Assembly (NCBI RefSeq): GCF_020034665.1
Contig: NZ_JAIQDI010000001.1
Coordinates: 3,410,001 to 3,474,000, forward strand
Direction of reading: 5' to 3'
Source of the DNA: Niabella beijingensis
GTDB lineage: Bacteria > Bacteroidota > Bacteroidia > Chitinophagales > Chitinophagaceae
Length of the DNA: 64,000 nucleotides
Position numbers and translations under genes: made by a program. Shown here piece after piece: positions 1 through 64,000 of this stretch. How positions within the stretch are numbered: the first letter of the stretch is position 1; each line of letters opens with the position of its first letter. The notes under the pieces were generated by a model. That model did not search any database and was not told where the DNA came from. It saw only the letters and a program-made list of their open reading frames with translations.

Positions 1-109
1 GAAGGGTATAACGTTCCAGCAATATACCCAGCCATGAACTGTCGCGTTCCTGCAGGTGTCGTTGCAGCAATTCCTGGTCACTGATATGGTCATAGCGGCT
101 ATTGCTCAC
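1..109 (-). CDS. ECF-type RNA polymerase sigma factor, N-terminal fragment (runs off the left edge)
   Basis: Only the first 36 codons are present; the gene continues beyond position 1. The translation contains SDQELLQRHLQERDSSWLGI followed by LLERYTL. This fits the opening of Bacteroidota sigma-70 family (ECF) factors, where an acidic start is followed by a first helix of region 2 ending in LxERY. No ATG is available in this frame: a GTG at 107-109 gives the most typical start, and a TTG at 143-145 is the alternative. Such factors often drive SusC/SusD or stress genes, but its partner genes would lie outside the window. It is divergent from the C40 peptidase gene. The family call rests on a short stretch, so confidence is moderate. 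Confidence 0.6.
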   Translation of the reverse strand, partial: MSNSRYDHISDQELLQRHLQERDSSWLGILLERYTL

Positions 110-238
110 AGAAATAAAGGTATTTAAACTATCTGTAAGATGCAAGATTAAACAGATTCCATAAAACAGTGTTTTAATACTGATGGCGTTGCATTGTTAA
201 GTTTTATCTTTACAGAAGGCGTCAAAACAATCAAAAAG

Positions 239-1042
239 ATGAAATACGGAATAGTGGTAGTGCCGGCGGCACCGGTTCGTAAAAAACCGCATCATAAGTT
301 TGAAATGGTGAATCAATTGCTGTTTGGAGAAAAACTGATCCTGCTCTCGGTGAAGCAAAAGGGCTGGTATAAGGTGAAAAGCCTGTATGACGGGTATAAA
401 GGATGGGTGACCCAGCATATGATCCATGAGATCGATAAGGACACGGCGAAAACCACAACGTACGGTCTTGCCGGTGAGCTGCTGAACACCATACAGGTAA
501 ACGATTTGCCGATGCATATCCCTATGGGATCTTTTATAGGGGAGGCCGTGAAGGGAAAGGGACGCATCGGTAATTGGGACTATGAATATAAAGGTACGCT
601 GGCCGGCAGCGTTGCAGATCCGGCTGCCGCAAAGGCCGCAATTGAGAAATACGGAAAAGAATGGTTGAACGCTCCCTACTTATGGGGAGGGAAAACCATA
701 CTGGGCGTGGATTGCAGCGGTTTTGCACAAACGATTTTTAAAATGGCGGGGATCCCGTTGCTGCGCGATGCCTGGCAGCAGGCACAGGAGGGCCGTGTTG
801 TAAAAAAGCTGGAGGAGGCCGCGTTGGGTGATCTGGCGTTTTTTGACGACCGGCAGGAGATCGTACACGTGGGCATTCTGCTGGGGCCGGACCGGATCAT
901 TCATTCCTCGGGAAAAGTACGCATCGATACAATTGATAAAAAGGGGATCATCAGCAGTGAAACCGGAAAACGCACCCATCGTTTAAAACTGATCAAACGG
1001 ATGCCGCAACTTATTCGATCGACTGAAGGATCGACCGGTTAA
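239..1042 (+). CDS. C40 family (NlpC/P60) cysteine peptidase with SH3-like N-terminal region
   Basis: Predicted peptidoglycan-peptide hydrolase of the NlpC/P60 family, resembling YkfC-type gamma-D-glutamyl-L-diamino acid endopeptidases. The N-terminal 100 residues look like bacterial SH3 modules (KGWYKV and YKGWV patches). The catalytic domain starts near residue 135 and shows Cys159 in GVDCSGF, His210 in EIVHVGI and a likely third polar residue, His222. No signal peptide is visible, so it may act on imported muropeptides in the cytoplasm, as recycling enzymes do. An upstream in-frame ATG at 194 would add 15 non-conserved residues; I chose the ATG at 239 because the fold begins right after it. 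Its 3' end overlaps the convergent secreted-protein gene by 32 bases. Confidence 0.85.
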   Translation: MKYGIVVVPAAPVRKKPHHKFEMVNQLLFGEKLILLSVKQKGWYKVKSLYDGYKGWVTQHMIHEIDKDTAKTTTYGLAGELLNTIQVNDLPMHIPMGSFIGEAVKGKGRIGNWDYEYKGTLAGSVADPAAAKAAIEKYGKEWLNAPYLWGGKTILGVDCSGFAQTIFKMAGIPLLRDAWQQAQEGRVVKKLEEAALGDLAFFDDRQEIVHVGILLGPDRIIHSSGKVRIDTIDKKGIISSETGKRTHRLKLIKRMPQLIRSTEGSTG

Positions 1043-1673
1043 AGTAATAGTAATCATAGAGCATGCCGCTGGGTATGGCGCGATTGCCGGCATATTTCAT
1101 ACGCAACACCACCAGCAGCGCCAATTCTCCATCGTCCTTTACATACCATGCCACGGAAATAGGTGCTGCCAGGGAAGCGCTCATCGCATGATTGGTAATC
1201 GCACCCTCCCTTACACCCTTTATGTTCTTTAACTGCGCTTCCCCCTGCACGGACAGGTTCCGGCGGATTTTTTTGTTGATCTTTTTGTATTCCCGTTTCA
1301 GGGCCCTGACCGTTTCAGCCGTACTGTCAAAAAAACCGGTGATCTGGTACAATACGACCGTATCCATGAACGGCTTTGCCGTACGGATCATCCGTTTTTT
1401 TTCAGCCAGCAATACTTCGATCCGGTTTGCGCGGATGGTAAAGGGATTGAATGATTTATAGTCGCCCTGCACAGAAAAAAGACTGGTATCCGATTTATCG
1501 GAGGATTCGGTGATGTTCAGTTGAGGATCGGTTTTAACTGCATCTACAAAAGCAGAGAACTGTCCGGAAAAGGGGTCGACCCGGAAATAGTCTTTCACCA
1601 CTTTAAAAAACTGGTCTTGTGCGGCAGCAGTACCAACCCATATAAAAAGTATAAAGGAAAGCAGGTATCTCAT
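1011..1673 (-). CDS. Secreted protein of unknown function
   Basis: A 220-residue protein with a clear signal peptide (hydrophobic segment ending near TAAAQ, residues 1-19), so probably periplasmic or outer-membrane associated. I do not recognise a domain. The middle is rich in Lys/Arg helices (residues about 120-145). The C-terminal part contains alternating hydrophobic segments (ISVAWYV, LALLVVLRMKYA) that could form a beta sheet. The start ATG is well placed and there is no competing upstream start. It lies 12 bases downstream of the inorganic pyrophosphatase gene on the same strand and could share its transcript. Its tail overlaps the C40 peptidase gene. Confidence 0.7.
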   Translation of the reverse strand: MRYLLSFILFIWVGTAAAQDQFFKVVKDYFRVDPFSGQFSAFVDAVKTDPQLNITESSDKSDTSLFSVQGDYKSFNPFTIRANRIEVLLAEKKRMIRTAKPFMDTVVLYQITGFFDSTAETVRALKREYKKINKKIRRNLSVQGEAQLKNIKGVREGAITNHAMSASLAAPISVAWYVKDDGELALLVVLRMKYAGNRAIPSGMLYDYYYFNRSILQSIE

Positions 1674-1685
1674 TTAAGCAGGCGG

Positions 1686-2243
1686 TCAGGGCATTTCTTT
1701 GAATTTCTTTTTATAATAATCAATGGCTTCGGAGATAATGGACAAAGCAGTTTCTTTATCCTGGAAGGTATCTATTTCCACCTTTTTACTTTCGAGCACT
1801 TTGTATTGCTCAAAAAAGTTACGCATTTCCAGCAGGAAATGATGGGGCAGCTCATCAATATTTTCATAGTGGTTGACAGAAGGGTCATCAATGGCCACCG
1901 CAATGATCTTGTCATCCCGTTCACCGCTGTCAATCATCTGCATATTTCCGATGACTTTAGCTCTTACCAGGCAAAAGGAACGGATCGTCTGCGAGCAAAG
2001 CACCAGGATATCCAGCGGGTCATGGTCCTGCCCCAGCGTTTTCGGAATAAATCCATAGTTAACAGGATAGTGGAAAGAGGAATAGATGACCCGGTCCAGT
2101 TTTAACAACCCCGTCTCCTTGTCGATTTCATATTTGGCTCTTGATCCTTCCGGTATTTCTATGATCGTATTTACAATTTCCGGTGCGCCTGCTCCATAAC
2201 TAACGCCGTGCCATGGGTGTGTGATTGTTGCCATCGTATTCAT
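1686..2243 (-). CDS. ppa: Inorganic pyrophosphatase, family I
   Basis: Hydrolyses pyrophosphate to two phosphates in the cytoplasm and so pulls biosynthetic reactions forward. The family I signature is present as DHDPLDIL, with metal-binding aspartates. EIPEGSRAKYEID and HYPVNYGFIPKT match the conserved substrate-binding strands, and Lys/Tyr residues near the C-terminus complete the active site. Length (185 residues) is normal for the family. A second in-frame ATG at 2232-2234 would remove three residues and is equally plausible. A TATTTTTG element lies upstream on the minus strand at 2289-2296. Confidence 0.93.
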   Translation of the reverse strand: MNTMATITHPWHGVSYGAGAPEIVNTIIEIPEGSRAKYEIDKETGLLKLDRVIYSSFHYPVNYGFIPKTLGQDHDPLDILVLCSQTIRSFCLVRAKVIGNMQMIDSGERDDKIIAVAIDDPSVNHYENIDELPHHFLLEMRNFFEQYKVLESKKVEIDTFQDKETALSIISEAIDYYKKKFKEMP

Positions 2244-2288
2244 AAATTTTTAGTAAGGGATCATTCCTGTTCACTCCTTATCGTCAAT

Positions 2289-2296
2289 CAAAAATA
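2289..2296 (-). promoter_or_regulatory. Candidate -7 promoter element for ppa
   Basis: Read on the minus strand this is TATTTTTG, an exact match to the Bacteroidota -7 consensus TAnnTTTG, about 46 bases before the pyrophosphatase start. No TTTG -33 box is seen at the expected distance. Confidence 0.35.
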
Positions 2297-2331
2297 ACAA
2301 GTTTTTTGATCGGAATGTTTATCAGTCAAGA

Positions 2332-2757
2332 TTAATTGGCCGGGATCTGTTTATTGGGGTCAAACAGGTATTTGAAATCAACCAGCCAGGCCCCGTCCTT
2401 CTTCACTACTTTCAGCGTGTCCTTTTTGTCTTTATAATAGGAGTTGGAATAAACAATGATACTTGCAGAGTCATTTAAAAGCTTGCGTTGGTGAATGTTA
2501 ATGGTCGCATCCCAGAAACCCTGTTTCTCATCCGGGGTGCGGGATATGCGCGCCACAGCGTCCAGCCGTTCATCGTTTGCGGAATCGTGCAGCATATAAT
2601 TGGCGGCGCTTTTAAAGTTTCCTTTCAGTGCCGCCTGAATGAAATTGCGTGCGGCGTCAATATCGGAATCACCCGGCTCGTCCTTGTCCGACTTATCCGG
2701 CAAACAGGCCGGCAGCAAAAAGAGCAGGGATAAAAAGTATAAGTAAATTCTTTTCAT
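2332..2757 (-). CDS. Lipoprotein with DUF4878-like / NTF2-like fold
   Basis: A 141-residue predicted lipoprotein: MKRIYLYFLSLLFLLPAC is a lipoprotein signal with Cys18 as the modified residue, followed by an acidic linker (DKSDKDEPGDSDID). The rest resembles small DUF4878-type proteins: a helix that starts AARNFIQAALKGNF, then beta strands ending with KKDGAWLVDFKYLF. That arrangement is typical of the cystatin/NTF2-like fold. Its function is unknown, and the family assignment is by pattern only. It is probably anchored to the outer membrane, and is transcribed separately between phoH and ppa. Confidence 0.65.
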   Translation of the reverse strand: MKRIYLYFLSLLFLLPACLPDKSDKDEPGDSDIDAARNFIQAALKGNFKSAANYMLHDSANDERLDAVARISRTPDEKQGFWDATINIHQRKLLNDSASIIVYSNSYYKDKKDTLKVVKKDGAWLVDFKYLFDPNKQIPAN

Positions 2758-2863
2758 TCCTGCAATATAAACAACTTTATGCTCTCTCCGCCTTATTTTG
2801 CGTTTTCGGGATTTTTTACAAGATCTTTATACATGGGATTGGTTCCGGCCCTGGTGGTTGAAT

Positions 2864-2891
2864 AAAAAAGGGGGCCCGGGGGCCGCCCTTT
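2864..2891 (-). terminator. Rho-independent terminator after phoH
   Basis: Hairpin with a 6-bp outer stem (2867-2872 with 2886-2891), one bulged base, a 4-bp inner stem and a 4-base loop. Read on the minus strand it ends in a run of U from the A-tract at 2864-2869. It lies just past the phoH stop codon. Confidence 0.65.
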
Positions 2892-2917
2892 AAAGGTAAA
2901 ATGGAATATATTTTACC

Positions 2918-3910
2918 CTATTTTTTTGGAAATTCCCTTGGAGTCCGTTGTTCCTGGTCTTCATGTTCTTTATGGTATGCCTTGATGATGGCTTTCACTA
3001 GGCGGTGGCGTACCACATCTTCCTCATCCAGTTCAATATGACTGATACCGGGAATATTGCGCAGAATGCGCACGGCAGTCTGCAACCCGCTTTTCTGATT
3101 ACGCGGAAGGTCCACCTGCGTCATATCACCGGTGATGATGGCTTTGGCATTGGCACCGATACGCGTCAGGAACATCTTCAGCTGAAGATCGGTGGCGTTC
3201 TGCGCTTCATCAAGGATGATGAAAGCATTGTCCAGGGTTCGTCCGCGCATATAGGCCAGGGGCGCTATTTCGATGGTGCGGGTGGTCATGTAATACCCCA
3301 GCTTGTCTGCCGGAATCATGTCATCCAGCGCGTCATACAACGGGCGCAGATACGGGTCGATCTTCTCCTTCAGATCTCCCGGCAAAAAACCGAGGCTTTC
3401 GCCTGCCTCTACTGCCGGGCGGGTCAGGATGATCTTCTTTACCTGTTTGTTCTTTAAGGCTCTTACAGCCAGCGCCACGGCAGTATAGGTTTTACCGGTA
3501 CCTGCCGGTCCGATGGCAAAAAGGATGTCATTCTTTTCTGCTTCCTGGACGAGCTTTTTCTGATTGGCGGTACGTGCACGAACCGACTTGCCATTGGGTC
3601 CGAATACCAGCACTTCATTGGGGTTGCGCTCCTGGAAATGATCGATGGTTTCCAGGTCGTCGCCGCCCAGTATCTGGTCGAAATAATTTTCGCTCAGGTG
3701 GCCGTTCCGTTCAATGTAAGACACGATCAGGTTTATTTTCTCTTTTGCTTCTGCTATCTGTTCGGGAGCGCCGCTTAGTTTCAACTGTGTGCCGCGGGAA
3801 AGTATTTTTAGTAGCGGGAATTTCTTCTTCAGCAGATCCAGTTTACCGTTGTTAACCCCAAAAAAATCAATGGGGTTGACTGTCTCCAGGTTAATAATTG
3901 CTTCTGTCAA
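2918..3910 (-). CDS. phoH: PhoH family ATPase (PhoH-like protein)
   Basis: Cytoplasmic ATP-binding protein related to the RNA-helicase-like PhoH/YbeZ family, which is implicated in RNA metabolism and often works with the ribosome-maturation RNase YbeY. The N-terminal 70 residues resemble a KH-like RNA-binding region. Walker A is GPAGTGKT at residues 134-141, Walker B is FIILDEAQN, and the sensor region ITGDMTQVDLP is intact. Length (330 residues) is normal. The start is unusual: the reading frame opens with TTG at 3908-3910. The sequence right after it (TEAIINLE, then NPIDFFG) is what PhoH proteins of this phylum begin with, and no nearby ATG exists. Confidence 0.9.
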   Translation of the reverse strand: MTEAIINLETVNPIDFFGVNNGKLDLLKKKFPLLKILSRGTQLKLSGAPEQIAEAKEKINLIVSYIERNGHLSENYFDQILGGDDLETIDHFQERNPNEVLVFGPNGKSVRARTANQKKLVQEAEKNDILFAIGPAGTGKTYTAVALAVRALKNKQVKKIILTRPAVEAGESLGFLPGDLKEKIDPYLRPLYDALDDMIPADKLGYYMTTRTIEIAPLAYMRGRTLDNAFIILDEAQNATDLQLKMFLTRIGANAKAIITGDMTQVDLPRNQKSGLQTAVRILRNIPGISHIELDEEDVVRHRLVKAIIKAYHKEHEDQEQRTPREFPKK

Positions 3911-3944
3911 TGTTTTTCTTGTTTTAATTAAAAATCCTTCTTCT

Positions 3945-3952
3945 CAAATTTA
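3945..3952 (-). promoter_or_regulatory. Candidate -7 promoter element for phoH
   Basis: Minus-strand TAAATTTG, an exact TAnnTTTG match 35 bases before the TTG start of phoH. No -33 box is evident. Confidence 0.4.
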
Positions 3953-4122
3953 TACAACACCCTTTAAAATTGCGAATTTATTTTATGCACAGGATGTGTA
4001 TTTTGTTAAAGCAACGATAATTGTGCCGGGTTTTAAAAACGGAGGGGAACAGGTTGGCCCATACGGGGGACCCTACTATGGATCATTATTTAATAAATAG
4101 CTGTACATTGCCACAAAAAAAT

Positions 4123-4770
4123 ATGGCGATTATTGCTCCTTCTTTGCTGGCGGCAAATTTTCTTCAGTTGCAACGTGAAGTGGAAATGGTGAATCAGAGC
4201 GAAGCAGCATGGCTGCACCTGGATGTGATGGATGGCCGCTTTGTACCCAATATCAGCTTTGGTCCGATGGTCATTGAGTTTGTAAAAAAGGTGACCACTA
4301 AAATCTGCGATGTGCACCTGATGATCGAAGAACCTTCAAGATATTTCGAACAGTTTAAAAAAGCCGGTGCCGATCATATCAATATACATATTGAGACCTG
4401 TCCGCTGCTGCACCAGGATATCCGCCAGATAAAGGCCATGGGCTTAAAAGCAGGGGTAGCTATTAACCCGCACAACCCCGCCAGTTTGCTGAGCGATATC
4501 ATTGCGGATGTGGACATCGTACTGGTGATGAGTGTGAACCCCGGCTTTGGCGGCCAGACATTTATTCCGAATACACTGAACAAGATCCGTGAGATCAAAC
4601 AACTGATCCGGGAGAAAGGTTCCAGCGCGGTGATCAATATCGACGGTGGTGTAACGGTGAACAACGCGGCCGAAATTGTGGCTGCGGGTGCCGATGTACT
4701 GGTAGCAGGCAGCACCGTTTTCAATGCGGCAGATCCTCTTGAAGCCATCCGGCTGCTGAAAAATGCCTGA
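4123..4770 (+). CDS. rpe: Ribulose-phosphate 3-epimerase
   Basis: Interconverts ribulose-5-phosphate and xylulose-5-phosphate in the non-oxidative pentose phosphate pathway. The TIM-barrel signatures are clear: APSLLAANF at the N-terminus, HLDVMDGRFVPNISFG with metal-binding His and Asp, DVHLMIEEP, VMSVNPGFGGQTF, and NIDGGV with the catalytic Asp, then the phosphate-binding GADVLVAGSTVF. The protein is 215 residues, normal for the family. The reading frame is open upstream to 4021, but those 34 residues are not Rpe-like, so the ATG at 4123 is chosen. It is divergent from phoH. Confidence 0.95.
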   Translation: MAIIAPSLLAANFLQLQREVEMVNQSEAAWLHLDVMDGRFVPNISFGPMVIEFVKKVTTKICDVHLMIEEPSRYFEQFKKAGADHINIHIETCPLLHQDIRQIKAMGLKAGVAINPHNPASLLSDIIADVDIVLVMSVNPGFGGQTFIPNTLNKIREIKQLIREKGSSAVINIDGGVTVNNAAEIVAAGADVLVAGSTVFNAADPLEAIRLLKNA

Positions 4771-4791
4771 TGTTTTCTAGCTTGTTGTTGC

Positions 4792-4799
4792 TACCTTTG
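4792..4799 (+). promoter_or_regulatory. Candidate -7 promoter element for the barrel protein gene
   Basis: TACCTTTG, an exact TAnnTTTG match 28 bases before the ATG at 4828, in the short gap after rpe. It suggests the barrel gene has its own promoter. Confidence 0.45.
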
Positions 4800-4827
4800 C
4801 CGGTAACTAATTACTTATTAAAAACAA

Positions 4828-5535
4828 ATGCTTATGTTAAAACGATTCGTTCTCCTGTTTTTTGCGGCGGGTGCCTGCAGTGCTGCTTTCAGCCAGGTTC
4901 AGTTTGGTGTACGTGCGGGTGTAAACTTTTCAAACGCGGTTGTCAGGGATGCTGATGACAATAAGATGCCTACCAATCTGCTGACCGGTTTTCATGCAGG
5001 GGTTACGGCAGAACTGCCGCTGGGCGATGAATTCGCGGTCAGCCCCGGCCTGTTGTTCAATACCAAAGGATATCAGTATAAAGTAACAAGTGACGGTCTT
5101 ACGGTAACAGTGAATCAGCATCCTTATTATCTTGAACTGCCTGTCAATTTTCTTTATAAGCCGGAACTGGGTAATGGTCGTCTTTTACTGGGTGCAGGGC
5201 CATACCTGGCTTACGGCATCGGGGGGCGGTGGAAAGGCAAAGGGGCCATGGGCAATACCACTACCAGTCGGAGCGGTAGTCTTGAATTCAAAAATGATAT
5301 CTCGTCCACCGACAGCAGCTACCTGGATTACAACAACCTGAAGAAGCTCCCTTATGGAAAGCCTTTTGATGTGGGAGCTGCATTGCTGGCCGGTTATGAG
5401 TTCTCCAATAAGTTCTCTGTTCAGCTGAACGGTCAGATGGGGTTGTTAAACATTGCACCCAAGGTGGACGGAAAGGAGACCGGGGAACGGCTCAAGAATA
5501 TGCAGTTCGGTCTTTCTGTGGGCTATAAGTTTTAA
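4828..5535 (+). CDS. Outer-membrane beta-barrel protein (PorT / OMP_b-brl family)
   Basis: A 235-residue protein with a signal peptide (cleavage expected after residues ending AAFSQ, about residue 22). It begins the mature part with VQFGVRAGVNFSNAVV, typical of small 8-stranded outer-membrane barrels in Bacteroidota. Alternating hydrophobic strands continue (FAVSPGLLFN, YLELPVNFLYK, GRLLLGAGPYLAYGIGG), and it ends in an aromatic residue (FGLSVGYKF), a usual signal for barrel insertion. A second ATG at 4834 is possible. Its precise role is unknown. The tail overlaps the convergent hydrolase gene by 4 bases. Confidence 0.8.
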   Translation: MLMLKRFVLLFFAAGACSAAFSQVQFGVRAGVNFSNAVVRDADDNKMPTNLLTGFHAGVTAELPLGDEFAVSPGLLFNTKGYQYKVTSDGLTVTVNQHPYYLELPVNFLYKPELGNGRLLLGAGPYLAYGIGGRWKGKGAMGNTTTSRSGSLEFKNDISSTDSSYLDYNNLKKLPYGKPFDVGAALLAGYEFSNKFSVQLNGQMGLLNIAPKVDGKETGERLKNMQFGLSVGYKF

Positions 5536-6530
5536 GGCGCTGGTTTTAAAAAATCCAGCAGCGGCGCAATAAATCGGTCAAACGCTTCAATATGCGGCAG
5601 GTGGCCGATATTCGGGATTTCTACCAGTCTGGATCCGGGAATTTTTGCCTGTGTTGCCTTACCCAGCAGATCATAACGGCCCATTTGTTCCTGTATCTCT
5701 TTGGGTGCAAGGGCTTTTCCCAGCGCTGTTCTGTCGCGGGTGCCGATGATAAGAAGCGCCGGCATTTGCAGTTTGGCGAATTCGTATACTACCGGTTGTG
5801 TAATGATCATATCGTAGGTAAGTGCATTATTCCAGGCTACCAGGGGATACTGTTTGTTCTGCGTAACACCTGCCAGCGGGTACACCCATTCGTCGTATTC
5901 GGGCTTCCATTTATTGTCATAATAAAATTTCAGCTGGTAATTTTTTATGGATGTTTGATCCGCTTTGAGTTCTGACTGGTACCAGTTGTCAATGGTCTGG
6001 TAAGGGATCATTGTTTTGTAATCTTCCAGTCCGATCGGATTTTCAAGGATCAGTTTTTCAGTCACCCCGGGATACATCAATGCAAAACGCGTGGCCAGCA
6101 TGCCGCCCATGGAATGCCCCAGCACTGCCGTGGTGCGGATCCCAAGATGATCGAGTATCTTTTTTGTATTGGCCGCCAGCTGATGAAAACTGTATTGATA
6201 ATGTTGTGGTTTTGCTGATTTGCCAAAACCGATCTGATCCGGAGCGATGACGCGGTAACCGGCTTTTGTAAGGGCCTGGATCGTTGTGCGCCAGTAAGCA
6301 CCGTTAAAATTTTTTCCGTGCAACAGCAGGATGTTCTTCCCGTTATGCTGTGCGGGTTTTACATCCATATAGGCCATTTTCAAAGATTGCTGCTGGTCTT
6401 CCAGTTCGAGGAACGAAACCGGATAAGGATAGGCATAGTTCTCCAGGTTGATGTCCAGAGCGTTCGATTTGTTCTGTGCTGTTGTTAACAATGGGAGCAG
6501 GAAAGCGAGCAGGAATATGAGTTGCTTCAT
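5532..6530 (-). CDS. Secreted alpha/beta hydrolase
   Basis: A 332-residue protein with a signal peptide (LLAFLLPLLTTAQ, residues 1-19), so it acts outside the cytoplasm. The alpha/beta-hydrolase core has HGKNFNG as the oxyanion-hole loop, the nucleophile elbow GHSMGG with Ser140, a likely acid in GTRDRTALG and a catalytic His in NIGHLPHIE near the C-terminus. The arrangement resembles epoxide-hydrolase and haloperoxidase-like esterases. The substrate cannot be told from sequence. A lone gene convergent with the barrel gene. Confidence 0.85.
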   Translation of the reverse strand: MKQLIFLLAFLLPLLTTAQNKSNALDINLENYAYPYPVSFLELEDQQQSLKMAYMDVKPAQHNGKNILLLHGKNFNGAYWRTTIQALTKAGYRVIAPDQIGFGKSAKPQHYQYSFHQLAANTKKILDHLGIRTTAVLGHSMGGMLATRFALMYPGVTEKLILENPIGLEDYKTMIPYQTIDNWYQSELKADQTSIKNYQLKFYYDNKWKPEYDEWVYPLAGVTQNKQYPLVAWNNALTYDMIITQPVVYEFAKLQMPALLIIGTRDRTALGKALAPKEIQEQMGRYDLLGKATQAKIPGSRLVEIPNIGHLPHIEAFDRFIAPLLDFLKPAP

Positions 6531-6586
6531 TATGGGGAGATTTGTATCTGGTATAACAAAAACAGCGCCGGTAAGGTTGTTGGTAT

Positions 6587-6618
6587 AATAAAAAAGCTCC
6601 GGGTTGAATGCCCGGAGC
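6587..6618 (-). terminator. Terminator of the first SusC-SusD operon
   Basis: An 8-bp GC-rich stem (6596-6603 pairing with 6611-6618) and a 7-base loop. It is followed on the minus strand by the U-run from the A-tract just left of 6596. It lies about 26 bases after the SusD stop. Confidence 0.8.
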
Positions 6619-6643
6619 GTTGAAGTTTATAAAGAGCCTTCTT

Positions 6644-8260
6644 TTACCAGCCTGGATTCTGATGACCTTTCAATGCTTCACTGGCATCAATGTCTTCCTG
6701 CGGGATGGGGAAATAATAATCCCGGCCTTCATTGAAAACGCGAACATCTCCAACAGTGATGTGATTGGCGCTGGAGAAAGTAACAGCTCCGGTGGTCATA
6801 TTCACTTTTCCGGGGCGTACTCCGTGAACGGGCCCGTTCATTACCTGACCGCCGATCTTCCAGCGTTTGATATCATACCAGCGTAATCCTTCAAAAGCCA
6901 GTTCCACTCTTCTTTCATTACGTACCTTCTGGCGGAGGCCTTCCTGGCTCATATTGGTTACCGGTGGCATCCCCGCTCTTGCCCGTACTTTGTTGATGGC
7001 GCTGGCTGCTTCACCCAGGTTGGATCCCTGTTCGATCAGGGCTTCCGCATAGGTCAGTAACACTTCTGCGTAACGGAATACGATAAAGTTCAGTCCCTGG
7101 GCTTCTTCAGGAGACTGTTTTGTAAGGTTTTCCACCGGGGCACAGTACTTACGGAGACAATAGCCGGTGCGGGAACGGTTCCCCTGGGAAGAATTGTAAT
7201 ATTCATCAGGTCCCACGGGTTCCAGGCTGTTAAAGATCCGGCCGTTCCAGGTTTGCCCCGGGAAAATGATGGTGGCATAAAAACGGGGGTCGCGGTTGTC
7301 ATAAGGCTTGTCCGGGTTTACCGTGGATCCGTTCTTGGTCTCGTACGCGTCTACCATGCTCTGTGTGGGGTTTACGGAGTTCCATCCGCCTTCCGCTACT
7401 GTATAAAGCGCATCGATCCAGGAGCCCCAGGTCGGCGGGGTGTATTTTACCTCCAGAATGACTTCGTTGTTGCGGTCCTCATTTTTCTGATTTTTTTCCC
7501 AGAATAATCCCTCATAATCATTAAACAGCTCGTATTGATTAAGATCGATGATGGACTTTGCATCTTTTGCAGCATTGACATAATCCCTGGTGAACAATTC
7601 CAGCCGTGCTTTCAATGCAAGAGCGGCACCTTTTGTGGCGCGCCCCAGCTCTTCGTCTTCTCTTTTCAGGGGCAGGATGTCCGCCACTTCAGCCAGTTCA
7701 TTTTTAACAAAAGCTGCGATCTCTTCTTCAGTGCTTCTTCCGATTTTTGTCTCATCACCATAGGCCAGTACCTTGGTCACCAGCGGAACGCCTCCAAAAC
7801 ACATCAGTTTACGCGCATAGTCGAAGGCCCTGAGGAAACGGGCTTCTGCTTTCATGATATTTTTCTTTTCTTCATCCATGGGCACTTTGTCCACATTTTC
7901 GAGAAAGTAATTAGCGGAACGGATCCCCGTATACGGAAAATAAGTGCGGTACAGATCCACATAGCGCCCGTCTATTTTGGCGGCAGTGCCCGATCCCAGC
8001 GCTATATAGCTGGGCCACTGGTTGCTGAACGGGTTGTAACCATTGTCGGTAATATCATCCATCAGAATGGCATTGCCGTCTTCGAAGAAGCCGCTCATTT
8101 TTGTATTCTGATAAATGGCTGCCAGGTTTTGCAATGCCGCCTGCTCCGATGTGAAATATTTATCAACCGGGTAGGCATCCATGGCGTCCCGCTTTAGCTT
8201 AACGCAGGAGGAAAGCGAAATGCAGGCTATAATTATGGGTATATATATATTGCTTTTCAT
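6644..8260 (-). CDS. RagB/SusD family nutrient-binding outer-membrane lipoprotein
   Basis: Surface lipoprotein that forms the lid of a SusC-type transporter and captures a glycan or other oligomer. The signal ends in the lipobox LSSC with Cys19. The helical SusD core shows RFLRAFDYAR in the TPR-like region, an RYAEVLLTYAEALIEQG segment and the family's C-terminal ending GHQNPGW. The frame is open upstream to 8341, but only the ATG at 8260 is directly followed by a lipoprotein signal, giving 538 residues. It lies 19 bases after susC on the same strand, forming a two-gene unit with no enzyme gene beside it, so the substrate cannot be predicted. Confidence 0.93.
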   Translation of the reverse strand: MKSNIYIPIIIACISLSSCVKLKRDAMDAYPVDKYFTSEQAALQNLAAIYQNTKMSGFFEDGNAILMDDITDNGYNPFSNQWPSYIALGSGTAAKIDGRYVDLYRTYFPYTGIRSANYFLENVDKVPMDEEKKNIMKAEARFLRAFDYARKLMCFGGVPLVTKVLAYGDETKIGRSTEEEIAAFVKNELAEVADILPLKREDEELGRATKGAALALKARLELFTRDYVNAAKDAKSIIDLNQYELFNDYEGLFWEKNQKNEDRNNEVILEVKYTPPTWGSWIDALYTVAEGGWNSVNPTQSMVDAYETKNGSTVNPDKPYDNRDPRFYATIIFPGQTWNGRIFNSLEPVGPDEYYNSSQGNRSRTGYCLRKYCAPVENLTKQSPEEAQGLNFIVFRYAEVLLTYAEALIEQGSNLGEAASAINKVRARAGMPPVTNMSQEGLRQKVRNERRVELAFEGLRWYDIKRWKIGGQVMNGPVHGVRPGKVNMTTGAVTFSSANHITVGDVRVFNEGRDYYFPIPQEDIDASEALKGHQNPGW

Positions 8261-8279
8261 GTTATAAAATTTGAAGGAT

Positions 8280-11200
8280 TTAGAAAGAAACATCAACACC
8301 AAATGTGAATATTTTAACCTGGGGATATCCGGCAGTGGCACTGCTTACCTCAGGGTCAATGCCCAGGTCCCTGGGGATTTTTGACAGGGTAAACAGGTTC
8401 TGACCGGAAACATAAAAACGGGCATTGTTGAGTTTCAGTTTTTCCAGTACGGTGCCCGGCAGGTTGTAATAAACCCGCAGGTTCTTTAAACGGACATAGG
8501 AGGAGTTAAACAGGAATATAGTGGACGGGTAGGTTGAGTTGATGGAATTGGTAACAGAAGTACGGGGTAAACGCGTGCTGTAATTGTTCTCATCTGCCAT
8601 CGGGTTGTAAGAATGATCGATGGTCCATTGTGTGATACTGTATCCGCTGTTAAATCCATACCCAACACTAGCGCCGAGGTATTTGTAATAATCTGCGGCA
8701 CCCTGGAGCATACCGGCAATACCGAAGTTCTTGTATCCGAGATCAAAGTTCAGACCATATAACCATCTGGGCGTGCTGGATTTATTCAGCATTACTTTGT
8801 CGGATGCATTGATGATGCCATTACCATCCTGATCCTTTATCTTCTGATCTCCGTATTTCTGTCCTGTGATCAATGTATAGTTGGGATCAAGGAACTCGGA
8901 TTTTGTCAGCAGCCCGGCATTTTCATAAATATAATAGGCGTTCAGCGGATAGCCAACTGTATTTTTTGTATTGCCGCTGGGTGCAAGATCGATACCTCCA
9001 AGATCCAGAATCTTATTGGTGAGATAAGTAAGATTACCGTTTGCAAATATGGTAAATCCGCTGGTGGTTGTTTTATTCAATCCCAGCTCAAACTCGTATC
9101 CGTAGTTCTTCATTTTCCCGATGTTGGCAATGTAATCCTTACCACCATGCACAGAGGATACTTTTTTTGTCATCAGCATGGCATTGGTTACTTTATTAAA
9201 ATAGCCCAGACTGAAATTGACCATGCCGTTCCACAGGCCTCCTTCAATGGCCACATCCAGCATTTTTGTACGCTCCCAGGTAAACCCGGTATTCTGATCC
9301 TGGATCACCATCATCGGATTGTAGATCTGATCACCGAATATATAGTACAGGGGACCGAAATAGGAGTTAGAGGCAGGACCAAAAAGAGACTGGTAGGAAT
9401 AATATAATTGATTATAATTGGCCAATGTAAGATCATTATTATCACCGGGAAGGTTCTGGTTCCCCAGCACCCCATAACTGGCTCTTAATTTCAGCTCGGA
9501 TAAAGTGGGCTTCAGTGATTCCATGAATGGTTCTTCCGAGATACGCCATCCCGCAGAAGCGGAAGGGAAAAAATCCCAGTTGGAACCAGGGGTCAGCCGG
9601 GAAGAGCCATCCTCGCGGGCGTTCAGCTCCAGCAGGTATTTCTTTTTATAATCATAATTAACCCTGGCGAACAAACCCATAATGCCCCATTCATAGGCAA
9701 TACTGTTATTGTTGATGCCGGTTTGCGGACCCAGCTGCAGGCTTCCGGAGAGGTTGTTGGGATAGCCTTCGCGGTAGCCGCTCAGATAGCGGAAGGTATG
9801 GAACTCCTGTTGTCCTCCAAGAATGGCATTCAGACTATGATCACCGAATCGCTTCTGATAGGTCAGATCCAGTTGCTGCAGATAGTGCACATCTTTATAA
9901 GATTCTTTTAAAGAGGAGTTGGGACCTGATGTTGTTCCATTATACCAATCGAGTGAGTTCTTGAAAATATCCTTTGTGTTATCGCTGTAGTTAATACCGT
10001 TGGTGAATTTGAGGTCAAGCCCTTTGGCGATCTGGTATCCCAGGTTCACATTGGCAAGAATATTATATACCTGGCTGTTTTGCAATCCACCTTCGTAGGC
10101 CTGTCTTACCGGGTTTCTTGTGTCATTGGTGGAGGTAATGTTCCAGTCTCCGTTTGAGTTTTTAATAGAATCCACCGGTCGCTGACGGTTAATAGCGCTG
10201 ATGATGGCACCAAGATTACCTACCCTGGCAGAAGTGGGTTCCTTGGCCTTGGTATAGCCGATACCCAATGACAATGCCAGTGTGAATTTGTTCCATTTGA
10301 TCTCGGCATTGTCCCTTAGGGTATAGCGCTGGTATTTTGTGTTGACGATATTCCCATCCTGATCGAGGTAGCCAAAGGAGGCATTATTCCTTACGGAAAT
10401 GCCTTCATTGCTGAGACCGCCGGAAATATTGATCGTATGCGAATGGGTAAAGCCGTCCTTGTCAAATAGGGCACCGCGCCAATCCGTGCTGGGCACGGCC
10501 CCTGATTTCCAGCCATTCAGTTCAGCCTGCGTAAATACTTTTTTTGAAGCATCAAAATCCGGGTTGGCGCTTGTTATGGCATCGTACATCAATGCAGTAT
10601 TATACGCGTCGGCATAGGCATAAGCGCTGGCTTCTTTAAACAGTTCCGTGGGTTTTTGAAAACCCATATAACCGGAATAGGAAATAACCGCCTTGCCGAT
10701 CTTCCCTTTTTTTGTGGTAACCAGTACCACGCCGTTGGCGGCACGCGCACCGTATAACGAAGATGCAGAGGCATCTTTCAGCACCGAAATGGATTCAACA
10801 TCATTCGGATTGATCATACTTAGTGTACCGGGAATCCCATCGATAATGATCAGAGGGGAGGTGCCGCTTTGAAGGGTACCGATACCCCGGATGTTGATGG
10901 AGGGATTGGCTCCCGGCTGACCAGATCCCTGGGTGATATTGACGCCGGCTACCTGCCCCTGCAACGCGGAAGCAATATTGTTTACCGGACGATCCTGTAT
11001 CACTTTGGTATTTACCTGCGTGATGGAAGAAGTGATGGTTTTTCGCTGCTGGTTACCGAAGGCTACAGCCACTACTTCCGATAACATTGTGGCATCGTCC
11101 TCAAGAATGATCTCAAGAGGTTTGCTATCCGTTACGGTAACCTCCTGTGTCTTTTTTCCTACAAAAGATACTTCCAGTACCACCTGCTGCTGACCGGTTT

Positions 11201-11474
11201 TCAGTTCAAACAATCCTTCACTGTTGGTAGTGGTTCCTTCGTTGGTTCCTTTTACCTGGATGGATGCGCCTGCAACAGGTGCACCGGCTTTGTCAGTGAC
11301 CTTTCCGGTTATCGTCTGTTGCTGAACCTGGAAATAGGAAAGGGAAGTTGCAGCCGTTGCATTATTGGAGCAAAGTCCGGCTGCAAGAAAAGGAAGCAAA
11401 GCGATCACTAGCAAACGTGCCTTGCCAGGCGGATGCAGGCTTTTTTTAAAAGCTGCAATAAGATAATTGTTCAT
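8280..11474 (-). CDS. SusC/RagA family TonB-linked outer-membrane transporter
   Basis: A 1064-residue TonB-dependent transporter that imports the ligand bound by its SusD partner. Order of parts: N-terminal signal peptide (about 42 residues), a carboxypeptidase-D-like regulatory domain (TGKVTDKAGAPVAGASIQV onward, about residues 53-130), then a TonB-box-like and plug region (VVAVAFGNQQRKTITSSI, with SINIRGIGTLQ and PLIIIDGIPG). A long barrel follows, ending in the terminal strand FTFGVDVSF. No STN domain is evident, so sensing through an anti-sigma partner is not indicated. It is first gene of the pair with SusD. An inverted repeat lies in its leader at 11505-11520. Confidence 0.95.
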   Translation of the reverse strand: MNNYLIAAFKKSLHPPGKARLLVIALLPFLAAGLCSNNATAATSLSYFQVQQQTITGKVTDKAGAPVAGASIQVKGTNEGTTTNSEGLFELKTGQQQVVLEVSFVGKKTQEVTVTDSKPLEIILEDDATMLSEVVAVAFGNQQRKTITSSITQVNTKVIQDRPVNNIASALQGQVAGVNITQGSGQPGANPSINIRGIGTLQSGTSPLIIIDGIPGTLSMINPNDVESISVLKDASASSLYGARAANGVVLVTTKKGKIGKAVISYSGYMGFQKPTELFKEASAYAYADAYNTALMYDAITSANPDFDASKKVFTQAELNGWKSGAVPSTDWRGALFDKDGFTHSHTINISGGLSNEGISVRNNASFGYLDQDGNIVNTKYQRYTLRDNAEIKWNKFTLALSLGIGYTKAKEPTSARVGNLGAIISAINRQRPVDSIKNSNGDWNITSTNDTRNPVRQAYEGGLQNSQVYNILANVNLGYQIAKGLDLKFTNGINYSDNTKDIFKNSLDWYNGTTSGPNSSLKESYKDVHYLQQLDLTYQKRFGDHSLNAILGGQQEFHTFRYLSGYREGYPNNLSGSLQLGPQTGINNNSIAYEWGIMGLFARVNYDYKKKYLLELNAREDGSSRLTPGSNWDFFPSASAGWRISEEPFMESLKPTLSELKLRASYGVLGNQNLPGDNNDLTLANYNQLYYSYQSLFGPASNSYFGPLYYIFGDQIYNPMMVIQDQNTGFTWERTKMLDVAIEGGLWNGMVNFSLGYFNKVTNAMLMTKKVSSVHGGKDYIANIGKMKNYGYEFELGLNKTTTSGFTIFANGNLTYLTNKILDLGGIDLAPSGNTKNTVGYPLNAYYIYENAGLLTKSEFLDPNYTLITGQKYGDQKIKDQDGNGIINASDKVMLNKSSTPRWLYGLNFDLGYKNFGIAGMLQGAADYYKYLGASVGYGFNSGYSITQWTIDHSYNPMADENNYSTRLPRTSVTNSINSTYPSTIFLFNSSYVRLKNLRVYYNLPGTVLEKLKLNNARFYVSGQNLFTLSKIPRDLGIDPEVSSATAGYPQVKIFTFGVDVSF

Positions 11475-11504
11475 GTGTGCAATTTTTAATTAAGTATCAG
11501 ATGG

Positions 11505-11520
11505 CTGTGTAAAAACACAG
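11505..11520 (-). promoter_or_regulatory. Inverted repeat in the leader of the first susC
   Basis: CTGTGT, four A, ACACAG: a perfect 6-bp inverted repeat 31-46 bases upstream of the susC ATG. It could be an operator or a leader hairpin; the sequence alone does not decide. Confidence 0.35.
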
Positions 11521-11769
11521 TGAAAGGCAGCCAAGGTATAGAAAATAAAATGTTAAAGTGGTTGTATTCAGGGGTAATCTTTGTGCAATCGGTTGCTCTT
11601 GAAAAATGAACAAAAAACAGGGGAAATCCATTTTTAAAAAAGAATTGGAAATCAAAATTTTACAGATATGCACAAAAAATTGCGCATGAAGTGCAGCTCT
11701 AAAGACCCTGATCGGTTAGGGCATTGTTTGCTTTGCGGTGACTGCTGCCAAGCACCGGAAAATAAAAAA

Positions 11770-11808
11770 AAGAGGCGGTCTCTGTTTGGAGACCGCCTCT
11801 TTTTTTTA
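11770..11808. terminator. Strong bidirectional terminator after lon
   Basis: A perfect 12-bp stem (11771-11782 with 11789-11800) with a 6-base loop, flanked by an A-run on one side and a T-run on the other. It can end transcription in both directions and lies 20 bases past the lon stop codon. Confidence 0.92.
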
Positions 11809-11827
11809 ATTATAGTCAGTATGTTTT

Positions 11828-14227
11828 TTAAATCCCTGTCGCGATCTTCAGCACTTCTTCCATCCGGCTTACATAATGGAATTTTAGCCCTTTTATAAAT
11901 GAGGCTTCGACCTCTTCCACGTCCTTCTGGTTCTGCTGACAAAGAATGATCTCCTTCAGGCCTGCACGTTTAGCGGCCAGTATTTTTTCCTTGATCCCGC
12001 CCACCGGCAGTACCTGCCCGCGTAAAGTGATCTCACCGGTCATCGCCAGGTAGGGCTTTACTTTTTTGCCGGTCAATGCCGATGCGATGGAGGTCATCAT
12101 CGTGATGCCGGCGCTGGGTCCGTCTTTTGGAGTAGCGCCCTCGGGCACGTGGATATGGATGTTCTTTTTCTGGAAAAGCGAGCTGTCTATTTTATACGTG
12201 CCGGCATTTGATTTGAGATAAGTAAGCGCGGTGGTGGCACTTTCCTTCATCACGTTGCCCAGGTTCCCGGTAAGGTGCAGTTCACCCTTGCCATCACTCA
12301 GACTGGATTCGATGAATAAAATATCACCGCCCACATAGGTCCAGGCCAGTCCTACCGCCACACCGGGCAGGTTCACGGTTTTATACAGGTCGTTGCTGTA
12401 GCGGGGTTTGCCCAGGATCTCCTGAACATCATCGGTGGTCAGCGGTGTTTTCAGCGTTTCCCCCATGGCTACTTTTTTAGCCTGGTTGCGCATGATGCTT
12501 GCCAGTACGCGGTCCAGCTCCCGTACACCGCTTTCGCGGGTATAGTCGGCGATGAGTTGTGCCAGCACTTTATCTGAAAAACGGATACCGCTCTTTGCCA
12601 GTCCGTGCAACTCTTTCTGTTTGGGGAGCAGGTGCCGCTTGGCGATCTCAATTTTTTCCTCGATCGCATAACCACTCAGGTCGATGATCTCCAAACGGTC
12701 GCGCAGGGCGGGCTGAATGGTTTGAATGTTATTGGCCGTAGCTATAAATAATACCTTGCTCAGATCGTATTCCAGCTCCAGGTAGTTGTCATAGAAATTA
12801 TTGTTCTGTTCCGGGTCCAGTACTTCCAGCAGGGCACTGCTGGGATCGCCGCGGAAATCATTCCCCACTTTATCGATCTCATCCAGCACGATCACAGGGT
12901 TGCTGCTTTTTACTTTCCGGAGCGATTGAAGGATCCGCCCCGGCATGGCTCCGATATAGGTTTTACGATGCCCGCGGATCTCACTTTCATCATGCAGGCC
13001 GCCCAGGCTCAGCCGTACGTATTTGCGCCCCAGCGCACTGGCGATACTTTTACCCAATGATGTTTTACCGATTCCCGGAGGGCCGAGAAAGCAAAGGATC
13101 GGGCTTTTCATGTCGCCTTTTAATTTAAGCACCGCCAGGTATTCCAGGATCCGTTCCTTGATCTTGGCCATACCATAATGATCATGATCCAGCGTCTTCT
13201 TGGCATTGGTCAGGTCATAGTGGTCTTCTGTATATTCGTTCCAGGGCAGGTCCAGCATCAGGTCCACATGGTTATACACCACCGAATAGTCCGGTGTGCT
13301 GGGATGCATCCGCTCCAGTTTTTCAATTCCTTTTTTAAACGCTTCTTTTGCAGTCTCCGGCCATTTCTTTGCTTCAGCCTTTTTCTGCATTTCCTTTATC
13401 TCCTGGCTGTTGGTATCGCCGCCCAGTTCTTCTTTAATGCTTTTCAACTGCTGTTGCAGGAAATATTCCCGCTGTTGCTTATCGAGTTCCGTACGGGTTT
13501 TATTGGTCACTTTGTTTTTCAGCTCCACGAACTGCAGTTCCTTTTGCAGCAACTGCATCAGGCTGCCGGCCCGCTCGCGGATATCATTCATTTCCAGCAG
13601 CTGTTGTTTTTCCTCTACCGATGTATTGAGGTTGCTGCTTACGAAGTGGATCAGGAAGGAGGGCTTTTCAATATTTTTCAGAATGATCGATGCTTCGGAG
13701 GGGATATTGGGCGACTGCTGGATGATATTGGTCGCCAGGTCTTTTATATTGGCGATATGTGCCTCAAAGTCGGCATCCACCGGGGTTTCCGTGTCAGGGA
13801 TCCTTTTGATCTTTGCCTTGAAATAGGGGTCATCGGCCACGATCTGCTCAATGGAAAATTTATTACGTCCCTGTATGATCACCGTGGTACCGCCATCCGG
13901 CATTTTGATCAGTTTAATGATCTTGGCAATGGTACCGATGAGTTCGAGATCGTCCGACTCTGGGTTTTCCTGGTTACTGTCCTTTTGTGCCACCACGCCG
14001 ATAAACTTGTTGCCTTTATAGGCCTCGTTCACAGCCAGGATACTTTTATCCCTGCCAACGGTTATCGGGAGCACCACTCCGGGAAATAAAACGGTATTTC
14101 TCAGGGGCAGGATTGCTATTTCATCGGGTATCTCATCCAGGTTTTCGTCGCCTTCGTTTTCATTGAGTGGAATAATGGGTAAAAAATCCATCTCATCTTC
14201 GGGTCTAAAATTAATATCAAACTTCAT
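11828..14227 (-). CDS. lon: ATP-dependent protease Lon
   Basis: Cytoplasmic AAA+ serine protease that degrades misfolded and regulatory proteins. Domains in order: N-terminal LON substrate-binding domain (from [17 protein letters not shown]), a coiled helical linker, the AAA+ module with Walker [14 protein letters not shown] and Walker [10 protein letters not shown], then the protease domain with catalytic Ser705 in KDGPSAG and Lys748 in [10 protein letters not shown]. Length is 799 residues, normal for LonA. The frame opens upstream to 14278, but the ATG at 14227 ([15 protein letters not shown]) is preferred because the extra 17 residues are not Lon-like. A perfect inverted repeat lies 28-47 bases before this start. 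Confidence 0.97.
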
Positions 14228-14254
14228 AATCTTTTTTAACAGGACAAACTGACA

Positions 14255-14274
14255 GCGCACTCTAACAAGTGCGC
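14255..14274 (-). promoter_or_regulatory. Inverted repeat upstream of lon
   Basis: GCGCACT, six bases, AGTGCGC: a perfect 7-bp inverted repeat ending 28 bases before the lon ATG. It may be an operator or a 5'-UTR hairpin. It does not match the CIRCE heat-shock element (TTAGCACTC-N9-GAGTGCTAA) closely. Confidence 0.4.
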
Positions 14275-14479
14275 ACATCTATAAACAGAACAATTAGCAG
14301 GTCAATTGTAATGCCACAAACAAAAATGCGGAAAGATTGACGGTTTTAAAGGATTCCTGACCACGGCTGACAGCTCCGGTCGCACTGCGACGGCCCCTGC
14401 TTTATGTCCGCAGCACAAAGCAAGACTATGTAATACTTAATATATTGATTATAACTGTTTAATGTCCCGGGAGCGGTTC

Positions 14480-15070
14480 TTACAACAGGGCGTATCCCAC
14501 GGCAAGTTGCAAGGCCTGGTTTTTCCACCGCTCCTGTTGTGGCAGATCACTGACGTTGCTGAGACCGATGACATACCGGCCGGAAACCCGGAGTTTACTG
14601 AACTTCAGCTGAACGCCCCCTATCATGGAAAAATCTCCTTTTTTAAACGCCTCTTTCCCATTTTCCAGTAAGTTCTTGTCGGAGCTGGTAAGGATGCTGA
14701 ACTGCGGCCCTGCCTCAATATGAAGAGGTCCGGCCAGATGATAATTCGCCAAAATAGGGATTGAAAGATAATTGAGTTTTGCCTTGGTCTGATCTTTTCT
14801 GAACCCCGGCAATACGTTCTTAAAACTGGTATCGCGGGTGCTGCTGGTTTGGGAATACAGCAATTCGGGGTTGACACTGAATTTTTTACTTACCCCGATC
14901 TCTGCAAAAAAGCCGACCAGGTAATTGTACTGGAATTCTTCCTTAAAACTTTTTCCATTGATCTTGGTGGCATTTACACCGGCCTTGGCCCCAACATGGA
15001 ACTGCGCATTTGCAGAAAAAGCAAAAAGGGCGGTTGCTATCAGGAGGGCAGCGGTCTTTGTTACTTGCAT
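14480..15070 (-). CDS. Small outer-membrane beta-barrel protein (PorT-like)
   Basis: A 196-residue secreted barrel: signal peptide ending in FAFSANAQ (about residue 23), then FHVGAKAGVNATKINGKSF, the standard opening of OMP_b-brl/PorT-type proteins. Strand pairs follow, such as FAEIGVSKKFSVNPELLY and LNYLSIPILANYHLAGPLHIEAGPQ. The frame is open upstream to 15148, but the ATG at 15070 directly precedes the signal peptide. Role unknown; a paralogue by architecture of the protein at 4828-5535. It is read separately from lon and the phosphoesterase. Confidence 0.8.
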   Translation of the reverse strand: MQVTKTAALLIATALFAFSANAQFHVGAKAGVNATKINGKSFKEEFQYNYLVGFFAEIGVSKKFSVNPELLYSQTSSTRDTSFKNVLPGFRKDQTKAKLNYLSIPILANYHLAGPLHIEAGPQFSILTSSDKNLLENGKEAFKKGDFSMIGGVQLKFSKLRVSGRYVIGLSNVSDLPQQERWKNQALQLAVGYALL

Positions 15071-15134
15071 AAAACTGAGTATTGTTGTTAAGACATTAAA
15101 AGTAGAAAAAAATGGCGAACTAAAGGAATGATTC

Positions 15135-16391
15135 TCAGACGAATTCAAAAACTGTGATTTCCGGAAGGATGCCTACTCTGCCGGGATACCCAATAAAGCC
15201 GAACCCCCGGTTTACATATAATTTCTGTTTTCCTTTTTCATAAAGGCCGGCCCACTGTTTATAAACATATTGCACCGGGCTCCAGCGAAATCCCGGTATC
15301 TCCACCCCAAATTGCATGCCGTGTGTGTGTCCGCTCAGCATCAGGTCCACATCTGTGTACTTTGTCGTAACCTCGGCATCCCAGTGAGAGGGGTCATGAC
15401 TCAGCAAAATCTTGAAAGGATAAGCTGCACCATTTGACGCCCTTGCCATATCCCCGTAGCTGTGAAAGCGTGCTTTGCCACTGATGTTCTGTACGCCGAT
15501 CAGGCCGATCTGGTCACCGTTCCGCTCCAGCGGGAGGTGTTCATCCAGCAGCAGTTTCCAGCCCATTTGTGCATGGATCGATTTTAACCGGTCCAGGTTG
15601 GCCGTTTTTTCCTTGGTGCCCGGCCAGCTGTGGTAGTCGCCGTAATCGTGATTTCCCAGGGTAGAGAAGACACCCATAGGCGCTTTCAGACGGGAAAAGA
15701 CCTCGATATAGTGTTCCATTTCAGTAGCAGTATTATTCACCAGATCGCCGGTAAACACGATCAGATCCGCTTTTTCCTTCAGGACCATGTCGACGCCCCG
15801 GTTCACCGCAGCCCGGTTGCTGAAGCTGCCGCTGTGGATGTCCGACAGCTGGATCATCCGGAAACCCTTGAATCCCGCAGGAAGATTGGGGTAGGAAAGG
15901 GTCACCCGTTTTATTTTATAATTGTATTTATTGCTCAGTCCGAAAAGCAGCGTGGAAAAAATGCCGCCGCCGGCTGCAATGCCCAGCCAGGTAAGAAAGC
16001 CGGAGCGGGAGATCGTCTCCAGATCTGCTCCTGATACCTCGCCCACCTCGCTGTTGGCAGAAAAAAGTTTACCCCCCACCCATTGGGCCAGCCGCCGGAT
16101 ATCATCCACCAGGAAGAACACCGCAGCCAGGATCTTTCCGAGAAAAAGGGCAAAAATGATGGTAAAAATTATGCTGCGGCGCAGCCGGCCTGCTTCATGC
16201 GCCGGTAAGTAGGGCAGCAATAACAGGGTGCCAAAGGCCAGCAGCGTGATACCCCAGTAACTTACGGCAAATATTGTCCGGTTTTTTTGTGGGGAATAAG
16301 CAAAAACAGAGGAACGGATGGCGATAAAGATGTAAAGATCGATCAGGAGCATCACCACCAGCATCACCCACCAGAACGAGGTATTCCGCAT
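15135..16391 (-). CDS. Membrane-anchored metallophosphoesterase (calcineurin-like, YkuE/YpbG type)
   Basis: A 418-residue protein with several N-terminal membrane segments (residues about 5-27, 42-62, 72-98 and 147-167) and a C-terminal calcineurin-like phosphoesterase domain. The five metal motifs are all visible: QLSDIHSG, VFTGDLVNN, TLGNHDYGD, LLSHDPSHWD and LSGHTHGMQFG. The domain therefore should bind two metals and cleave a phosphomonoester or diester, probably on the outer side of the inner membrane. Relatives act on lipid-linked phosphates, but the substrate here is not known. A lone gene, divergent from parA. Confidence 0.88.
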   Translation of the reverse strand: MRNTSFWWVMLVVMLLIDLYIFIAIRSSVFAYSPQKNRTIFAVSYWGITLLAFGTLLLLPYLPAHEAGRLRRSIIFTIIFALFLGKILAAVFFLVDDIRRLAQWVGGKLFSANSEVGEVSGADLETISRSGFLTWLGIAAGGGIFSTLLFGLSNKYNYKIKRVTLSYPNLPAGFKGFRMIQLSDIHSGSFSNRAAVNRGVDMVLKEKADLIVFTGDLVNNTATEMEHYIEVFSRLKAPMGVFSTLGNHDYGDYHSWPGTKEKTANLDRLKSIHAQMGWKLLLDEHLPLERNGDQIGLIGVQNISGKARFHSYGDMARASNGAAYPFKILLSHDPSHWDAEVTTKYTDVDLMLSGHTHGMQFGVEIPGFRWSPVQYVYKQWAGLYEKGKQKLYVNRGFGFIGYPGRVGILPEITVFEFV

Positions 16392-16444
16392 AAAAGGAAG
16401 ATTTTATTCGCTCAAAACTAGGTAAAATTTTGATCCGAGCTCGG

Positions 16445-16590
16445 GATCAGCGATGAGCTTTCGGCTTTGGGCGATCCGCTTGCTGCCTGAAACGCCGGAA
16501 CTTACGACCGGGATCTGCCAGCCGGATGCCGCTGGTTAACCGCTGATAACTGATGGCTGAAAGCGAAGCGCGGCCCTGCCAGCTTTTCGC
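16445..16590. repeat. Degenerate 7-base periodic repeat before parA
   Basis: The gap between the phosphoesterase gene and parA reads in heptads: GATCAGC, GATGAGC, TTTCGGC, TTTGGGC, GATCCGC, TTGCTGC (16445-16486), then after a weaker part CTGATAA, CTGATGG, CTGAAAG (16543-16563). Units vary but the 7-base phase and a GC or CTGA core persist. Confidence 0.6.
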
Positions 16591-16621
16591 TTTTTATCCA
16601 TATTAAGAATAGCAAATACTT

Positions 16622-16629
16622 TACATTTG
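16622..16629 (+). promoter_or_regulatory. Candidate -7 promoter element of the parA operon
   Basis: TACATTTG, an exact TAnnTTTG match 56 bases before the parA ATG. No clear -33 TTTG box is present. Confidence 0.45.
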
Positions 16630-16685
16630 CTTAATTGAATTTTTTTAGCGTTTTTTAGCAGCAGTTCAGACAGAATATAAGTACT

Positions 16686-17486
16686 ATGGGAAAAATTATT
16701 GGAGTAGCGAATCAAAAAGGAGGGGTTGGTAAAACTACGACGGCCATTAACCTGGCGGCGAGTTTTGCGGTGCTGGAATATAAAACGTTGCTGGTGGACG
16801 CCGATCCGCAGGCAAACAGCACCACCGGCGTCGGCTTCGATCTGCACAACATTACACACAGTCTGTATGATTGTATGGCCAATCAGGCGCCTGCAAAGGA
16901 AGTCATCCTGAAAAGCGATATTCCCAACCTTGATCTGATTCCTTCCCACATCGACCTGGTAGGGGCGGAGATCGAGATGATCAACTATCCCAACCGCGAA
17001 ATGGTACTTAAAAACATCCTGGAGGCGGTGGAGCAGGAATACGACTTTATAGTGATCGATTGTTCTCCTTCGCTGGGACTGATCACGGTAAATGCGCTTA
17101 CCGCTGCAGCCTCTGTGGTGGTGCCGGTGCAATGTGAATTCTTCGCCCTGGAAGGGTTGGGTAAATTGCTCAACACCATCAAGATCGTGCAGAGCCGTTT
17201 AAATACCGAGCTGGTGATCGAAGGCATCCTGATGACCATGTATGATTCCCGTCTCCGGTTGTGTAACCAGGTGGTGAGCGAAGTACGGCGCCATTTTGAT
17301 GACAAAGTGTTTGACACCATCATTCACCGGAATTCAAAACTGAGTGAAGCGCCCAGCTTTGGAAAACCGGCTATCCTGTATGATGCGGCCAGCAAGGGCG
17401 CCCTCAACTACCTCAATCTGGCCAAGGAGATCCTGCAGAAAAATGATATGACAAAGATTGCAAATGAGGAAAAGATTTTGGAGTAG
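16686..17486 (+). CDS. parA: Chromosome-partitioning ATPase ParA (Soj)
   Basis: Walker-type ATPase that works with ParB-parS to segregate the replicated chromosome origin. The deviant Walker A (KGGVGKTT, residues 11-18) with the signature Lys11 is intact. The Walker A' region [15 protein letters not shown], and [18 protein letters not shown] with [14 protein letters not shown], match ParA/Soj closely. Length of 266 residues fits the short chromosomal type, which lacks the N-terminal helix-turn-helix of plasmid ParA. First gene of parA-parB-DUF5683-dapB. The start ATG is immediately followed by [12 protein letters not shown], typical of the family. Confidence 0.96.
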
Positions 17487-17534
17487 CTGCTGATTACTGT
17501 TACCAACTTCAAACGTTAAACATCCGAGAAAGAA

Positions 17535-18464
17535 ATGTCGACAACAAAACAAAATAAGGACGCACTGGGTAAAGGGATCCGCTCCCTGCTGGGCAGTATA
17601 GACGCAGAACTGAAAAGCACCGGCACCGGCGGGGAACAATTGAAAAAAACAGTAGTGGAAACTGCCACCAATATCCTGCGGATCCCGGTGGCGGATATTG
17701 AAATAAACCCCAAGCAACCCCGGCATGATTTTGATGAACAGGCATTAAAAGAACTGTCGGACTCCATAAAGATCCATGACATCATTCAGCCATTGACGGT
17801 TTCAAAAACCGCTGCCGGCAAATACCGCCTGATTGCGGGAGAGCGCCGTTTGCGGGCATCCAAGATGGCCGGACTGAAAGATGTACCTGCCTATATCCGC
17901 CAGGCCAACGATGCGCAGCTGCTGGAGCTGGCGCTGCTCGAAAACCTTCAACGGGAGGACCTGAACGCGGTGGAAGTGGCGCTGAGCTACAAGCGCATGA
18001 TGGATGAACTGGATTACTCGCAGGAACAGGTAGCGGAACGAATGGGTAAGGACCGCAGCACCATTGCCAATTTTATACGACTCTTAAAACTCCCTCCCGA
18101 TATTCAGCTGGCAGTGCGTAGCGGTGCATTGTCGATGGGGCATGCCCGGGCGATCATTAATGTAGATACGGTTGAAAAGCAGCTTTTTATTTTTAAAGAG
18201 ATAAAAGACAAAGGTCTTTCGGTACGCCAGACTGAAGTACTGGTGCGCAACCTGTACAAGCAGGCGGGTACTGCCAAGAAACCGGTGAGCCGGGGCGGGT
18301 TGTCGTCCTCTTTTCAACGCATTGAAGACAAGCTGGCTTCCCAGTTCGATACCCGTGTAAAACTCAGGCACAGCAGTAACGGAAGCGGCCAGATCACATT
18401 CGATTATTATTCGGTTGAGGAATTGAATAAGCTACTGCACAACTTTAACGTATCGGTAGATTAA
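17535..18464 (+). CDS. parB: Chromosome-partitioning protein ParB (Spo0J)
   Basis: DNA-binding CTPase clamp that loads at parS sites and stimulates ParA. The N-terminus KGIRSLLG is the usual ParA-contact region. The CTP-binding region shows PRHDFDEQALKELSDSI, AGERRLRAS and LLENLQREDLN. A helix-turn-helix follows (SQEQVAERMGKDRSTIANFIRLL) and the C-terminal dimerisation domain ends the 309-residue protein. It follows parA by 48 bases. No convincing full parS (consensus TGTTTCACGTGAAACA) was found in the window; one half-site is noted at 27561-27570. Confidence 0.95.
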   Translation: MSTTKQNKDALGKGIRSLLGSIDAELKSTGTGGEQLKKTVVETATNILRIPVADIEINPKQPRHDFDEQALKELSDSIKIHDIIQPLTVSKTAAGKYRLIAGERRLRASKMAGLKDVPAYIRQANDAQLLELALLENLQREDLNAVEVALSYKRMMDELDYSQEQVAERMGKDRSTIANFIRLLKLPPDIQLAVRSGALSMGHARAIINVDTVEKQLFIFKEIKDKGLSVRQTEVLVRNLYKQAGTAKKPVSRGGLSSSFQRIEDKLASQFDTRVKLRHSSNGSGQITFDYYSVEELNKLLHNFNVSVD

Positions 18465-18483
18465 TTAGTGCTTTATTTGCATC

Positions 18484-19215
18484 ATGCGTTTCCTGAACAA
18501 AATAATACTGCTGCTATTTTTCTTTGCAGGTGCAGGCCTTAACCTTTATGCGCAGCAAACGGATTCCGTGGCTGTAAAGGACACCCTTCCTATTGTGAAA
18601 GATACGCTTCCCGCCGGTGACACCACTCCTGTAAAGGATACGGGAAAGGTAAAGGCGCTGAAGGCGGGTAAGGTAAAGGATAAATATGTGGACAGCGTGG
18701 CCCGGAAGGACCCCCGTTACCGGAACCCCGGAAAGGCGGCGCTTCGCTCAGCAATATTGCCCGGCTGGGGTCAGGTATACAATAAAAAGATCTGGAAAGT
18801 GCCCATTGTTTATGCTGCACTGGGTGTTACAGGAGGGCTTTTTATTGATAATTTAAAATGGTACAAACGCTTCCGGTACGCATTTACGGTAGCTTACAAT
18901 ATCTCGCAGGGAAAGGACAGTCTTACCGGTCCGAATTATGCAAAGGTTTATGATCAGCTGAAGCGGCCGTTCTTTGAAGGGCCGAACGGATTGAATACGG
19001 AGGGCCTGCGGAGCAACCGGGACCAGATCCGGCAGGATGTGGATTATGCCTTTGTTTTTTTCCTCATTGCCTGGGGATTGAATGTGGTGGACGCCACGGT
19101 GGATGCGCACCTCAGCACTTTTGATGTGTCGCCCAAGCTGAGCTTTAAGATACAACCGGGGTACAGCGAAATGGCCAATACCAGCGGACTGAGCTTTGTG
19201 CTGCGGTTCAAGTAG
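18484..19215 (+). CDS. DUF5683 domain protein, secreted/membrane
   Basis: A 243-residue protein with an N-terminal signal peptide (ends near LYAQQ), a Lys/Asp/Thr-rich low-complexity linker (repeats of VKDT), and a compact C-terminal domain. The domain starts at AALRSAILPGWGQVYNKK and contains a membrane segment (VPIVYAALGVTGGLFIDNL) and a second one (YAFVFFLIAWGLNVVDATVDAHL). The PGWGQxYN motif and gene position match DUF5683 proteins, which in Bacteroidota recurrently sit between parB and dapB. Function unknown. It starts 20 bases after parB and is co-transcribed. Confidence 0.85.
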   Translation: MRFLNKIILLLFFFAGAGLNLYAQQTDSVAVKDTLPIVKDTLPAGDTTPVKDTGKVKALKAGKVKDKYVDSVARKDPRYRNPGKAALRSAILPGWGQVYNKKIWKVPIVYAALGVTGGLFIDNLKWYKRFRYAFTVAYNISQGKDSLTGPNYAKVYDQLKRPFFEGPNGLNTEGLRSNRDQIRQDVDYAFVFFLIAWGLNVVDATVDAHLSTFDVSPKLSFKIQPGYSEMANTSGLSFVLRFK

Positions 19216-19276
19216 CGGGAACACCCGATGGCAGCCGCTGCCACCGGATCAATAAAAAACAGAAATTTTAGAATAA

Positions 19277-19993
19277 ATGAAAATTGCACTTATCGGATAC
19301 GGAAAAATGGGAAAGGCCATTGAAGCGATCGCACTGGAAAGAGGACATGAGATCGTGCTGAAGATCGACCTGGGAAATACGGAAGAATTTACCCCGGAAA
19401 ACCTGCAGCAGGCAGATGTAGCGATCGAATTTACCGGTCCGCATACGGCTTTTGAAAACCTGGTAAAACTGATCCGGTTTGGAGTGCCTGTTGTAAGCGG
19501 TTCTACCGGCTGGCTCGAAAAAATGCCGGAATTGCTGCAACTGATCAACCAGCATGACGGTGCCTTTCTGTATGCAAGCAATTTCAGCATTGGTGTGAAC
19601 CTGTTTTTTGAACTGAACAAAAAACTGGCGGCGCTGATGCATGGTCATGCAGACTATTCGGTAAGCCTGGAAGAAATTCATCATACTGAAAAGAAAGATG
19701 CACCCAGTGGTACAGCAATCACCCTGGCAGAGCAGGTGATGGATGTATACACCGAAAAAACAACATGGGTCAACGATGTACTGCCCCGGGAAGGAGAGCT
19801 GCTTATTACCAGCAAACGCATCGACCCGGCGCCGGGTACCCATACGATCACTTATTCTTCGGACATTGATGATATTTCAATCACCCATATCGCGCACAAC
19901 CGCAAAGGGTTTGCCCTGGGCGCCGTGCTGGCCGCAGAATTCATAAACGATAAGAAAGGCGTTTTTACCATGAAGGACGTGCTGGCGCTGTAA
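19277..19993 (+). CDS. dapB: 4-hydroxy-tetrahydrodipicolinate reductase
   Basis: Reduces the dihydrodipicolinate precursor with NAD(P)H in the diaminopimelate/lysine pathway, feeding cell-wall crosslinks. The nucleotide-binding loop is GYGKMG (residues 7-12), followed by the SGSTGW loop. The catalytic signature EIHHTEKKDAPSGTA carries the paired His and the Lys. The C-terminal RKGFALGAVLAAEF forms the tetramer contact. At 238 residues it is the short DapB type common in this phylum. Last gene of the parA operon, followed by a clear terminator. Confidence 0.95.
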   Translation: MKIALIGYGKMGKAIEAIALERGHEIVLKIDLGNTEEFTPENLQQADVAIEFTGPHTAFENLVKLIRFGVPVVSGSTGWLEKMPELLQLINQHDGAFLYASNFSIGVNLFFELNKKLAALMHGHADYSVSLEEIHHTEKKDAPSGTAITLAEQVMDVYTEKTTWVNDVLPREGELLITSKRIDPAPGTHTITYSSDIDDISITHIAHNRKGFALGAVLAAEFINDKKGVFTMKDVLAL

Positions 19994-20021
19994 GAACGGA
20001 TGGATTAGGATACAAGATTTT

Positions 20022-20044
20022 AAGCCCGGTTAAGGGCTTTTTTT
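20022..20044 (+). terminator. Rho-independent terminator of the parA-dapB operon
   Basis: A 6-bp stem (20022-20027 with 20034-20039), 6-base loop, and a 7-base T-run. It starts 29 bases after the dapB stop. Confidence 0.8.
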
Positions 20045-20076
20045 ATGAGCTTTAAATACATGTAAATAAAAAATAA

Positions 20077-20108
20077 TTTGAATCCTGTTGAGGAAATGAT
20101 TATTTTTA
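20077..20108 (+). promoter_or_regulatory. Candidate promoter of the lysozyme-like/lipoprotein gene pair
   Basis: A TTTG box at 20077-20080 and TATTTTTA at 20101-20108 (one mismatch from TAnnTTTG), 20 bases apart as expected for the Bacteroidota housekeeping promoter. The gene start is about 115 bases downstream, leaving a leader of roughly 100 bases. Confidence 0.4.
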
Positions 20109-20222
20109 TCAAAGGATAGCCCTTAAATGCATCAGTCCGCTAACTCATGAATGCAGTTACAGGATCCGTTGTGAAACAGCAAGGCTGCCGCCGGGCTTCA
20201 TCCGTTTAAAAGCATACTAACC

Positions 20223-21497
20223 ATGAGCAGGATAAGGATTGTAAAAGGTACTTATACAAAGGTCACGCATGGAAATCACAATATGTATTCCAGGGAGAAC
20301 ATCAATGCGTTTGCAAATAATATAATTAAAGAAAAGGGAGAGGAGGAAGGCGTCCGGCACGGCGATCCGGAAACACCTCCCAGCAATGATCTCTCCTTCT
20401 CTATAAAGGTCTTTCAGGATAACAGTGAAATAAAAGAAGGCGCCTATGTCTTCATCTCTGAGGTACCGGAAATGCCAAAGCTGCGGATCGATGTGACCGT
20501 TGGTAAGGATTATAATTATAAAAAGGTATTGTTCCGGCTGAAAACGGCGTTCGTGTTCAAGGCTTCCGAAGTCATGTTTAACCGGAACGATGTGGATTAT
20601 TTTCCGGCACCTTCCGGACAAAGCAGCTTCCGCGAAGCCCCGGCAGGTCAGACTTCCAGCTGGGAGGTGGATTTCAGGGGATTGTTCCGCGGCGGAACGG
20701 CTATAGTAGAAGCATACAGTGCAGACGGAAAAACAGTGTTAAAGAAATTTGTTTTTTATATCAGGGGGAAAAACCCCTCAAAGACAGTGGTAAAGGATTA
20801 TCTGGTCAGCAAACAGTATCTTTCCAGATACTGGTTCGTATTCAAGATCATTCTGAGTGAATCGGGCAGTGAGAATGTTACTGTGGTACGTCAGTTCTGG
20901 GATCCGGAGTATGTAAAAACAAAGGTCAAAGGCAAAACAAAAGTGGTGGCTGCAGAGTATGGTCCTTCGGGCCGGGGACTTGAAAGCAAAGGCATGCCTA
21001 ATTATGGGTTTCCGGATGGCTGGGGAGCCGGACAGATCGATTTTGCAGCGGAAAAAAGAAACAAGAGCGCTTTGTCAAAAGAAGCCGCTGCAGCGCTGGA
21101 GGCGGTTGATAAGAACCCGGATTATATCTGGAACTGGAAAGAGAATATCGATATAAAGATGAACAAAAAGATACCGGAAAAAGTAAGGATGGCCGTAGCG
21201 CAGTTCAATAAAATATTCAAAGGAATAAAAACGGTCGCCTCCTTCACGCAGCTGGAAGGGTTGATCACTTATAAGACCTGTCCCAGCACCATCGCTGAGT
21301 TTGCGGCATTTAATAAGTTTATGACGGACACGGCCTCCGGAGATTCGGAAAAGTCAATACTGGATGCCGAGCTGATCAAGCTTTACAATGGCGGACACTA
21401 TATCACGGGTATTACCAATAAAGGGGTGCTGCAGATCAGCCAGAAGAACAGCCTGGGGTTTGATTATAATGAACGGATCGGGAATGTTAAAGAATAA
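20223..21497 (+). CDS. Putative lysozyme-like (lytic transglycosylase-fold) protein without signal peptide; possible secreted effector
   Basis: A 424-residue protein I do not recognise by name. Visible parts: residues 1-50, a short module (VKGTYTKVTHGNHN, then YSRENI and GVRHGDPETPP) with no signal peptide; residues about 55-180, a beta-rich domain; residues about 195-400, a helical domain with SLT/lysozyme-like motifs. These are Glu213 in LSESGSE, GWGAGQID at 266-273, IWNWKENID at 302-310 and YNGGHY at 388-393. In lytic transglycosylases a Glu, a GxGxxQ loop and a C-terminal YNGG patch build the active site, so peptidoglycan cleavage is inferred. The next gene, five bases downstream, encodes a predicted lipoprotein. 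A cytosol-made wall hydrolase beside an envelope partner suggests an effector with its immunity protein. No secretion-system genes are in the window. Confidence 0.55.
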   Translation: MSRIRIVKGTYTKVTHGNHNMYSRENINAFANNIIKEKGEEEGVRHGDPETPPSNDLSFSIKVFQDNSEIKEGAYVFISEVPEMPKLRIDVTVGKDYNYKKVLFRLKTAFVFKASEVMFNRNDVDYFPAPSGQSSFREAPAGQTSSWEVDFRGLFRGGTAIVEAYSADGKTVLKKFVFYIRGKNPSKTVVKDYLVSKQYLSRYWFVFKIILSESGSENVTVVRQFWDPEYVKTKVKGKTKVVAAEYGPSGRGLESKGMPNYGFPDGWGAGQIDFAAEKRNKSALSKEAAAALEAVDKNPDYIWNWKENIDIKMNKKIPEKVRMAVAQFNKIFKGIKTVASFTQLEGLITYKTCPSTIAEFAAFNKFMTDTASGDSEKSILDAELIKLYNGGHYITGITNKGVLQISQKNSLGFDYNERIGNVKE

Positions 21498-21501
21498 TGT
21501 T

Positions 21502-22224
21502 ATGAAACGGTTTTTTTATACAGGGTGCTTTGTCCTGGTCAACTTGCTGGCCTGTTTTACGGCAAAACCTGCTTCGTACCATAACGCGGCCCGCGAAGCA
21601 TTGCAAAAAAAGGACACCATTCCCGACACCTTTGTTGTAAACGGGATGTTGCGGCTTCAAAATAAAACCTATCCCCTAAAGCTGCAATACCGGAAGCAGC
21701 CGGAGGACGCTTCTCTTTCTATTACTGTGCTGCGGGAGGACGCGCTGTTTCCCGACAGTTTCTATACCATGCTTGACAGCTATTTTGAACAGGCGCCTGT
21801 GCTGACCACCGGGGCCAGTTATCCTGAAACTTATGAACGGCTGCGGGCCGCGGGCTTTGCAGACAGCAGTTTTATCTGCTATGCGAAGGAAGGGTATGGC
21901 CGTATGACCGCAAAAGCCATTTATGTTTACGATATCGACCACGATGGTGTGCCCGAGCTGCTGCTGGCCAATGGATCAGAATGGTCTGAAGACAACCTGG
22001 TTTATGAATTATACCGGCTGGATAAACACACCCGGCGCTATGTTTTGGTACCGCATTTTTTCAGCGGCGCTTTTTACGGGTGGGATAAAAGGAAACAGTG
22101 CATCATCACCGGAAAGAGCAACAAACAGCAACGGTGGCTCACAAAAAACAGGATTGCAAACGGCCGGCTGATCCCGGTAAAAAAATGCACCGTTACTGCC
22201 AGCAGCGGCAACAATTGTTTTTAA
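21502..22224 (+). CDS. Predicted lipoprotein, possible immunity protein of the upstream lysozyme-like protein
   Basis: A 240-residue protein with a lipoprotein-type signal (FVLVNLLAC, Cys18), so probably periplasm-facing. The middle has a calcium-loop-like patch, YDIDHDGVPELLL (FG-GAP/EF-hand-like), followed by NLVYELYRLDKHTRRYVLV. This D-x-D-x-DG plus aromatic strand pattern resembles periplasmic proteins such as XAC2610, an immunity protein against a secreted lysozyme in Xanthomonas; the likeness is by eye and weak. The ATG at 21502 lies five bases after the upstream stop, so the two genes are almost certainly co-transcribed. The frame is open upstream inside the previous gene, but that part is a shadow. 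It is convergent with the Mrp gene. Confidence 0.55.
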   Translation: MKRFFYTGCFVLVNLLACFTAKPASYHNAAREALQKKDTIPDTFVVNGMLRLQNKTYPLKLQYRKQPEDASLSITVLREDALFPDSFYTMLDSYFEQAPVLTTGASYPETYERLRAAGFADSSFICYAKEGYGRMTAKAIYVYDIDHDGVPELLLANGSEWSEDNLVYELYRLDKHTRRYVLVPHFFSGAFYGWDKRKQCIITGKSNKQQRWLTKNRIANGRLIPVKKCTVTASSGNNCF

Positions 22225-22258
22225 CAGGAATAATATTGCGGTTGTTAAACGGTGCCTG

Positions 22259-23329
22259 TTATTTTCTTGCAGTTCGTTCTGCAAAACGGATCACTTCCCC
22301 GGCGAAGGATTTAAATGCTGCCTTGGTGATCTCGTCATCGCTCATCATTACCGGTATGCCGATATCGCCCCCTTCGCGTATACCCTGTACCAGGGGTATC
22401 TCACCCAGGAAGGGAAGATCGTATTCGCTCGCCAGGCGTTTCCCGCCTTCCTGGCCGAAAATATAATATTTATTATCCGGCAGCTCCGCAGGCGTAAAAT
22501 AACTCATATTCTCCACCAGTCCGATAATGGGGGCATTCAGTTGGGCCTGGCCAAACATGGCAATGCCTTTCTTGGCATCGGCAAGTGCCACATCCTGCGG
22601 CGTACTTACGATCACTACGCCACTCACGTCTGCGATCTGCATCAGGGTGAGGTGTATATCACCGGTGCCTGGAGGCATGTCCACGATCAGGTAATCCAGA
22701 TCGCCCCAATCCACATCCGTGATAAACTGTTTGATAGCACTGCTGGCCATAGGGCCACGCCATACCACCGCCTTGCTTTCGTCTACCAGTAATCCGATGC
22801 TTAATAACTTGATGCCAAACCGGTCGAGCGGCACGATCATGCCTTTCCCGTTCACATCCTTCATCATCGGGCGTTCACCGCGCACGCCAAACATAATGGG
22901 TACGCTCGGGCCATAAATATCCGCATCCATCAGACCCACTGCCGCACCCGATTGCGCCAGTGCCAGTGCCAGGTTTGCAGCAACCGTGCTTTTTCCCACG
23001 CCGCCTTTCCCGCTCACAACTGCGATGATATTTTTTACACCGGGCAATACTTTATTAGGCACAGCAACTGTGGCCTGGGCTTTCGGTGCATTGCTGCCAA
23101 AACCTACTTTTACAACCGCTTTTTCATTTACGCCTGTTTTGATCGCTTCTATACAGTCGGCCTTCACCTTTTCCTTCAGCCGGGCGTCATCACTGGGCAA
23201 TTCCACGTTGAATGCGATATAATATTTTTCGATCACCAGGTCCTTTACCATATCAAGCGCCACGATATCTTTATGGGAACCCGGGATATGAACCGTACTT
23301 AATGCCTGTAAAACAAGTTCTTTTGTCAT
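22259..23329 (-). CDS. mrp: Mrp/NBP35-type iron-sulfur cluster carrier ATPase
   Basis: P-loop ATPase thought to carry or transfer Fe-S clusters to apoproteins. An N-terminal MIP18/DUF59 domain (residues 1-80) precedes the ParA-like ATPase with deviant Walker [21 protein letters not shown] and [13 protein letters not shown]. Length 356 residues is normal. The CxxC cluster-binding pair found in many Mrp proteins after ENMSYF is absent: the sequence runs [20 protein letters not shown] with no cysteine. This appears common in the phylum but leaves the cluster site unclear. It is divergent from the secreted protein at 23434. Confidence 0.92.
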
Positions 23330-23367
23330 TTATTTACTAAAGCTTATGTTAAATTCATTACAATCCG

Positions 23368-23375
23368 CAAAGTTA
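23368..23375 (-). promoter_or_regulatory. Candidate -7 promoter element of mrp
   Basis: Minus-strand TAACTTTG, exact TAnnTTTG, 38 bases before the Mrp ATG, in the short region shared with the divergent gene at 23434. Confidence 0.4.
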
Positions 23376-23395
23376 AACATCCTATTGGGCATTTT

Positions 23396-23428
23396 GTTGT
23401 CTTATTTACAAATCGTTACTTAAATTTG
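23396..23428 (+). promoter_or_regulatory. Candidate promoter of the secreted protein at 23434
   Basis: GTTG at 23396-23399 and TAAATTTG at 23421-23428, 21 bases apart. The GTG start codon is only 6 bases after the -7 element, so the transcript would have almost no leader. Confidence 0.4.
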
Positions 23429-23433
23429 GGGCT

Positions 23434-24072
23434 GTGAAGAAAATAATCATACCGGTTATTGTTTTATTGTTTATAATTCCATCAACTGCGAATGCCCAGT
23501 TTGAGAAGGCCCGTGATTCCGTTATTCAGCTTTTTGGTATTGTAATGTCCTCCGACAGCCTGTACGGCATTCCTTCTGTGAGTGTTACGGTAAAAGGCTC
23601 GCAGCGCGGAACCGTTACCAATAAAGACGGGGTGTTTTCCATCGCAGTGCTCAAGGGCGATCAGATCGAGTTTTCGCATGTTACCTATAAACCGATGGTA
23701 AAGCCCATTCCGCGTGACCTGGAAGGCAACCAGTATAATATGGTGGTATTGCTGACGGAGGATACGGTATATCTCCCGGCTGCGATCATACGCCCACGCC
23801 CGACTCCTGAACAATTTGGACGTGATTTTGTAAATGTAAGTGTTGCAGATGACGAGATGGAAACCATCCGGAAAAATAATACCAAGGAGATGCAGCGGGC
23901 CATGCTGAAAAAAACCGGGTACGACGGAAGGGAAGTGACGAATATGCAACTGAACATGATTTCACAGAAAGCACGCTACCAGGGACAGATCCCTCCTATG
24001 AATATCTTTAACCCTGCTGCCTGGGCCGAATTTATAAAATCCTGGAAACGCGGCGATTTTAAGAATAAATAA
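23434..24072 (+). CDS. Secreted protein with carboxypeptidase-D-like regulatory domain
   Basis: A 212-residue protein starting with GTG. The signal peptide (VIVLLFIIPSTANAQ) ends near residue 22. Residues about 32-110 form a CarboxypepD_reg-like beta-sandwich: LFGIVMSSDSLYGIPSVSVT, then GTVTNKDGVFSI and IEFSHVTYKP, the same module that precedes SusC barrels but here on its own. The C-terminal half is charged and helical, ending in FIKSWKRGDFKNK. Probably a periplasmic or outer-membrane-associated protein; such single-domain proteins recur in Bacteroidota with unknown roles. Convergent with the barstar gene, 7 bases apart. Confidence 0.75.
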   Translation: MKKIIIPVIVLLFIIPSTANAQFEKARDSVIQLFGIVMSSDSLYGIPSVSVTVKGSQRGTVTNKDGVFSIAVLKGDQIEFSHVTYKPMVKPIPRDLEGNQYNMVVLLTEDTVYLPAAIIRPRPTPEQFGRDFVNVSVADDEMETIRKNNTKEMQRAMLKKTGYDGREVTNMQLNMISQKARYQGQIPPMNIFNPAAWAEFIKSWKRGDFKNK

Positions 24073-24079
24073 AAATGAT

Positions 24080-24358
24080 TTAAGGTTTTTTGAGATAGTA
24101 CTCAAAAACCAGTTGCTCATCAAGGGCGGCCGCTGCCTCTTCAAACACGGCAATGATTGCGTCAAATTTTTCCAGCTGCCCCATAGAGAGGTTGATGAAC
24201 CGTACCAGCAGGGGTAGTCCGATCATCCCGGTTAACGCATCGTAAAGTGCATCCAGGTTATTGCCAAAATACTCCGGCAGGTTCAGCTGCTGCACGGCAA
24301 TCTGATAAAAATCCGCGGTGGTCCCGATCCGGTCAAAGTCAAAGATGGCTTCTTGCAT
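24080..24358 (-). CDS. Barstar-family ribonuclease inhibitor
   Basis: A 92-residue cytoplasmic inhibitor of the barnase-like ribonuclease encoded six bases upstream on the same strand. The barstar core is plain: NLPEYFGNNLDALYDALTG, where Asp36 and Asp40 correspond to the two barnase-blocking acids (Asp35 and Asp39 of Bacillus barstar). The C-terminal strand LVFEYYLKKP completes the fold. No signal peptide, as expected for an inhibitor that protects the producer. The order is ribonuclease then inhibitor, so inhibitor synthesis follows the enzyme on the same message. Confidence 0.92.
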   Translation of the reverse strand: MQEAIFDFDRIGTTADFYQIAVQQLNLPEYFGNNLDALYDALTGMIGLPLLVRFINLSMGQLEKFDAIIAVFEEAAAALDEQLVFEYYLKKP

Positions 24359-24364
24359 AATTAT

Positions 24365-24850
24365 TTATTTTTCTTCAAAGGTTTGGTAATGATCTTTTGT
24401 AACAAAAACCAGCCGGTCGTCCGAAAACAGTACCCGGTCTGCATTACGGCGGCCGCAATGATAATTGATATCCGCCTCGAACCATTTCCTCCCGCTTTTA
24501 ACCGGCAATTGTTTTTCGCGGTTGCTGAAAACATCGCCGCCGATGGCCCTGCCGGGCAATACATCGCAAAGATTGCCCCGGGCGGCGATCCATCCTTTTT
24601 CCCGGGCTTCCCGTTTGGTGATATAATATTCCGGCAATCGTCCTGTTCGCTTAATATAGGGAACAACTACTGATTCGTTTGTGAGCTCGTCAACCGGGCC
24701 CCGTACTGCTTCCCCGGTAGCTGAGGAATGCTCCTTTTGGGTAATGACAGACGGCTCCCGGGTTGAGGTTCCCCGGTGCTGACACCAGAAATATCCCAGA
24801 ACGATAACCACTGCAAGAAGCAGCACGAGCCACCTGTTTTGTTTTTGCAT
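24365..24850 (-). CDS. Barnase-like secreted/membrane-anchored guanyl ribonuclease
   Basis: A 161-residue protein with an N-terminal hydrophobic segment (residues 7-22; signal peptide or anchor) and a linker. From residue 72 it has a full barnase/N1-family ribonuclease domain: LPEYYITKREAREKGW, GGDVFSNRE, KSGRKWFEADINY, then NADRVLFSDD and DHYQTF. The catalytic set is intact by alignment with barnase: Glu125 (Glu73), Arg135 (Arg83), Arg139 (Arg87) and His154 (His102). Cys95 and Cys132, absent in barnase, could form a disulfide. It should cut RNA after guanine. Export and a cytosolic inhibitor next door suggest a toxin or a scavenging enzyme. Confidence 0.93.
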   Translation of the reverse strand: MQKQNRWLVLLLAVVIVLGYFWCQHRGTSTREPSVITQKEHSSATGEAVRGPVDELTNESVVVPYIKRTGRLPEYYITKREAREKGWIAARGNLCDVLPGRAIGGDVFSNREKQLPVKSGRKWFEADINYHCGRRNADRVLFSDDRLVFVTKDHYQTFEEK

Positions 24851-24989
24851 ACCATTGCTTTAATCGGCAGGACAAACGTACAGCAAAAATTGCGATGCGC
24901 AAAGAAGGAGGAACCTGCGCAGCCGGGGAATATTAAAATGCAGCGGATCCCCGCTTTTCTCATTTTTGATTATCTTGCCCTAAAAATAG

Positions 24990-26147
24990 ATGTCGGGGCA
25001 CAAACTTAGAAATGAAAAAACCTGCCTAAACTGCGGCCATACGGTAGCAGACCATTTTTGCTCCCACTGTGGCCAGGAGAATATCGAACCGCGGCAGACC
25101 TTTCATTATCTTTTTACGCATTTTTTTGAAGATCTTACCCATTATGATGGTAAATTCTGGAAAACAATAAAATTCCTGCTGTTTCGTCCGGGCCGGCTCA
25201 CCCGGGAATTCCTGGCCGGAAGAAGAATGCGTTATGTACCACCGGTGCGCCTGTATATCTTTCTGAATTTTATTACCTTTTTATTGCCCGTCTTCTTATT
25301 TCCCGGTCACGATAAAGCAAAACCGAAGACATTTAAAGAGAGGGAACAGGAACTGGTGACGGATATCGCAGCGCTGAAGAAAGCAAAGGACAGCCTGGGC
25401 AGCGTGCTCGCAAAACCCTCGGGTTTAACGGGAAACATAAAGGCGGCTTATGAAGAGAAGCTGAGGGATGCGCTTGAGGAAGTGGATGAAGACCTTGCAG
25501 ATGAAACAAGGGACCTTAATGCATTAAGAACCGACACTACCAATTTTGATAAATCAGGTTCTGTTATTAATATCGGGGGCGGTAATGTTCCCAAAGGGGT
25601 GCACTCCGTTGCCCAGCTGGATTCTGTGCAAAAAATCCCGGGGGACCGCATGAGTAAATTAGATTACGTATTTGCAAAAAAACACATTGAACTTTGGGAA
25701 TACGGGTACTCAAACAACCAGATCCGCGAACGGATGCGGGAGGCTTTCATCCATAATATCCCCAAGGCGCTGTTCCTGTACATGCCCTTGTTTGCCTTCT
25801 TCCTCTGGCTGTTTCACCGTAAAAAGAAATGGTGGTTCTTTGATCATGGTATTTTTACCCTCCACTATTTCTGTTTTTTACTGTTGCTGGTAACCTTACT
25901 GTATTTTGTTTTATTCTTCAGCGGTTTGGCCGGGGCGAACACATTGGCAAAAACCATTGAAGTGAGCATCATTATGGCAGCGTCTGGTTATTCCTTTTTT
26001 TATTTTTTCAGGGCGCATAGCCGGGTCTATGGCGAACGGAAGGGAGTTTCCCGGCTGAAGGGGTTTGCGCTTTTTATCATTAACGTGGTATTGATACTGG
26101 CATTTTTACTGGGATTGGTTCTTTATTCCTTTTATACCTTGCATTAA
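24990..26147 (+). CDS. DUF3667 zinc-ribbon membrane protein
   Basis: A 385-residue membrane protein. The N-terminus carries a zinc ribbon (CLNCGHTVADHFCSHCGQ, residues 12-29) followed by the DUF3667 core with THYDGKFWKTIKFLLFRPG, LTREFLAGRR and YVPPVRLYIFLNF. A long charged, partly coiled insert (residues about 110-235) separates the first membrane segment from four or five C-terminal ones. Function unknown; DUF3667 proteins are common in Bacteroidota. It is a single gene, divergent from the barnase gene, with the dehydrogenase gene following after 17 bases. Confidence 0.85.
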   Translation: MSGHKLRNEKTCLNCGHTVADHFCSHCGQENIEPRQTFHYLFTHFFEDLTHYDGKFWKTIKFLLFRPGRLTREFLAGRRMRYVPPVRLYIFLNFITFLLPVFLFPGHDKAKPKTFKEREQELVTDIAALKKAKDSLGSVLAKPSGLTGNIKAAYEEKLRDALEEVDEDLADETRDLNALRTDTTNFDKSGSVINIGGGNVPKGVHSVAQLDSVQKIPGDRMSKLDYVFAKKHIELWEYGYSNNQIRERMREAFIHNIPKALFLYMPLFAFFLWLFHRKKKWWFFDHGIFTLHYFCFLLLLVTLLYFVLFFSGLAGANTLAKTIEVSIIMAASGYSFFYFFRAHSRVYGERKGVSRLKGFALFIINVVLILAFLLGLVLYSFYTLH

Positions 26148-26164
26148 ATTTTAAAAACGACCTT

Positions 26165-27055
26165 ATGATAAAAAATGTTTCGGTAATCGGCGCCGGTACC
26201 ATGGGCAACGGGATTGCACATGTATTTGCGCAGGCGGGATACGCAGTTGTGTTGGTTGATGTTGCTGCTGCGCAGCTGGAAAAAGCGGTAAAGACCATCG
26301 AAAAAAATCTGGACCGGCAGCTTGCCAAAGGAAGCATCACCGGGGAGCAAAAGAAACAAACACTACAGCAGATCACCATCGAAACAGACCTGCAAAAGGG
26401 AGTGACTGCGGCCGACCTGGTGGTGGAGGCGGCCACTGAGAACGAATCAGTAAAACTGGAACTGTTTAAACAGCTGGATGCTGCGGCCCCGGAGCACTGC
26501 GTTCTGGCCACGAATACGTCCTCCATTTCTGTTACAAAGATCGCAGCAGTTACAAAACGGCCCGGCCAGGTGATCGGAATGCACTTTATGAATCCCGTTC
26601 CGGTAATGAAGCTGGTAGAGGTTATCAACGGGTATGCCACCTGGGCGGAGGTCTCCGGAATGATCATCGGGCTGAGTGAACAACTTGGAAAAATACCGGC
26701 CGTAGCCAACGACTATCCGGGATTTATTGCGAATCGCATCCTGATGCCGATGATCAATGAAGCGGTTTACAGTTTGTATGAAGGAGTGGCCGGCGTGGAA
26801 GCCATCGACACCATCATGAAACTGGGAATGGCGCATCCGATGGGGCCGTTACAGCTGGCGGATTTCATCGGGCTGGATGTTTGTCTGTCCATCTTAAATG
26901 TATTGCATAAAGGATTGGGCAATCCCAAATATGCGCCCTGTCCGTTACTGGTGAATATGGTAGCATCGGGCCGGCTGGGTATGAAGTCGGGAGAAGGCTT
27001 TTATACCTATGCCCATGGAACAAAGGAATTAGTGGTGAGTGAGAAATTCCGGTAA
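26165..27055 (+). CDS. 3-hydroxybutyryl-CoA / 3-hydroxyacyl-CoA dehydrogenase
   Basis: Oxidises or reduces the hydroxyl of 3-hydroxyacyl-CoA with NAD(H), in short-chain fatty-acid or aromatic-acid breakdown or butyrate formation. Rossmann motif GAGTMGNGIA at residues 9-18, ATNTSSISVTKIA, the catalytic region MHFMNPVPVMKLVEV with the His-Glu pair, and PGFIANRILMPMINEAV opening the C-terminal domain. The 296-residue length fits the single-domain Hbd/PaaH type. It starts 17 bases after the DUF3667 gene, so the two may share a transcript. Its 3' end overlaps the convergent HsdR-N gene by 27 bases. Confidence 0.93.
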   Translation: MIKNVSVIGAGTMGNGIAHVFAQAGYAVVLVDVAAAQLEKAVKTIEKNLDRQLAKGSITGEQKKQTLQQITIETDLQKGVTAADLVVEAATENESVKLELFKQLDAAAPEHCVLATNTSSISVTKIAAVTKRPGQVIGMHFMNPVPVMKLVEVINGYATWAEVSGMIIGLSEQLGKIPAVANDYPGFIANRILMPMINEAVYSLYEGVAGVEAIDTIMKLGMAHPMGPLQLADFIGLDVCLSILNVLHKGLGNPKYAPCPLLVNMVASGRLGMKSGEGFYTYAHGTKELVVSEKFR

Positions 27056-27484
27056 TATATCGATCGGCGTAAGACGATCCGCTTCTTTTTTCCAGCCATA
27101 GGTGAGGTTGCCGTTGGTGATGACGAGGTACTGCGCCGGCAGGGCAATGTGGTACCGCAATACCTGGTTCAGCACCGCATCATTCAGCAATACCTGGTCC
27201 GCTTTGCATTCGATCAGCATCCAGGGCTGGTGATCCGGATCGTAAACAAGAATGTCGAACCTTTTTTTCAGTTCACCCAGACGGATCTCTTTTTCCAGCG
27301 CGATCAGGCCCCGGGGGTAGCGCATTTCCTGCAGCAGGTACTGAATAAAGTTCTGCCGGATCCATTCCTCGTCCTGCAGCACCAGCCATTTTTTTCTCAG
27401 GGCGTCAAAAATATGCGGCTGGCCATTCCGGGTTTCGATCTTAAACCGAGGCGGCGGATATTGAACAGGTATCATTTGATCCAA
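27029..27484 (-). CDS. Solitary HsdR N-terminal domain protein (PD-(D/E)xK nuclease-like)
   Basis: A 151-residue protein matching the N-terminal nuclease domain of type I restriction subunit HsdR, without the helicase part and without HsdM or HsdS nearby. The nuclease core shows ALEKEIRLGELKKRFDILVYD and WMLIECKA, giving the Asp and Glu-x-Lys of PD-(D/E)xK enzymes. The N-terminus RKKWLVLQDEEWIRQNF and LLQEMRYPRGLI is typical of the small standalone version common in Bacteroidota. Start may be this ATG or the one nine bases later (MIPVQYPPPRF). Whether it cuts DNA is unknown. The tail overlaps the dehydrogenase gene. Confidence 0.85.
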   Translation of the reverse strand: MDQMIPVQYPPPRFKIETRNGQPHIFDALRKKWLVLQDEEWIRQNFIQYLLQEMRYPRGLIALEKEIRLGELKKRFDILVYDPDHQPWMLIECKADQVLLNDAVLNQVLRYHIALPAQYLVITNGNLTYGWKKEADRLTPIDILPEFLTHH

Positions 27485-27630
27485 AAATAATGGTTAAATT
27501 AGCTATGAGAATGTAAATTTAAAGTAATGTTATTTTCGGTTGAGCTGTCAGCCCGTTAAAACGTGAAACAGTGCCGGCGGTAAAACAAGGAAGAGGAGTG
27601 CATTACATTTTCAGTTAAAAGCGAAGACGA

Positions 27631-28401
27631 ATGAAAACAAAAAGTGAAATTGTAAAGAACTGGCTGCCCCGGTACACCGGAGAAAGTCTGAAGAATTTTG
27701 GGGAATATATCCTGCTGACGAATTTCAGCAACTATGTAAAACTGTTTGCGGAATGGAACAATGTGGAAGTGGTGGGGCTCGACAAACCGATGCAATGCGC
27801 TACTGCCGATGATATCACGATTATCAATTTTGGTATGGGCAGTCCTACGGCTGCAACGGTAATGGATCTGCTGACCGCCATCGCGCCCAAGGCAGTCTTG
27901 TTCCTGGGAAAATGCGGCGGACTTAAAAAACGGAACAAGGTAGGTGATCTTATTTTGCCTATTGCCGCCATACGCGGAGAGGGTACCTCGGATGATTATT
28001 TTCCAAAGGAAGTGCCTGCCCTCCCTGCCTTTGCCTTACAAAAGGCGGTGAGTACCACGATACGGGAGGCGAAGACGGATTACTGGACGGGAACCGTTTA
28101 TACTACCAACCGCAGGGTTTGGGAACACGATGAAGAGTTTAAGACCTATCTGCAACGGATCAGGGCCTATGCGGTGGATATGGAAACCGCCACTATCTTT
28201 ACAGTCGGGTTTTATAACAAGATACCTACGGGAGCCCTGTTACTGGTAAGCGATCAGCCGATGATCCCGGAAGGAGTAAAGACCGCAGAAAGCGATAAAA
28301 AAGTAACCGCCAAATATGTAGAAGACCACCTGCGGATCGGTATCGATTCGTTGAAACAGCTGATCAATAATGGTCAGACGGTACGGCATCTGCGGTTTTA
28401 A
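27631..28401 (+). CDS. amn: AMP nucleosidase (nucleoside phosphorylase fold)
   Basis: A 256-residue cytoplasmic enzyme of the purine nucleoside phosphorylase / AMP nucleosidase superfamily. Key segments: INFGMGSPTAATVMDLL (phosphate loop), FLGKCGGLKKRNKVGDLILP, YAVDMETATIFTVGF (the ribose-binding Met-Glu pair) and LLVSDQPMIPEG with the catalytic Asp. The pattern is closest to the short AMP nucleosidases of this phylum, which release adenine from AMP; a related phosphorylase function cannot be excluded. First of a rightward group with a small lipoprotein and an ABC ATPase, the spacing being 13 bases and then a one-base overlap. Confidence 0.82.
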   Translation: MKTKSEIVKNWLPRYTGESLKNFGEYILLTNFSNYVKLFAEWNNVEVVGLDKPMQCATADDITIINFGMGSPTAATVMDLLTAIAPKAVLFLGKCGGLKKRNKVGDLILPIAAIRGEGTSDDYFPKEVPALPAFALQKAVSTTIREAKTDYWTGTVYTTNRRVWEHDEEFKTYLQRIRAYAVDMETATIFTVGFYNKIPTGALLLVSDQPMIPEGVKTAESDKKVTAKYVEDHLRIGIDSLKQLINNGQTVRHLRF

Positions 28402-28414
28402 ATAAAAAGGATAT

Positions 28415-28804
28415 ATGAAAAAGAGTTTATTTGCACTGATTGTTCTGGCCGCAGCGTTAAGTGCCGGCACCGCCTGTTCCTCCAAAGCCTCAAAAGGTGG
28501 GGGCGGCACCAAACTGAAAGGCCGGTTTGAAGTAGCCGGCATGTGTTCCAATTACACCTTCTCAGTTATTGAAGGAAGGATCAATCCCATGCTGGTGGAG
28601 GCCACCTGGACCAACCCGCAGACCAATAAGACCTACTGGAAGGCTTTTGGCATCAGCAATCCCTGCAATTTCCCTTCCAATATAAAAGAGGGAGACACTT
28701 TTTATTTTGAAATTGTACCGGCGGATAAAGAACAGAAATGTGCGGTGTGCATGGCCTATTATCCCACACCTGGCAAGAAGCTTAATATTAAAGTGGTTCA
28801 ATAA
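28415..28804 (+). CDS. Small cysteine-rich lipoprotein of unknown function
   Basis: A 129-residue predicted lipoprotein: signal ending in SAGTAC (Cys21). The mature part after a Gly-rich linker has five cysteines (GMCSNY, NPCNF, KCAVC), which suggests disulfides in the periplasm. The last two are in a CxxC. I recognise no family. It reads as a beta-rich domain (KGRFEVAGM, YTFSVIEG, DTFYFEIVPA, LNIKVVQ). It sits between the AMP nucleosidase gene and the ABC ATPase gene; the stop codon overlaps the next start by one base (TAATG), so translation is probably coupled. Confidence 0.7.
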   Translation: MKKSLFALIVLAAALSAGTACSSKASKGGGGTKLKGRFEVAGMCSNYTFSVIEGRINPMLVEATWTNPQTNKTYWKAFGISNPCNFPSNIKEGDTFYFEIVPADKEQKCAVCMAYYPTPGKKLNIKVVQ

Positions 28805-30519
28805 TGCAGCAACCCTTGTTGGAGATCCGGGAACTGAGTGCTGATTTTGTTTCCGGTGAGACGGTGAATCATGCGTTGAAGAAAATTTCGGTAACCGTAC
28901 ACCCGAATGAGATCGTGGCGCTTGTTGGCGAATCGGGTTCCGGCAAATCGGTTACATCATTATCGGTGCTGCAGCTGATCCCCTCACCTCCCATAAAATA
29001 TGTACACGGCGCTGTCATTTATTATACAGAAGAGGGCCGCGCCACCGATCTGCTGAAACAAAGCAGGGAAACATTGCAGGAGATCCGTGGTAATGCTATT
29101 TCCATGATCTTTCAGGAACCGATGAGTTCACTGAATCCGGTGTACACCTGTGGCAGCCAGGTTGCAGAAGCCATCCGGATCCATACACGGGTAACAAAAG
29201 AACAGGCGAAGGAGCTGGCCATACAATGGTTCGGACGGGTACAGCTGCCGGACCCGGTTGCGATTTATAACCGTTATCCGCACCAGCTCAGCGGTGGTCA
29301 GAAACAACGGGTGATGATCGCCATGGCTATGTGCTGCAAACCCCGGCTCCTGATCTGTGATGAGCCTACTACTGCCCTGGATGTGACCGTACAGAAGACG
29401 GTACTGCAATTGATTAAAGAACTGCAGCAGGAAACCGGCATGGGGGTGATCTTTATTACTCACGACCTGGGGGTAGTGGCGGAGATCGCGGACCGCGCAG
29501 TAGTGTTGTACAAAGGCGAGGTGATGGAGGAAGGAACCGTGACCGCCCTGTTCCGGAACCCGCAGCATCCTTATACAAAGGCATTGCTGGCCTGCCGGCC
29601 GGTAAATCACAGGAAAGGAACCCGGTTGCCCGTGGTGAGTGATTTTATGGGTTCCGCAGTAAAAGAAGCCACCGGAGAAACGGTTACAGTGCCGGAAACC
29701 ACTGCTGCCGGCGGGTCTCCCGTTGCTTCAAACTGTTTGATAAAAGTGGAACAGCTTTCCGTATGGTTTCCCCGCGAACGGAACTGGCTGGGCAAACCGC
29801 TCAGCTATACAAAGGCTGTGGATAATGTGAGTTTTGAGATCTTCGAAAATGAAACACTGGGACTGGTAGGAGAGAGCGGTTGCGGAAAAACAACCCTGGG
29901 CCGTACCCTGCTGCAGTTGGTGCCTTCCACTGCCGGTAAGATCGTTTACCGGGGAAAGGATATGATGCTGTTTGGAAAAGAAGCGCTGCGCGGGTTGCGC
30001 AAGCAATTGCAGATTATCTTTCAGGACCCTTATTCTTCATTGAACCCCAGGAAAAAGATCGGCCTGGCGATCGAAGAGCCGTTAAAAGTACATCATATCG
30101 AACCGGACGCCGCCGCCCGCAAAAAAAGGGTGGAGACCTTGCTGGAAAAAGTGGGACTGCTGCCGGAGCACTACCACCGTTACCCGCACGAGTTCAGCGG
30201 TGGCCAGCGGCAGCGCATTGTAATTGCCCGGGCACTGGCCCTGGAACCTTCCTTTATCATCTGTGATGAATCGGTCTCCGCGCTGGATGTGAGCGTGCAG
30301 GCCCAGGTACTGAACCTGCTGAATGATCTTAAAAGAGAATTTGGTTTTACCATTGTCTTTATCAGTCATGATCTTTCCGTGGTACGCTATTTCAGCGACC
30401 GGATCATTGTGATGAATAAAGGCAAAATAGAGGAGAGCGGTCCGGCGGAAACGATCTATGAGCGCCCGGGAACGGCGTATACCAAAAAGCTGATCGCCTC
30501 CATTCCCAGGGGAATCTGA
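28804..30519 (+). CDS. ABC transporter ATP-binding protein, fused OppD-OppF type (YejF/GsiA-like)
   Basis: A 571-residue protein with two complete ABC ATPase domains in one chain. First domain: Walker A GESGSGKS, signature LSGGQKQR, Walker B LLICDEPTTALD. Second domain: GESGCGKT, FSGGQRQR, FIICDESVSALD. Each half ends with the oligopeptide-transporter extension (RNPQHPYTKALLACRP; YERPGTAYTKKLI), so it powers a peptide, nickel or glutathione-type importer. No permease or binding protein is encoded next to it; in Bacteroidota these ATPases are often isolated. In the second Walker B the usual Pro after Glu is replaced by Ser (DES), as in other fused members. It is convergent with the following operon. 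Confidence 0.93.
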   Translation: MQQPLLEIRELSADFVSGETVNHALKKISVTVHPNEIVALVGESGSGKSVTSLSVLQLIPSPPIKYVHGAVIYYTEEGRATDLLKQSRETLQEIRGNAISMIFQEPMSSLNPVYTCGSQVAEAIRIHTRVTKEQAKELAIQWFGRVQLPDPVAIYNRYPHQLSGGQKQRVMIAMAMCCKPRLLICDEPTTALDVTVQKTVLQLIKELQQETGMGVIFITHDLGVVAEIADRAVVLYKGEVMEEGTVTALFRNPQHPYTKALLACRPVNHRKGTRLPVVSDFMGSAVKEATGETVTVPETTAAGGSPVASNCLIKVEQLSVWFPRERNWLGKPLSYTKAVDNVSFEIFENETLGLVGESGCGKTTLGRTLLQLVPSTAGKIVYRGKDMMLFGKEALRGLRKQLQIIFQDPYSSLNPRKKIGLAIEEPLKVHHIEPDAAARKKRVETLLEKVGLLPEHYHRYPHEFSGGQRQRIVIARALALEPSFIICDESVSALDVSVQAQVLNLLNDLKREFGFTIVFISHDLSVVRYFSDRIIVMNKGKIEESGPAETIYERPGTAYTKKLIASIPRGI

Positions 30520-30536
30520 TCTCCTGCACCGTCGTA

Positions 30537-30779
30537 TCAGAAACGTTTGGGCCTGGCCACATTACCTCCGTTATCACTATAGCCCTTTGAGTGGTTTTTG
30601 AAAAAGAAGGGTACCAGTATGGTTAATAAAAAAGCAGCTACAACAATAATGCCCAGTGTAATCAATGCCTTACGGAGGTGTGCAGGATCCACCGGATTGA
30701 TGCCCCATACACTAAGGGTTAAATAGGCCGCAATACACAATATTACCGCAGTTACAACGATCCCGGCAAGGTATTTCAT
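30537..30779 (-). CDS. Small membrane protein with two transmembrane segments
   Basis: An 80-residue protein with membrane helices at about residues 5-26 and 39-60 and a polar basic tail (KNHSKGYSDNGGNVARPKRF). Short but convincing: it starts 29 bases after the SPFH gene on the same strand and has a normal hydrophobic profile. Function unknown. Last gene of the four-gene leftward operon. Confidence 0.65.
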   Translation of the reverse strand: MKYLAGIVVTAVILCIAAYLTLSVWGINPVDPAHLRKALITLGIIVVAAFLLTILVPFFFKNHSKGYSDNGGNVARPKRF

Positions 30780-30808
30780 ATGCTTTGTTTATAAGGTTAA
30801 ACAGCCGG

Positions 30809-31810
30809 TCAGAGCTGTCCCAGTAATTCTTTTTTCTTTTCTTCAAATTCGGCAGGCGTTATGATGTTCTCATCCAAAAGCAATTTCAGCTTACGTAGTT
30901 TTTCGACGGTGTCTGTATTGCTTTTTGAAAGGATATCGTCGGTTTGCTGGTTCAGTTTTTTGCCCAGCTCCATGCCAGCGCCAAACTGAACGCCGGCACC
31001 GGCCAGTCCGCCTTCATTGCGCGCCGCATCCCGCAATGCGCGCAGCTTTTCCAGGTCGGCATAGTCCAGTCCGGCCTGCCCGGCGGCCTTTACATCGGTT
31101 GAGATATCTGCTACACGGCCGATACGTTCCTGTGTTTTTTCGTCGAACTGGGTACCGGTGATGCGGAAATCAGTGAGCTGTAATCCAAGTGTGGTAAAGG
31201 ATTCGTTCAGAATGCGCAGCAGCTGCTGCGCAATATAGTGCAGCTGGGCATCGATCTCCTGGTAGGAGTACCGTCGTTCAGACAGGGCGGTTGCAATCAG
31301 CTGCGGAATACGGTCGGCCACCACCGTGCGCATTTCATCGGTGGTATAGGATTCCTTGCTGCCAATGATCTCCGTATAAAAGAACTTCGGATTGGCAATG
31401 GAATAAGAGAAATTGCCGTTCGCCCCCATTTCTATGGGAATATTGTAAACAGCATCAACATACTTGACCGGCGTTGCAGTACCCCAGGCCTGGTTTACCA
31501 CCTGTGCTTTCCGGTAGAAGTAGACATACAGCTTGTGCTCGCTTTCAAAATTCTGCCGCAGGTTCAGCAATGTAGTGATAAAAGGATGGTTATCCGTTTT
31601 CAGGTTATAGATTCCTTCTGTATCAATAATATCGGCGATCTTTCCTTCATATACCAGGATACAACCCTGACCGGGTGCTACGATCAGCTTGCTGGCATTT
31701 TTGATCTCGTTTTGTTTGGAGGGAAACCGGTACCAAAGCAATGCCGGGCTTTGATTTTCCCACTGGATCACCTTTGAAAGCTGATTGCTGAAAAGATTTA
31801 AGAGGCTCAT
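30809..31810 (-). CDS. SPFH-domain protein with C-terminal SHOCT motif (YdjI-like)
   Basis: A 333-residue protein of the SPFH/YdjI type. Residues about 20-240 form the SPFH (band-7) fold, with LIVAPGQGCILVYEGKIADI and GNFSYSIANPKFFYTEIIG. An Ala/Gly-rich linker with a coiled segment follows. The C-terminus is a SHOCT motif (EKLRKLKLLLDENIITPAEFEEKKKELL). Relatives act in membrane-stress responses and bind membrane-remodelling proteins; here it lies next to a zinc-ribbon membrane protein gene, a frequent partner. No signal peptide, so cytoplasmic or membrane-peripheral. Confidence 0.87.
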   Translation of the reverse strand: MSLLNLFSNQLSKVIQWENQSPALLWYRFPSKQNEIKNASKLIVAPGQGCILVYEGKIADIIDTEGIYNLKTDNHPFITTLLNLRQNFESEHKLYVYFYRKAQVVNQAWGTATPVKYVDAVYNIPIEMGANGNFSYSIANPKFFYTEIIGSKESYTTDEMRTVVADRIPQLIATALSERRYSYQEIDAQLHYIAQQLLRILNESFTTLGLQLTDFRITGTQFDEKTQERIGRVADISTDVKAAGQAGLDYADLEKLRALRDAARNEGGLAGAGVQFGAGMELGKKLNQQTDDILSKSNTDTVEKLRKLKLLLDENIITPAEFEEKKKELLGQL

Positions 31811-31855
31811 GATGTTGTTTTTAGGGTTATTACCGGCTGGCGTGCTGTGCAGGTT

Positions 31856-32287
31856 TTATGATTTCTGATTGATCCGTGCGGCTATGTGCACCAGTTTCTC
31901 GCCTTCTTCGTCCAGGAACACTTTTGCAGGGGTAAGGCCTACGTACCGGCCGTTTTCATGTGGCCGCGCCTCGTTTACCTGCAAACCTACTATTTTTCCT
32001 GAATCGATATAGCGGCATTCCAGCTGGGTGGCACAGCGTCCTACTTCTCCAACAGGAATGCTGAGCAGCTCTTCAAAGCGTTCTTCATTAAAAAGACGAA
32101 GCACTTCGGCCTGGTGCTGCCTTTCGAAATACCGGAGGCCATAACGCTGCGGCTCATTGGTGGAAACGGAACGGAGGGACAGGATGAATTTCCGTTTGAA
32201 AAGCTTTAATTCTTTCATCAGTAATGCAAAAAGATCCCCGTATTCACCCGGGGCGGTTTCCTTTGATTCGATCTTTTTAGTGCTCAT
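31856..32287 (-). CDS. Protein of unknown function in the SPFH operon
   Basis: A 143-residue soluble protein with no signal peptide or membrane segment. The N-terminal half is helical (DLFALLMKELKLFKRKFILSL), the C-terminal half more beta-rich (IVGLQVNEARPHENGRYVGL, KVFLDEEGEKLVHIAARI). I recognise no domain. Tight placement (26 bases after the zinc-ribbon gene, 45 before the SPFH gene) ties it to that module. Confidence 0.65.
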   Translation of the reverse strand: MSTKKIESKETAPGEYGDLFALLMKELKLFKRKFILSLRSVSTNEPQRYGLRYFERQHQAEVLRLFNEERFEELLSIPVGEVGRCATQLECRYIDSGKIVGLQVNEARPHENGRYVGLTPAKVFLDEEGEKLVHIAARINQKS

Positions 32288-32313
32288 GTTTTTGGTTTTA
32301 TAGTAAAGGTTGA

Positions 32314-33642
32314 TTAGTCCCTGTAATTCATCTCTGATACCTGTTTGCCATCGGCACCATATAAAACTGCTGCGCTGCCCAGTTTTACAAAGTAGCCGGC
32401 CTTGCAGATGAGTGCATTGTCCTGCGGATAGGATTCGCCCGGCTGTACGGTCCAGAGGATCCTGCCGCTTTGTGCATCCATGGCCTGGATGGATTGTTTC
32501 TCATCTTCGGCGGGGGTGGCCTTAAAGCTGATCAGCACAGTATTGGTGTTGTAGCCCAGCACCTTCGGACTGAAATACAGCCGGCCGGGGCTGAAATCCT
32601 GGAAGTCCTGCACCCGTGCCCATTTTTTCCAGCTGTTGCCGATGAATACTTTTTTATACGGAACATCACCTACATAGATACCCGATCCTACCTGGTAATC
32701 CTTTTGCCAGCCAAAAAGCGGACGTTCCACGGGGTAGCCCGGAGTTATTTTCTGATGGTATCGGACCAGTTGTATCTTGTCTTCTTTAAAATCCGTGTTC
32801 TGAGACGAAAAAGTAAAGCGCGTAATGACCGGGGAGTTTGCGGGCATGAGTTCCAGGGTCCGCTGCGCCTTGGTGTGATCGCTATAGCCCTCATAGGTTT
32901 TGGAAATGAGCGGGTAATAATACAGCTCTTTTCCGGCATTGCTTACTATTTTGAAAAAATCATCTTCCTTGTCATAGCCAAACCCTATTTTGGCAAATCC
33001 CGGCTGGAGGTCCGGCAGGTCCTTATAAGTATCCGGCGGAACTTCATTTGCAGTCAGCTGCTGCGGATCAATGGTAAACAGTTTTTTCTCATTTACAATA
33101 AAATACAGCGCGCCGTTGCTGAAATATTTAAATGCCGCATTAAACCGGTCAGTGGTTTTCAGCGGCAGCTCTGTTACTTTTATTTCCTTTTTGGTCAGTG
33201 CGTCGTAAAAACCGATATATACAGGATGCTCTTTTACATTGTAATCCCGTTCCCTTAAACCGGCGATGATATAAACCGGTTTACCGTCCGGCTTTTCAAG
33301 ATAGAATACCTCTGCATCCGACCACTGGGGCTTAGCGCCGGAGGCACCTGCTGTTGTGGCCGTATAACCGCCTCTTTTCCGGCTGCACATACGCGGCAGC
33401 ATCAGCAGCAGCATTAACCCGGTAAAAACAAGGATCACCGTCAGGGCTGTTTTTTTTACCTTTCCCGGGTCTATGGCAGGCTGCGGGCTGGTATTCCGGT
33501 AATAATGGTTGATGTTAATGTCATCGTTATCCAGAAAAAACTCCGTGCCACAACTGTTGCAGCGGTAAAAATCAGGTTTTAGTTCGGTTGCTTTTACACT
33601 GCCGCATTGCGGGCATTTGATTGCTTTTATTTGTTTGGCCAT
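32314..33642 (-). CDS. Zinc-ribbon membrane protein with large extracytoplasmic beta-rich domain
   Basis: A 442-residue protein. Residues 9-31 are a zinc ribbon (CPQCGS, CNSCGT), a single membrane helix follows (VKKTALTVILVFTGLMLLLML), and the remaining roughly 350 residues are beta-rich. They show repeats of short strands and WTV/ILW patches (SGRILWTVQPGE) that resemble a beta-propeller such as PQQ-like repeats. The topology would place the ribbon inside and the sheet outside the inner membrane. The frame is open to 33837, but the ATG at 33642 directly precedes the ribbon. First gene of the operon. Function unknown. Confidence 0.75.
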   Translation of the reverse strand: MAKQIKAIKCPQCGSVKATELKPDFYRCNSCGTEFFLDNDDININHYYRNTSPQPAIDPGKVKKTALTVILVFTGLMLLLMLPRMCSRKRGGYTATTAGASGAKPQWSDAEVFYLEKPDGKPVYIIAGLRERDYNVKEHPVYIGFYDALTKKEIKVTELPLKTTDRFNAAFKYFSNGALYFIVNEKKLFTIDPQQLTANEVPPDTYKDLPDLQPGFAKIGFGYDKEDDFFKIVSNAGKELYYYPLISKTYEGYSDHTKAQRTLELMPANSPVITRFTFSSQNTDFKEDKIQLVRYHQKITPGYPVERPLFGWQKDYQVGSGIYVGDVPYKKVFIGNSWKKWARVQDFQDFSPGRLYFSPKVLGYNTNTVLISFKATPAEDEKQSIQAMDAQSGRILWTVQPGESYPQDNALICKAGYFVKLGSAAVLYGADGKQVSEMNYRD

Positions 33643-34029
33643 AGTTAGATTCCGAAAGCACAGGGGTGCAGGAAACAAATATCGTAAAATATGAACAATA
33701 AAGTAAAAGAGCATCCGGGGAACTGCCGGTATTTGACAGTGATCAATTGCCGCCATCGTAACCGGGCTGATTTTTGAGGAGTTGACAGGGGGCGCAGGGG
33801 CGGTGGTCAGCCCACACAACCGTTTATATAAAAACAAATTTTGGAAGTTGAGAAAAATATTTTAATATCCCGGATATGTAGTACCTTTGCACGCACAAAT
33901 CGAAAACCGGTGCCGTAAGACCGGGGATCGAAAGCGTAAAACATACTGGTTTCCAGCATGTTCAAAACTTCTTCCCCCGGGCTTCGCTTGTTTTCGGGTT
34001 ATTGATATTTAAAACCGTTAAACAGTAGA
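33643..34029. other. Intergenic region with the queA leader
   Basis: A 387-base region between two divergent genes with no convincing protein gene. The right part holds a TACCTTTG promoter element and a roughly 135-base leader before queA containing several hairpins, such as an imperfect stem whose arms are ACATACTGG and CCAGCATGT. The left part is the promoter side of the zinc-ribbon operon. Confidence 0.6.
33882..33889 (+). promoter_or_regulatory. Candidate -7 promoter element of queA
   Basis: TACCTTTG, exact TAnnTTTG. It is 141 bases before the queA ATG, implying a long transcribed leader. Confidence 0.45.
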
Positions 34030-35079
34030 ATGAAGCTTTCACAATTTCAATTTGATTTACCGCTAAACCTTATTGCGCAACATCCCACCAAAAAGAGAGA
34101 AGATGCCCGCATGATGGTGGTACACCGCCAGACCGGACAGATGGAAAATAAGAACTTTCGGGACATTCTGGATTATTTCGATGACAAGGATGTTTTTGTG
34201 GTGAACAATACCAAGGTGTTTCCTGCCCGGATGTATGGCCGCAAAGAAAAAACCGGTGCCAAGATCGAGGTATTCCTTTTAAGAGAATTAAATAAGCAGA
34301 ACCGTCTTTGGGACGTGATCGTTGACCCGGCCCGCAAGATCCGGGTGGGCAATAAGCTGTATTTCGGAGAGAATGAAGAGCTGGTTGCCGAGGTGATCGA
34401 CAATACCACCAGCCGCGGACGTACCATCCGCTTCCTCTGGGAGGGATCAGAGGAAGGTTTTAAGGCACAACTGGAAGCCCTGGGAGAAACCCCGTTGCCG
34501 AAATATATCAAAAGAAAGCCGGATGATGAGGATAAAGAGCGCTATCAGACCGTTTATGCCAAACATGAAGGAGCCGTTGCTGCACCTACAGCAGGACTGC
34601 ATTTCAGCCGCGAGCTGATCAAGCGCCTGGAGATTAAAGGGATCCGTTTTGCTGAAGTGACCCTTCATACCGGACTGGGAACTTTCCGTCCGATTGAGGT
34701 GGAAGACCTGAGCAAGCACAAAATGGATGCAGAATATTATCATATCGACGACATGGCCTGCCGCATTGTGAACAAGGCAAAGGAAGGCGGCCGCCGTATC
34801 TGCTCTATCGGTACCACAACTATGCGGGCAATGGAATCCTCTTTTACCGCACAGAAATTGCTGAAACCTTCAGAAGGGTGGACCAATATGTTCATTCATC
34901 CTCCCTATGATTTTAATATTGCGAATGCGCTGGTGACCAATTTTCACCTGCCCAAGACCAGCCTGATGATCATGACCAGTGCTTTTGCGGGGTATGAGCT
35001 GACCATTGAGGCCTATAAAAAGGCGATAAAAGACAAGTACCGCTTCTTCAGCTACGGGGATGCGTTGCTGATCATCTGA
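34030..35079 (+). CDS. queA: S-adenosylmethionine:tRNA ribosyltransferase-isomerase
   Basis: Transfers and rearranges the ribose of S-adenosylmethionine onto preQ1 at the wobble base of tRNA to make epoxyqueuosine, the penultimate step of queuosine synthesis. Family landmarks: [12 protein letters not shown] at the start, [62 protein letters not shown], and [18 protein letters not shown] near the end. 349 residues, normal. It has a long structured leader and its own terminator. No other queuosine genes are nearby. Confidence 0.96.
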
Positions 35080-35105
35080 TTTTTTAAGGAAAATACAATA
35101 TCGGA

Positions 35106-35130
35106 AGCAGGTCGCACGACCTGCTTTTTT
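35106..35130 (+). terminator. Terminator of queA
   Basis: A perfect 8-bp stem (35106-35113 with 35118-35125), 4-base loop, and T-run to 35130, 27 bases after the queA stop. Confidence 0.85.
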
Positions 35131-35175
35131 ATTACAGGAATTACAGGGTGCCTGCTTGACGGCCCGGATGAACCA

Positions 35176-35200
35176 TAAAAAAAGCAGGCCCCGGGCCTGC
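35176..35200 (-). terminator. Terminator of the LytM-domain gene
   Basis: A 7-bp stem (35184-35190 with 35194-35200) and tight loop, followed on the minus strand by U from the A-tract at 35177-35183. It is 27 bases past the stop of the gene at 35227. Confidence 0.75.
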
Positions 35201-35226
35201 CTTTCCTTTTATTATTCCTGCTTTTA

Positions 35227-36117
35227 TTATTGTGTCATCGGAACAAACCAGGTTTTGGGGTCCAGGTTCCTGTCGTCAAACATCAGGATAAAATCCAGTT
35301 TCCCGTAACCGGTTTCATCATCACGCCCCACGGTGCCGATCATCTGGCCGGTCTTTACTTTTGATCCCTTTACAACGGCAGAACTTGCAAGGTTGCTGTA
35401 GGCGGTAACATACCGTCCGTGACGTACCACCACATAAAACATCCCGCCGAGCTTGGAAACACTGATCACATCCCCTTCAAAAACGGCTTTTACCGGTGTA
35501 TTCACCGGGGCGGAGAACGTACAGCCGGGATTATCACCCACAATATCCGGTCCGGAGCCTTCAATTTTAAACCGCCCGAAACCCTGTGTAACCGTGCCTT
35601 TTTCAAGCGGGTAGGGGATCTGCCCGCGGTACAATCCGAAATCGCCGGTCAGAGCAGCATTGCTTACCGGGAAAGCGGCATGGTGCTGCGGGGGAAGTGT
35701 GGGGTATTGCCGCTGGGGTGCCGGTTCCGGTGGCGGCTCGTTTGTTTGTTTGGCTACCGGGGGGGCATCGGTTTCGGGGTGGTAATAATGATCCCTTAAG
35801 GTCTCAATGGCTTTTTTGATGCGGCCGACCTCCCGGTCATTGTCCTGGCTCTCTTCCAGATTAAAGAAGCCCGGCTGACGCGACATGCTGACGATATAGC
35901 GCTCCTGTCCTTCGATCTTGCGGTTGAGTGTTGTCAGCTGGACCATCGCCTCCCTTGAAACCGTCCTGGTACTGTTATAGGTCCGTTGTATCTCGTTCAC
36001 CTCATTCAGGATCGTTGCCCGCTCTTTGCGCAAGGTAGTTTTGATGTCGTCCTGGGCAAATCCGGTTCCGCTTATCAATACAAAGCCCACCCAAAGCCAA
36101 TTTTTTATCTTAAACAT
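35227..36117 (-). CDS. EnvC-like murein hydrolase activator with degenerate LytM (M23) domain
   Basis: A 296-residue periplasmic protein: signal peptide (to GTGFAQ), a coiled-coil region (residues 25-110), a Pro/Gln-rich linker, then an M23-type domain. In EnvC the coiled coil and a LytM domain that lacks zinc ligands activate amidases at the septum. Here too the zinc ligands are missing: the first His-x3-Asp site reads GSGPDI without the His, and the final HLHF is replaced by GKLDF, although VVRHGRYVTAYSNL is kept. It is therefore more likely a regulator than an enzyme. It starts 25 bases after the DUF4292 gene on the same strand, probably co-transcribed. Confidence 0.85.
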   Translation of the reverse strand: MFKIKNWLWVGFVLISGTGFAQDDIKTTLRKERATILNEVNEIQRTYNSTRTVSREAMVQLTTLNRKIEGQERYIVSMSRQPGFFNLEESQDNDREVGRIKKAIETLRDHYYHPETDAPPVAKQTNEPPPEPAPQRQYPTLPPQHHAAFPVSNAALTGDFGLYRGQIPYPLEKGTVTQGFGRFKIEGSGPDIVGDNPGCTFSAPVNTPVKAVFEGDVISVSKLGGMFYVVVRHGRYVTAYSNLASSAVVKGSKVKTGQMIGTVGRDDETGYGKLDFILMFDDRNLDPKTWFVPMTQ

Positions 36118-36142
36118 AAAGCATTCGAAGTTTTTTAGCAGG

Positions 36143-36973
36143 CTACTTTTTTACCTTGTAACCCTTTGGTACCGAGAATGGCGTATTTAACGCTTCATCA
36201 AAGGTGTATGATTTATAGTCCAGTTGAATTTCTATATCTGTTTTATATTTTACATTTATGGTTCTTGATTTCGGGAACTGGGCATTGGCCACTTTCTCAT
36301 AGCTGCCATAAGTCAGTTCCGCAGAACGGTTCCTGCCGGCATCCACGTCTTCCAGTTTGCTTACCGCCGGCAAATAATCGGGCAACATGGCATTGAGCAG
36401 GTTCCTGAAAAATTTTGTGCGGCTGGTAACCTGGAGGGTATCATCCAGTTTGGTGTAACTGCTGTTGGTTTTGTCGATAAAGACCGGATTTCCTACCAGA
36501 AGGTCCTGGAGGGTACCCAAATCAAGCGGCAGTCCCAGTTGCTCCTGTAAATAAACGTAGCTGGAGGAAATATATTGTTTGTTCAGCTTATTAATTATAC
36601 GAACAGAATCCTGTGTGATGATCCCCCTGGCCACTTCGATGCCCAGCGGTCCGATCACGGATGCCCAGATGAGGCTGTCCTTATGGATCTGAAGCTTGAT
36701 ATCAAAGTTCTTTGTGTCGCCCTTTGCCTTATAGGTAACACCCGCCCGGCCGGAAAACGTGTTGTATTCGATATGATTGAGCTTTTCGAGAACAACCGAA
36801 ATGCTTTCCATAGCCGCCGCGGTATCCTTTTTCTCATCAGTATCCTCTGTGGAAGCGGTTTCCACCTTTACGGAAGAATCCGCAACCGGGGGGGCAGTGC
36901 GCTGTGCCTTTTTTGCCGAATTACAGGAGGCCAGGATAAGAGCGGTGGCTAAAAACAGGGTAAAGTATTTCAT
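36143..36973 (-). CDS. DUF4292 lipoprotein (LolA/LppX-like fold)
   Basis: A 276-residue lipoprotein (ILASC, Cys17) with an acidic linker and a DUF4292 domain. It is predicted to adopt the LolA/LppX half-barrel that binds lipid or lipoprotein, in line with strands such as FDIKLQIHKDSLIWASVIG and PLGIEVARGIITQDSVRII. Ends with GYKVKK. The order DUF4292 then M23/LytM protein is common in Bacteroidota, often near a TPR or dut gene. The dUTPase gene lies 93 bases upstream on the same strand. Confidence 0.85.
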   Translation of the reverse strand: MKYFTLFLATALILASCNSAKKAQRTAPPVADSSVKVETASTEDTDEKKDTAAAMESISVVLEKLNHIEYNTFSGRAGVTYKAKGDTKNFDIKLQIHKDSLIWASVIGPLGIEVARGIITQDSVRIINKLNKQYISSSYVYLQEQLGLPLDLGTLQDLLVGNPVFIDKTNSSYTKLDDTLQVTSRTKFFRNLLNAMLPDYLPAVSKLEDVDAGRNRSAELTYGSYEKVANAQFPKSRTINVKYKTDIEIQLDYKSYTFDEALNTPFSVPKGYKVKK

Positions 36974-37066
36974 CTGTTATTGTTTCTTGTGTGTTGAAAA
37001 GAAAACCCGGCCTGGCAGCTATTTATTACAATAGCCGGTCGGCGCTGTTTATTGTTTAGAATGCGA

Positions 37067-37510
37067 TTATTGCTTGCCGGTATGGCCAAATCCTCCTGCC
37101 GCCCTTACGGTTTCACTCAGGGAGGCGGTTTCCACCCATCCTGCCTTTTCCACTTTTTGCACTACCAGCTGGGCAACGCGGTCTCCGTGCTGAATTACCT
37201 GCTCTTCGTTGGAAAGATTGATCAATATTACTTTTACCTCTCCCCGGTAATCGGCATCGATGGTCCCCGGCGTGTTCAAACAGGTAAGCCCCTGCTTGAT
37301 GGCCAGGCCGCTGCGGGGTCGTACCTGTACTTCATATCCTTCAGGTATCTCCATAAAAATGCCAGTGGGGATCAATGCCCGTTCCAGGGATTTTAAGGTA
37401 ACGGGGGCTTCCAGATGTGCTCTGATATCCATACCGGAGGCGCCGGTTGTTGCATAACCGGGTAACGGATTGGATGACTGATTGATGATCTTTATTTCAA
37501 TTGAGGCCAT
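37067..37510 (-). CDS. dut: dUTP diphosphatase
   Basis: Hydrolyses dUTP to dUMP, keeping uracil out of DNA and supplying dTMP synthesis. Trimeric dUTPase motifs: ASGMDIRA (1), RPRSGLAIKQG (2), TIDADYRGEVKVI (3, with the Tyr and Asp of the uracil pocket), RVAQLVV (4), and AGGFGHTG (5). In motif 5 the usual Arg-Gly is AlaGly, a mild variation. 147 residues, normal. Confidence 0.95.
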   Translation of the reverse strand: MASIEIKIINQSSNPLPGYATTGASGMDIRAHLEAPVTLKSLERALIPTGIFMEIPEGYEVQVRPRSGLAIKQGLTCLNTPGTIDADYRGEVKVILINLSNEEQVIQHGDRVAQLVVQKVEKAGWVETASLSETVRAAGGFGHTGKQ

Positions 37511-37515
37511 TGCGG

Positions 37516-37523
37516 CAAAGTTA
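37516..37523 (-). promoter_or_regulatory. Candidate -7 promoter element of dut
   Basis: Minus-strand TAACTTTG, exact TAnnTTTG, only 5 bases before the dut ATG. No -33 box is clear. Confidence 0.35.
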
Positions 37524-37579
37524 AAAGCTTCCTACGAATATCTTACTACTTTAACATTCGCCGGCAGCCGGATGAAAAT

Positions 37580-38059
37580 TTATATTTTTTGTAACAAAAC
37601 GGTGGCCATCGCCATCAGCCCTTCTTCACGGCCGATAGCGCCCATTTCCTCGGTGGTAGTGGCTTTTACGGAGATATCGGCAACGGAGACGGCCAGTATA
37701 CCGGCGATCGTTTCCTGCATGGTAGGGACGTATTTTTTTATCTTGGGCTCCTGCAGGCAGAGGGTGCTGTCCACATTCACCACCTGGTACCCTTTTTCTG
37801 TAATGAGCCGCATTGTTTCCGTTAAAAGGATCTTACTGTCGATGTCCTTATACCGGGGATCATTATTGGGAAAGTGCACGCCTATATCGCCCAGACTTAA
37901 TGCGCCCAGCAATGCATCGCAGATGGCATGCAGCAATACGTCCGCGTCGCTGTGGCCCAATGCACCTTTATGATGCGGTATCTGAATACCGCCGATCCAT
38001 AATGCGCGTCCTTCCGCAAACTGGTGGAAATCGATCCCTGATCCGATTCTGAATGACAT
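37580..38059 (-). CDS. ispF: 2-C-methyl-D-erythritol 2,4-cyclodiphosphate synthase
   Basis: Forms the cyclic diphosphate intermediate of the MEP isoprenoid pathway, releasing CMP. Metal-binding Asp10 and His12 are in SGIDFHQF; the third ligand is in LGHSDADVLLHAICDALLGA. EEGLMAMATVLL forms the trimer contact near the C-terminus. 159 residues, normal. It starts 4 bases downstream of the hydrolase gene's stop codon. Confidence 0.95.
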   Translation of the reverse strand: MSFRIGSGIDFHQFAEGRALWIGGIQIPHHKGALGHSDADVLLHAICDALLGALSLGDIGVHFPNNDPRYKDIDSKILLTETMRLITEKGYQVVNVDSTLCLQEPKIKKYVPTMQETIAGILAVSVADISVKATTTEEMGAIGREEGLMAMATVLLQKI

Positions 38060-38063
38060 ATAT

Positions 38064-39065
38064 TTATTTTTTTAACCATTTGAGCCAGTCACCGGCAACC
38101 TTGTTCCAGTTGAATGCCTCATAATTTATATTCCCTTCACGGTCAACGGGAAAATAATTGTGTTCGGTGCCAATATAAGTATTAAATACAATATTCTTCT
38201 TTTTTAACCGGATGCATTCCACCCGGAAATAATCGTTGAAAGGCGTACACCAGTCCCTGCTGCCATAAGATACCAGCACCGGGATCTTCAGCGTGAGTAA
38301 ACGCGGGAGCAACGGAGCTGAAAATTCAACCAATGATTTATTGGTATCGCCTTTGCCATAATTTATTTTTTCCGGTTCGCGGGTCGCCTGCTCCCAAAGC
38401 TGAAAGACGTTCTCTGCCTGAGCACTGCTATCCTTTTCAAAAAAACGGGCAGGGCCGATCATATTCATGATCCTTCCAATGGGATTTCCACCGGAATAGA
38501 TCAGATGCGTTACTCTTTTATTGGTAAAGGCCACTTCAGCGCTGATGGTACTGCCTTCGGAATGTCCAGCAACAATGAGTTCCCGGGGATCAATAAAAGG
38601 CAGGGATTGCAAGTAGCGGATGATATGATTCGCTCTTTGTGTATAATAGCTGAGCAAGTTTCTTTCCGCATAGTTTAAAGGTATATTACCGGCACTGTCC
38701 AGGTACATCATATTTGCTCCCAGCTCTTTTTTATCAGCAATAACCGGAATATACGGCTTGCCTATAATGACCAGATGATAAAATACAGCAAGGCTGTCCG
38801 TATGGAAGGGGAAAACACTATAGCTGGCAGCACCATCTGTTTTGATCAGCGGCTGGGGCTGGCTTCCCTGGAAAAACAGGAACAACGGCTTTTTTATTTT
38901 TTCTTCCCCCTTCTTTGATTTGATCAGCAGATCGACCGGGTCGCCCCGGAAGGTTGTTTGTATATAACGGTATCCAAAATCTTCCGGCGTTTTTGCCTGG
39001 GCAAAAAGGAGGATACCAATACTCAGTACGGCTGACAGCAGGAATGCTTTTCGTAAGAAATACAT
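38064..39065 (-). CDS. Secreted alpha/beta hydrolase / acyl-CoA thioester hydrolase-like protein
   Basis: A 333-residue protein with a signal peptide (ending FAQA, residue 24). The nucleophile elbow is GHSEGS with Ser169, the acid may be Asp in YGSRDWCTPF, and the His in GTEHNYFP. An LFLFFQGSQPQP oxyanion loop and an unusual long cap distinguish it from the hydrolase at 5532. Substrate unknown. It precedes ispF with a 4-base gap, so the two are probably transcribed together, although their functions do not obviously link. Confidence 0.8.
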   Translation of the reverse strand: MYFLRKAFLLSAVLSIGILLFAQAKTPEDFGYRYIQTTFRGDPVDLLIKSKKGEEKIKKPLFLFFQGSQPQPLIKTDGAASYSVFPFHTDSLAVFYHLVIIGKPYIPVIADKKELGANMMYLDSAGNIPLNYAERNLLSYYTQRANHIIRYLQSLPFIDPRELIVAGHSEGSTISAEVAFTNKRVTHLIYSGGNPIGRIMNMIGPARFFEKDSSAQAENVFQLWEQATREPEKINYGKGDTNKSLVEFSAPLLPRLLTLKIPVLVSYGSRDWCTPFNDYFRVECIRLKKKNIVFNTYIGTEHNYFPVDREGNINYEAFNWNKVAGDWLKWLKK

Positions 39066-39142
39066 TGAAACAGGTATTTGAGCAATAAAAATAATTGTTT
39101 TTCAGAAGCAGCAACCCGTAGGGGTTTTCTTATTTTTGTTTG

Positions 39143-40426
39143 ATGAATACGGCAGCTTTATACCAGGTATACCTGAGCCATCCCCATGTGCAGACCGATA
39201 CGCGCAGGATACAGGAGGGGGAATTGTTTTTCGCACTGAAGGGCCCGAATTTTAACGGCAACCGGTTTGCGCAGCAGGCCGTGGATGCCGGTGCCGCAAA
39301 AGTGATCATTGATGAAGCCGCATATGAGATACCGGGAAAAACGATCCTGGTTCCGGATGTATTGCATGCATTGCAGCAGCTGGCGGCTCACCATCGCGCG
39401 CAGTTTCCGTTCCCCGTAATTGCCATAACCGGCAGTAATGGAAAGACCACCACCAAAGAGCTGATCCATGCAGTGCTGAGTACTACCTATAAGACCTATA
39501 CCACAACAGGGAATCTCAATAACCATATCGGGGTGCCGCTCACCCTGCTGAAGATTAAAAATGATGTGCAGCTGGCCGTGATCGAAATGGGCGCCAACCA
39601 CCTGGAGGAGATAAAAGGATACTGTGCGGTGGCCCGGCCCACGCATGGCCTGATCACCAATGCAGGTAAGGCCCACCTGGAGGGTTTTGGCAGCGTAGAA
39701 GGCGTAAAGAAAGGGAAGGGTGAGCTGTATGATTTTTTAAGAGAGCGCGGCGACGGGACGGCTTTTGTGATGTGGGATTATGATTATCTCCGGGAAATGA
39801 GCCGCGGTATTCCCCGGATCGTGCGTTATGGCACTACGGATGCAGATATAAAAGGTAATGCCACAGGCAATGGTGGTTTTCTTACGGTTGAACTGGAGCA
39901 ACCGTTCACTGCCCCTATTAACACCCAGCTGGTGGGTGATTACAACCTGCCCAATGTTCTGGCAGCGGTAGCAGTAGGAGCGCATTTTGATGTACCGCCG
40001 GACAAGATCAGAAAAGCGATTGAACACTATACGCCTTCCAACAGTCGCAGCCAGCTGATGGAAAAAGGCAGCAATAAGATCATACTGGATGCTTACAATG
40101 CTAACCCCAGCAGTATGAAGCTGGCCATTGAGAACCTCGCCAAAATGGAAGGGGAGAAAAAAATACTGATGCTGGGTGCCATGGCGGAAATGGGAGCCGC
40201 CACGGAGACAGAGCACCGGCATATTGTGCAGCTGATCGAACAACACGCCTGGAATGATGTGATCCTGGTGGGGAAACCCTTTGAACGCTATAAGGAGCAG
40301 TTCCGTTATTTTGAAACTTCCGGTGAAGCGGCCGAGTGGGTACGGGAACATAAACCAGAAAATGCTTTGCTGCTGGTTAAGGGAAGCCGGAGCTCACAGA
40401 TGGAGAAGGTGGTGGAAGGGATGTGA
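39143..40426 (+). CDS. murF: UDP-N-acetylmuramoyl-tripeptide--D-alanyl-D-alanine ligase
   Basis: Adds D-Ala-D-Ala to UDP-MurNAc-tripeptide, the last cytoplasmic step of peptidoglycan precursor assembly. N-terminal uridine-binding domain with TDTRRIQEGELFFALKG, ATP-binding loop AITGSNGKTTTKELI, carboxylated-lysine region and EMGANHLEEI, then ILDAYNANPSSMKLAIENL in the C-terminal ligase domain. 427 residues from the ATG at 39143 (an in-frame TTG at 39140 is not needed). A TATTTTTG element at 39131-39138 lies only 4 bases upstream, so the message may be nearly leaderless. Confidence 0.95.
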   Translation: MNTAALYQVYLSHPHVQTDTRRIQEGELFFALKGPNFNGNRFAQQAVDAGAAKVIIDEAAYEIPGKTILVPDVLHALQQLAAHHRAQFPFPVIAITGSNGKTTTKELIHAVLSTTYKTYTTTGNLNNHIGVPLTLLKIKNDVQLAVIEMGANHLEEIKGYCAVARPTHGLITNAGKAHLEGFGSVEGVKKGKGELYDFLRERGDGTAFVMWDYDYLREMSRGIPRIVRYGTTDADIKGNATGNGGFLTVELEQPFTAPINTQLVGDYNLPNVLAAVAVGAHFDVPPDKIRKAIEHYTPSNSRSQLMEKGSNKIILDAYNANPSSMKLAIENLAKMEGEKKILMLGAMAEMGAATETEHRHIVQLIEQHAWNDVILVGKPFERYKEQFRYFETSGEAAEWVREHKPENALLLVKGSRSSQMEKVVEGM

Positions 40427-40471
40427 GTAAAGGTGAGATTTGGGAGGGGAGAAATGAGGCCTGAGATGGGA

Positions 40472-40590
40472 TTTCAGCCGTTAGCGATCAGCGATCAGCT
40501 TTGGAAAAACGGGAAAGCTGTTACATCCGCTCTGTTGTTAATCTGATAGCTTCCAGCTGACTGCTGCCGGCTGAAAGCTTACTGCTGATC
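40472..40590. repeat. Degenerate 7-base periodic repeat after murF
   Basis: Two heptad runs: TTTCAGC, CGTTAGC, GATCAGC, GATCAGC (40472-40499) and GCTTCCA, GCTGACT, GCTGCCG, GCTGAAA, GCTTACT, GCTGATC (40549-40590). GC recurs every seven bases. This fills most of the gap before the DUF983 gene. Confidence 0.65.
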
Positions 40591-40594
40591 GTCG

Positions 40595-40602
40595 TACCTT
40601 TG
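40595..40602 (+). promoter_or_regulatory. Candidate -7 promoter element of the DUF983 gene
   Basis: TACCTTTG, exact TAnnTTTG, 18 bases before the ATG at 40621, directly after the heptad repeat. Confidence 0.45.
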
Positions 40603-40620
40603 CAGCAAAATGATCTAGTT

Positions 40621-41079
40621 ATGGAGCCGGAAAAAAGCAGCAGGGGCTACCTGGCAACAGTATTCGGGTGCTATTGTCCGCGCTGCCGGGAGGGGAAGTT
40701 GTTTGAAAAGCCTTTTGCCCTCCGGTTAAAGGGCGTGCTGAAGATGAACAGGTATTGTCCTGTATGCGGCCAGGCGACAGAAATAGAAGTGGGCTTTTAT
40801 TACGGAACAGGCTATGTGAGTTATTTTATAGCGGTTTTCCTTACGGTGTTCAGCGCGGTACTCTGGTGGCTGATCATCGGTTTTTCCACCAGTGACAACC
40901 GGTTTATTTACTGGCTTATATTTAATTCTGTTGCCCTTATTTGCCTGCAACCCTGGCTGATGCGCTTTTCCCGAAGCCTGTGGCTGTCGTGGTTCGTGAA
41001 ATATGATCCCGACTGGCGCCACACAAAACCTGATGATGTTTCAGAACGCATGAATGAGGAACAGGGGAATAATTGGTGA
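40621..41079 (+). CDS. DUF983 membrane protein
   Basis: A 152-residue inner-membrane protein with two CxxC pairs (CYCPRC, CPVCG) that may bind a metal, then two membrane segments (residues about 65-90 and 97-117) and a charged tail ending in HTKPDDVSERM. The pattern GCYCPRCREGKLF plus YGTGYVSY is characteristic of DUF983. Function unknown. An in-frame TTG at 40600 is discounted in favour of the ATG, which fits the promoter element. Confidence 0.85.
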   Translation: MEPEKSSRGYLATVFGCYCPRCREGKLFEKPFALRLKGVLKMNRYCPVCGQATEIEVGFYYGTGYVSYFIAVFLTVFSAVLWWLIIGFSTSDNRFIYWLIFNSVALICLQPWLMRFSRSLWLSWFVKYDPDWRHTKPDDVSERMNEEQGNNW

Positions 41080-41084
41080 TTGAG

Positions 41085-41210
41085 TGTCAGCTATCAGCCA
41101 TCAGCTTTCAGACCGGTCTTTTGATGGTGGAATTTGTATCTTGAGATTTGATATTTAGTATTTAGAGTTTAGTACTTAGAATTTAAGATGTAGAATTTCG
41201 TACTTTACAA
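41085..41210. repeat. Degenerate 7-base periodic repeats before the TRIC channel gene
   Basis: A short run TGTCAGC, TATCAGC, CATCAGC, TTTCAGA (41085-41112), then an AT-rich run from 41141: TTGAGAT, TTGATAT, TTAGTAT, TTAGAGT, TTAGTAC, TTAGAAT, TTAAGAT, GTAGAAT, to 41210. The phase is strict at 7 bases in each run. Confidence 0.7.
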
Positions 41211-41211
41211 T

Positions 41212-41823
41212 ATGTTCTCCAATACCTCGGAAGTCATAGAAATACTGGGAACCATTGCTTTTGCCATATCCGGAACTTTTTCTGCGATGCAGCGAAAGCT
41301 GGATGTATTCGGGGTGCTGATCATTGCTTTTGTAACATCGGTAGGGGGTGGCACCATCCGCGACCTGCTGATCGGGGATACGCCGGTGGCCTGGATGCGG
41401 GACGTACAGGTATGCCTGGTGATCCTGGTGACATCCATTGCTGCCATTATTTTTAAGACCTATATCCGCAAGCTGAAAGTGACCCTTTTCCTGTTCGACA
41501 GCCTGGGCCTTGGATTGTTTACAGTAGTAGGCTTGCAAAAAGGGATCAACTTCGGGCTGAACCCGGGCATCTGTATTGCACTGGGCACTATTACCGGCTG
41601 CTTTGGAGGTATTATCCGGGACATACTTTTAAACACGATCCCGCTGATCTTCCGGAGAGAGATCTACGCTACGGTCTGCATCTTTGGCGGGGTTGTTTAC
41701 CTACTGTTGCTGCACTTTAATGTAAATACGGATATCAGTAAGTTTATCGTAATAGCAATCATTGTTGCCACCAGGATCATTGTGGTACAGCACCGCCTGT
41801 CCTTCCCGCGGATGCGCTACTGA
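41212..41823 (+). CDS. Trimeric intracellular cation (TRIC) channel family protein
   Basis: A 203-residue membrane protein of the bacterial TRIC family (formerly UPF0126/YicG), a homotrimeric cation channel. It has seven membrane helices and the internal duplication: VGGGTIRDLLIG in the first half and CFGGIIRDILLN in the second, the paired Gly-Gly plus RD motifs of the family. The start codon follows directly on the heptad repeat. Single gene, convergent with the CDP-alcohol phosphatidyltransferase gene. Confidence 0.9.
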   Translation: MFSNTSEVIEILGTIAFAISGTFSAMQRKLDVFGVLIIAFVTSVGGGTIRDLLIGDTPVAWMRDVQVCLVILVTSIAAIIFKTYIRKLKVTLFLFDSLGLGLFTVVGLQKGINFGLNPGICIALGTITGCFGGIIRDILLNTIPLIFRREIYATVCIFGGVVYLLLLHFNVNTDISKFIVIAIIVATRIIVVQHRLSFPRMRY

Positions 41824-41873
41824 TACCGCGTCGGCCGGGTGCAAAGACCGGAAAATAGTTGTTCAGCCCGGTA

Positions 41874-42482
41874 CTAATTGAAGAGTTTGTAGCGCTTAAA
41901 GGGCTTTCCTTTTTTTCGCAGCCATGCATGGTAGCAGGAAGGGATATCACATTCCGGACGGGGAAGCAGGGAGGAAATAATGATCCGGTCCAGCTGCGAA
42001 ACCACACCCAGCACCAGGCAAACCCGGAACCAGACGAGGGGCGTTTTTCCCGCCAGGAAAAGCGTAAAGGTTACCAGCAGCACCAGTCCCCATAATTTGG
42101 AAAGCCAGTTGTGGGCACAGCCGCTTTTCCGGAACTTAAAATAATTGATAAGATCGGAGACGGGTTCCAGAATGAAAAGCAGCACGATCCAGGCAACATG
42201 ATCCTGAAACAGACCCCCGTTGAGGATCCAGATACAGCATCCGGCCGTCAGCCAGAAAACGATATCCACCCAGGCGTCCCATTTTCGTAACCGGTTGTCG
42301 GCAACGCCCAGGTGCCGGGCAATGATGCCGTCAAAAATATCGGAAAGCAGGCCTGCCCAAAGACAGACCACCAGGAACCAGCCGCTTTTATGGGTTTGCA
42401 GGGTCCATAAAAGCATTACGGGCGCCAGCAGCAGCCGGAACAGGATCAACGCAAAGGGGATCGACTTTTTTATTTTTTCCAT
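41874..42482 (-). CDS. CDP-alcohol phosphatidyltransferase family protein
   Basis: A 202-residue membrane enzyme, predicted to attach a phosphatidyl group from CDP-diacylglycerol to an alcohol. Four to six membrane helices and most of the motif D-x2-DG-x2-AR-x8-G-x3-D-x3-D are present: Asp48, Asp51, Gly52, Ala55-Arg56, Asp69 and Asp73. The second Gly of the motif is replaced by Leu65, which may alter the substrate pocket. The frame is open to 42581, but the ATG at 42482 fits best. It overlaps the upstream MFS gene by 13 bases, so the two are co-translated neighbours. Product lipid unknown. Confidence 0.82.
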   Translation of the reverse strand: MEKIKKSIPFALILFRLLLAPVMLLWTLQTHKSGWFLVVCLWAGLLSDIFDGIIARHLGVADNRLRKWDAWVDIVFWLTAGCCIWILNGGLFQDHVAWIVLLFILEPVSDLINYFKFRKSGCAHNWLSKLWGLVLLVTFTLFLAGKTPLVWFRVCLVLGVVSQLDRIIISSLLPRPECDIPSCYHAWLRKKGKPFKRYKLFN

Positions 42483-43771
42483 GATCGGGTCATTAACTGT
42501 AAAAAAATAAAACCGATTGCAAAAAAAATACTCAGCAGGGCTACGCTGGCGCGCATGGAGCCGGTGGCCCATTCCATCCATCCAAAGAGGAAGGTGCCAA
42601 TAACAACGCCCAGCTTGTCCAGTACGTCATACAGACTGAAATACGTAGCGTATTTATCCTGTTCGTCCTGTATCAATCCCGCAAATGTGGAGCGCGACAG
42701 GGCCTGGGTACCGCCCATTACCAGTCCTGTTAACACGGCCATAATATAGAACTGCCCGGTATTCCGCACCCCGCAGGCGATAAAACAGATCAGGATCCAG
42801 AGCAGAACACCCGTTTTTATGGCCGTGATGGTACCTGCCTTTTTTGAAAGGAGTACGAACAGGTAGGAGCCCAGTATGGCCAGGAATTGGAGCGTAAGTA
42901 TGACGCCAATGAGCTCCGTGGTGCCGATATGCAGGGTTTTGACTGCAAAAACACTGGACATGCCCATGATGGTGGTTACGCCCATATCATAAAAAAAGAA
43001 AGCGAGAAGAAATATCGAGATCCGCTTATTTCTTCCGGCAAGCCGCAGGGCTTCAATGATCTGTTTATAGGCATGCACCAGCACCTCATTGCCGCGGTTA
43101 CTGCGCCTCTGGTCCCGCGGCAACCGGTTTATAGAATAAGCTGCAAATACGAGCCACCACAGCCCTATAATTACAAATGAGAGCCGTACCGGCACCTGCT
43201 GCCTTATCTGTTCGGCATTGAAACCGAGCGGGCCGGCAAAACGGATCACGAGCAAATTGAGGATCAGGGCAAGCATTCCACCGGCATATCCCCAGGCAAA
43301 TCCCCTGGCACTAATGGCATCATAACGATCAGGCGTGGCAATTTCGGGGATAAAGGCATTATAAAACACCACACCCAGACTGTAACAAATACTGGACACC
43401 ATAAATAAAATGCAGGTAAGTGCCATCTGTTCGGCGGAGGAAAAGAACAACAGCATACAACTGACGGCGCCAATAAAAGAACAGCCACTCATAAAAAAGC
43501 GTTTGCGGCCGGAATTGTCTGCAAGCGCTCCCAGTAAGGGGCTCAGCAGCATGATCAGTAAAGAAGAAAAGGAATAGATATATGCATACAATACAGAATT
43601 GCCCATTTGCTGCCACCACAGCTTTTTATCACTCAATAACGAAAGACTGAGAAAATAAGCAGGAAACAGGGCGGAGGTAATGACCAGGGAATAGCTCGAA
43701 TTGGCCCAGTCGTACCAGCACCAGGCATTGATGGTTTTTTTATTATTCTTTAATAGCTGTTGTGCGCTCAT
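42470..43771 (-). CDS. MFS transporter of the UMF1/Atg22-like family
   Basis: A 433-residue transporter with about twelve membrane segments. It begins INAWCWYDWANSSYSLVI, the typical opening of UMF1 (Atg22-like) proteins, and continues with PLLGALADNSGRKRFF (the MFS loop 2-3 motif), YNAFIPEIATPDRYDAIS, GFAWGYAGG and GGTQALSRSTFAGLI. Homologues are thought to export or import amino acids or lipids; the substrate is unknown. It starts 16 bases after the membrane protein gene at 43788 and overlaps the phosphatidyltransferase gene, forming a three-gene group. Confidence 0.9.
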   Translation of the reverse strand: MSAQQLLKNNKKTINAWCWYDWANSSYSLVITSALFPAYFLSLSLLSDKKLWWQQMGNSVLYAYIYSFSSLLIMLLSPLLGALADNSGRKRFFMSGCSFIGAVSCMLLFFSSAEQMALTCILFMVSSICYSLGVVFYNAFIPEIATPDRYDAISARGFAWGYAGGMLALILNLLVIRFAGPLGFNAEQIRQQVPVRLSFVIIGLWWLVFAAYSINRLPRDQRRSNRGNEVLVHAYKQIIEALRLAGRNKRISIFLLAFFFYDMGVTTIMGMSSVFAVKTLHIGTTELIGVILTLQFLAILGSYLFVLLSKKAGTITAIKTGVLLWILICFIACGVRNTGQFYIMAVLTGLVMGGTQALSRSTFAGLIQDEQDKYATYFSLYDVLDKLGVVIGTFLFGWMEWATGSMRASVALLSIFFAIGFIFLQLMTRSWKK

Positions 43772-43787
43772 GCAGTAATAGGAGGGG

Positions 43788-44627
43788 TCAGTAATCGTTT
43801 TTTATATATTGTTTCAGTTTTTGAACCACCCGTTTTTCAAACTGCCGGATGGTTTTTTCAGGAGATGGTTTCCAGGGGAAAGGAGGTGGCGGCGCATAAT
43901 TAATGGCGCTGATCAATTGGAGCCTTGCTTTCAGGCTGTCACCAGTAATGAGTATCTTACAATAACTCGTCCGATAGCGAATGGTATCCGTATCTTTTAG
44001 TTTCCTGTAGTCCAGCAGATAGGCCACTGTATCCGAATGATCCTTATAATGGAACACATTTTTTTCGCTGTCAAAATCGAGATTGCTTTTAAACCTGGTC
44101 AGGTATTGAAGTTGTAAGGTGTTGAAAGCGGCTACCAGCTTTTGTTTGGAGCAGTTGAAGTCGTAGGTTTTATTAAAGTTATACTGGCGGTACGCCATAG
44201 ACGTGGCCATAAAGGCAAAGGAGCTGATCACCAGGATCGAATTCAATGCCAGCCGTTTTAACCGGTAAACGGCACTGTTGTTGAAAACCAGATAGGAGAA
44301 CAGAACACTGATCAAGGCCGGCAGGTCTGTGGGGTCCACGACCCGGGCCACCGGGATCTGCCAGGCATTCAGTTGGTCGATCAGCGGTTGTGCCCACGAA
44401 GACTTCCACCAGATAAACAGGCCGGCAACCGCCAGGTGTAACGGTTTGCGCCAGGCAGGAAATAGAGCACTCAGGAAAAACGGAAGGGCAAATAAACCGG
44501 CAATATCCGAAAGCTTACCGGTTAAGGCGTTGTGCCATGCGGGTTTCAGTAGCCAGTCGTTCAGCAGCAGCAGCCATACAGCCGTAAGGAAAAGGGGATG
44601 CCCCAGTTTTTGTTCAGCGGTCTTCAT
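43788..44627 (-). CDS. Membrane protein of unknown function
   Basis: A 279-residue protein with an N-terminal membrane part: LFLTAVWLLLLNDWLLKP, then LTGKLSDIAGLFALPFFLSALFP and two or three more segments to about residue 145. A soluble C-terminal half follows with Tyr/Lys-rich strands and a Pro-rich turn. The LNDWLLKPAWHNALTGKLSDIAGLF stretch looks like a conserved family signature, but I cannot name it. Upstream member of the MFS group (16-base gap). Confidence 0.65.
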   Translation of the reverse strand: MKTAEQKLGHPLFLTAVWLLLLNDWLLKPAWHNALTGKLSDIAGLFALPFFLSALFPAWRKPLHLAVAGLFIWWKSSWAQPLIDQLNAWQIPVARVVDPTDLPALISVLFSYLVFNNSAVYRLKRLALNSILVISSFAFMATSMAYRQYNFNKTYDFNCSKQKLVAAFNTLQLQYLTRFKSNLDFDSEKNVFHYKDHSDTVAYLLDYRKLKDTDTIRYRTSYCKILITGDSLKARLQLISAINYAPPPPFPWKPSPEKTIRQFEKRVVQKLKQYIKNDY

Positions 44628-44672
44628 TTGGTGTCATCTGTGTTCCTGCTAAAATAATTCTTTTGGCCCAAT

Positions 44673-44698
44673 AAAAAAGCCCCGGCATTACCGGGGCT
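44673..44698 (-). terminator. Terminator of the succinate dehydrogenase operon
   Basis: An 8-bp GC-rich stem (44678-44685 with 44691-44698), 5-base loop, and U-run on the minus strand. It lies about 20 bases past the iron-sulfur subunit stop. Confidence 0.85.
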
Positions 44699-44718
44699 GC
44701 TCAACTGTAAAGAAGGTG

Positions 44719-45492
44719 CTAATGCTTTTTTGTGTCGGAGGCCCATCCGGCGGCCAGGTATTCCCGGTTCAGGCGGGCGATATTGGTGATCTCGATCTCT
44801 TTTGGACAAACAGCTTCGCAGGCACCGGTATTGGTACAGGCGCCAAATCCTTCCTTGTCCATCTGGGCGATCATGTTCAGTGCACGGTCCTTTTTTTCTG
44901 CTTCGCCCTGCGGCAACAGCGCCAGGTGCGATACCTTGGCGGAAAGGAACAGGAGTGCTGATGAATTTTTGCAGGCGGCCACGCAGGCACCGCAACCGAT
45001 GCAGGCAGCGGCGGCAAACGCCTTATCCGCATTTTCTTTCGGAATGGGAATGGCGTTACCATCCTGGGCGTTGCCCGTATTTACGGAGATATAACCCCCG
45101 GCCTGGATGATACGGTCAAAGGCGCCGCGGTCCACGATCAGGTCTTTTACCACAGGGAATGCTTTTGCCCTCCAGGGTTCAACCACAATGGTGTCACCAT
45201 CTTTAAAAGCGCGCATATGCAGCTGACAGGTAGTGGTGCCGTGCCAGGGACCATGCGGGCGGCCGTTGATGTACATGGAGCACATGCCACAGATACCTTC
45301 GCGACAATCATGGTCAAAGGCGATGGGTTCTTTTCCTTCACGGATCAGTTGCTCGTTCAATACATCAAATAGCTCCAGGAAAGACATTTCCGATGAGATA
45401 TTGGATACTTTGTAGGTCTCGAACTTCCCGCCGGATTCGGCGTTTTTCTGTTTCCATACCTTCAAAGTGAGGTTCATATTGTAATGTTCCAT
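44719..45492 (-). CDS. sdhB: Succinate dehydrogenase / fumarate reductase iron-sulfur subunit
   Basis: Carries electrons between the flavoprotein and the membrane quinone site in the TCA cycle or fumarate respiration. The [2Fe-2S] ligands are in [16 protein letters not shown] with a further Cys in TTTCQLHM. The later clusters use [17 protein letters not shown] and [15 protein letters not shown]. 257 residues; the ATG at 45477 ([10 protein letters not shown]) is an equally good start. Unlike most operons of this family, it is separated from the flavoprotein gene by an unrelated gene (45509-46186). Confidence 0.94.
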
Positions 45493-45508
45493 GCTTCTTT
45501 TATTTATA

Positions 45509-46186
45509 TCAGCGTTTATAAGCCTCCAGTTTTACAAGCGGCTTTTTCTTAATTTTTTCTCTCTTGTCTTTTACCAGGCTGCAATCATCGTTCCGTTCAA
45601 TGATGTGCTGGTCGCCGGTTACCCAGTTGATATCTTTCATTTTTCTTCCGGCATCGCCGATCCCGTCCTCACATTCCCGTCCGATAAAAAAATTATCGTA
45701 GGTGCTTCCGATCTGATAGAAGGCATTGTTCTGGTACCGGAATTTTTCCGTTTCCGCCCAGCGCCAGGCACTGCCTCCATAGTGATCTACACTCAATATT
45801 CCGTTGGTGATGGAAATGGATGCGAACGGATCACCCATCACCCCGCCACAGGCACGACACATCAGCACTTCCTGCGACCTTCCTGCGAGCTGATAACCGG
45901 CAGGGGTTTTTAACAGGATGATCAACAGGCGGGGGAGCCCTTCATCTGTATCATACCGTCCTTCATCAAAGGCGTTCAGTGCCATTGCCACATCATCCTG
46001 GCCATCCTTGTTCAGGTCGCCATACACCACGCTAATGGTATCGTATCCCTCGGGGATGAATGCTGTGGTAGTTGCGCCATTCGCAGGAATTTTTAAAAGA
46101 ACTTTTGTCTGTGCAGTTGCCTGCAACAAAAACAACACCGGCAACATCCCTACTAGGCATTTCAGTAACAGGGGATGTTTTTTCAT
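45509..46186 (-). CDS. Secreted protein of unknown function inside the sdh operon
   Basis: A 225-residue protein with a signal peptide ([10 protein letters not shown]; about residue 26), read in the same direction as the succinate dehydrogenase genes and placed 7 bases after sdhA and 16 before sdhB. A calcium-loop-like patch, [16 protein letters not shown], suggests an FG-GAP/VCBS-like beta structure. Two cysteines in LMCRACGG form a CxxC and two more lie near the C-terminus. A similar D-x-N-x-DG patch occurs in secreted proteins of many families. Probably translated from the sdh message. It has no evident role in respiration, so function is unknown. Confidence 0.7.
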
Positions 46187-46193
46187 GATCTGA

Positions 46194-48170
46194 TTATTTA
46201 TAGTTCCGCTGGGTGGGTTTGATCACCTCGTAGTTCAGCGGTTCTTTTTCCAGTTCCCATGAGTTTTCGCCATTCAGTTTCCATGCAGAAACGTACATGT
46301 ACTGGTCGTCGTGGCGTAATGCCTCTCCGTCGGGGGTCTGACTTTCCTCCCTGAAATGACCGCCGCAGCTTTCATTGCGCTCCAGCGCGTCCCGGCACAT
46401 CAGTTCGCCCAGCTCCAGGAAATCGGCAACGCGGCTGGCTTTGTCCAGTTCGGGGTTCATTTCATGAATACCCCCGGGGATCCGTACATTTTTCCAGAAA
46501 TCTTCTCTCAATGCCTTTATTTCTTCAATGGCTTCTTTCAGTCCCTGTTCGTTACGGGCCATGCCGCATTTTTCCCACATGATCTTACCCAGGCGCTTGT
46601 GAAAGCTTTCAACGGTCTGCGTACCCTGGATGCTCATGAGCCGGTTGATCCGCTCATTCACTTTGGTCTCAGCATCAACAAAAGAACGGTCGGTAGTGGG
46701 GATGGGTTTTACCCCGATCTCATCGGCCAGGTAGTTACCCAGCGTATAAGGGATCACGAAGTAACCATCCGCCAGACCCTGCATCAGTGCAGAAGCTCCC
46801 AGGCGATTGGCGCCGTGGTCGCTGAAGTTGGCTTCACCCAGGCAGAACAAACCTTTTACAGAGGTCATCAGGTCATAGTCTACCCAAAGCCCGCCCATCG
46901 TATAGTGTACTGCCGGGTAGATCCGCATCGGAACCTCATAGGGATTCTCTCCCGTGATCTTCTCATACATATCAAACAGGTTCCCGTATTCTTCCTTCAC
47001 TACCTCCTTACCCAGGCGTATCAGTGTTTCCGTATCGGGGTTCTGGATGCCATGTTTATTGGCTTCTGCCTTTCCGTATTTATTAATAAGGTTGTATTTG
47101 AAATCAAGATATACCGCCTGCCTAGTAGTACCTACGCCAAACCCTGCATCGCAGCGTTCTTTTGCTGCGCGGGACGCCACATCACGAGGTACCAGGTTCC
47201 CGAAGGCGGGGTACCTTCTCTCCAGGTAGTAATCCCTTTCGTCTTCCGGTATCTCGTTTGCTTTGCGGGTATCATTCTCCTTTTTGGGTACCCAGATCCG
47301 TCCGTCATTCCGCAGGGACTCCGACATCAGCGTCAGCTTGCTCTGGTGATCGCCGGAAACCGGGATACAGGTGGGGTGTATCTGCGTAAAACAGGGATTG
47401 GCAAAATGCGCACCTTTTTTATGGGCCCTCCAGGCTGCGGTAACATTGCTGCCCATGGCATTGGTAGACAGGTAGAATACGTTTCCATAACCACCGGAGG
47501 CCAGTAGCACGGCATGACCGAAAAATCGTTCCAGCTGACCGTTGATCAGGTTGCGGGCAATGATGCCGCGGGCTTTGCCATCGATCATCACCACATCCTG
47601 CATTTCGTGGCGGTTGTACATTTTTACGTTACCCAGTGCCACCTGGCGCTCCAGGGCCTGGTATGCACCGATTAACAATTGCTGACCGGTTTGTCCGGCA
47701 GCATAAAAAGTACGTTTTACCTGCACCCCGCCGAAAGAACGGTTGTTGAGCAGGCCGCCATATTCGCGTGCAAAAGGAACCCCCTGTGCCACGCACTGGT
47801 CAATAATATTTACGCTTACCTCTGCCAGGCGGTGCACATTGGCCTCGCGTGCGCGGTAATCGCCGCCTTTAATGGTATCATAAAAAAGACGGAAGATTGA
47901 GTCCCCGTCATTCTGGTAATTCTTTGCAGCATTGATCCCGCCCTGTGCGGCAATGGAGTGCGCCCGGCGCGGAGAGTCCTGGAAGCAGAAAGCCTTTACC
48001 TGGTAACCCTGCTCGCCCAATGCGGCCGCTGCAGATGCCCCGGCAAGCCCGGTGCCGATAACGATCACTTCCAGTTTCCGTTTATTGGCCGGGTTCACCA
48101 ACTTACAATGGCCTTTGTATTCGGTCCATTTATCTTCTAACTTTCCGGCTGGTATTTTTGAATCAAGCAT
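46194..48170 (-). CDS. sdhA: Succinate dehydrogenase / fumarate reductase flavoprotein subunit
   Basis: Oxidises succinate or reduces fumarate with covalently bound FAD. The FAD fold opens with [20 protein letters not shown], the flavin-linking His lies in [15 protein letters not shown], and the substrate-binding segments include [22 protein letters not shown] and [13 protein letters not shown]. 658 residues, the long Bacteroidota type. It sits between the cytochrome b subunit gene and a secreted protein gene. Confidence 0.96.
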
Positions 48171-48172
48171 AA

Positions 48173-48214
48173 CTGATTTGAGATTTGAGATTTCTGATTT
48201 GAGATTTCAACAAT
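48173..48214. repeat. 7-base periodic repeat between sdhC and sdhA
   Basis: CTGATTT, GAGATTT, GAGATTT, CTGATTT, GAGATTT (48173-48207), then a weaker heptad. Period exactly seven. It falls in the gap between two co-transcribed genes. Confidence 0.7.
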
Positions 48215-48241
48215 CGGATGCCTTTCCGGCACGCTTTTGTA

Positions 48242-48967
48242 TTACTGTATCCACCCTAAATAAAAGCTGATCGGCATCAGCATAAATGCCAGGCAAACGA
48301 TGATGGAAAATGCAATGCCGGTGGCTTTGATAAGGCTGATATATTTGTGATTGGTAAGCCCCAATGTGCGGAAAGAGCTCTGAAACCCGTGCACCAGGTG
48401 CCAGAACAGCGCGATCACCCCCAGCTCGTACACGATAATGATCCAGGGGTAGGTGGTGAACTGGTGCTTCATTTCTCCATATAAGTCGTGGTATTCTTTA
48501 GCTCCGGGTGTGCCTTCAGGCACGATCTGGCCTGTAGCATTGTCGATGAATACCGGCTGCAGACCTCCAAAACGGCTGGGGATCCAGAAATCGCTGATGT
48601 GGATCACCAAAAAGATCAGGATCAGTGCGCCAAGGATGCCCATAGCCCGGCTGTTCCAGGCACTGCCTTTATTGCCCATTTTTACTGCATAGCCTACACC
48701 CCGTTTGCTGCGGTTCTGGATTTCCAGCACAATACCCTGGATGATATGAAGCAGAAAGAATAAAAACAGACCGATTTCCAGTACACGGGGCACCACCATG
48801 GACCCCATAAAATGAGCGGCCTTATTGAACATTACTCCACCGTCGTTTGCCCAGATACAGGCGTTCAGCCCCGCATGAACAATTAAGAAAAGGATTAAAA
48901 AGATACCCGACAGCGCCATGGTAATTTTCTTACCAACAGATGAAGTAAAAAATTGAGACCAGTTCAT
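48242..48967 (-). CDS. sdhC: Succinate dehydrogenase cytochrome b subunit
   Basis: Membrane anchor with five helices that passes electrons to quinone and binds heme b. Recognisable segments: KKITMALSGIFLILFLIVHAGLN (with a heme-ligand-type His), LFLFFLLHIIQGIVLEIQNR, IFLVIHISDFWIP and IALFWHLVHGFQSSFRTLG. 241 residues, the Bacteroidota/Bacillus single-subunit type. First gene of the operon, behind a good promoter. Confidence 0.92.
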   Translation of the reverse strand: MNWSQFFTSSVGKKITMALSGIFLILFLIVHAGLNACIWANDGGVMFNKAAHFMGSMVVPRVLEIGLFLFFLLHIIQGIVLEIQNRSKRGVGYAVKMGNKGSAWNSRAMGILGALILIFLVIHISDFWIPSRFGGLQPVFIDNATGQIVPEGTPGAKEYHDLYGEMKHQFTTYPWIIIVYELGVIALFWHLVHGFQSSFRTLGLTNHKYISLIKATGIAFSIIVCLAFMLMPISFYLGWIQ

Positions 48968-48998
48968 ATTTTCTTATAGAAGGTGAATAAATTGCAGG

Positions 48999-49033
48999 CA
49001 AAGTTAACGCATCATGGTTAATTTGGTGACAAA
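48999..49033 (-). promoter_or_regulatory. Promoter of the succinate dehydrogenase operon
   Basis: Minus-strand TAACTTTG at 49006-48999 (exact TAnnTTTG) with a TTTG -33 box at 49033-49030, 23 bases apart. The sdhC ATG is 32 bases downstream. Confidence 0.5.
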
Positions 49034-49145
49034 AAAATGACAAGTTACCTGCCGGTGATGTGCTTTCCGGATGTTTCCGGATGCCGGGAAAGAAGATATT
49101 TAAGAAAACGCTATTTTAGTACCCTCACCAATTAAAAGTTTAAGT

Positions 49146-51635
49146 ATGAGCAACATCGCGGTTTATGAAAAGTACTTTGAAGACCCGCTTTCCCTTTCAG
49201 CGGATTTTACACAAACATTGAATAACACCAGTATCAAGAACCCGGACACCTGGTTCCCGGCCCTGGCCCTCCTGCAGCAAAAAGCAGGCGCCGGTGCTCC
49301 AAAGGAAGAACTGGCATTTCTTTTCGATCTGTTGTTCAAATCCAGTGCAGATCATACGGTGAGCGTTTATTTTTCAGCAGAAACATACGACTGGTTCTTT
49401 AAAAAAATGCTGGAAGTGCTTACAAGGGTGGGAGCAGTGTATCCGGAAGCCCTGCTGGAAAAAGCAGTGGCGCTGTTAATGGCACGCCGCGGCTACCGGG
49501 ATTATACGGAAGCGGAAAAGGCTTTTCAACAGGCGCTGGCAGCCGGCGTGGAAGCTGCGGCTCCCGTCTATTATTACTACCAGTATGTGGGGCTGATGCC
49601 CGGAGGGGATAAGGAAGTTGCGCTGGAAGAGCTGAAAAAACTGGCAGCTGCTGGCAATCCCTGGGCGCTGGTGTATGATGCGTTTTACCAGATATGGTTC
49701 AGCACCGGTTTTGAACTCACTCCTGCAATTGACCAGTTAAAAAACCACTCCGACCGGAAATTACAAAAGAATTATTATGATGTGCTCCAGGGATATTATG
49801 GTAAAAAAGGAGATAAGGAAAAACAGGTGGGGTTATTAAAGGAGTCCATCAGCCATTATGACGCGGCCTACCCGCGTTATGTGCTGGCAGAGATCTCCTG
49901 GCCGGAGGCTCAAACCGAAGAAGAAAAAACAGCAATACTAAAGGAACTGGAAAAAGCGTATAACGACGGTTCGATGGATGCTGCTACCAGTCTGGGTTTG
50001 AAATACCTGCCCCAGGAACCTAAAACGGCCCAGGACTATGAACGATCCATTTTCTGGCTGAAGCAAAGCTGGTTGTACGACAATGCATATGCGGCCTACC
50101 GCCTGGCCTACCTGTACCTGTACAATGAACTGGTGGCCGATGTGCCGGCAGGACTGCAACTCCTGGAGGCTGCCAAAGATGCCGGAAATATAGACGCTGC
50201 GATCGAATGGGCCGAGGTACATATCGAAGGCAGGTTTACCGAAATAAATAAAACGGTTACGCTCGACAGCTTTAATGAGCTACATACCAAACAGGTACCC
50301 TACGCTACTTACCGCCTGGGGCACTTTTATGAATATGGTGATCCCGATCTTGGTATTACCGCCGATCTGACCAGGGCATTTAATTATTATAAAGAGGCTG
50401 CAGACCAGCAACTGCCTGTTGCCCAGTATAATGTGGGACGGTTTCTTAAATACGGGTTTGATAACAATGAGCCGGATGTGGAAGCTTCCATACCCTATTT
50501 TACAAAAGCAGCGGAAGCAAACAATGCACAGGCGTGTACTGAACTGGGGCTGATCGCCGAGACCTCCGGACAACCGGATTACCGGCAGGCATTTGAGCAC
50601 TTCAGCAAGGCGGCCGAACTGGGATATCCCTATGCCAATTATATAAAAGGATTGTACCTGGAATATGATTATCACCAATCCGGCAAGACCGATCCGGGAG
50701 CGGCCGTACAATGCTACGAATATGCAGCCGGTTACAATGAGATGAATGCTGCGTATGAACTGGGCCGTTGTTATAAGTTCGGGACGGGAACACAGCAGGA
50801 CTTTGACAAAGCGATCGGGTACCTGAGAAAAGCGGCAGATGCCAACAATCCAAAAGCGCTTACGGAACTGGCGCTGAGTTATGAACGCGCAGAAGGCGTG
50901 ACAGAAGACCGGGACAAGGCGGTTGAATATATGGAGCGGGCCGCAGGTTTTAACTATGTATATGCACAGTATGCCACCGGCCGGTATTACCTGCATGGGT
51001 ATGTGCAGGTAAACAGCGCAAAGGGGCTGGAGTGGCTGGAGAAGGCAGCGGCGTATGAGTATCCGTATGCATTACTGGAGCTGGGCGATTATTATATGTT
51101 TGATTACGATCGGGTGGAACAGTATGATAAAGCCTTTGACTACTACCGGAGGGCCAAAGAGCAGCAGGTGTATTCGGATGGACTGGGGCTTTGCTATGAA
51201 TATGGTATCGGTGTGGAAACCGCGCCCGCCACGGCTTTTAATGAATACACACTTGCAGCAGAATACGGTAACAGCAATGCCAAGTACCGGCTGGGCCGTT
51301 GTTATTATGATGGGTTTGGTACCGACAAAAACCTGGAGACTGCCTTCCGCTGGTTTGGCGAAAGCGCCAATGAAGGGAATGATCATGCAAAACTGTACCT
51401 GGGCCGGCAGTACCTGAAAGGAGAAGGTATTCCGCGTCAGCCGGAAAAGGCGATACCATTATTTACAGAAGCGGCAGAGAACGAATCCGCTAATGCGCAA
51501 TACGAACTGGCCAATTGCTACCTGATGGGAGAAGGAGTGGATGAGGACGAACAAAAAGCAATGTACTGGTTTGAACGGGCGGCAGACAACGGCCATGAAG
51601 GCGCCAAAAAATTAACAGGAAGAAGAAGAAAATAA
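49146..51635 (+). CDS. Large Sel1-repeat (TPR-like) protein
   Basis: An 829-residue soluble protein, no signal peptide. From about residue 290 it is built of Sel1-like repeats: units of about 36 residues with patterns such as AAYRLAYLYLYNEL, AQYNVGRFLKYGF, AAYELGRCYKFGTGTQQDFDKAIGYLRKAA and AQYELANCYLMGEGVDEDEQKAMYWFERAA. At least ten such units can be traced by eye. Residues 1-290 are helical and TPR-like. Sel1 solenoids scaffold protein complexes. It is the first gene of a three-gene operon with an HSP90-type ATPase (1-base gap) and another helical protein, so it probably binds that chaperone or its clients. Confidence 0.85.
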   Translation: MSNIAVYEKYFEDPLSLSADFTQTLNNTSIKNPDTWFPALALLQQKAGAGAPKEELAFLFDLLFKSSADHTVSVYFSAETYDWFFKKMLEVLTRVGAVYPEALLEKAVALLMARRGYRDYTEAEKAFQQALAAGVEAAAPVYYYYQYVGLMPGGDKEVALEELKKLAAAGNPWALVYDAFYQIWFSTGFELTPAIDQLKNHSDRKLQKNYYDVLQGYYGKKGDKEKQVGLLKESISHYDAAYPRYVLAEISWPEAQTEEEKTAILKELEKAYNDGSMDAATSLGLKYLPQEPKTAQDYERSIFWLKQSWLYDNAYAAYRLAYLYLYNELVADVPAGLQLLEAAKDAGNIDAAIEWAEVHIEGRFTEINKTVTLDSFNELHTKQVPYATYRLGHFYEYGDPDLGITADLTRAFNYYKEAADQQLPVAQYNVGRFLKYGFDNNEPDVEASIPYFTKAAEANNAQACTELGLIAETSGQPDYRQAFEHFSKAAELGYPYANYIKGLYLEYDYHQSGKTDPGAAVQCYEYAAGYNEMNAAYELGRCYKFGTGTQQDFDKAIGYLRKAADANNPKALTELALSYERAEGVTEDRDKAVEYMERAAGFNYVYAQYATGRYYLHGYVQVNSAKGLEWLEKAAAYEYPYALLELGDYYMFDYDRVEQYDKAFDYYRRAKEQQVYSDGLGLCYEYGIGVETAPATAFNEYTLAAEYGNSNAKYRLGRCYYDGFGTDKNLETAFRWFGESANEGNDHAKLYLGRQYLKGEGIPRQPEKAIPLFTEAAENESANAQYELANCYLMGEGVDEDEQKAMYWFERAADNGHEGAKKLTGRRRK

Positions 51636-51636
51636 A

Positions 51637-53430
51637 ATGGAAGCATCAAACAACGAATACTATTCCTTCCAGGTAAACCTTCAGGGAATGATCAGTCTGC
51701 TGTCGGAACACCTGTACAGCAATCCCAATACATTTATAAGAGAGCTGCTCCAGAACGCGGTGGATGCCATAGCGGCGTTGCGCCAGCTGGATGAAGCGCT
51801 GGAGGGCGTGGTACGTATTGAATTGCCGGCGGCGGATAAACCTTCCTTTAGTTTTCAGGATAACGGCATCGGACTGAAAGAAAATGAGATACACGAATTC
51901 CTTTCCGTGATCGGAGAAAGCTCCAAACGGAAGAATGCGGAGGACGCGCGGCTCTTCATTGGTAAATTTGGTATCGGTCTGTTGTCCTGCTTTGTGGTAA
52001 GCGAGGCCATTACCATTGAAACCCGTTCGGCATTTGATCAGAAAGGATTCCGCTGGTCGGCTTTTAATGACGGGCGTTACCAGATCGATCCGGTTGACAA
52101 CCTTCCCATTGGCACCAGGGTATATCTGACGCCCAAGAAGAATTATGCACACCTGTTCCGGCCGGAGAATTTTATTCCCCAGATCCGGTTCTACGGGGAT
52201 GCGCTTCCGGAAAAGATAACCGTTGTTTCCAACGGGGAAGAAAAGCTGATCAATCCGGAGCCCCCGGTATGGCTGAACCCCGATGCCACAAGGGATGCCC
52301 TGTTACAGGCAGGCAAGGAGATCTTTCAATTGTCCTTCCTGGATGCGGTAAAACTGCATACGGACTCCGGCGAGTGTGAAGGTGTATTATACATCCTGCC
52401 TTATAAAGCCCAGTTTTCCGTAAAGCAGCACCACCGTCTTTATTTAAAGCGTATGTTCCTGGGCGAAGCGGATAACGGCTTATTACCCTCCTGGGCGTTT
52501 TTTGTAAAAATGGTGGTGAACAGCAACGGGCTCAGCGCCACTGCATCGCGGGAATCGCTGATGCAGAACGATCTGCTGCGTGCCACACGCAAAGAGATCG
52601 GGGAAACGCTAAAGACCTATCTCAGGAGCATCCGGGATATTGACCCCCAGGTATACCTGAAGATCATACAAACGCATTTCCTGCATTTAAAGGCCATGGC
52701 GGCGGAGGATGATGAGTTCCTCCGGCTGATACTGGATGATCTTCCCTTTGAGACCAATAAGGGGTTGCGGAGTTTTAAGAACATCAGCGAACAATTCCCT
52801 GTAATTTATTATTGTGCCGATTATGAAGCGTTCAAACAGGTACAGCGTATTGCAGAATTCCAGGGTGTGCTGGTGCTGAACGTGGCCTATACATTTGAAG
52901 AAGAACTGCTGAAGAAGGTAAAAAGCATCCGGAAGGAGCTCAACATACAGGAGATGTCCTCTGCCAGACTGCTGGACACTTTCGTAAACATCAGTGCAGA
53001 AGAGGAGGAACGTTACCGTCCCTTCCTGGATCGGCTGGCCGACTTTACACGGCCGCTTCATTGCACGGTAAGTTTAAAATATTTTGAACCGAAGGACACA
53101 CCTTCTATTTTTACCCGGGCGGATGAAGATTTTGCAGAAGCCACCATTAAAAAGTTAAAGGCCAGCGATAATCCCTTTGCCAGTGCACTGGGCAGCCTGC
53201 AGCAAAAACCGGAGCTGTCGAACCAGTTCTGTCTCAACATGAACAACGATCTGGTTCAGAACATGCTTACACTGGATGACGCGTATATGTTGCAGGCCAT
53301 TACAGAAGTGCTGTATGTGCAGGCATTGCTGATGGGCAAGCATCCGGTGAATGAAAAGCAGATGAACCTTTTTAACAGTGCCCTGCATTCGCTGCTGGTA
53401 ATGGGCATGAAAAATTTTATTCAGATCTAA
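51637..53430 (+). CDS. Divergent HSP90-family (HtpG-like) ATPase
   Basis: A 597-residue protein with an HSP90 (GHKL/Bergerat) ATP-binding domain at its N-terminus: RELLQNAVDA (Glu36, Asn40, Asp43), QDNGIGL (Asp75) and FIGKFGIGLLSCF (residues 107-118). The middle domain keeps SATASRESLMQND, the usual HtpG patch. It differs from canonical HtpG in length and in the C-terminal part, and is closer to the smaller HSP90-like proteins seen in actinobacteria. The catalytic and nucleotide residues look intact. Its placement between a Sel1-repeat and a helical-repeat gene, with one-base and 11-base spacing, suggests a dedicated chaperone machine. Confidence 0.88.
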   Translation: MEASNNEYYSFQVNLQGMISLLSEHLYSNPNTFIRELLQNAVDAIAALRQLDEALEGVVRIELPAADKPSFSFQDNGIGLKENEIHEFLSVIGESSKRKNAEDARLFIGKFGIGLLSCFVVSEAITIETRSAFDQKGFRWSAFNDGRYQIDPVDNLPIGTRVYLTPKKNYAHLFRPENFIPQIRFYGDALPEKITVVSNGEEKLINPEPPVWLNPDATRDALLQAGKEIFQLSFLDAVKLHTDSGECEGVLYILPYKAQFSVKQHHRLYLKRMFLGEADNGLLPSWAFFVKMVVNSNGLSATASRESLMQNDLLRATRKEIGETLKTYLRSIRDIDPQVYLKIIQTHFLHLKAMAAEDDEFLRLILDDLPFETNKGLRSFKNISEQFPVIYYCADYEAFKQVQRIAEFQGVLVLNVAYTFEEELLKKVKSIRKELNIQEMSSARLLDTFVNISAEEEERYRPFLDRLADFTRPLHCTVSLKYFEPKDTPSIFTRADEDFAEATIKKLKASDNPFASALGSLQQKPELSNQFCLNMNNDLVQNMLTLDDAYMLQAITEVLYVQALLMGKHPVNEKQMNLFNSALHSLLVMGMKNFIQI

Positions 53431-53441
53431 AATCAATACAC

Positions 53442-54512
53442 ATGTTGTATACGTTAAAAATTCAGAAATTATTAAACCAGGGGGAGGAGCTTTCCCTGCC
53501 GGAGGAAAAAGTAAAACTGCTGCTGCAGGCAATAAAGATTGCCGACGAGAATGAGGATATCGAATGGGGGTATGACCTGCGGCTGATGCTGATCGAAACA
53601 GAGCGGGATGTAACGTTTACAAAGGAATCGATACCGGCTTTTGCCTGGATCCTGAATGCCTGTGACGGTCATCCCGACCTGTTTGCAGAAACGGACTTTT
53701 TATGGCAGTACAAATGGATGATGGCTGATCTGTATGACAATCCGCAGGTTTCAAAAGAACAGGTGCATGCAGCGCTGGAAGATTTTAAAATCAGACTGCA
53801 GCGGAATGGATATGGGTTACGGGCCTATTATAATGAGCTGTATAATGATGCCCTGGTGCAAAAGGATACCGCGATGATACAGGAATATGGCGAAAAACTG
53901 AAGATGGTGACCCGCGATTCGATGAGCGATTGTGAAGCCTGTGAAATGGATGCCGAAGTGAGCGCTACTTTTGAGCTGCAGGGTTTTGAGCAGGGACATG
54001 AACAGGCATTGCCATTACTGGAAAAACAATACACCTGTGTACATGTGCCGATGCGTACCCTGGTGAACCTGAGCTACGAGGCCTTTAAAAATAACCAGCC
54101 GGAACTGGCGAAGGAATTCTGCTCAAAAGCAGAAACGGAACTGGAGGCATTAACACATGATGCTTCGGCATTATTGTCGGAAGTAAAACTGCTGGTGTTC
54201 CGGACCGCTGAAGACCCCGTTGCCGGAAAAGAGCGGGTGGAGCAGCTGTTGCCGCGGATAACGGGAAACCAGGGACGGAAAGTATTCCAGATGGCGCTTT
54301 ACCTGATTGAGATCCTGCGGCAGTTTCCGGAAGCCACGCCGTTCAGCCTGTTGCTGAAAGAAGATCATGCCCTGTTCCGGTCCGGGAAGACGGAATATAC
54401 GCGCGATGAGCTGCTGGGCTATTTTGAACAGGTAGCCCGTGATATAGCCGGATTGTTTGACCGGCGCAACGGGAACAATAATTTTATGAAGCAACTGGAC
54501 GCGATTATCTGA
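53442..54512 (+). CDS. Helical TPR-like protein, partner of the HSP90-type ATPase
   Basis: A 356-residue soluble protein, no signal peptide. It is almost wholly alpha-helical, with TPR-like pairs (LLLQAIKIADENEDIEWGYDLRLML, RTLVNLSYEAFKNNQPELAKEFCSKAETELEAL). A Cys-x2-Cys (SDCEACEMD) and DGHPDLFAETDFLWQYKWMMADLYDNP are notable patches. I recognise no named domain. It ends the operon, with the terminator at 54672. Function unknown; the partnership with the two preceding genes is inferred from spacing. Confidence 0.75.
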   Translation: MLYTLKIQKLLNQGEELSLPEEKVKLLLQAIKIADENEDIEWGYDLRLMLIETERDVTFTKESIPAFAWILNACDGHPDLFAETDFLWQYKWMMADLYDNPQVSKEQVHAALEDFKIRLQRNGYGLRAYYNELYNDALVQKDTAMIQEYGEKLKMVTRDSMSDCEACEMDAEVSATFELQGFEQGHEQALPLLEKQYTCVHVPMRTLVNLSYEAFKNNQPELAKEFCSKAETELEALTHDASALLSEVKLLVFRTAEDPVAGKERVEQLLPRITGNQGRKVFQMALYLIEILRQFPEATPFSLLLKEDHALFRSGKTEYTRDELLGYFEQVARDIAGLFDRRNGNNNFMKQLDAII

Positions 54513-54667
54513 AGGGTATTTGTTGGTGTTATTGCAGGGGTGTAAGTAGCAGTATTCGTCATCTGGTCGCCGGTGTCACAGCTGGCAGCACTATCTATAC
54601 AACGGAACTGTAGCAACCTGCTGTTACCATACTTGTTTTTCCAATAAATTCTGTCAGAGGAATATAA

Positions 54668-54710
54668 TAAAAACAGCGGACCGGTACAATCGGTCCGCTG
54701 TTCGTTTTTA
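54668..54710. terminator. Bidirectional terminator between the HSP90-like operon and pepP
   Basis: A perfect 12-bp stem (54672-54683 with 54691-54702), 7-base loop, A-run before and T-run after. It serves the convergent operon and pepP. Confidence 0.9.
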
Positions 54711-54725
54711 ATACTGCTGCTGTAT

Positions 54726-56015
54726 TTAACTGTTCATCAGGCTTTCTATATCATCTGCTTCTATGGGCATCGTCTTCATCAGATCGATATTGCCATTGCG
54801 GGTAAGCAGGAAATTATTTTCGATGCGGATGCCCAGCTGTTCGTCCTCGATGTAAATGCCGGGTTCGATGGTGAGCACCATGCCGGCTTTCAGCGGAGTG
54901 CGGAAGGGTCCGAGATCGTGCACATCAATACCCAGATGATGGCTGATGCCATGGTAGAGGTATTTTCGGTAGGCCCGGTTCTCCTGGTCCTCGTTCTTAA
55001 TATCCGTTTTGGTCAGCAGCCCCAGCTTTATAAATTCCTTGGTAGCCTCATGGCCCATTTTTTCATGATAGTCCACAATGGTGATGCCGGGCTTCAGTAT
55101 GGAGGCTGCATAGCGGTGTAGCCGCAAACAGGCATTGTATACTTCTTTCTGGCGTTTGGTAAACCTTCCGTTTACAGGAACGGTACGGGTAAGGTCGGCA
55201 TTGTATCCGCCGTATTCGGCACCAAAATCCATCAGGATCAGCTCACCGTCCAGGCATTGCTGGTTATTGCTTACATAATGCAGGGTGCGGGCGCGGTCGC
55301 CACTGGCAATGATGCTGCCATAACCTTCCCTTGTGGCACGGTTGCTGAGAAAGGAATGCAGGATCTCTGCTTCAATTTCAAATTCCCAGACGCCGGGTTT
55401 GATGAACTGCAATAAGCGGCGAAAGGTTTTTTCGGTAATGCTGATCGCCTGTCTGATCACTTCCACCTCTTCCGGTGTTTTTATGGCCCGCAGTTCTTTC
55501 AGCAGCGGTGCCGCACGTTTGTACTGATGCAACGGGAATTTTTCTTTCAGCTCTTTTATATAACGGTACTGACGGGTCTCGATCCAGGAGCTCTTCCGGT
55601 CGTTCTCATTGGTGTCGAGGTAAATGGATTCAGCAGCGTGGATCCAGGAGGTTAGCAGGGGTGCCAGGCTGTCCAGCCAAACAATGGTCTTCATGCCGCT
55701 GATGGCAGTGGCTTCATTTTCGCGCAGCCGTTTCCCGTCCCATTTTTCTTTCAGTTCATTCGGGCGCACCAATACCAGCACTTCGCGGTATTTGGGATCG
55801 GGATTGTCCGGGTAAAGGAGCACCATGCTGTCTTCCTGTTGGATTCCGGACAGCCAGAACAGGTTACTGTTGGGTTTATAACGGTAAAGCGCATCGCCGT
55901 TTTCGGGAACTTCATCATTAGCTACAAACAGCGCAATGGTATTGCGTTCCATTTTTTCGGTGAACCGCTTCCGGTTCTTGATAAAGATCTGAGGATCCAG
56001 TGGTAAATATTTCAT
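54726..56015 (-). CDS. pepP: Xaa-Pro aminopeptidase (aminopeptidase P)
   Basis: Removes the first residue from peptides with Pro at position two. M24B pita-bread domain with the metal ligands in LMDFGAEYGGYNADLTRT (two Asp), HGISHHLGIDVHD (His), VLTIEPGIYIED (Glu) and IRIENNFLLT (Glu). The N-terminal domain includes NRKRFTEKMERNTIALFVAN. 429 residues, normal, no signal peptide. It is convergent with the HSP90-like operon. Confidence 0.94.
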   Translation of the reverse strand: MKYLPLDPQIFIKNRKRFTEKMERNTIALFVANDEVPENGDALYRYKPNSNLFWLSGIQQEDSMVLLYPDNPDPKYREVLVLVRPNELKEKWDGKRLRENEATAISGMKTIVWLDSLAPLLTSWIHAAESIYLDTNENDRKSSWIETRQYRYIKELKEKFPLHQYKRAAPLLKELRAIKTPEEVEVIRQAISITEKTFRRLLQFIKPGVWEFEIEAEILHSFLSNRATREGYGSIIASGDRARTLHYVSNNQQCLDGELILMDFGAEYGGYNADLTRTVPVNGRFTKRQKEVYNACLRLHRYAASILKPGITIVDYHEKMGHEATKEFIKLGLLTKTDIKNEDQENRAYRKYLYHGISHHLGIDVHDLGPFRTPLKAGMVLTIEPGIYIEDEQLGIRIENNFLLTRNGNIDLMKTMPIEADDIESLMNS

Positions 56016-56067
56016 GTGTCCGTATTTAAACTGACAACAGTCCCTGGGGGATGTTGTTCAGGGGGTT

Positions 56068-56075
56068 CAAATATA
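56068..56075 (-). promoter_or_regulatory. Candidate -7 promoter element of pepP
   Basis: Minus-strand TATATTTG, exact TAnnTTTG, 52 bases before the pepP ATG. Confidence 0.4.
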
Positions 56076-56169
56076 CGCAAAAGTCTAAACCACACGGAAC
56101 CGGAACCTGTTGAATGGCCGCACGTATTTTTGAGCGGCTCCGGGTTGATGCCGGCGCGGACGATCTTAA

Positions 56170-56198
56170 AAAAAAGGACTGCCCTGGGAAAGGGCAGT
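56170..56198 (-). terminator. Possible terminator downstream of the endonuclease/phosphatase gene
   Basis: Stem 56178-56185 with 56191-56198, 5-base loop, followed on the minus strand by U from the A-rich tract at 56168-56175. It lies about 450 bases after the gene at 56645, so it could close the long susC operon message. Confidence 0.5.
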
Positions 56199-56365
56199 TC
56201 TCAAAATAAAAATCGTTTGCGCAAGGCTAAAAAAGCTGCTGTTCCAAAAGCCGTATTGTCATGTTATCCCGATCATCATCGCATATGCGTCAAGTTAATT
56301 TTTATTGTTAAAAAGCTGCAATGCAGCGTTGATCTTTGAAGTAGGCGACAGTGACAGACAATGGA

Positions 56366-56487
56366 GGTGCAGCGCACCGGTCATAGCACAGGTCTTATAC
56401 TGGCCGGGTTTACTAAATTACCGCCGCGCTGCGGCTGTGATGCTTATTTGTTACACCGGATTATAAAGATTACCGGCGCGCCGCGCC
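56366..56487. repeat. Array of three 5-3-5 hairpins
   Basis: GGTGC-AGC-GCACC (56366-56378), GCCGC-GCT-GCGGC (56423-56435) and GGCGC-GCC-GCGCC (56475-56487). The stem sequences differ but the pairing is kept. The last two are each preceded by ATTACC at the same offset and the spacing is 52-57 bases. It may be a dispersed intergenic element or a structured RNA. Confidence 0.55.
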
Positions 56488-56644
56488 TTTGTTCAAGTAT
56501 TTTTATTGACAAAATGTGCCGGGAAACATCGGTTTCCCGGGTTTTTACTCTAAAACAGCTTTGCTTATCTTGAGGCATATGCGATGATGATATGAGATGC
56601 TGTCAGCCGGCTTTTAAAACAGGCGCTTTAAAATGCCGGACCGA

Positions 56645-57484
56645 TCATTTAAAGCTAAGGGTCGCCGTTACCGGGAAATGATCCGATGGGAATTTTCCGC
56701 GGTAGGTATCCGTTAGGATACCCCAGCCGGAGGCTTGCCCGTTCCTGGTAATAAAAATATGATCGATCACCGCGGTATGCTCCACCGATTTTCCAAACGC
56801 GTTAAAAGACCCGTTGTTCTCGTAGGGGTCCTTTACGTCGCGATAGGCGTCCCTCAGCAAGGGGGCATTGGCCAGGGTCTGGTACCATTCGGAATTGCGA
56901 TCACCATTAAAGTCGCCCACGAGTACGGCATTACCGCGGCCCGCTATGGCTGCTATTTTTTTGAGCATGAGTTTAGCGCTTTCCACGCGCGCTATTTTTC
57001 CTTCATGATCAAAGTGCACACTAAAAAAATAGAATGGCTTCCCGGTCTTTTTATCCTTCAATGCCACCCAGGAGCAGATGCGGTTACAGCATTTTGCATC
57101 CCATCCTTTGCCGGGTTTATCCGGGGTCTCCGATAACCAGAAATCGCCGGACCGCAGCAGGGTGAATTTGTCTTTTTTATAAAAGATCGCAGAGTGTTCG
57201 CCTTTATCGCCTCCGTCGTCGCGGCCTTTGCCGTAACGCGCATAGGCCGGAAGGCGCTCACTGATATCGTCCAGCTGATTTTTAAAACCTTCCTGGGTAC
57301 CAAACACATCAAAATCATGATACCGGATCAGGCTGGCCACCGGTGTTGCCCGGTCTTTCCAGAGGTTGCCCTGATCGGCAGTGGTCTCCATCCGGATGTT
57401 GAAAGTAGCTACCTTTAATTGTTGTGCCTGTGTTTTGTAAAAAGAAATACCGGTAATGATGAGTGCAAGTAAATAACGTTTCAT
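56645..57484 (-). CDS. Secreted endonuclease/exonuclease/phosphatase family protein
   Basis: A 279-residue protein with a signal peptide (LIITGISFYKTQAQ) and the EEP fold of DNase I-like and sphingomyelinase-like enzymes. Metal and catalytic patches: KVATFNIRMET (Asn), FGTQEGFKNQL (Glu), FFSVHFDHEG (His), NAVLVGDFNGDRNSEWYQ (Asp and Asn), IDHIFITR and SDHFPVTATL (final Asp-His). It follows the SusD gene by 12 bases and so is the enzyme of this uptake operon. It probably cleaves a phosphodiester or phosphoester on the substrate before or after import. Which substrate is open. Confidence 0.88.
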   Translation of the reverse strand: MKRYLLALIITGISFYKTQAQQLKVATFNIRMETTADQGNLWKDRATPVASLIRYHDFDVFGTQEGFKNQLDDISERLPAYARYGKGRDDGGDKGEHSAIFYKKDKFTLLRSGDFWLSETPDKPGKGWDAKCCNRICSWVALKDKKTGKPFYFFSVHFDHEGKIARVESAKLMLKKIAAIAGRGNAVLVGDFNGDRNSEWYQTLANAPLLRDAYRDVKDPYENNGSFNAFGKSVEHTAVIDHIFITRNGQASGWGILTDTYRGKFPSDHFPVTATLSFK

Positions 57485-57496
57485 TGTTTATAAAAT

Positions 57497-59269
57497 TTAA
57501 TCCCAGCCGGGGTTTTGGCCTAAGTTAGGATTTTGTTGTAAATCCGTTTCAGGAATGGGGTATAAATAATTCTTAGGTTCCGCAAATTCACGTTTTGCGT
57601 TTTTAAGCCAGGTGAGCTCTCCACTGCTGCCATTGTTGAGCTGCTGAGGGTTGGTGCCCCCGCTGATAGTAGGACCTACATTGATATCTGTAACACCAGG
57701 AAGCGCGCCAGCCGGTTTGGTAATATAAAAGCGTACATCATTATTGCCGTCCTCATCCAGATCCATCGGTGTATCCAGCGCGGGGACATAGAAGCCGGTC
57801 CAGGGCATTTCCAGTAATTTGCCCCGGTTCCATCGTACGAGGTCATAAAAGCGGAACCCTTCCATGGCCAGCTCAATGCTCCTTTCCCTACGGATCTCCA
57901 GTAATGAAGCATCTGCAATTGCGGGGAAATAGTTTTGCTGCAGGTAAGTGTCAATGGTGACGGGTTTGCTGCCGGTATTTCCGGTAATACCGGCCCTGCG
58001 CCGCAATGCGCCTACCGTCATGTTCCAGTCGGCGTCTGTAAGCGTACCCAACTCTGCTTTTGCTTCAGCATAGTTCAAGAGGATCTCTGCATAACGCATA
58101 ATAGGCAGGGAGTTGGTGTTTCTTGTGCCTCCGTCTAAACTTTCATCATCCTGTGTAAACTTGATGGGTTGATAACCGGTATACGTGTAGGAAAAAACAG
58201 GTGGTGCTGATTTTGGGGTACCGCTTACCAATCTTTTATAACCCGGTGTACGGATGGTTTGCTGTAACCGCATGTCGCGTTTTTTGGTTTCCTGCATAAA
58301 GGTCATTGTTCTGTAGGCTGGATTTCCAGTAAAAGGAGTGCCGTCTATATTAAGGTAGGTATTGATAAAGGTCCGAATAAAGTTCAGCCGGGACCCGTAA
58401 GTGGCACTCGTGAGCGACCAGTTGGCGTCATGAAAGACCCCATAGGCTGGATCCACTACGTAAGAGAGCATGATCTCCTGTGATATCGGCTTGAGGTCTG
58501 TAAATAACTGTCTGTAGGATTTATCGCTTCCTGCACTGTTAAAAACAGAAAAATTTCCTTCCCCGATCACTTTTTCTGCAGCAGCAACTGCCTTTTGCAG
58601 CAGTGCATTTGCTGTGCCTTCAAGCTTATAATCAAGGTGATATTTTCTGAATGTCCCTTCAAATAAACATACCCGGGATATTAAACCGTATGCGGTATAT
58701 TTTGTAATCAGGCTGCGTGTGATATCGGTAGTGGTAATATTGGCCGCCGCAAAATCAAGATCGGCAATGATGGAGTCGATGATCAGTGTGCGTGGATCTC
58801 TTTTGTTTTTGAGTGCCGGATCGTTCAGGAGAATCGTCCGGTTGATCCAGGGTACATCGCCATATCGTTTTACCTTTTCAAAGTAGAACCAGCCGCGGAA
58901 AAAGCGTGCAAGACCCCTGTAATGATTGATCATAGCCGGATCGAGTATCGATTCGTTCAGCCCTTCCAGGAAATAGTTAATATTCCGGAGGTCCACCCAG
59001 TTCCAGCCATTGGTGGTTCTGGAGTTGTAATTGCCGGGAACCAGAAAATCCGGAACCTGCGTACGGGCGAAATAATCGCTCATATTATCACCGGAGTGAA
59101 TATCGCTGCCTTTGGGTAGCATATTATAGAACGACAGGGAATAGGTTTCCAGTCCTCCCTGATTATTAAATACGGCCTCTTTGGTTGCGCTTTCTCTTGG
59201 CAACTGATCGAGTTTACTGCATCCCCAGAGAGTGCAGGTGATTAATAGTGCTATTAAAATATGTTTCAT
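57497..59269 (-). CDS. RagB/SusD family nutrient-binding outer-membrane lipoprotein
   Basis: A 590-residue surface lipoprotein (signal ending CTLWGC, Cys17). The SusD core has NYFLEGLNESI, RFFRGWFYFEKVKRYGDVPW, SLPIMRYAEILLNYAEAKAELG and RRERSIELAMEGFRFYDLVRW, and the family ending QNPGWD. It sits 11 bases after its SusC partner and 12 before the EEP enzyme gene. Closely related in sequence to the SusD at the right edge (both have SRVCLFEGTFRKYH), suggesting duplication. Confidence 0.94.
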   Translation of the reverse strand: MKHILIALLITCTLWGCSKLDQLPRESATKEAVFNNQGGLETYSLSFYNMLPKGSDIHSGDNMSDYFARTQVPDFLVPGNYNSRTTNGWNWVDLRNINYFLEGLNESILDPAMINHYRGLARFFRGWFYFEKVKRYGDVPWINRTILLNDPALKNKRDPRTLIIDSIIADLDFAAANITTTDITRSLITKYTAYGLISRVCLFEGTFRKYHLDYKLEGTANALLQKAVAAAEKVIGEGNFSVFNSAGSDKSYRQLFTDLKPISQEIMLSYVVDPAYGVFHDANWSLTSATYGSRLNFIRTFINTYLNIDGTPFTGNPAYRTMTFMQETKKRDMRLQQTIRTPGYKRLVSGTPKSAPPVFSYTYTGYQPIKFTQDDESLDGGTRNTNSLPIMRYAEILLNYAEAKAELGTLTDADWNMTVGALRRRAGITGNTGSKPVTIDTYLQQNYFPAIADASLLEIRRERSIELAMEGFRFYDLVRWNRGKLLEMPWTGFYVPALDTPMDLDEDGNNDVRFYITKPAGALPGVTDINVGPTISGGTNPQQLNNGSSGELTWLKNAKREFAEPKNYLYPIPETDLQQNPNLGQNPGWD

Positions 59270-59280
59270 TGTTGACGGGT

Positions 59281-62200
59281 TTAAAAGTTAACGGATAAGC
59301 CAAAAGTGATTCCTTTTAACATCGGATAATTCATGCCCAGTGCACCGCTGCCGCTGGCTGCCACCTGGTCTACCGGCTGGGATGCATTTTCAGGATCGAT
59401 GTTTTTGGTGAGTTTATACAGAGGCGAGAAGGTAAGCAGGTTCTCTCCGGAAACATAGATACGTGCATTGGTCATCCGTATACGGCTAATCCAGTTAGCA
59501 GGCAGGTTATAGCCAAGCTGAATGTTTTTCATCCGCAGGTAAGCCACATTTTGCAGGTACTTTGTTTGCGGAGGTGTCAACTCTGCAGATCCGTTCTGCG
59601 CCGAATAACCACGGTACCTGGGAAAATAGGCATCGGGATTTTCCTCCGACCAGATCCTGCCCAGCTGATAAGTAGGTACCTTGTTATAAGGCCGGTTGTA
59701 CTGCCCCCAGAAATTCTTGGCTTCGGCACCGGGATACCAGTCCTGATGACCCACGCCCTGGAAGAACACGGAGAAAGAAATATTGTTCCAGGTGGCATCC
59801 AGTGAAATACCATAGGTATACCGGGGGAGCGAATTGCCAATAATACGACGGTCACCGGGTTTGTCAACAGTATTATCACCGTTATTGATAGCCCCGTCGC
59901 CATTCAGATCTGCAAACTTTATATCGCCGGGAAGAAACTTGCCGCTTGTAGAGGCCTTTAATCCGATTTGTGTCGGGATTCCGGTCTTTAAACTTCCGTC
60001 GGTGTTAAAATCACTCGCTGTAAAATAGCGTTCATTTACATAGCCCCATATCTCACCTACCCGTTGTCCCTCATAATAATCTGTCAGGAGCTTGGTGGGG
60101 TTATTAAATTTATCCACCTTGGCTATATAATCGCTCATCGTAAACCGGACGCCGTAATTGAATGGTTTACCGCCTACCTGTAGATCATCCCTCCAGCTGA
60201 GACTGGCCTCCCAGCCTCGGGTGGTAAGATCGGCATAGTTGCCTTTGGGGAATTTATTGGCGCCTGCAGCAGGGTCTACGCCATATACTGCAGGCTGGGT
60301 CATGGCATTGGTGAACATCCCGATGGTTTTGCGGATATAAGCGTCCGCTACCAGTGTCAATTTGTTTCTGAACAGACCGAGATCAATTCCCAGATCTACC
60401 GTACGGGATGCTTCCCAGGTAAGCCCATCGGGCAATACATTGGGCTGATCCGTATACTGGGGGCGTACACCGTTAAGGACGCGATCCGACTGGCGTATGG
60501 TAAATAATTCCATAAACCGATAGGGTGCAATGGCTCCGTTACCCAGTGATCCGTAAGATCCTCTGATCTTAAAATCATTGACCGCATTTTTTAAACCTTC
60601 CCAGAAAGACTCATTAGAAATGCGCCATCCCGCAGATACCGAAGGAAAGAAGGCGTAGCGCTGGTTCTCGGGGAAGCGGGAAGAGCCGTCATACCGGCCG
60701 TTGAACTCAACAAGGTAGCGGTCTTTATACGAATAGTTTAAACGGTAAAAACCACCATTGGTAACCCATTTCCTCCATCCGCCACTGGTGGTAGCCGACT
60801 GGCCAAGTGCAAGCGACAGATCTTCCGCGCCGGGATACATCAGGCCATTTCTGCCTATTGCAATCTGCTTGTAGGTAGATTGTTCATAGTTGTAACCGAC
60901 AAGGCCTTTGAAGTAATGCCCGTTGCCGAGCTGGGGTTCATATTCCACATAAGTGTTGGAAGCAAAGTATTGGGTGGTCTGGTTTTGATTCTGGTAATCA
61001 TTATAGTTGGTGCCCACATATTGTATCACACCGGGTTTGGTGCTGTAAGGAACAGGAACCCTTTTAGTTACCTGATCATTGTTTGTATTGGTTAAGGTAT
61101 AATCTCCTTTTACACGAAGCCGATTATTAAAGAACTTGCTGTTGAATCCAACAGTACTTCTCAAAACGCGCTGATCCATGTCAATACCGTTTTGCCCAAG
61201 ATAGAAATCCCCAACAGTGTAGGCTCCTGAATAGGTAAGTGTCCCATCGGGATTCAGCATCGGCACCATCGTATGACCCTCGTCCGCAATGTTCTGCCAG
61301 ATACCGCCACCTTCACCAACGTTTATCGGGTTATGATACTTCATTTGGGAAAAATCATTGTTGGTGTAAATATTCAGCCAGTTGAATACCTGGAGCGAAC
61401 CCTTGGCCCGGACATTATAAACACTGTAGTCATCCGAATTATAACGGAATAGCCCGGCTTGTTTAAAATAACGACCCGTTACCAGGAAGTCGGATTTTTC
61501 GCTGCCACCGGATATCGTGAGGTTATGCTCGGAGGCAGGCAGGTGATCCTTGTACAGCAGCTTGTACCAGTCGGTATTGTCATAGTAAACATATTCACCA
61601 TCTGAATTTATATCTACTTTCGGTAGTGACGGATCTTTTGATCGTCTTTCCAACTCTTCCAAATATGCAGGAGAGAACTTTACGGTTTTATTTACATTTT
61701 TAGGTGTTTGCGAATAATCATTCCAGGCGGTCCAGGCTTCATTAAACATTTTGGCAAATGTGTAACCGTCTGTTACAAAATCGGGAACGGTAGTAGGCGA
61801 TTTGACCGACTGATTGAATGAATAGTTAATCATTGTTTTGCCTTTCACCGGATTTTTTGTAGTGATGAGTACAACACCAAATGCAGCACGTGCACCATAA
61901 ATGGCTGCTGAAGAGGCATCTTTCAAAACAGATACGCTGGCCACATCGTTGGGATTGATCTTACTCGGATCGCCCTCCACCCCGTCGATCAGCACCAGTG
62001 CATTGCCGCCCTGTCCAATAGAAGTGGTACCCCTGATATTATAAGCGGGAGAGTTGATGGGTTTTCCGTCGCGCGGTACCAGGTTCAGGTTGGGAATCTG
62101 TCCCTGAAGCCCCTGTGCCAGGTTGGGGACCGACCGGTTCTCCAGTACTTTGGAAGTGACCTGGTCCACCGCGCCTGTGAGGTTTACTTTTTTCTGGGTG

Positions 62201-62598
62201 CCATAACCCACAACGACCACCTCATTCATATCGGCCGCCTGCGATAGTTTCATTTTGATTGCAAGACGGAGCGTTTCACCGGCCCTGACATGGATCGTTT
62301 GCTGCTCCGTGGTGTACGAAACATGGGACACCGTCAGGGTATAATCACCGGGTTCAACGTTTAAACTGAAGCTTCCGTTTGCATCGGTAAGTGTGGTGGA
62401 ATTCCGGCCTTCGATGGTGACCGTGGCACCTTCCACCGGTTTGTTTTCTGTGTTGGTCACTACTCCTTCAACGGAGGTCTGTATCTTTTTTGTTTCCGGT
62501 GGCGCAGCCATAGCGGAGAACATGCAAAGCATACAGGATAACAGCAGCATACAGTAGCTGCACAATCGCTTACAGCGATACCTAGACAATAAATGCAT
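59281..62598 (-). CDS. SusC/RagA family TonB-linked outer-membrane transporter
   Basis: A 1105-residue TonB-dependent transporter. Signal peptide, CarboxypepD_reg-like domain (EGVVTNTENKPVEGATVTIE onward), TonB-box/plug region (NEVVVVGYGTQKKVNLTGAV, AYNIRGTTSIG, ALVLIDGVEG), long barrel and terminal strand GITFGLSVNF. First gene of susC-susD-EEP. A 15-base palindrome and a TAnnTTTG element lie just upstream. Imports the product made or bound by its partners. Confidence 0.95.
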   Translation of the reverse strand: MHLLSRYRCKRLCSYCMLLLSCMLCMFSAMAAPPETKKIQTSVEGVVTNTENKPVEGATVTIEGRNSTTLTDANGSFSLNVEPGDYTLTVSHVSYTTEQQTIHVRAGETLRLAIKMKLSQAADMNEVVVVGYGTQKKVNLTGAVDQVTSKVLENRSVPNLAQGLQGQIPNLNLVPRDGKPINSPAYNIRGTTSIGQGGNALVLIDGVEGDPSKINPNDVASVSVLKDASSAAIYGARAAFGVVLITTKNPVKGKTMINYSFNQSVKSPTTVPDFVTDGYTFAKMFNEAWTAWNDYSQTPKNVNKTVKFSPAYLEELERRSKDPSLPKVDINSDGEYVYYDNTDWYKLLYKDHLPASEHNLTISGGSEKSDFLVTGRYFKQAGLFRYNSDDYSVYNVRAKGSLQVFNWLNIYTNNDFSQMKYHNPINVGEGGGIWQNIADEGHTMVPMLNPDGTLTYSGAYTVGDFYLGQNGIDMDQRVLRSTVGFNSKFFNNRLRVKGDYTLTNTNNDQVTKRVPVPYSTKPGVIQYVGTNYNDYQNQNQTTQYFASNTYVEYEPQLGNGHYFKGLVGYNYEQSTYKQIAIGRNGLMYPGAEDLSLALGQSATTSGGWRKWVTNGGFYRLNYSYKDRYLVEFNGRYDGSSRFPENQRYAFFPSVSAGWRISNESFWEGLKNAVNDFKIRGSYGSLGNGAIAPYRFMELFTIRQSDRVLNGVRPQYTDQPNVLPDGLTWEASRTVDLGIDLGLFRNKLTLVADAYIRKTIGMFTNAMTQPAVYGVDPAAGANKFPKGNYADLTTRGWEASLSWRDDLQVGGKPFNYGVRFTMSDYIAKVDKFNNPTKLLTDYYEGQRVGEIWGYVNERYFTASDFNTDGSLKTGIPTQIGLKASTSGKFLPGDIKFADLNGDGAINNGDNTVDKPGDRRIIGNSLPRYTYGISLDATWNNISFSVFFQGVGHQDWYPGAEAKNFWGQYNRPYNKVPTYQLGRIWSEENPDAYFPRYRGYSAQNGSAELTPPQTKYLQNVAYLRMKNIQLGYNLPANWISRIRMTNARIYVSGENLLTFSPLYKLTKNIDPENASQPVDQVAASGSGALGMNYPMLKGITFGLSVNF

Positions 62599-62621
62599 GA
62601 TGATCGATTTTAAGGTGAGGG

Positions 62622-62629
62622 CAAATGTA
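62622..62629 (-). promoter_or_regulatory. Candidate -7 promoter element of the second susC operon
   Basis: Minus-strand TACATTTG, exact TAnnTTTG, 23 bases before the susC ATG and next to the palindrome at 62641-62655. Confidence 0.4.
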
Positions 62630-62640
62630 TTTACGACGTG

Positions 62641-62655
62641 TTAACGAATCGTTAA
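62641..62655. promoter_or_regulatory. Perfect palindrome upstream of the second susC
   Basis: TTAACGA, one base, TCGTTAA: a 7-bp inverted repeat without spacer, located just upstream of the -7 element, where an operator or activator site would be expected. Confidence 0.45.
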
Positions 62656-62700
62656 ACCAAAATTACCAAAAAGGTGTATCCGGGACACAATGCCGTTTTT

Positions 62701-62739
62701 AAAGACAAAACGGCTGCCGGTCGTAAACCGCAGCCGTTT
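62701..62739 (-). terminator. Terminator after the right-edge SusD gene
   Basis: A 10-bp stem (62708-62717 with 62730-62739), extended by three more pairs after a one-base bulge, followed on the minus strand by a U-rich tract. It lies 20 bases past the SusD stop. Confidence 0.75.
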
Positions 62740-62759
62740 CCTGGTCATTAAAAGCCGGT

Positions 62760-64000
62760 TTAATCCCAGCCCGGATTTTGTTTCAGATCCGGATTCAGCA
62801 CCATATCCGTGTTGGAGATGGGATGATAGTATTTTTTATCACTGAATTCACGATCCTCATCGTCTCTCCACAACACATAACCCTTGCTGCCCTCCGATAA
62901 TTTGGAAGCAGTGCCGTCCAGCACATAATAGATCACCCCGGGCACTTTGGTTTCGGGTACCTTGTCTACAAACGCCACATCGGGACTGCCATTGCCATCG
63001 AGATCCATGGGCAGGTTCTTTGCCGGTACATAGATACCCCGCCATTGCATTTCCAGCAGTTTTCCCTTTTTCCAGCGCAGGAGGTCGGCATAACGCAGCC
63101 CCTCATACACCAGTTCTATGCCACGTTCCCGCCGTACTTCCAGCAGGTATTTATCCGTGATCTCAGGGAAGTAAGTGGTCTGCAGGTAGGTGTCGGCGGT
63201 CTGCGGTTCAATGGGGGTAACACCTGCGCGGGACCGGAGGGGGGCGATGGTCTTGCTCCACACCGTATTGTCCATTTTTCCAAGTTCGGCCATGGCCTCG
63301 GCATAGTTCAGCAGTACTTCTGCATAGCGGATCAGCGGAATGGAATTGTATGATTCCCCAACGCCGTCGAGCCGTTTATCATCCAGGCTGAACTTTAAAA
63401 GATGATAGCCGGTGAATGTGTATCCGAAATTAGGAGGTGCCGCGCTTCCGTCGCTCCGCTTATAACCCAGCGATCTTACGGTTTGTGCCAGCCGGTTATC
63501 GCGCTGTGCCATTTCCCGTACAAACTGAATGGTATCAAAACCCGGTTTGTCGGTAAAACGGGTACCGTCCGTATTAAGGTAGGTATTTACAAATTGTTTG
63601 ATCAGCCCCCAGCGGGAACCATAAGTGGCACTGTTGAACTTCCAGGTCACCTCATGCCAGCGCCGCAGCGCATTGTTATAAACAACGGCGAACAATACTT
63701 CATCCGCAACCGGGTTTTCTGATGTGAACAGGGTGCGGTAATCGGAGGCGGGTTTATTGGTGGAGTAGAGTTTATACTGCCCGGCATCCATTATTTTTTT
63801 TGCTGCATCGGCTGCGGCTTCCAGCCATTGACCGGCGGTGCCTTCCAGTTTCAGCTCGGTGTGGTATTTTCTGAACGTGCCTTCAAAAAGACAGACCCGC
63901 GATTTGAATGCCAGCGCCACCTGCCGGGTAACGGTAGAAGCGGTGTTGTCCTTTGTGTCATTTATTTTTTCTGACGCAAAATTAAGATCGGCCAGTACGG
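62760..64000 (-). CDS. RagB/SusD family outer-membrane lipoprotein (C-terminal part; runs off the right edge)
   Basis: About 412 codons of a SusD protein; the start and signal lie beyond 64000. Reading continues in frame past the internal GTG at 63920 to the window edge (VLADLNFASEKIND). The SusD hallmarks are IRYAEVLLNYAEAMAELG, RRERGIELVYEGLRYADLLRW and the ending LKQNPGWD. It aligns throughout with the SusD at 57497-59269, including SRVCLFEGTFRKYH. Its SusC partner presumably lies to the right. Its own terminator separates it from the neighbouring susC operon. Confidence 0.93.
   Translation of the reverse strand, partial: VLADLNFASEKINDTKDNTASTVTRQVALAFKSRVCLFEGTFRKYHTELKLEGTAGQWLEAAADAAKKIMDAGQYKLYSTNKPASDYRTLFTSENPVADEVLFAVVYNNALRRWHEVTWKFNSATYGSRWGLIKQFVNTYLNTDGTRFTDKPGFDTIQFVREMAQRDNRLAQTVRSLGYKRSDGSAAPPNFGYTFTGYHLLKFSLDDKRLDGVGESYNSIPLIRYAEVLLNYAEAMAELGKMDNTVWSKTIAPLRSRAGVTPIEPQTADTYLQTTYFPEITDKYLLEVRRERGIELVYEGLRYADLLRWKKGKLLEMQWRGIYVPAKNLPMDLDGNGSPDVAFVDKVPETKVPGVIYYVLDGTASKLSEGSKGYVLWRDDEDREFSDKKYYHPISNTDMVLNPDLKQNPGWD

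Follow-up and report, generated by a model that had tools for sequence, protein, structure and literature searches.

Introduction

TPR co-chaperones, among them Hop/Sti1, FKBP51/52 and Tom70, are a hallmark of eukaryotic HSP90. The HtpG of E. coli cooperates directly with DnaK, and no TPR helper is known for it. The locus described here raises the question of whether a bacterial HSP90 may own TPR co-chaperones, as was proposed in an earlier note for three adjacent genes in a 64,000-nucleotide stretch of Niabella beijingensis DNA (the window).

Organisation of the locus

The tight layout described in that note is confirmed, since the three ORFs on the + strand are real, lie 1 and 11 bases apart and are followed by a terminator-like hairpin (Table 1). 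The stem of this hairpin, 14 pairs long and 13 on the opposite strand, is by far the longest of the scan, in which the other sites have 5–6 pairs, while the number of sites (9 observed vs 7.2 in shuffled sequences, sd 2.8) is within chance. Being detected on both strands, the hairpin may be common to the operon and to the convergent gene at 54726-56015. At the other end, alignment of the upstream region revealed a block that is 100% the same in the window and in two Niabella loci.

Table 1. Position and basis of the features of the operon, numbered along the window
Feature	Position	Strand	Basis
Upstream region, candidate promoter region, with AAAACGCTATTTTAGTACCCTCACCAA block	48968..49145	+	Alignment
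Sel1-repeat protein, 829 aa	49146..51635	+	Pfam Sel1 230.5 bits; homologues
HSP90-family ATPase, NF010683/PRK14083 type, 597 aa	51637..53430	+	NF010683 630 bits, tree, model
ATP-site stretch E36-N40	51742..51756	+	Alignment with E34/N38 of E. coli HtpG
Glycine-rich motif GKFGIG, residues 109-114	51961..51978	+	Translation
Middle-domain arginine R305	52549..52551	+	Aligned with E. coli HtpG R336
HSP90 C-terminal extension VMGMKNFIQI	53398..53427	+	Motif [VI][ML]GM..F[IL]
Partner, predicted TPR-type alpha-solenoid, unnamed family, 356 aa	53442..54512	+	Alignments A1/A3
Terminator-like hairpin 3' of the operon	54672..54702	both	14-pair stem

Comparison of the window with two Niabella loci gave dN/dS values of 0.04-0.09 for the three genes, at a dS of about 0.4-1.3, and purifying selection acts on all of them. 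The ORFs flanking the operon, which we take to resemble housekeeping genes, are present again at the two Niabella loci. In one sampled genus (g17), moreover, an ORF of one kind (..YIAKRYAF..) was found upstream in 6/6 Sel1-bearing loci, a recurrence that points to a stable location of the module.

A short HSP90 distinct from HtpG

The second gene had been regarded as a non-canonical HSP90 with an intact ATP site, and both parts of this description hold. Its product matches the NCBIfam model NF010683, named HSP90 family protein, with 630.2 bits over residues 9-593 (cut-off 455), whereas its score with the canonical HtpG model NF003555, 194.7 bits, stays below the cut-off of 371; Pfam HSP90 and HATPase_c_3 are matched with 43.3 and 42.5 bits. 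It nevertheless shares with canonical HtpG the order of the domains, the ATP site and the catalytic arginine of the middle domain. In this regard, the alignment shows that the ATP-site residues E36, N40, D75, G77, G79 and G159 are all present, that E36, N40 and R305 are kept in 31/31 rows of its own group (group C, see below), and that G109, F111, G112, I113 and G114 are unvarying across the 51 rows of the HSP90 alignment. The predicted model (pLDDT 84.7, with four short stretches below 50) indicates an HSP90 fold along the whole length of the protein, and Foldseek matched it to full-length HSP90s, including the HtpG chain 9a6t_B (E 1.7e-39, 654 columns, TM 0.68, rmsd 9.1).

Two midpoint-rooted trees, in which long branches were flagged by the program and three Streptomyces plasmid copies were included, separate the group-C branch from the canonical HtpGs that these genomes carry, with supports of 100/100 and 100/99. 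Such a separation of a short HSP90 is also a trait of the HTPG Group C defined by Chen et al. (2006), which in the accessible part of that paper (PMC1525184) includes HTPG2 of S. coelicolor and of B. fragilis. On the basis of length, taxa and depth we read NF010683 as this group, both of those sequences standing outside our tree. The HSP90 type is already catalogued as NF010683, so it is not new, and the addition made here consists of the partner and Sel1 genes, gene neighbours going unmentioned in the same part of the paper. A canonical htpG, whose possible presence the earlier note had raised, was found elsewhere in the genome. Canonical HtpG accompanies the module in 14/15 Bacteroidota carriers checked, which suggests that the module is specialised there and not a replacement.

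The partner solenoid

The TPR-like nature ascribed to the third gene proved correct, though a Pfam search of its 356-aa product gave no match at E 0.01. The family profile matches designed PPR/TPR structures in the PDB list (E 5e-10), and the AlphaFold model (pLDDT 94.8) is a TPR-type solenoid over the full length. Foldseek alone returned no match below 1e-3 with this model, and the VIA-align matches indicate fold class, not function. A Listeria homologue scores above the Pfam TPR_8 cut-off (26.1 vs 25.7). As modelled, the partner is a TPR-type alpha-solenoid of an unnamed family, and it differs from the eukaryotic TPR co-chaperones in that the sequence matches of its family in the PDB list are to TPR/PPR proteins in general, none of them to these co-chaperones.

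A conserved two-gene core

A partner-family gene adjoins the HSP90 at 25/25 group-C loci examined in Bacteroidota, Bacillota and Actinomycetota, these being the window, 23 further loci and L109 (see below); the count leaves out two control genomes with NF010683 matches, Deinobacterium chartae and Corynebacterium glutamicum. In one locus (L063) the gene order is reversed and the adjacency kept. Genome samples gave a similar picture: NF010683 and the partner profile A1 occur in the same 4 of 295 genomes of the class and in the same 2 of 147 genomes of the family, while 8 of 150 genomes of genus g17 carry both and a ninth has a marginal A1 match of 19 bits. No group-C protein was found in the 86 genomes of another family (f17). 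Protein searches returned at least 4077 candidate HSP90 relatives (canonical HtpG included) and 51 partner rows, which is neither a count nor a sign of linkage, as such a search finds only relatives with exact shared words. HSP90 and partner thus form a conserved two-gene core, and a full-text literature search found no report of a group-C HSP90 paired with a TPR partner. The suggestion that actinobacterial relatives lie near TPR genes was likewise right for the Streptomyces relatives examined.

The histories of both genes also run in parallel. Their trees share the ladder G368,(G475,(G504,(G289,G833))), and one genus holds two HSP90 lineages, each with its own partner lineage. Across 15 genomes the rank partial correlation of HSP90 and partner distances given canonical HtpG was 0.73, as high a value being reached in 0/5000 permutations, with partner distances held at a ceiling for far pairs. 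The two trees agree beyond the species signal.

Carriage of the module by phages was considered and set aside: 61 records of a phage collection match, but among the best 10 of the 61 the top three are short contigs without annotation (6.6, 1.6 and 1.5 kb), one of which, L109, groups with Streptomyces in the tree.

A comparable pair occurs in gammaproteobacteria, where the HSP90-like gene sits directly 5' of a gene for a TPR-like protein of ~765 aa in 3/3 loci opened (Pseudomonas, Salmonella and Xanthomonas records, one opened Salmonella record coming from the phage collection), with gaps of 36, 2 and 24 bases. With midpoint rooting, the HSP90 of this pair is placed with group C (support 95/85), but the Pseudomonas protein scores 292.9 bits, under the NF010683 cut-off, and homology between the gammaproteobacterial TPR protein and the partner is unsupported, with an HHalign probability of 9%. 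In Nonomuraea, a relative of this TPR gene lies with no HSP90 inside 4 kb.

The Sel1 protein and the HSP90 tail

The product of the first gene is matched by Pfam Sel1 far above the cut-off of 30.7 bits. A basic C-terminal tail (GRRRK) was also observed in this protein. Of the trio expected by the earlier note to co-occur across genomes, the HSP90-partner pair did so at every locus, but the Sel1 gene was found at 10 of the 25, and the HSP90s of those ten lie in one clade. The Sel1 gene is therefore a lineage-specific third member added to the two-gene core. In the class sample, a thin one in this respect, the Sel1 profile A2 matched 1/295 genomes (the organism's own, E 1e-60), the 3 other carriers being without a Sel1 gene; no orphan Sel1 gene of A2 type was seen among these 295 genomes, which include one A2 carrier.

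The C-terminal extension of the HSP90 follows the same clade, its motif being present at 10/10 Sel1-bearing loci and in 0/14 group-C rows outside it. As this link is confined to one clade, it may reflect a single event. The tail was considered as a docking peptide similar to MEEVD, since it is clade-specific and conserved, but it is modelled, with low confidence (mean pLDDT 62 for residues 591-597), as a prolongation of the last helix, and docking is for that reason not claimed.

A probable dedicated co-chaperone and its alternatives

We consider it probable, on genomic grounds, that the locus combines an ATP-driven clamp, an HSP90 of the NF010683 (Group C) type, with a dedicated TPR-type co-chaperone of its own. 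The general proposal of a bacterial HSP90 with TPR co-chaperones of its own thus receives strong genomic support for the HSP90-partner pair; its Sel1 part is clade-specific, and the MEEVD peptide is absent. The link between MEEVD and TPR domains is described for eukaryotic cytosolic HSP90 in a review (PMC11687934). In contrast, no EEVD was found within the last 8 residues of 48/48 aligned HSP90 rows, the window protein ending in NFIQI. The partner would accordingly bind the HSP90 by other means than MEEVD, and it would either deliver a defined set of clients or tune the ATPase cycle. In one clade the Sel1-repeat protein, of a TPR-like class, may have joined as a second adaptor to HSP90s carrying the common C-terminal extension. 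A broader and more tentative reading, which we regard as possible, is that of an old bacterial HSP90 lineage with dedicated TPR-solenoid co-chaperones, a combination otherwise regarded as characteristic of eukaryotes. The pairing would extend over Bacteroidota, Bacillota and Actinomycetota, and over gammaproteobacteria with a different TPR family, a second adaptor of Sel1 type having joined in one clade together with a new HSP90 tail.

The main competing explanation, in our opinion rather unlikely, reverses the roles: partner and Sel1 protein would be dedicated clients, large solenoids that do the job but need the HSP90 encoded with them in order to fold or stay stable, and the HSP90 their private chaperone. 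Adjacency and co-inheritance are equally compatible with it, and the partner behaves in two ways as effectors might, its copies multiplying and diverging beside one HSP90 (six loci of the 23-locus set have it duplicated) and its domain forming the N-terminus of longer proteins in Streptomyces and Ruminococcus. On the other hand, R47, W92 and R342 of the partner, and also D340 and N343, are invariant or nearly so across phyla (46 rows), which suggests a conserved binding site, and a client need not track HSP90 carriers, yet the partner does so in the three samples bar the 19-bit match; neither point is decisive. Less probable still is that the partner acts as a ligand- or peptide-sensing switch, similar to the solenoids of MalT, NprR or Rap, which sets the HSP90 on or off.

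That the genes are chance neighbours in an operon, with no functional link, seems very improbable. Unrelated genes can share operons, and records of Actinomyces oris and Priestia megaterium contain partner-family genes with no HSP90 inside 6 kb, but the adjacency survives across phyla, order reversal and duplication, and the gene trees match. Least of all do we favour a defence or conflict module in which helical-repeat sensors would work with a GHKL ATPase. The patchy distribution (4/295, 2/147 and 8/150 genomes) and weak PADLOC matches to TmtA (best 46.5 bits) could speak for it, but these matches cover the ATPase domain only (model positions 25-127 of 1302) with no full-length model matched, Pfam, NCBIfam and PADLOC profiles recognised no catalytic effector domain in the trio, and the genomic surroundings recur in Niabella and in genus g17.

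Implications

If the partner is indeed a dedicated co-chaperone, a role would be suggested both for a protein family that has no name and for the second HSP90 that various bacteria possess in addition to HtpG. With a simple two-protein pair of this kind one could ask what such a partner contributes to the HSP90 cycle away from the dozens of other co-chaperones, and whether the alliance between HSP90 and TPR proteins is older than eukaryotes or had more than one origin. The pairing across several phyla suggests that some bacteria own HSP90 helpers like those of animals and plants.

Identity of the HSP90 and its host genome

The three forward-strand genes with gaps of 1 and 11 bases described in the earlier note were borne out by re-reading, and all of them are under purifying selection (dN/dS 0.04-0.09 across the window and two Niabella loci, L003 and L004, both of which keep its gene order and nearest flanks). 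The hairpin downstream (see the table) is likely a shared bidirectional terminator. The second gene encodes a protein scoring 630 bits against the NF010683 model (cut-off 455) and 194.7 bits against that of canonical HtpG, under the cut-off of 371. Its predicted structure is an HSP90 fold, with HtpG, TRAP1 and HSP90s as sequence relatives in the PDB. In an alignment of 31 sequences of this NF010683 type (group C) with 16 canonical ones (E. coli, Ruminococcus and 14 Bacteroidota carriers), R305 and the ATP-site residues were conserved in every group C row, except D75 (30/31). In the midpoint-rooted tree, where the program flags long branches, group C is a 100/100 branch apart from canonical HtpG, so that the window protein, called non-canonical in the earlier note, indeed falls outside it. 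In this regard, Chen et al. 2006 (PMC1525184) split HTPG into Groups A, B and C, with two copies each in S. coelicolor and B. fragilis that belong to different groups; we infer that the window HSP90 probably corresponds to their Group C, equated by size, taxa and depth.

A canonical htpG, whose presence elsewhere had been raised as a check, was found in the 6.59 Mb source genome, whose best matches point to Niabella, and canonical HtpG accompanies group C in 14 of the 15 Bacteroidota carriers (the exception being genome G504) as well as in Ruminococcus. The 2.9 Mb Listeria record gave no PF00183 match and hence no sign of a canonical copy, but this model missed its group C gene too; the control genome of C. 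glutamicum matches NF010683 and has no PF00183 match.

Positions of the features discussed
Feature	Position	Description
Canonical htpG	C1:841198	source genome
Basic run of Sel1 protein	window 51618-51632	basic C-terminal residues, GRRRK
Hairpin	window 54672-54702	long, between two convergent genes; T-rich ends on both strands
Second Ruminococcus partner copy	L005:10889-13183	solenoid domain joined to region with sub-threshold DUF4026 and DUF2314 matches
Early-ending Sel1 ORF	L067:4972-7320	genome G768; ends 165 bases ahead of HSP90
Pseudanabaena HSP90-like protein	L048:6932-9565	plasmid; 877 aa
Gammaproteobacterial pair	L112:4881-9122, L113:3983-8130, L114:3947-8170	HSP90-like then TPR-like; Pseudomonas, Salmonella, Xanthomonas records

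A partner gene beside group C HSP90s

Twenty-four neighbourhoods were read, of which 23 remained once the Pseudanabaena locus, outside group C in the tree, had been excluded. Together with the window and locus L109, a gene of the partner family (the TPR-type solenoid of the third gene) adjoins the HSP90 in 25 of 25 group C loci, so the pairing proposed from the window alone recurs in other genomes. Leaving aside GC-rich Streptomyces-like loci, where some predicted ORF starts are over-extended, the two genes are predicted to stand -11 to +120 bases apart. The order is reversed in L063, and two or more partner copies stand side by side in Ruminococcus (L005), Listeria (L047) and four loci of the genus sample (L065-L068). 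From the plasmid collection, the count draws on seven records. The partner is present in each of the best 6 of 304 matching ones (32-35% identity, 97-98% cover), and the remaining record is the Pseudanabaena one. With the Listeria partner as query, 8 records of this collection matched, 6 of them the group C records; those of Actinomyces oris and Priestia megaterium are counter-examples, their partner-type gene lacking an HSP90 up to 6 kb away. Three loci (L040-L042) were first found through the partner search, and family f51 was surveyed on account of one of them; searching that class sample with the HSP90, however, gave the same genomes. Protein searches yielded at least 4077 HSP90 relatives and 51 partner rows without gene context and are no test of linkage.

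Co-occurrence and parallel evolution

HSP90 and partner occur in the same genomes in the class (4/295 each), family (2/147) and genus (8/150) samples, bar a partial 19-bit match to partner profile A1 in a ninth genome of the genus. The chance of such overlap under random draw, relatedness ignored, is 3e-9, 9e-5 and 2e-13, respectively, for samples that overlap and two of which include the source genome. Every full partner match in the genus is located at the HSP90, with a single exception in G736 that sits at the beginning of a contig; in this genome the HSP90 contig stops after the first partner copy. Genomes with an NF010683 score above cut-off numbered 2 of 296 in the phylum sample, 4 of 13 in family f51 and none of 86 in family f17.

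Moreover, the 15 genomes that encode HSP90, partner and canonical HtpG show a Spearman correlation of 0.77 between the distances of HSP90 and partner, higher than that of either with canonical HtpG (0.35 and 0.39). The rank partial correlation is 0.73, a value reached by 0 of 5000 permutations, with partner distances capped for far pairs. The genus comprises two HSP90 lineages (G289 and G833 versus six other genomes), each with its own partner lineage, and canonical HtpG places both as close kin.

The Sel1 gene and the HSP90 tail

The window and 9 of the 23 other loci carry a Sel1 gene ahead of the HSP90, and all of these HSP90s fall in one clade (100/100). The ten Sel1-linked HSP90s end in [VI][ML]GM..F[IL] plus 2-3 residues, a motif absent from the 14 group C rows outside the clade, where tails span 3-22 residues; seven further clade members without gene context have tail variants of 10-14 residues. 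The structure model renders the tail as a helix extension at low confidence. Since the association may reflect a single evolutionary event, it is taken as a lead only.

A conserved basic run (e.g. RKRRR) for which the repeats do not account ends the Sel1 proteins of the window and of eight of the nine other loci (L003, L004, L061, L064-L066, L068, L069). The ORF of L067, whose tail differs from that of its close relative L065, may be broken.

Other HSP90-like genes near TPR genes

The gammaproteobacterial HSP90-like proteins, which belong to a second HSP90-TPR gene pair, score 264-286 bits against the group C profile and are nearest to group C in the midpoint-rooted tree. Downstream lies a protein of 764-774 aa, with sub-threshold TPR matches in the two tested and a tetratricopeptide annotation in Xanthomonas. 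Its homology to the partner is unsupported and it was counted as another family; a Nonomuraea relative has no HSP90 within 4 kb.

The Pseudanabaena protein is a possible HSP90-effector fusion: its C-terminal stretch weakly matches a CAP12/Pycsar TIR model (19.5 bits, cut-off 24.7), a TIR-domain gene lies near, and a TPR gene two genes on.

Proposed role of the partner

The cytosolic HSP90 of eukaryotes is linked to TPR proteins through MEEVD (PMC11687934). HtpG of M. tuberculosis associates with DnaJ2 (PMC10269695), and the EEVD motif is missing in TRAP1, as in HtpG (PMC9312948). Among titles and abstract starts in open-licence PMC, with subscription papers outside this scope, no report of a TPR partner of a group C HSP90 was found. 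Were the partner a dedicated client, the same genomic pattern would be expected. As a co-chaperone, the TPR solenoid would set the client choice or the ATPase of the HSP90 clamp.
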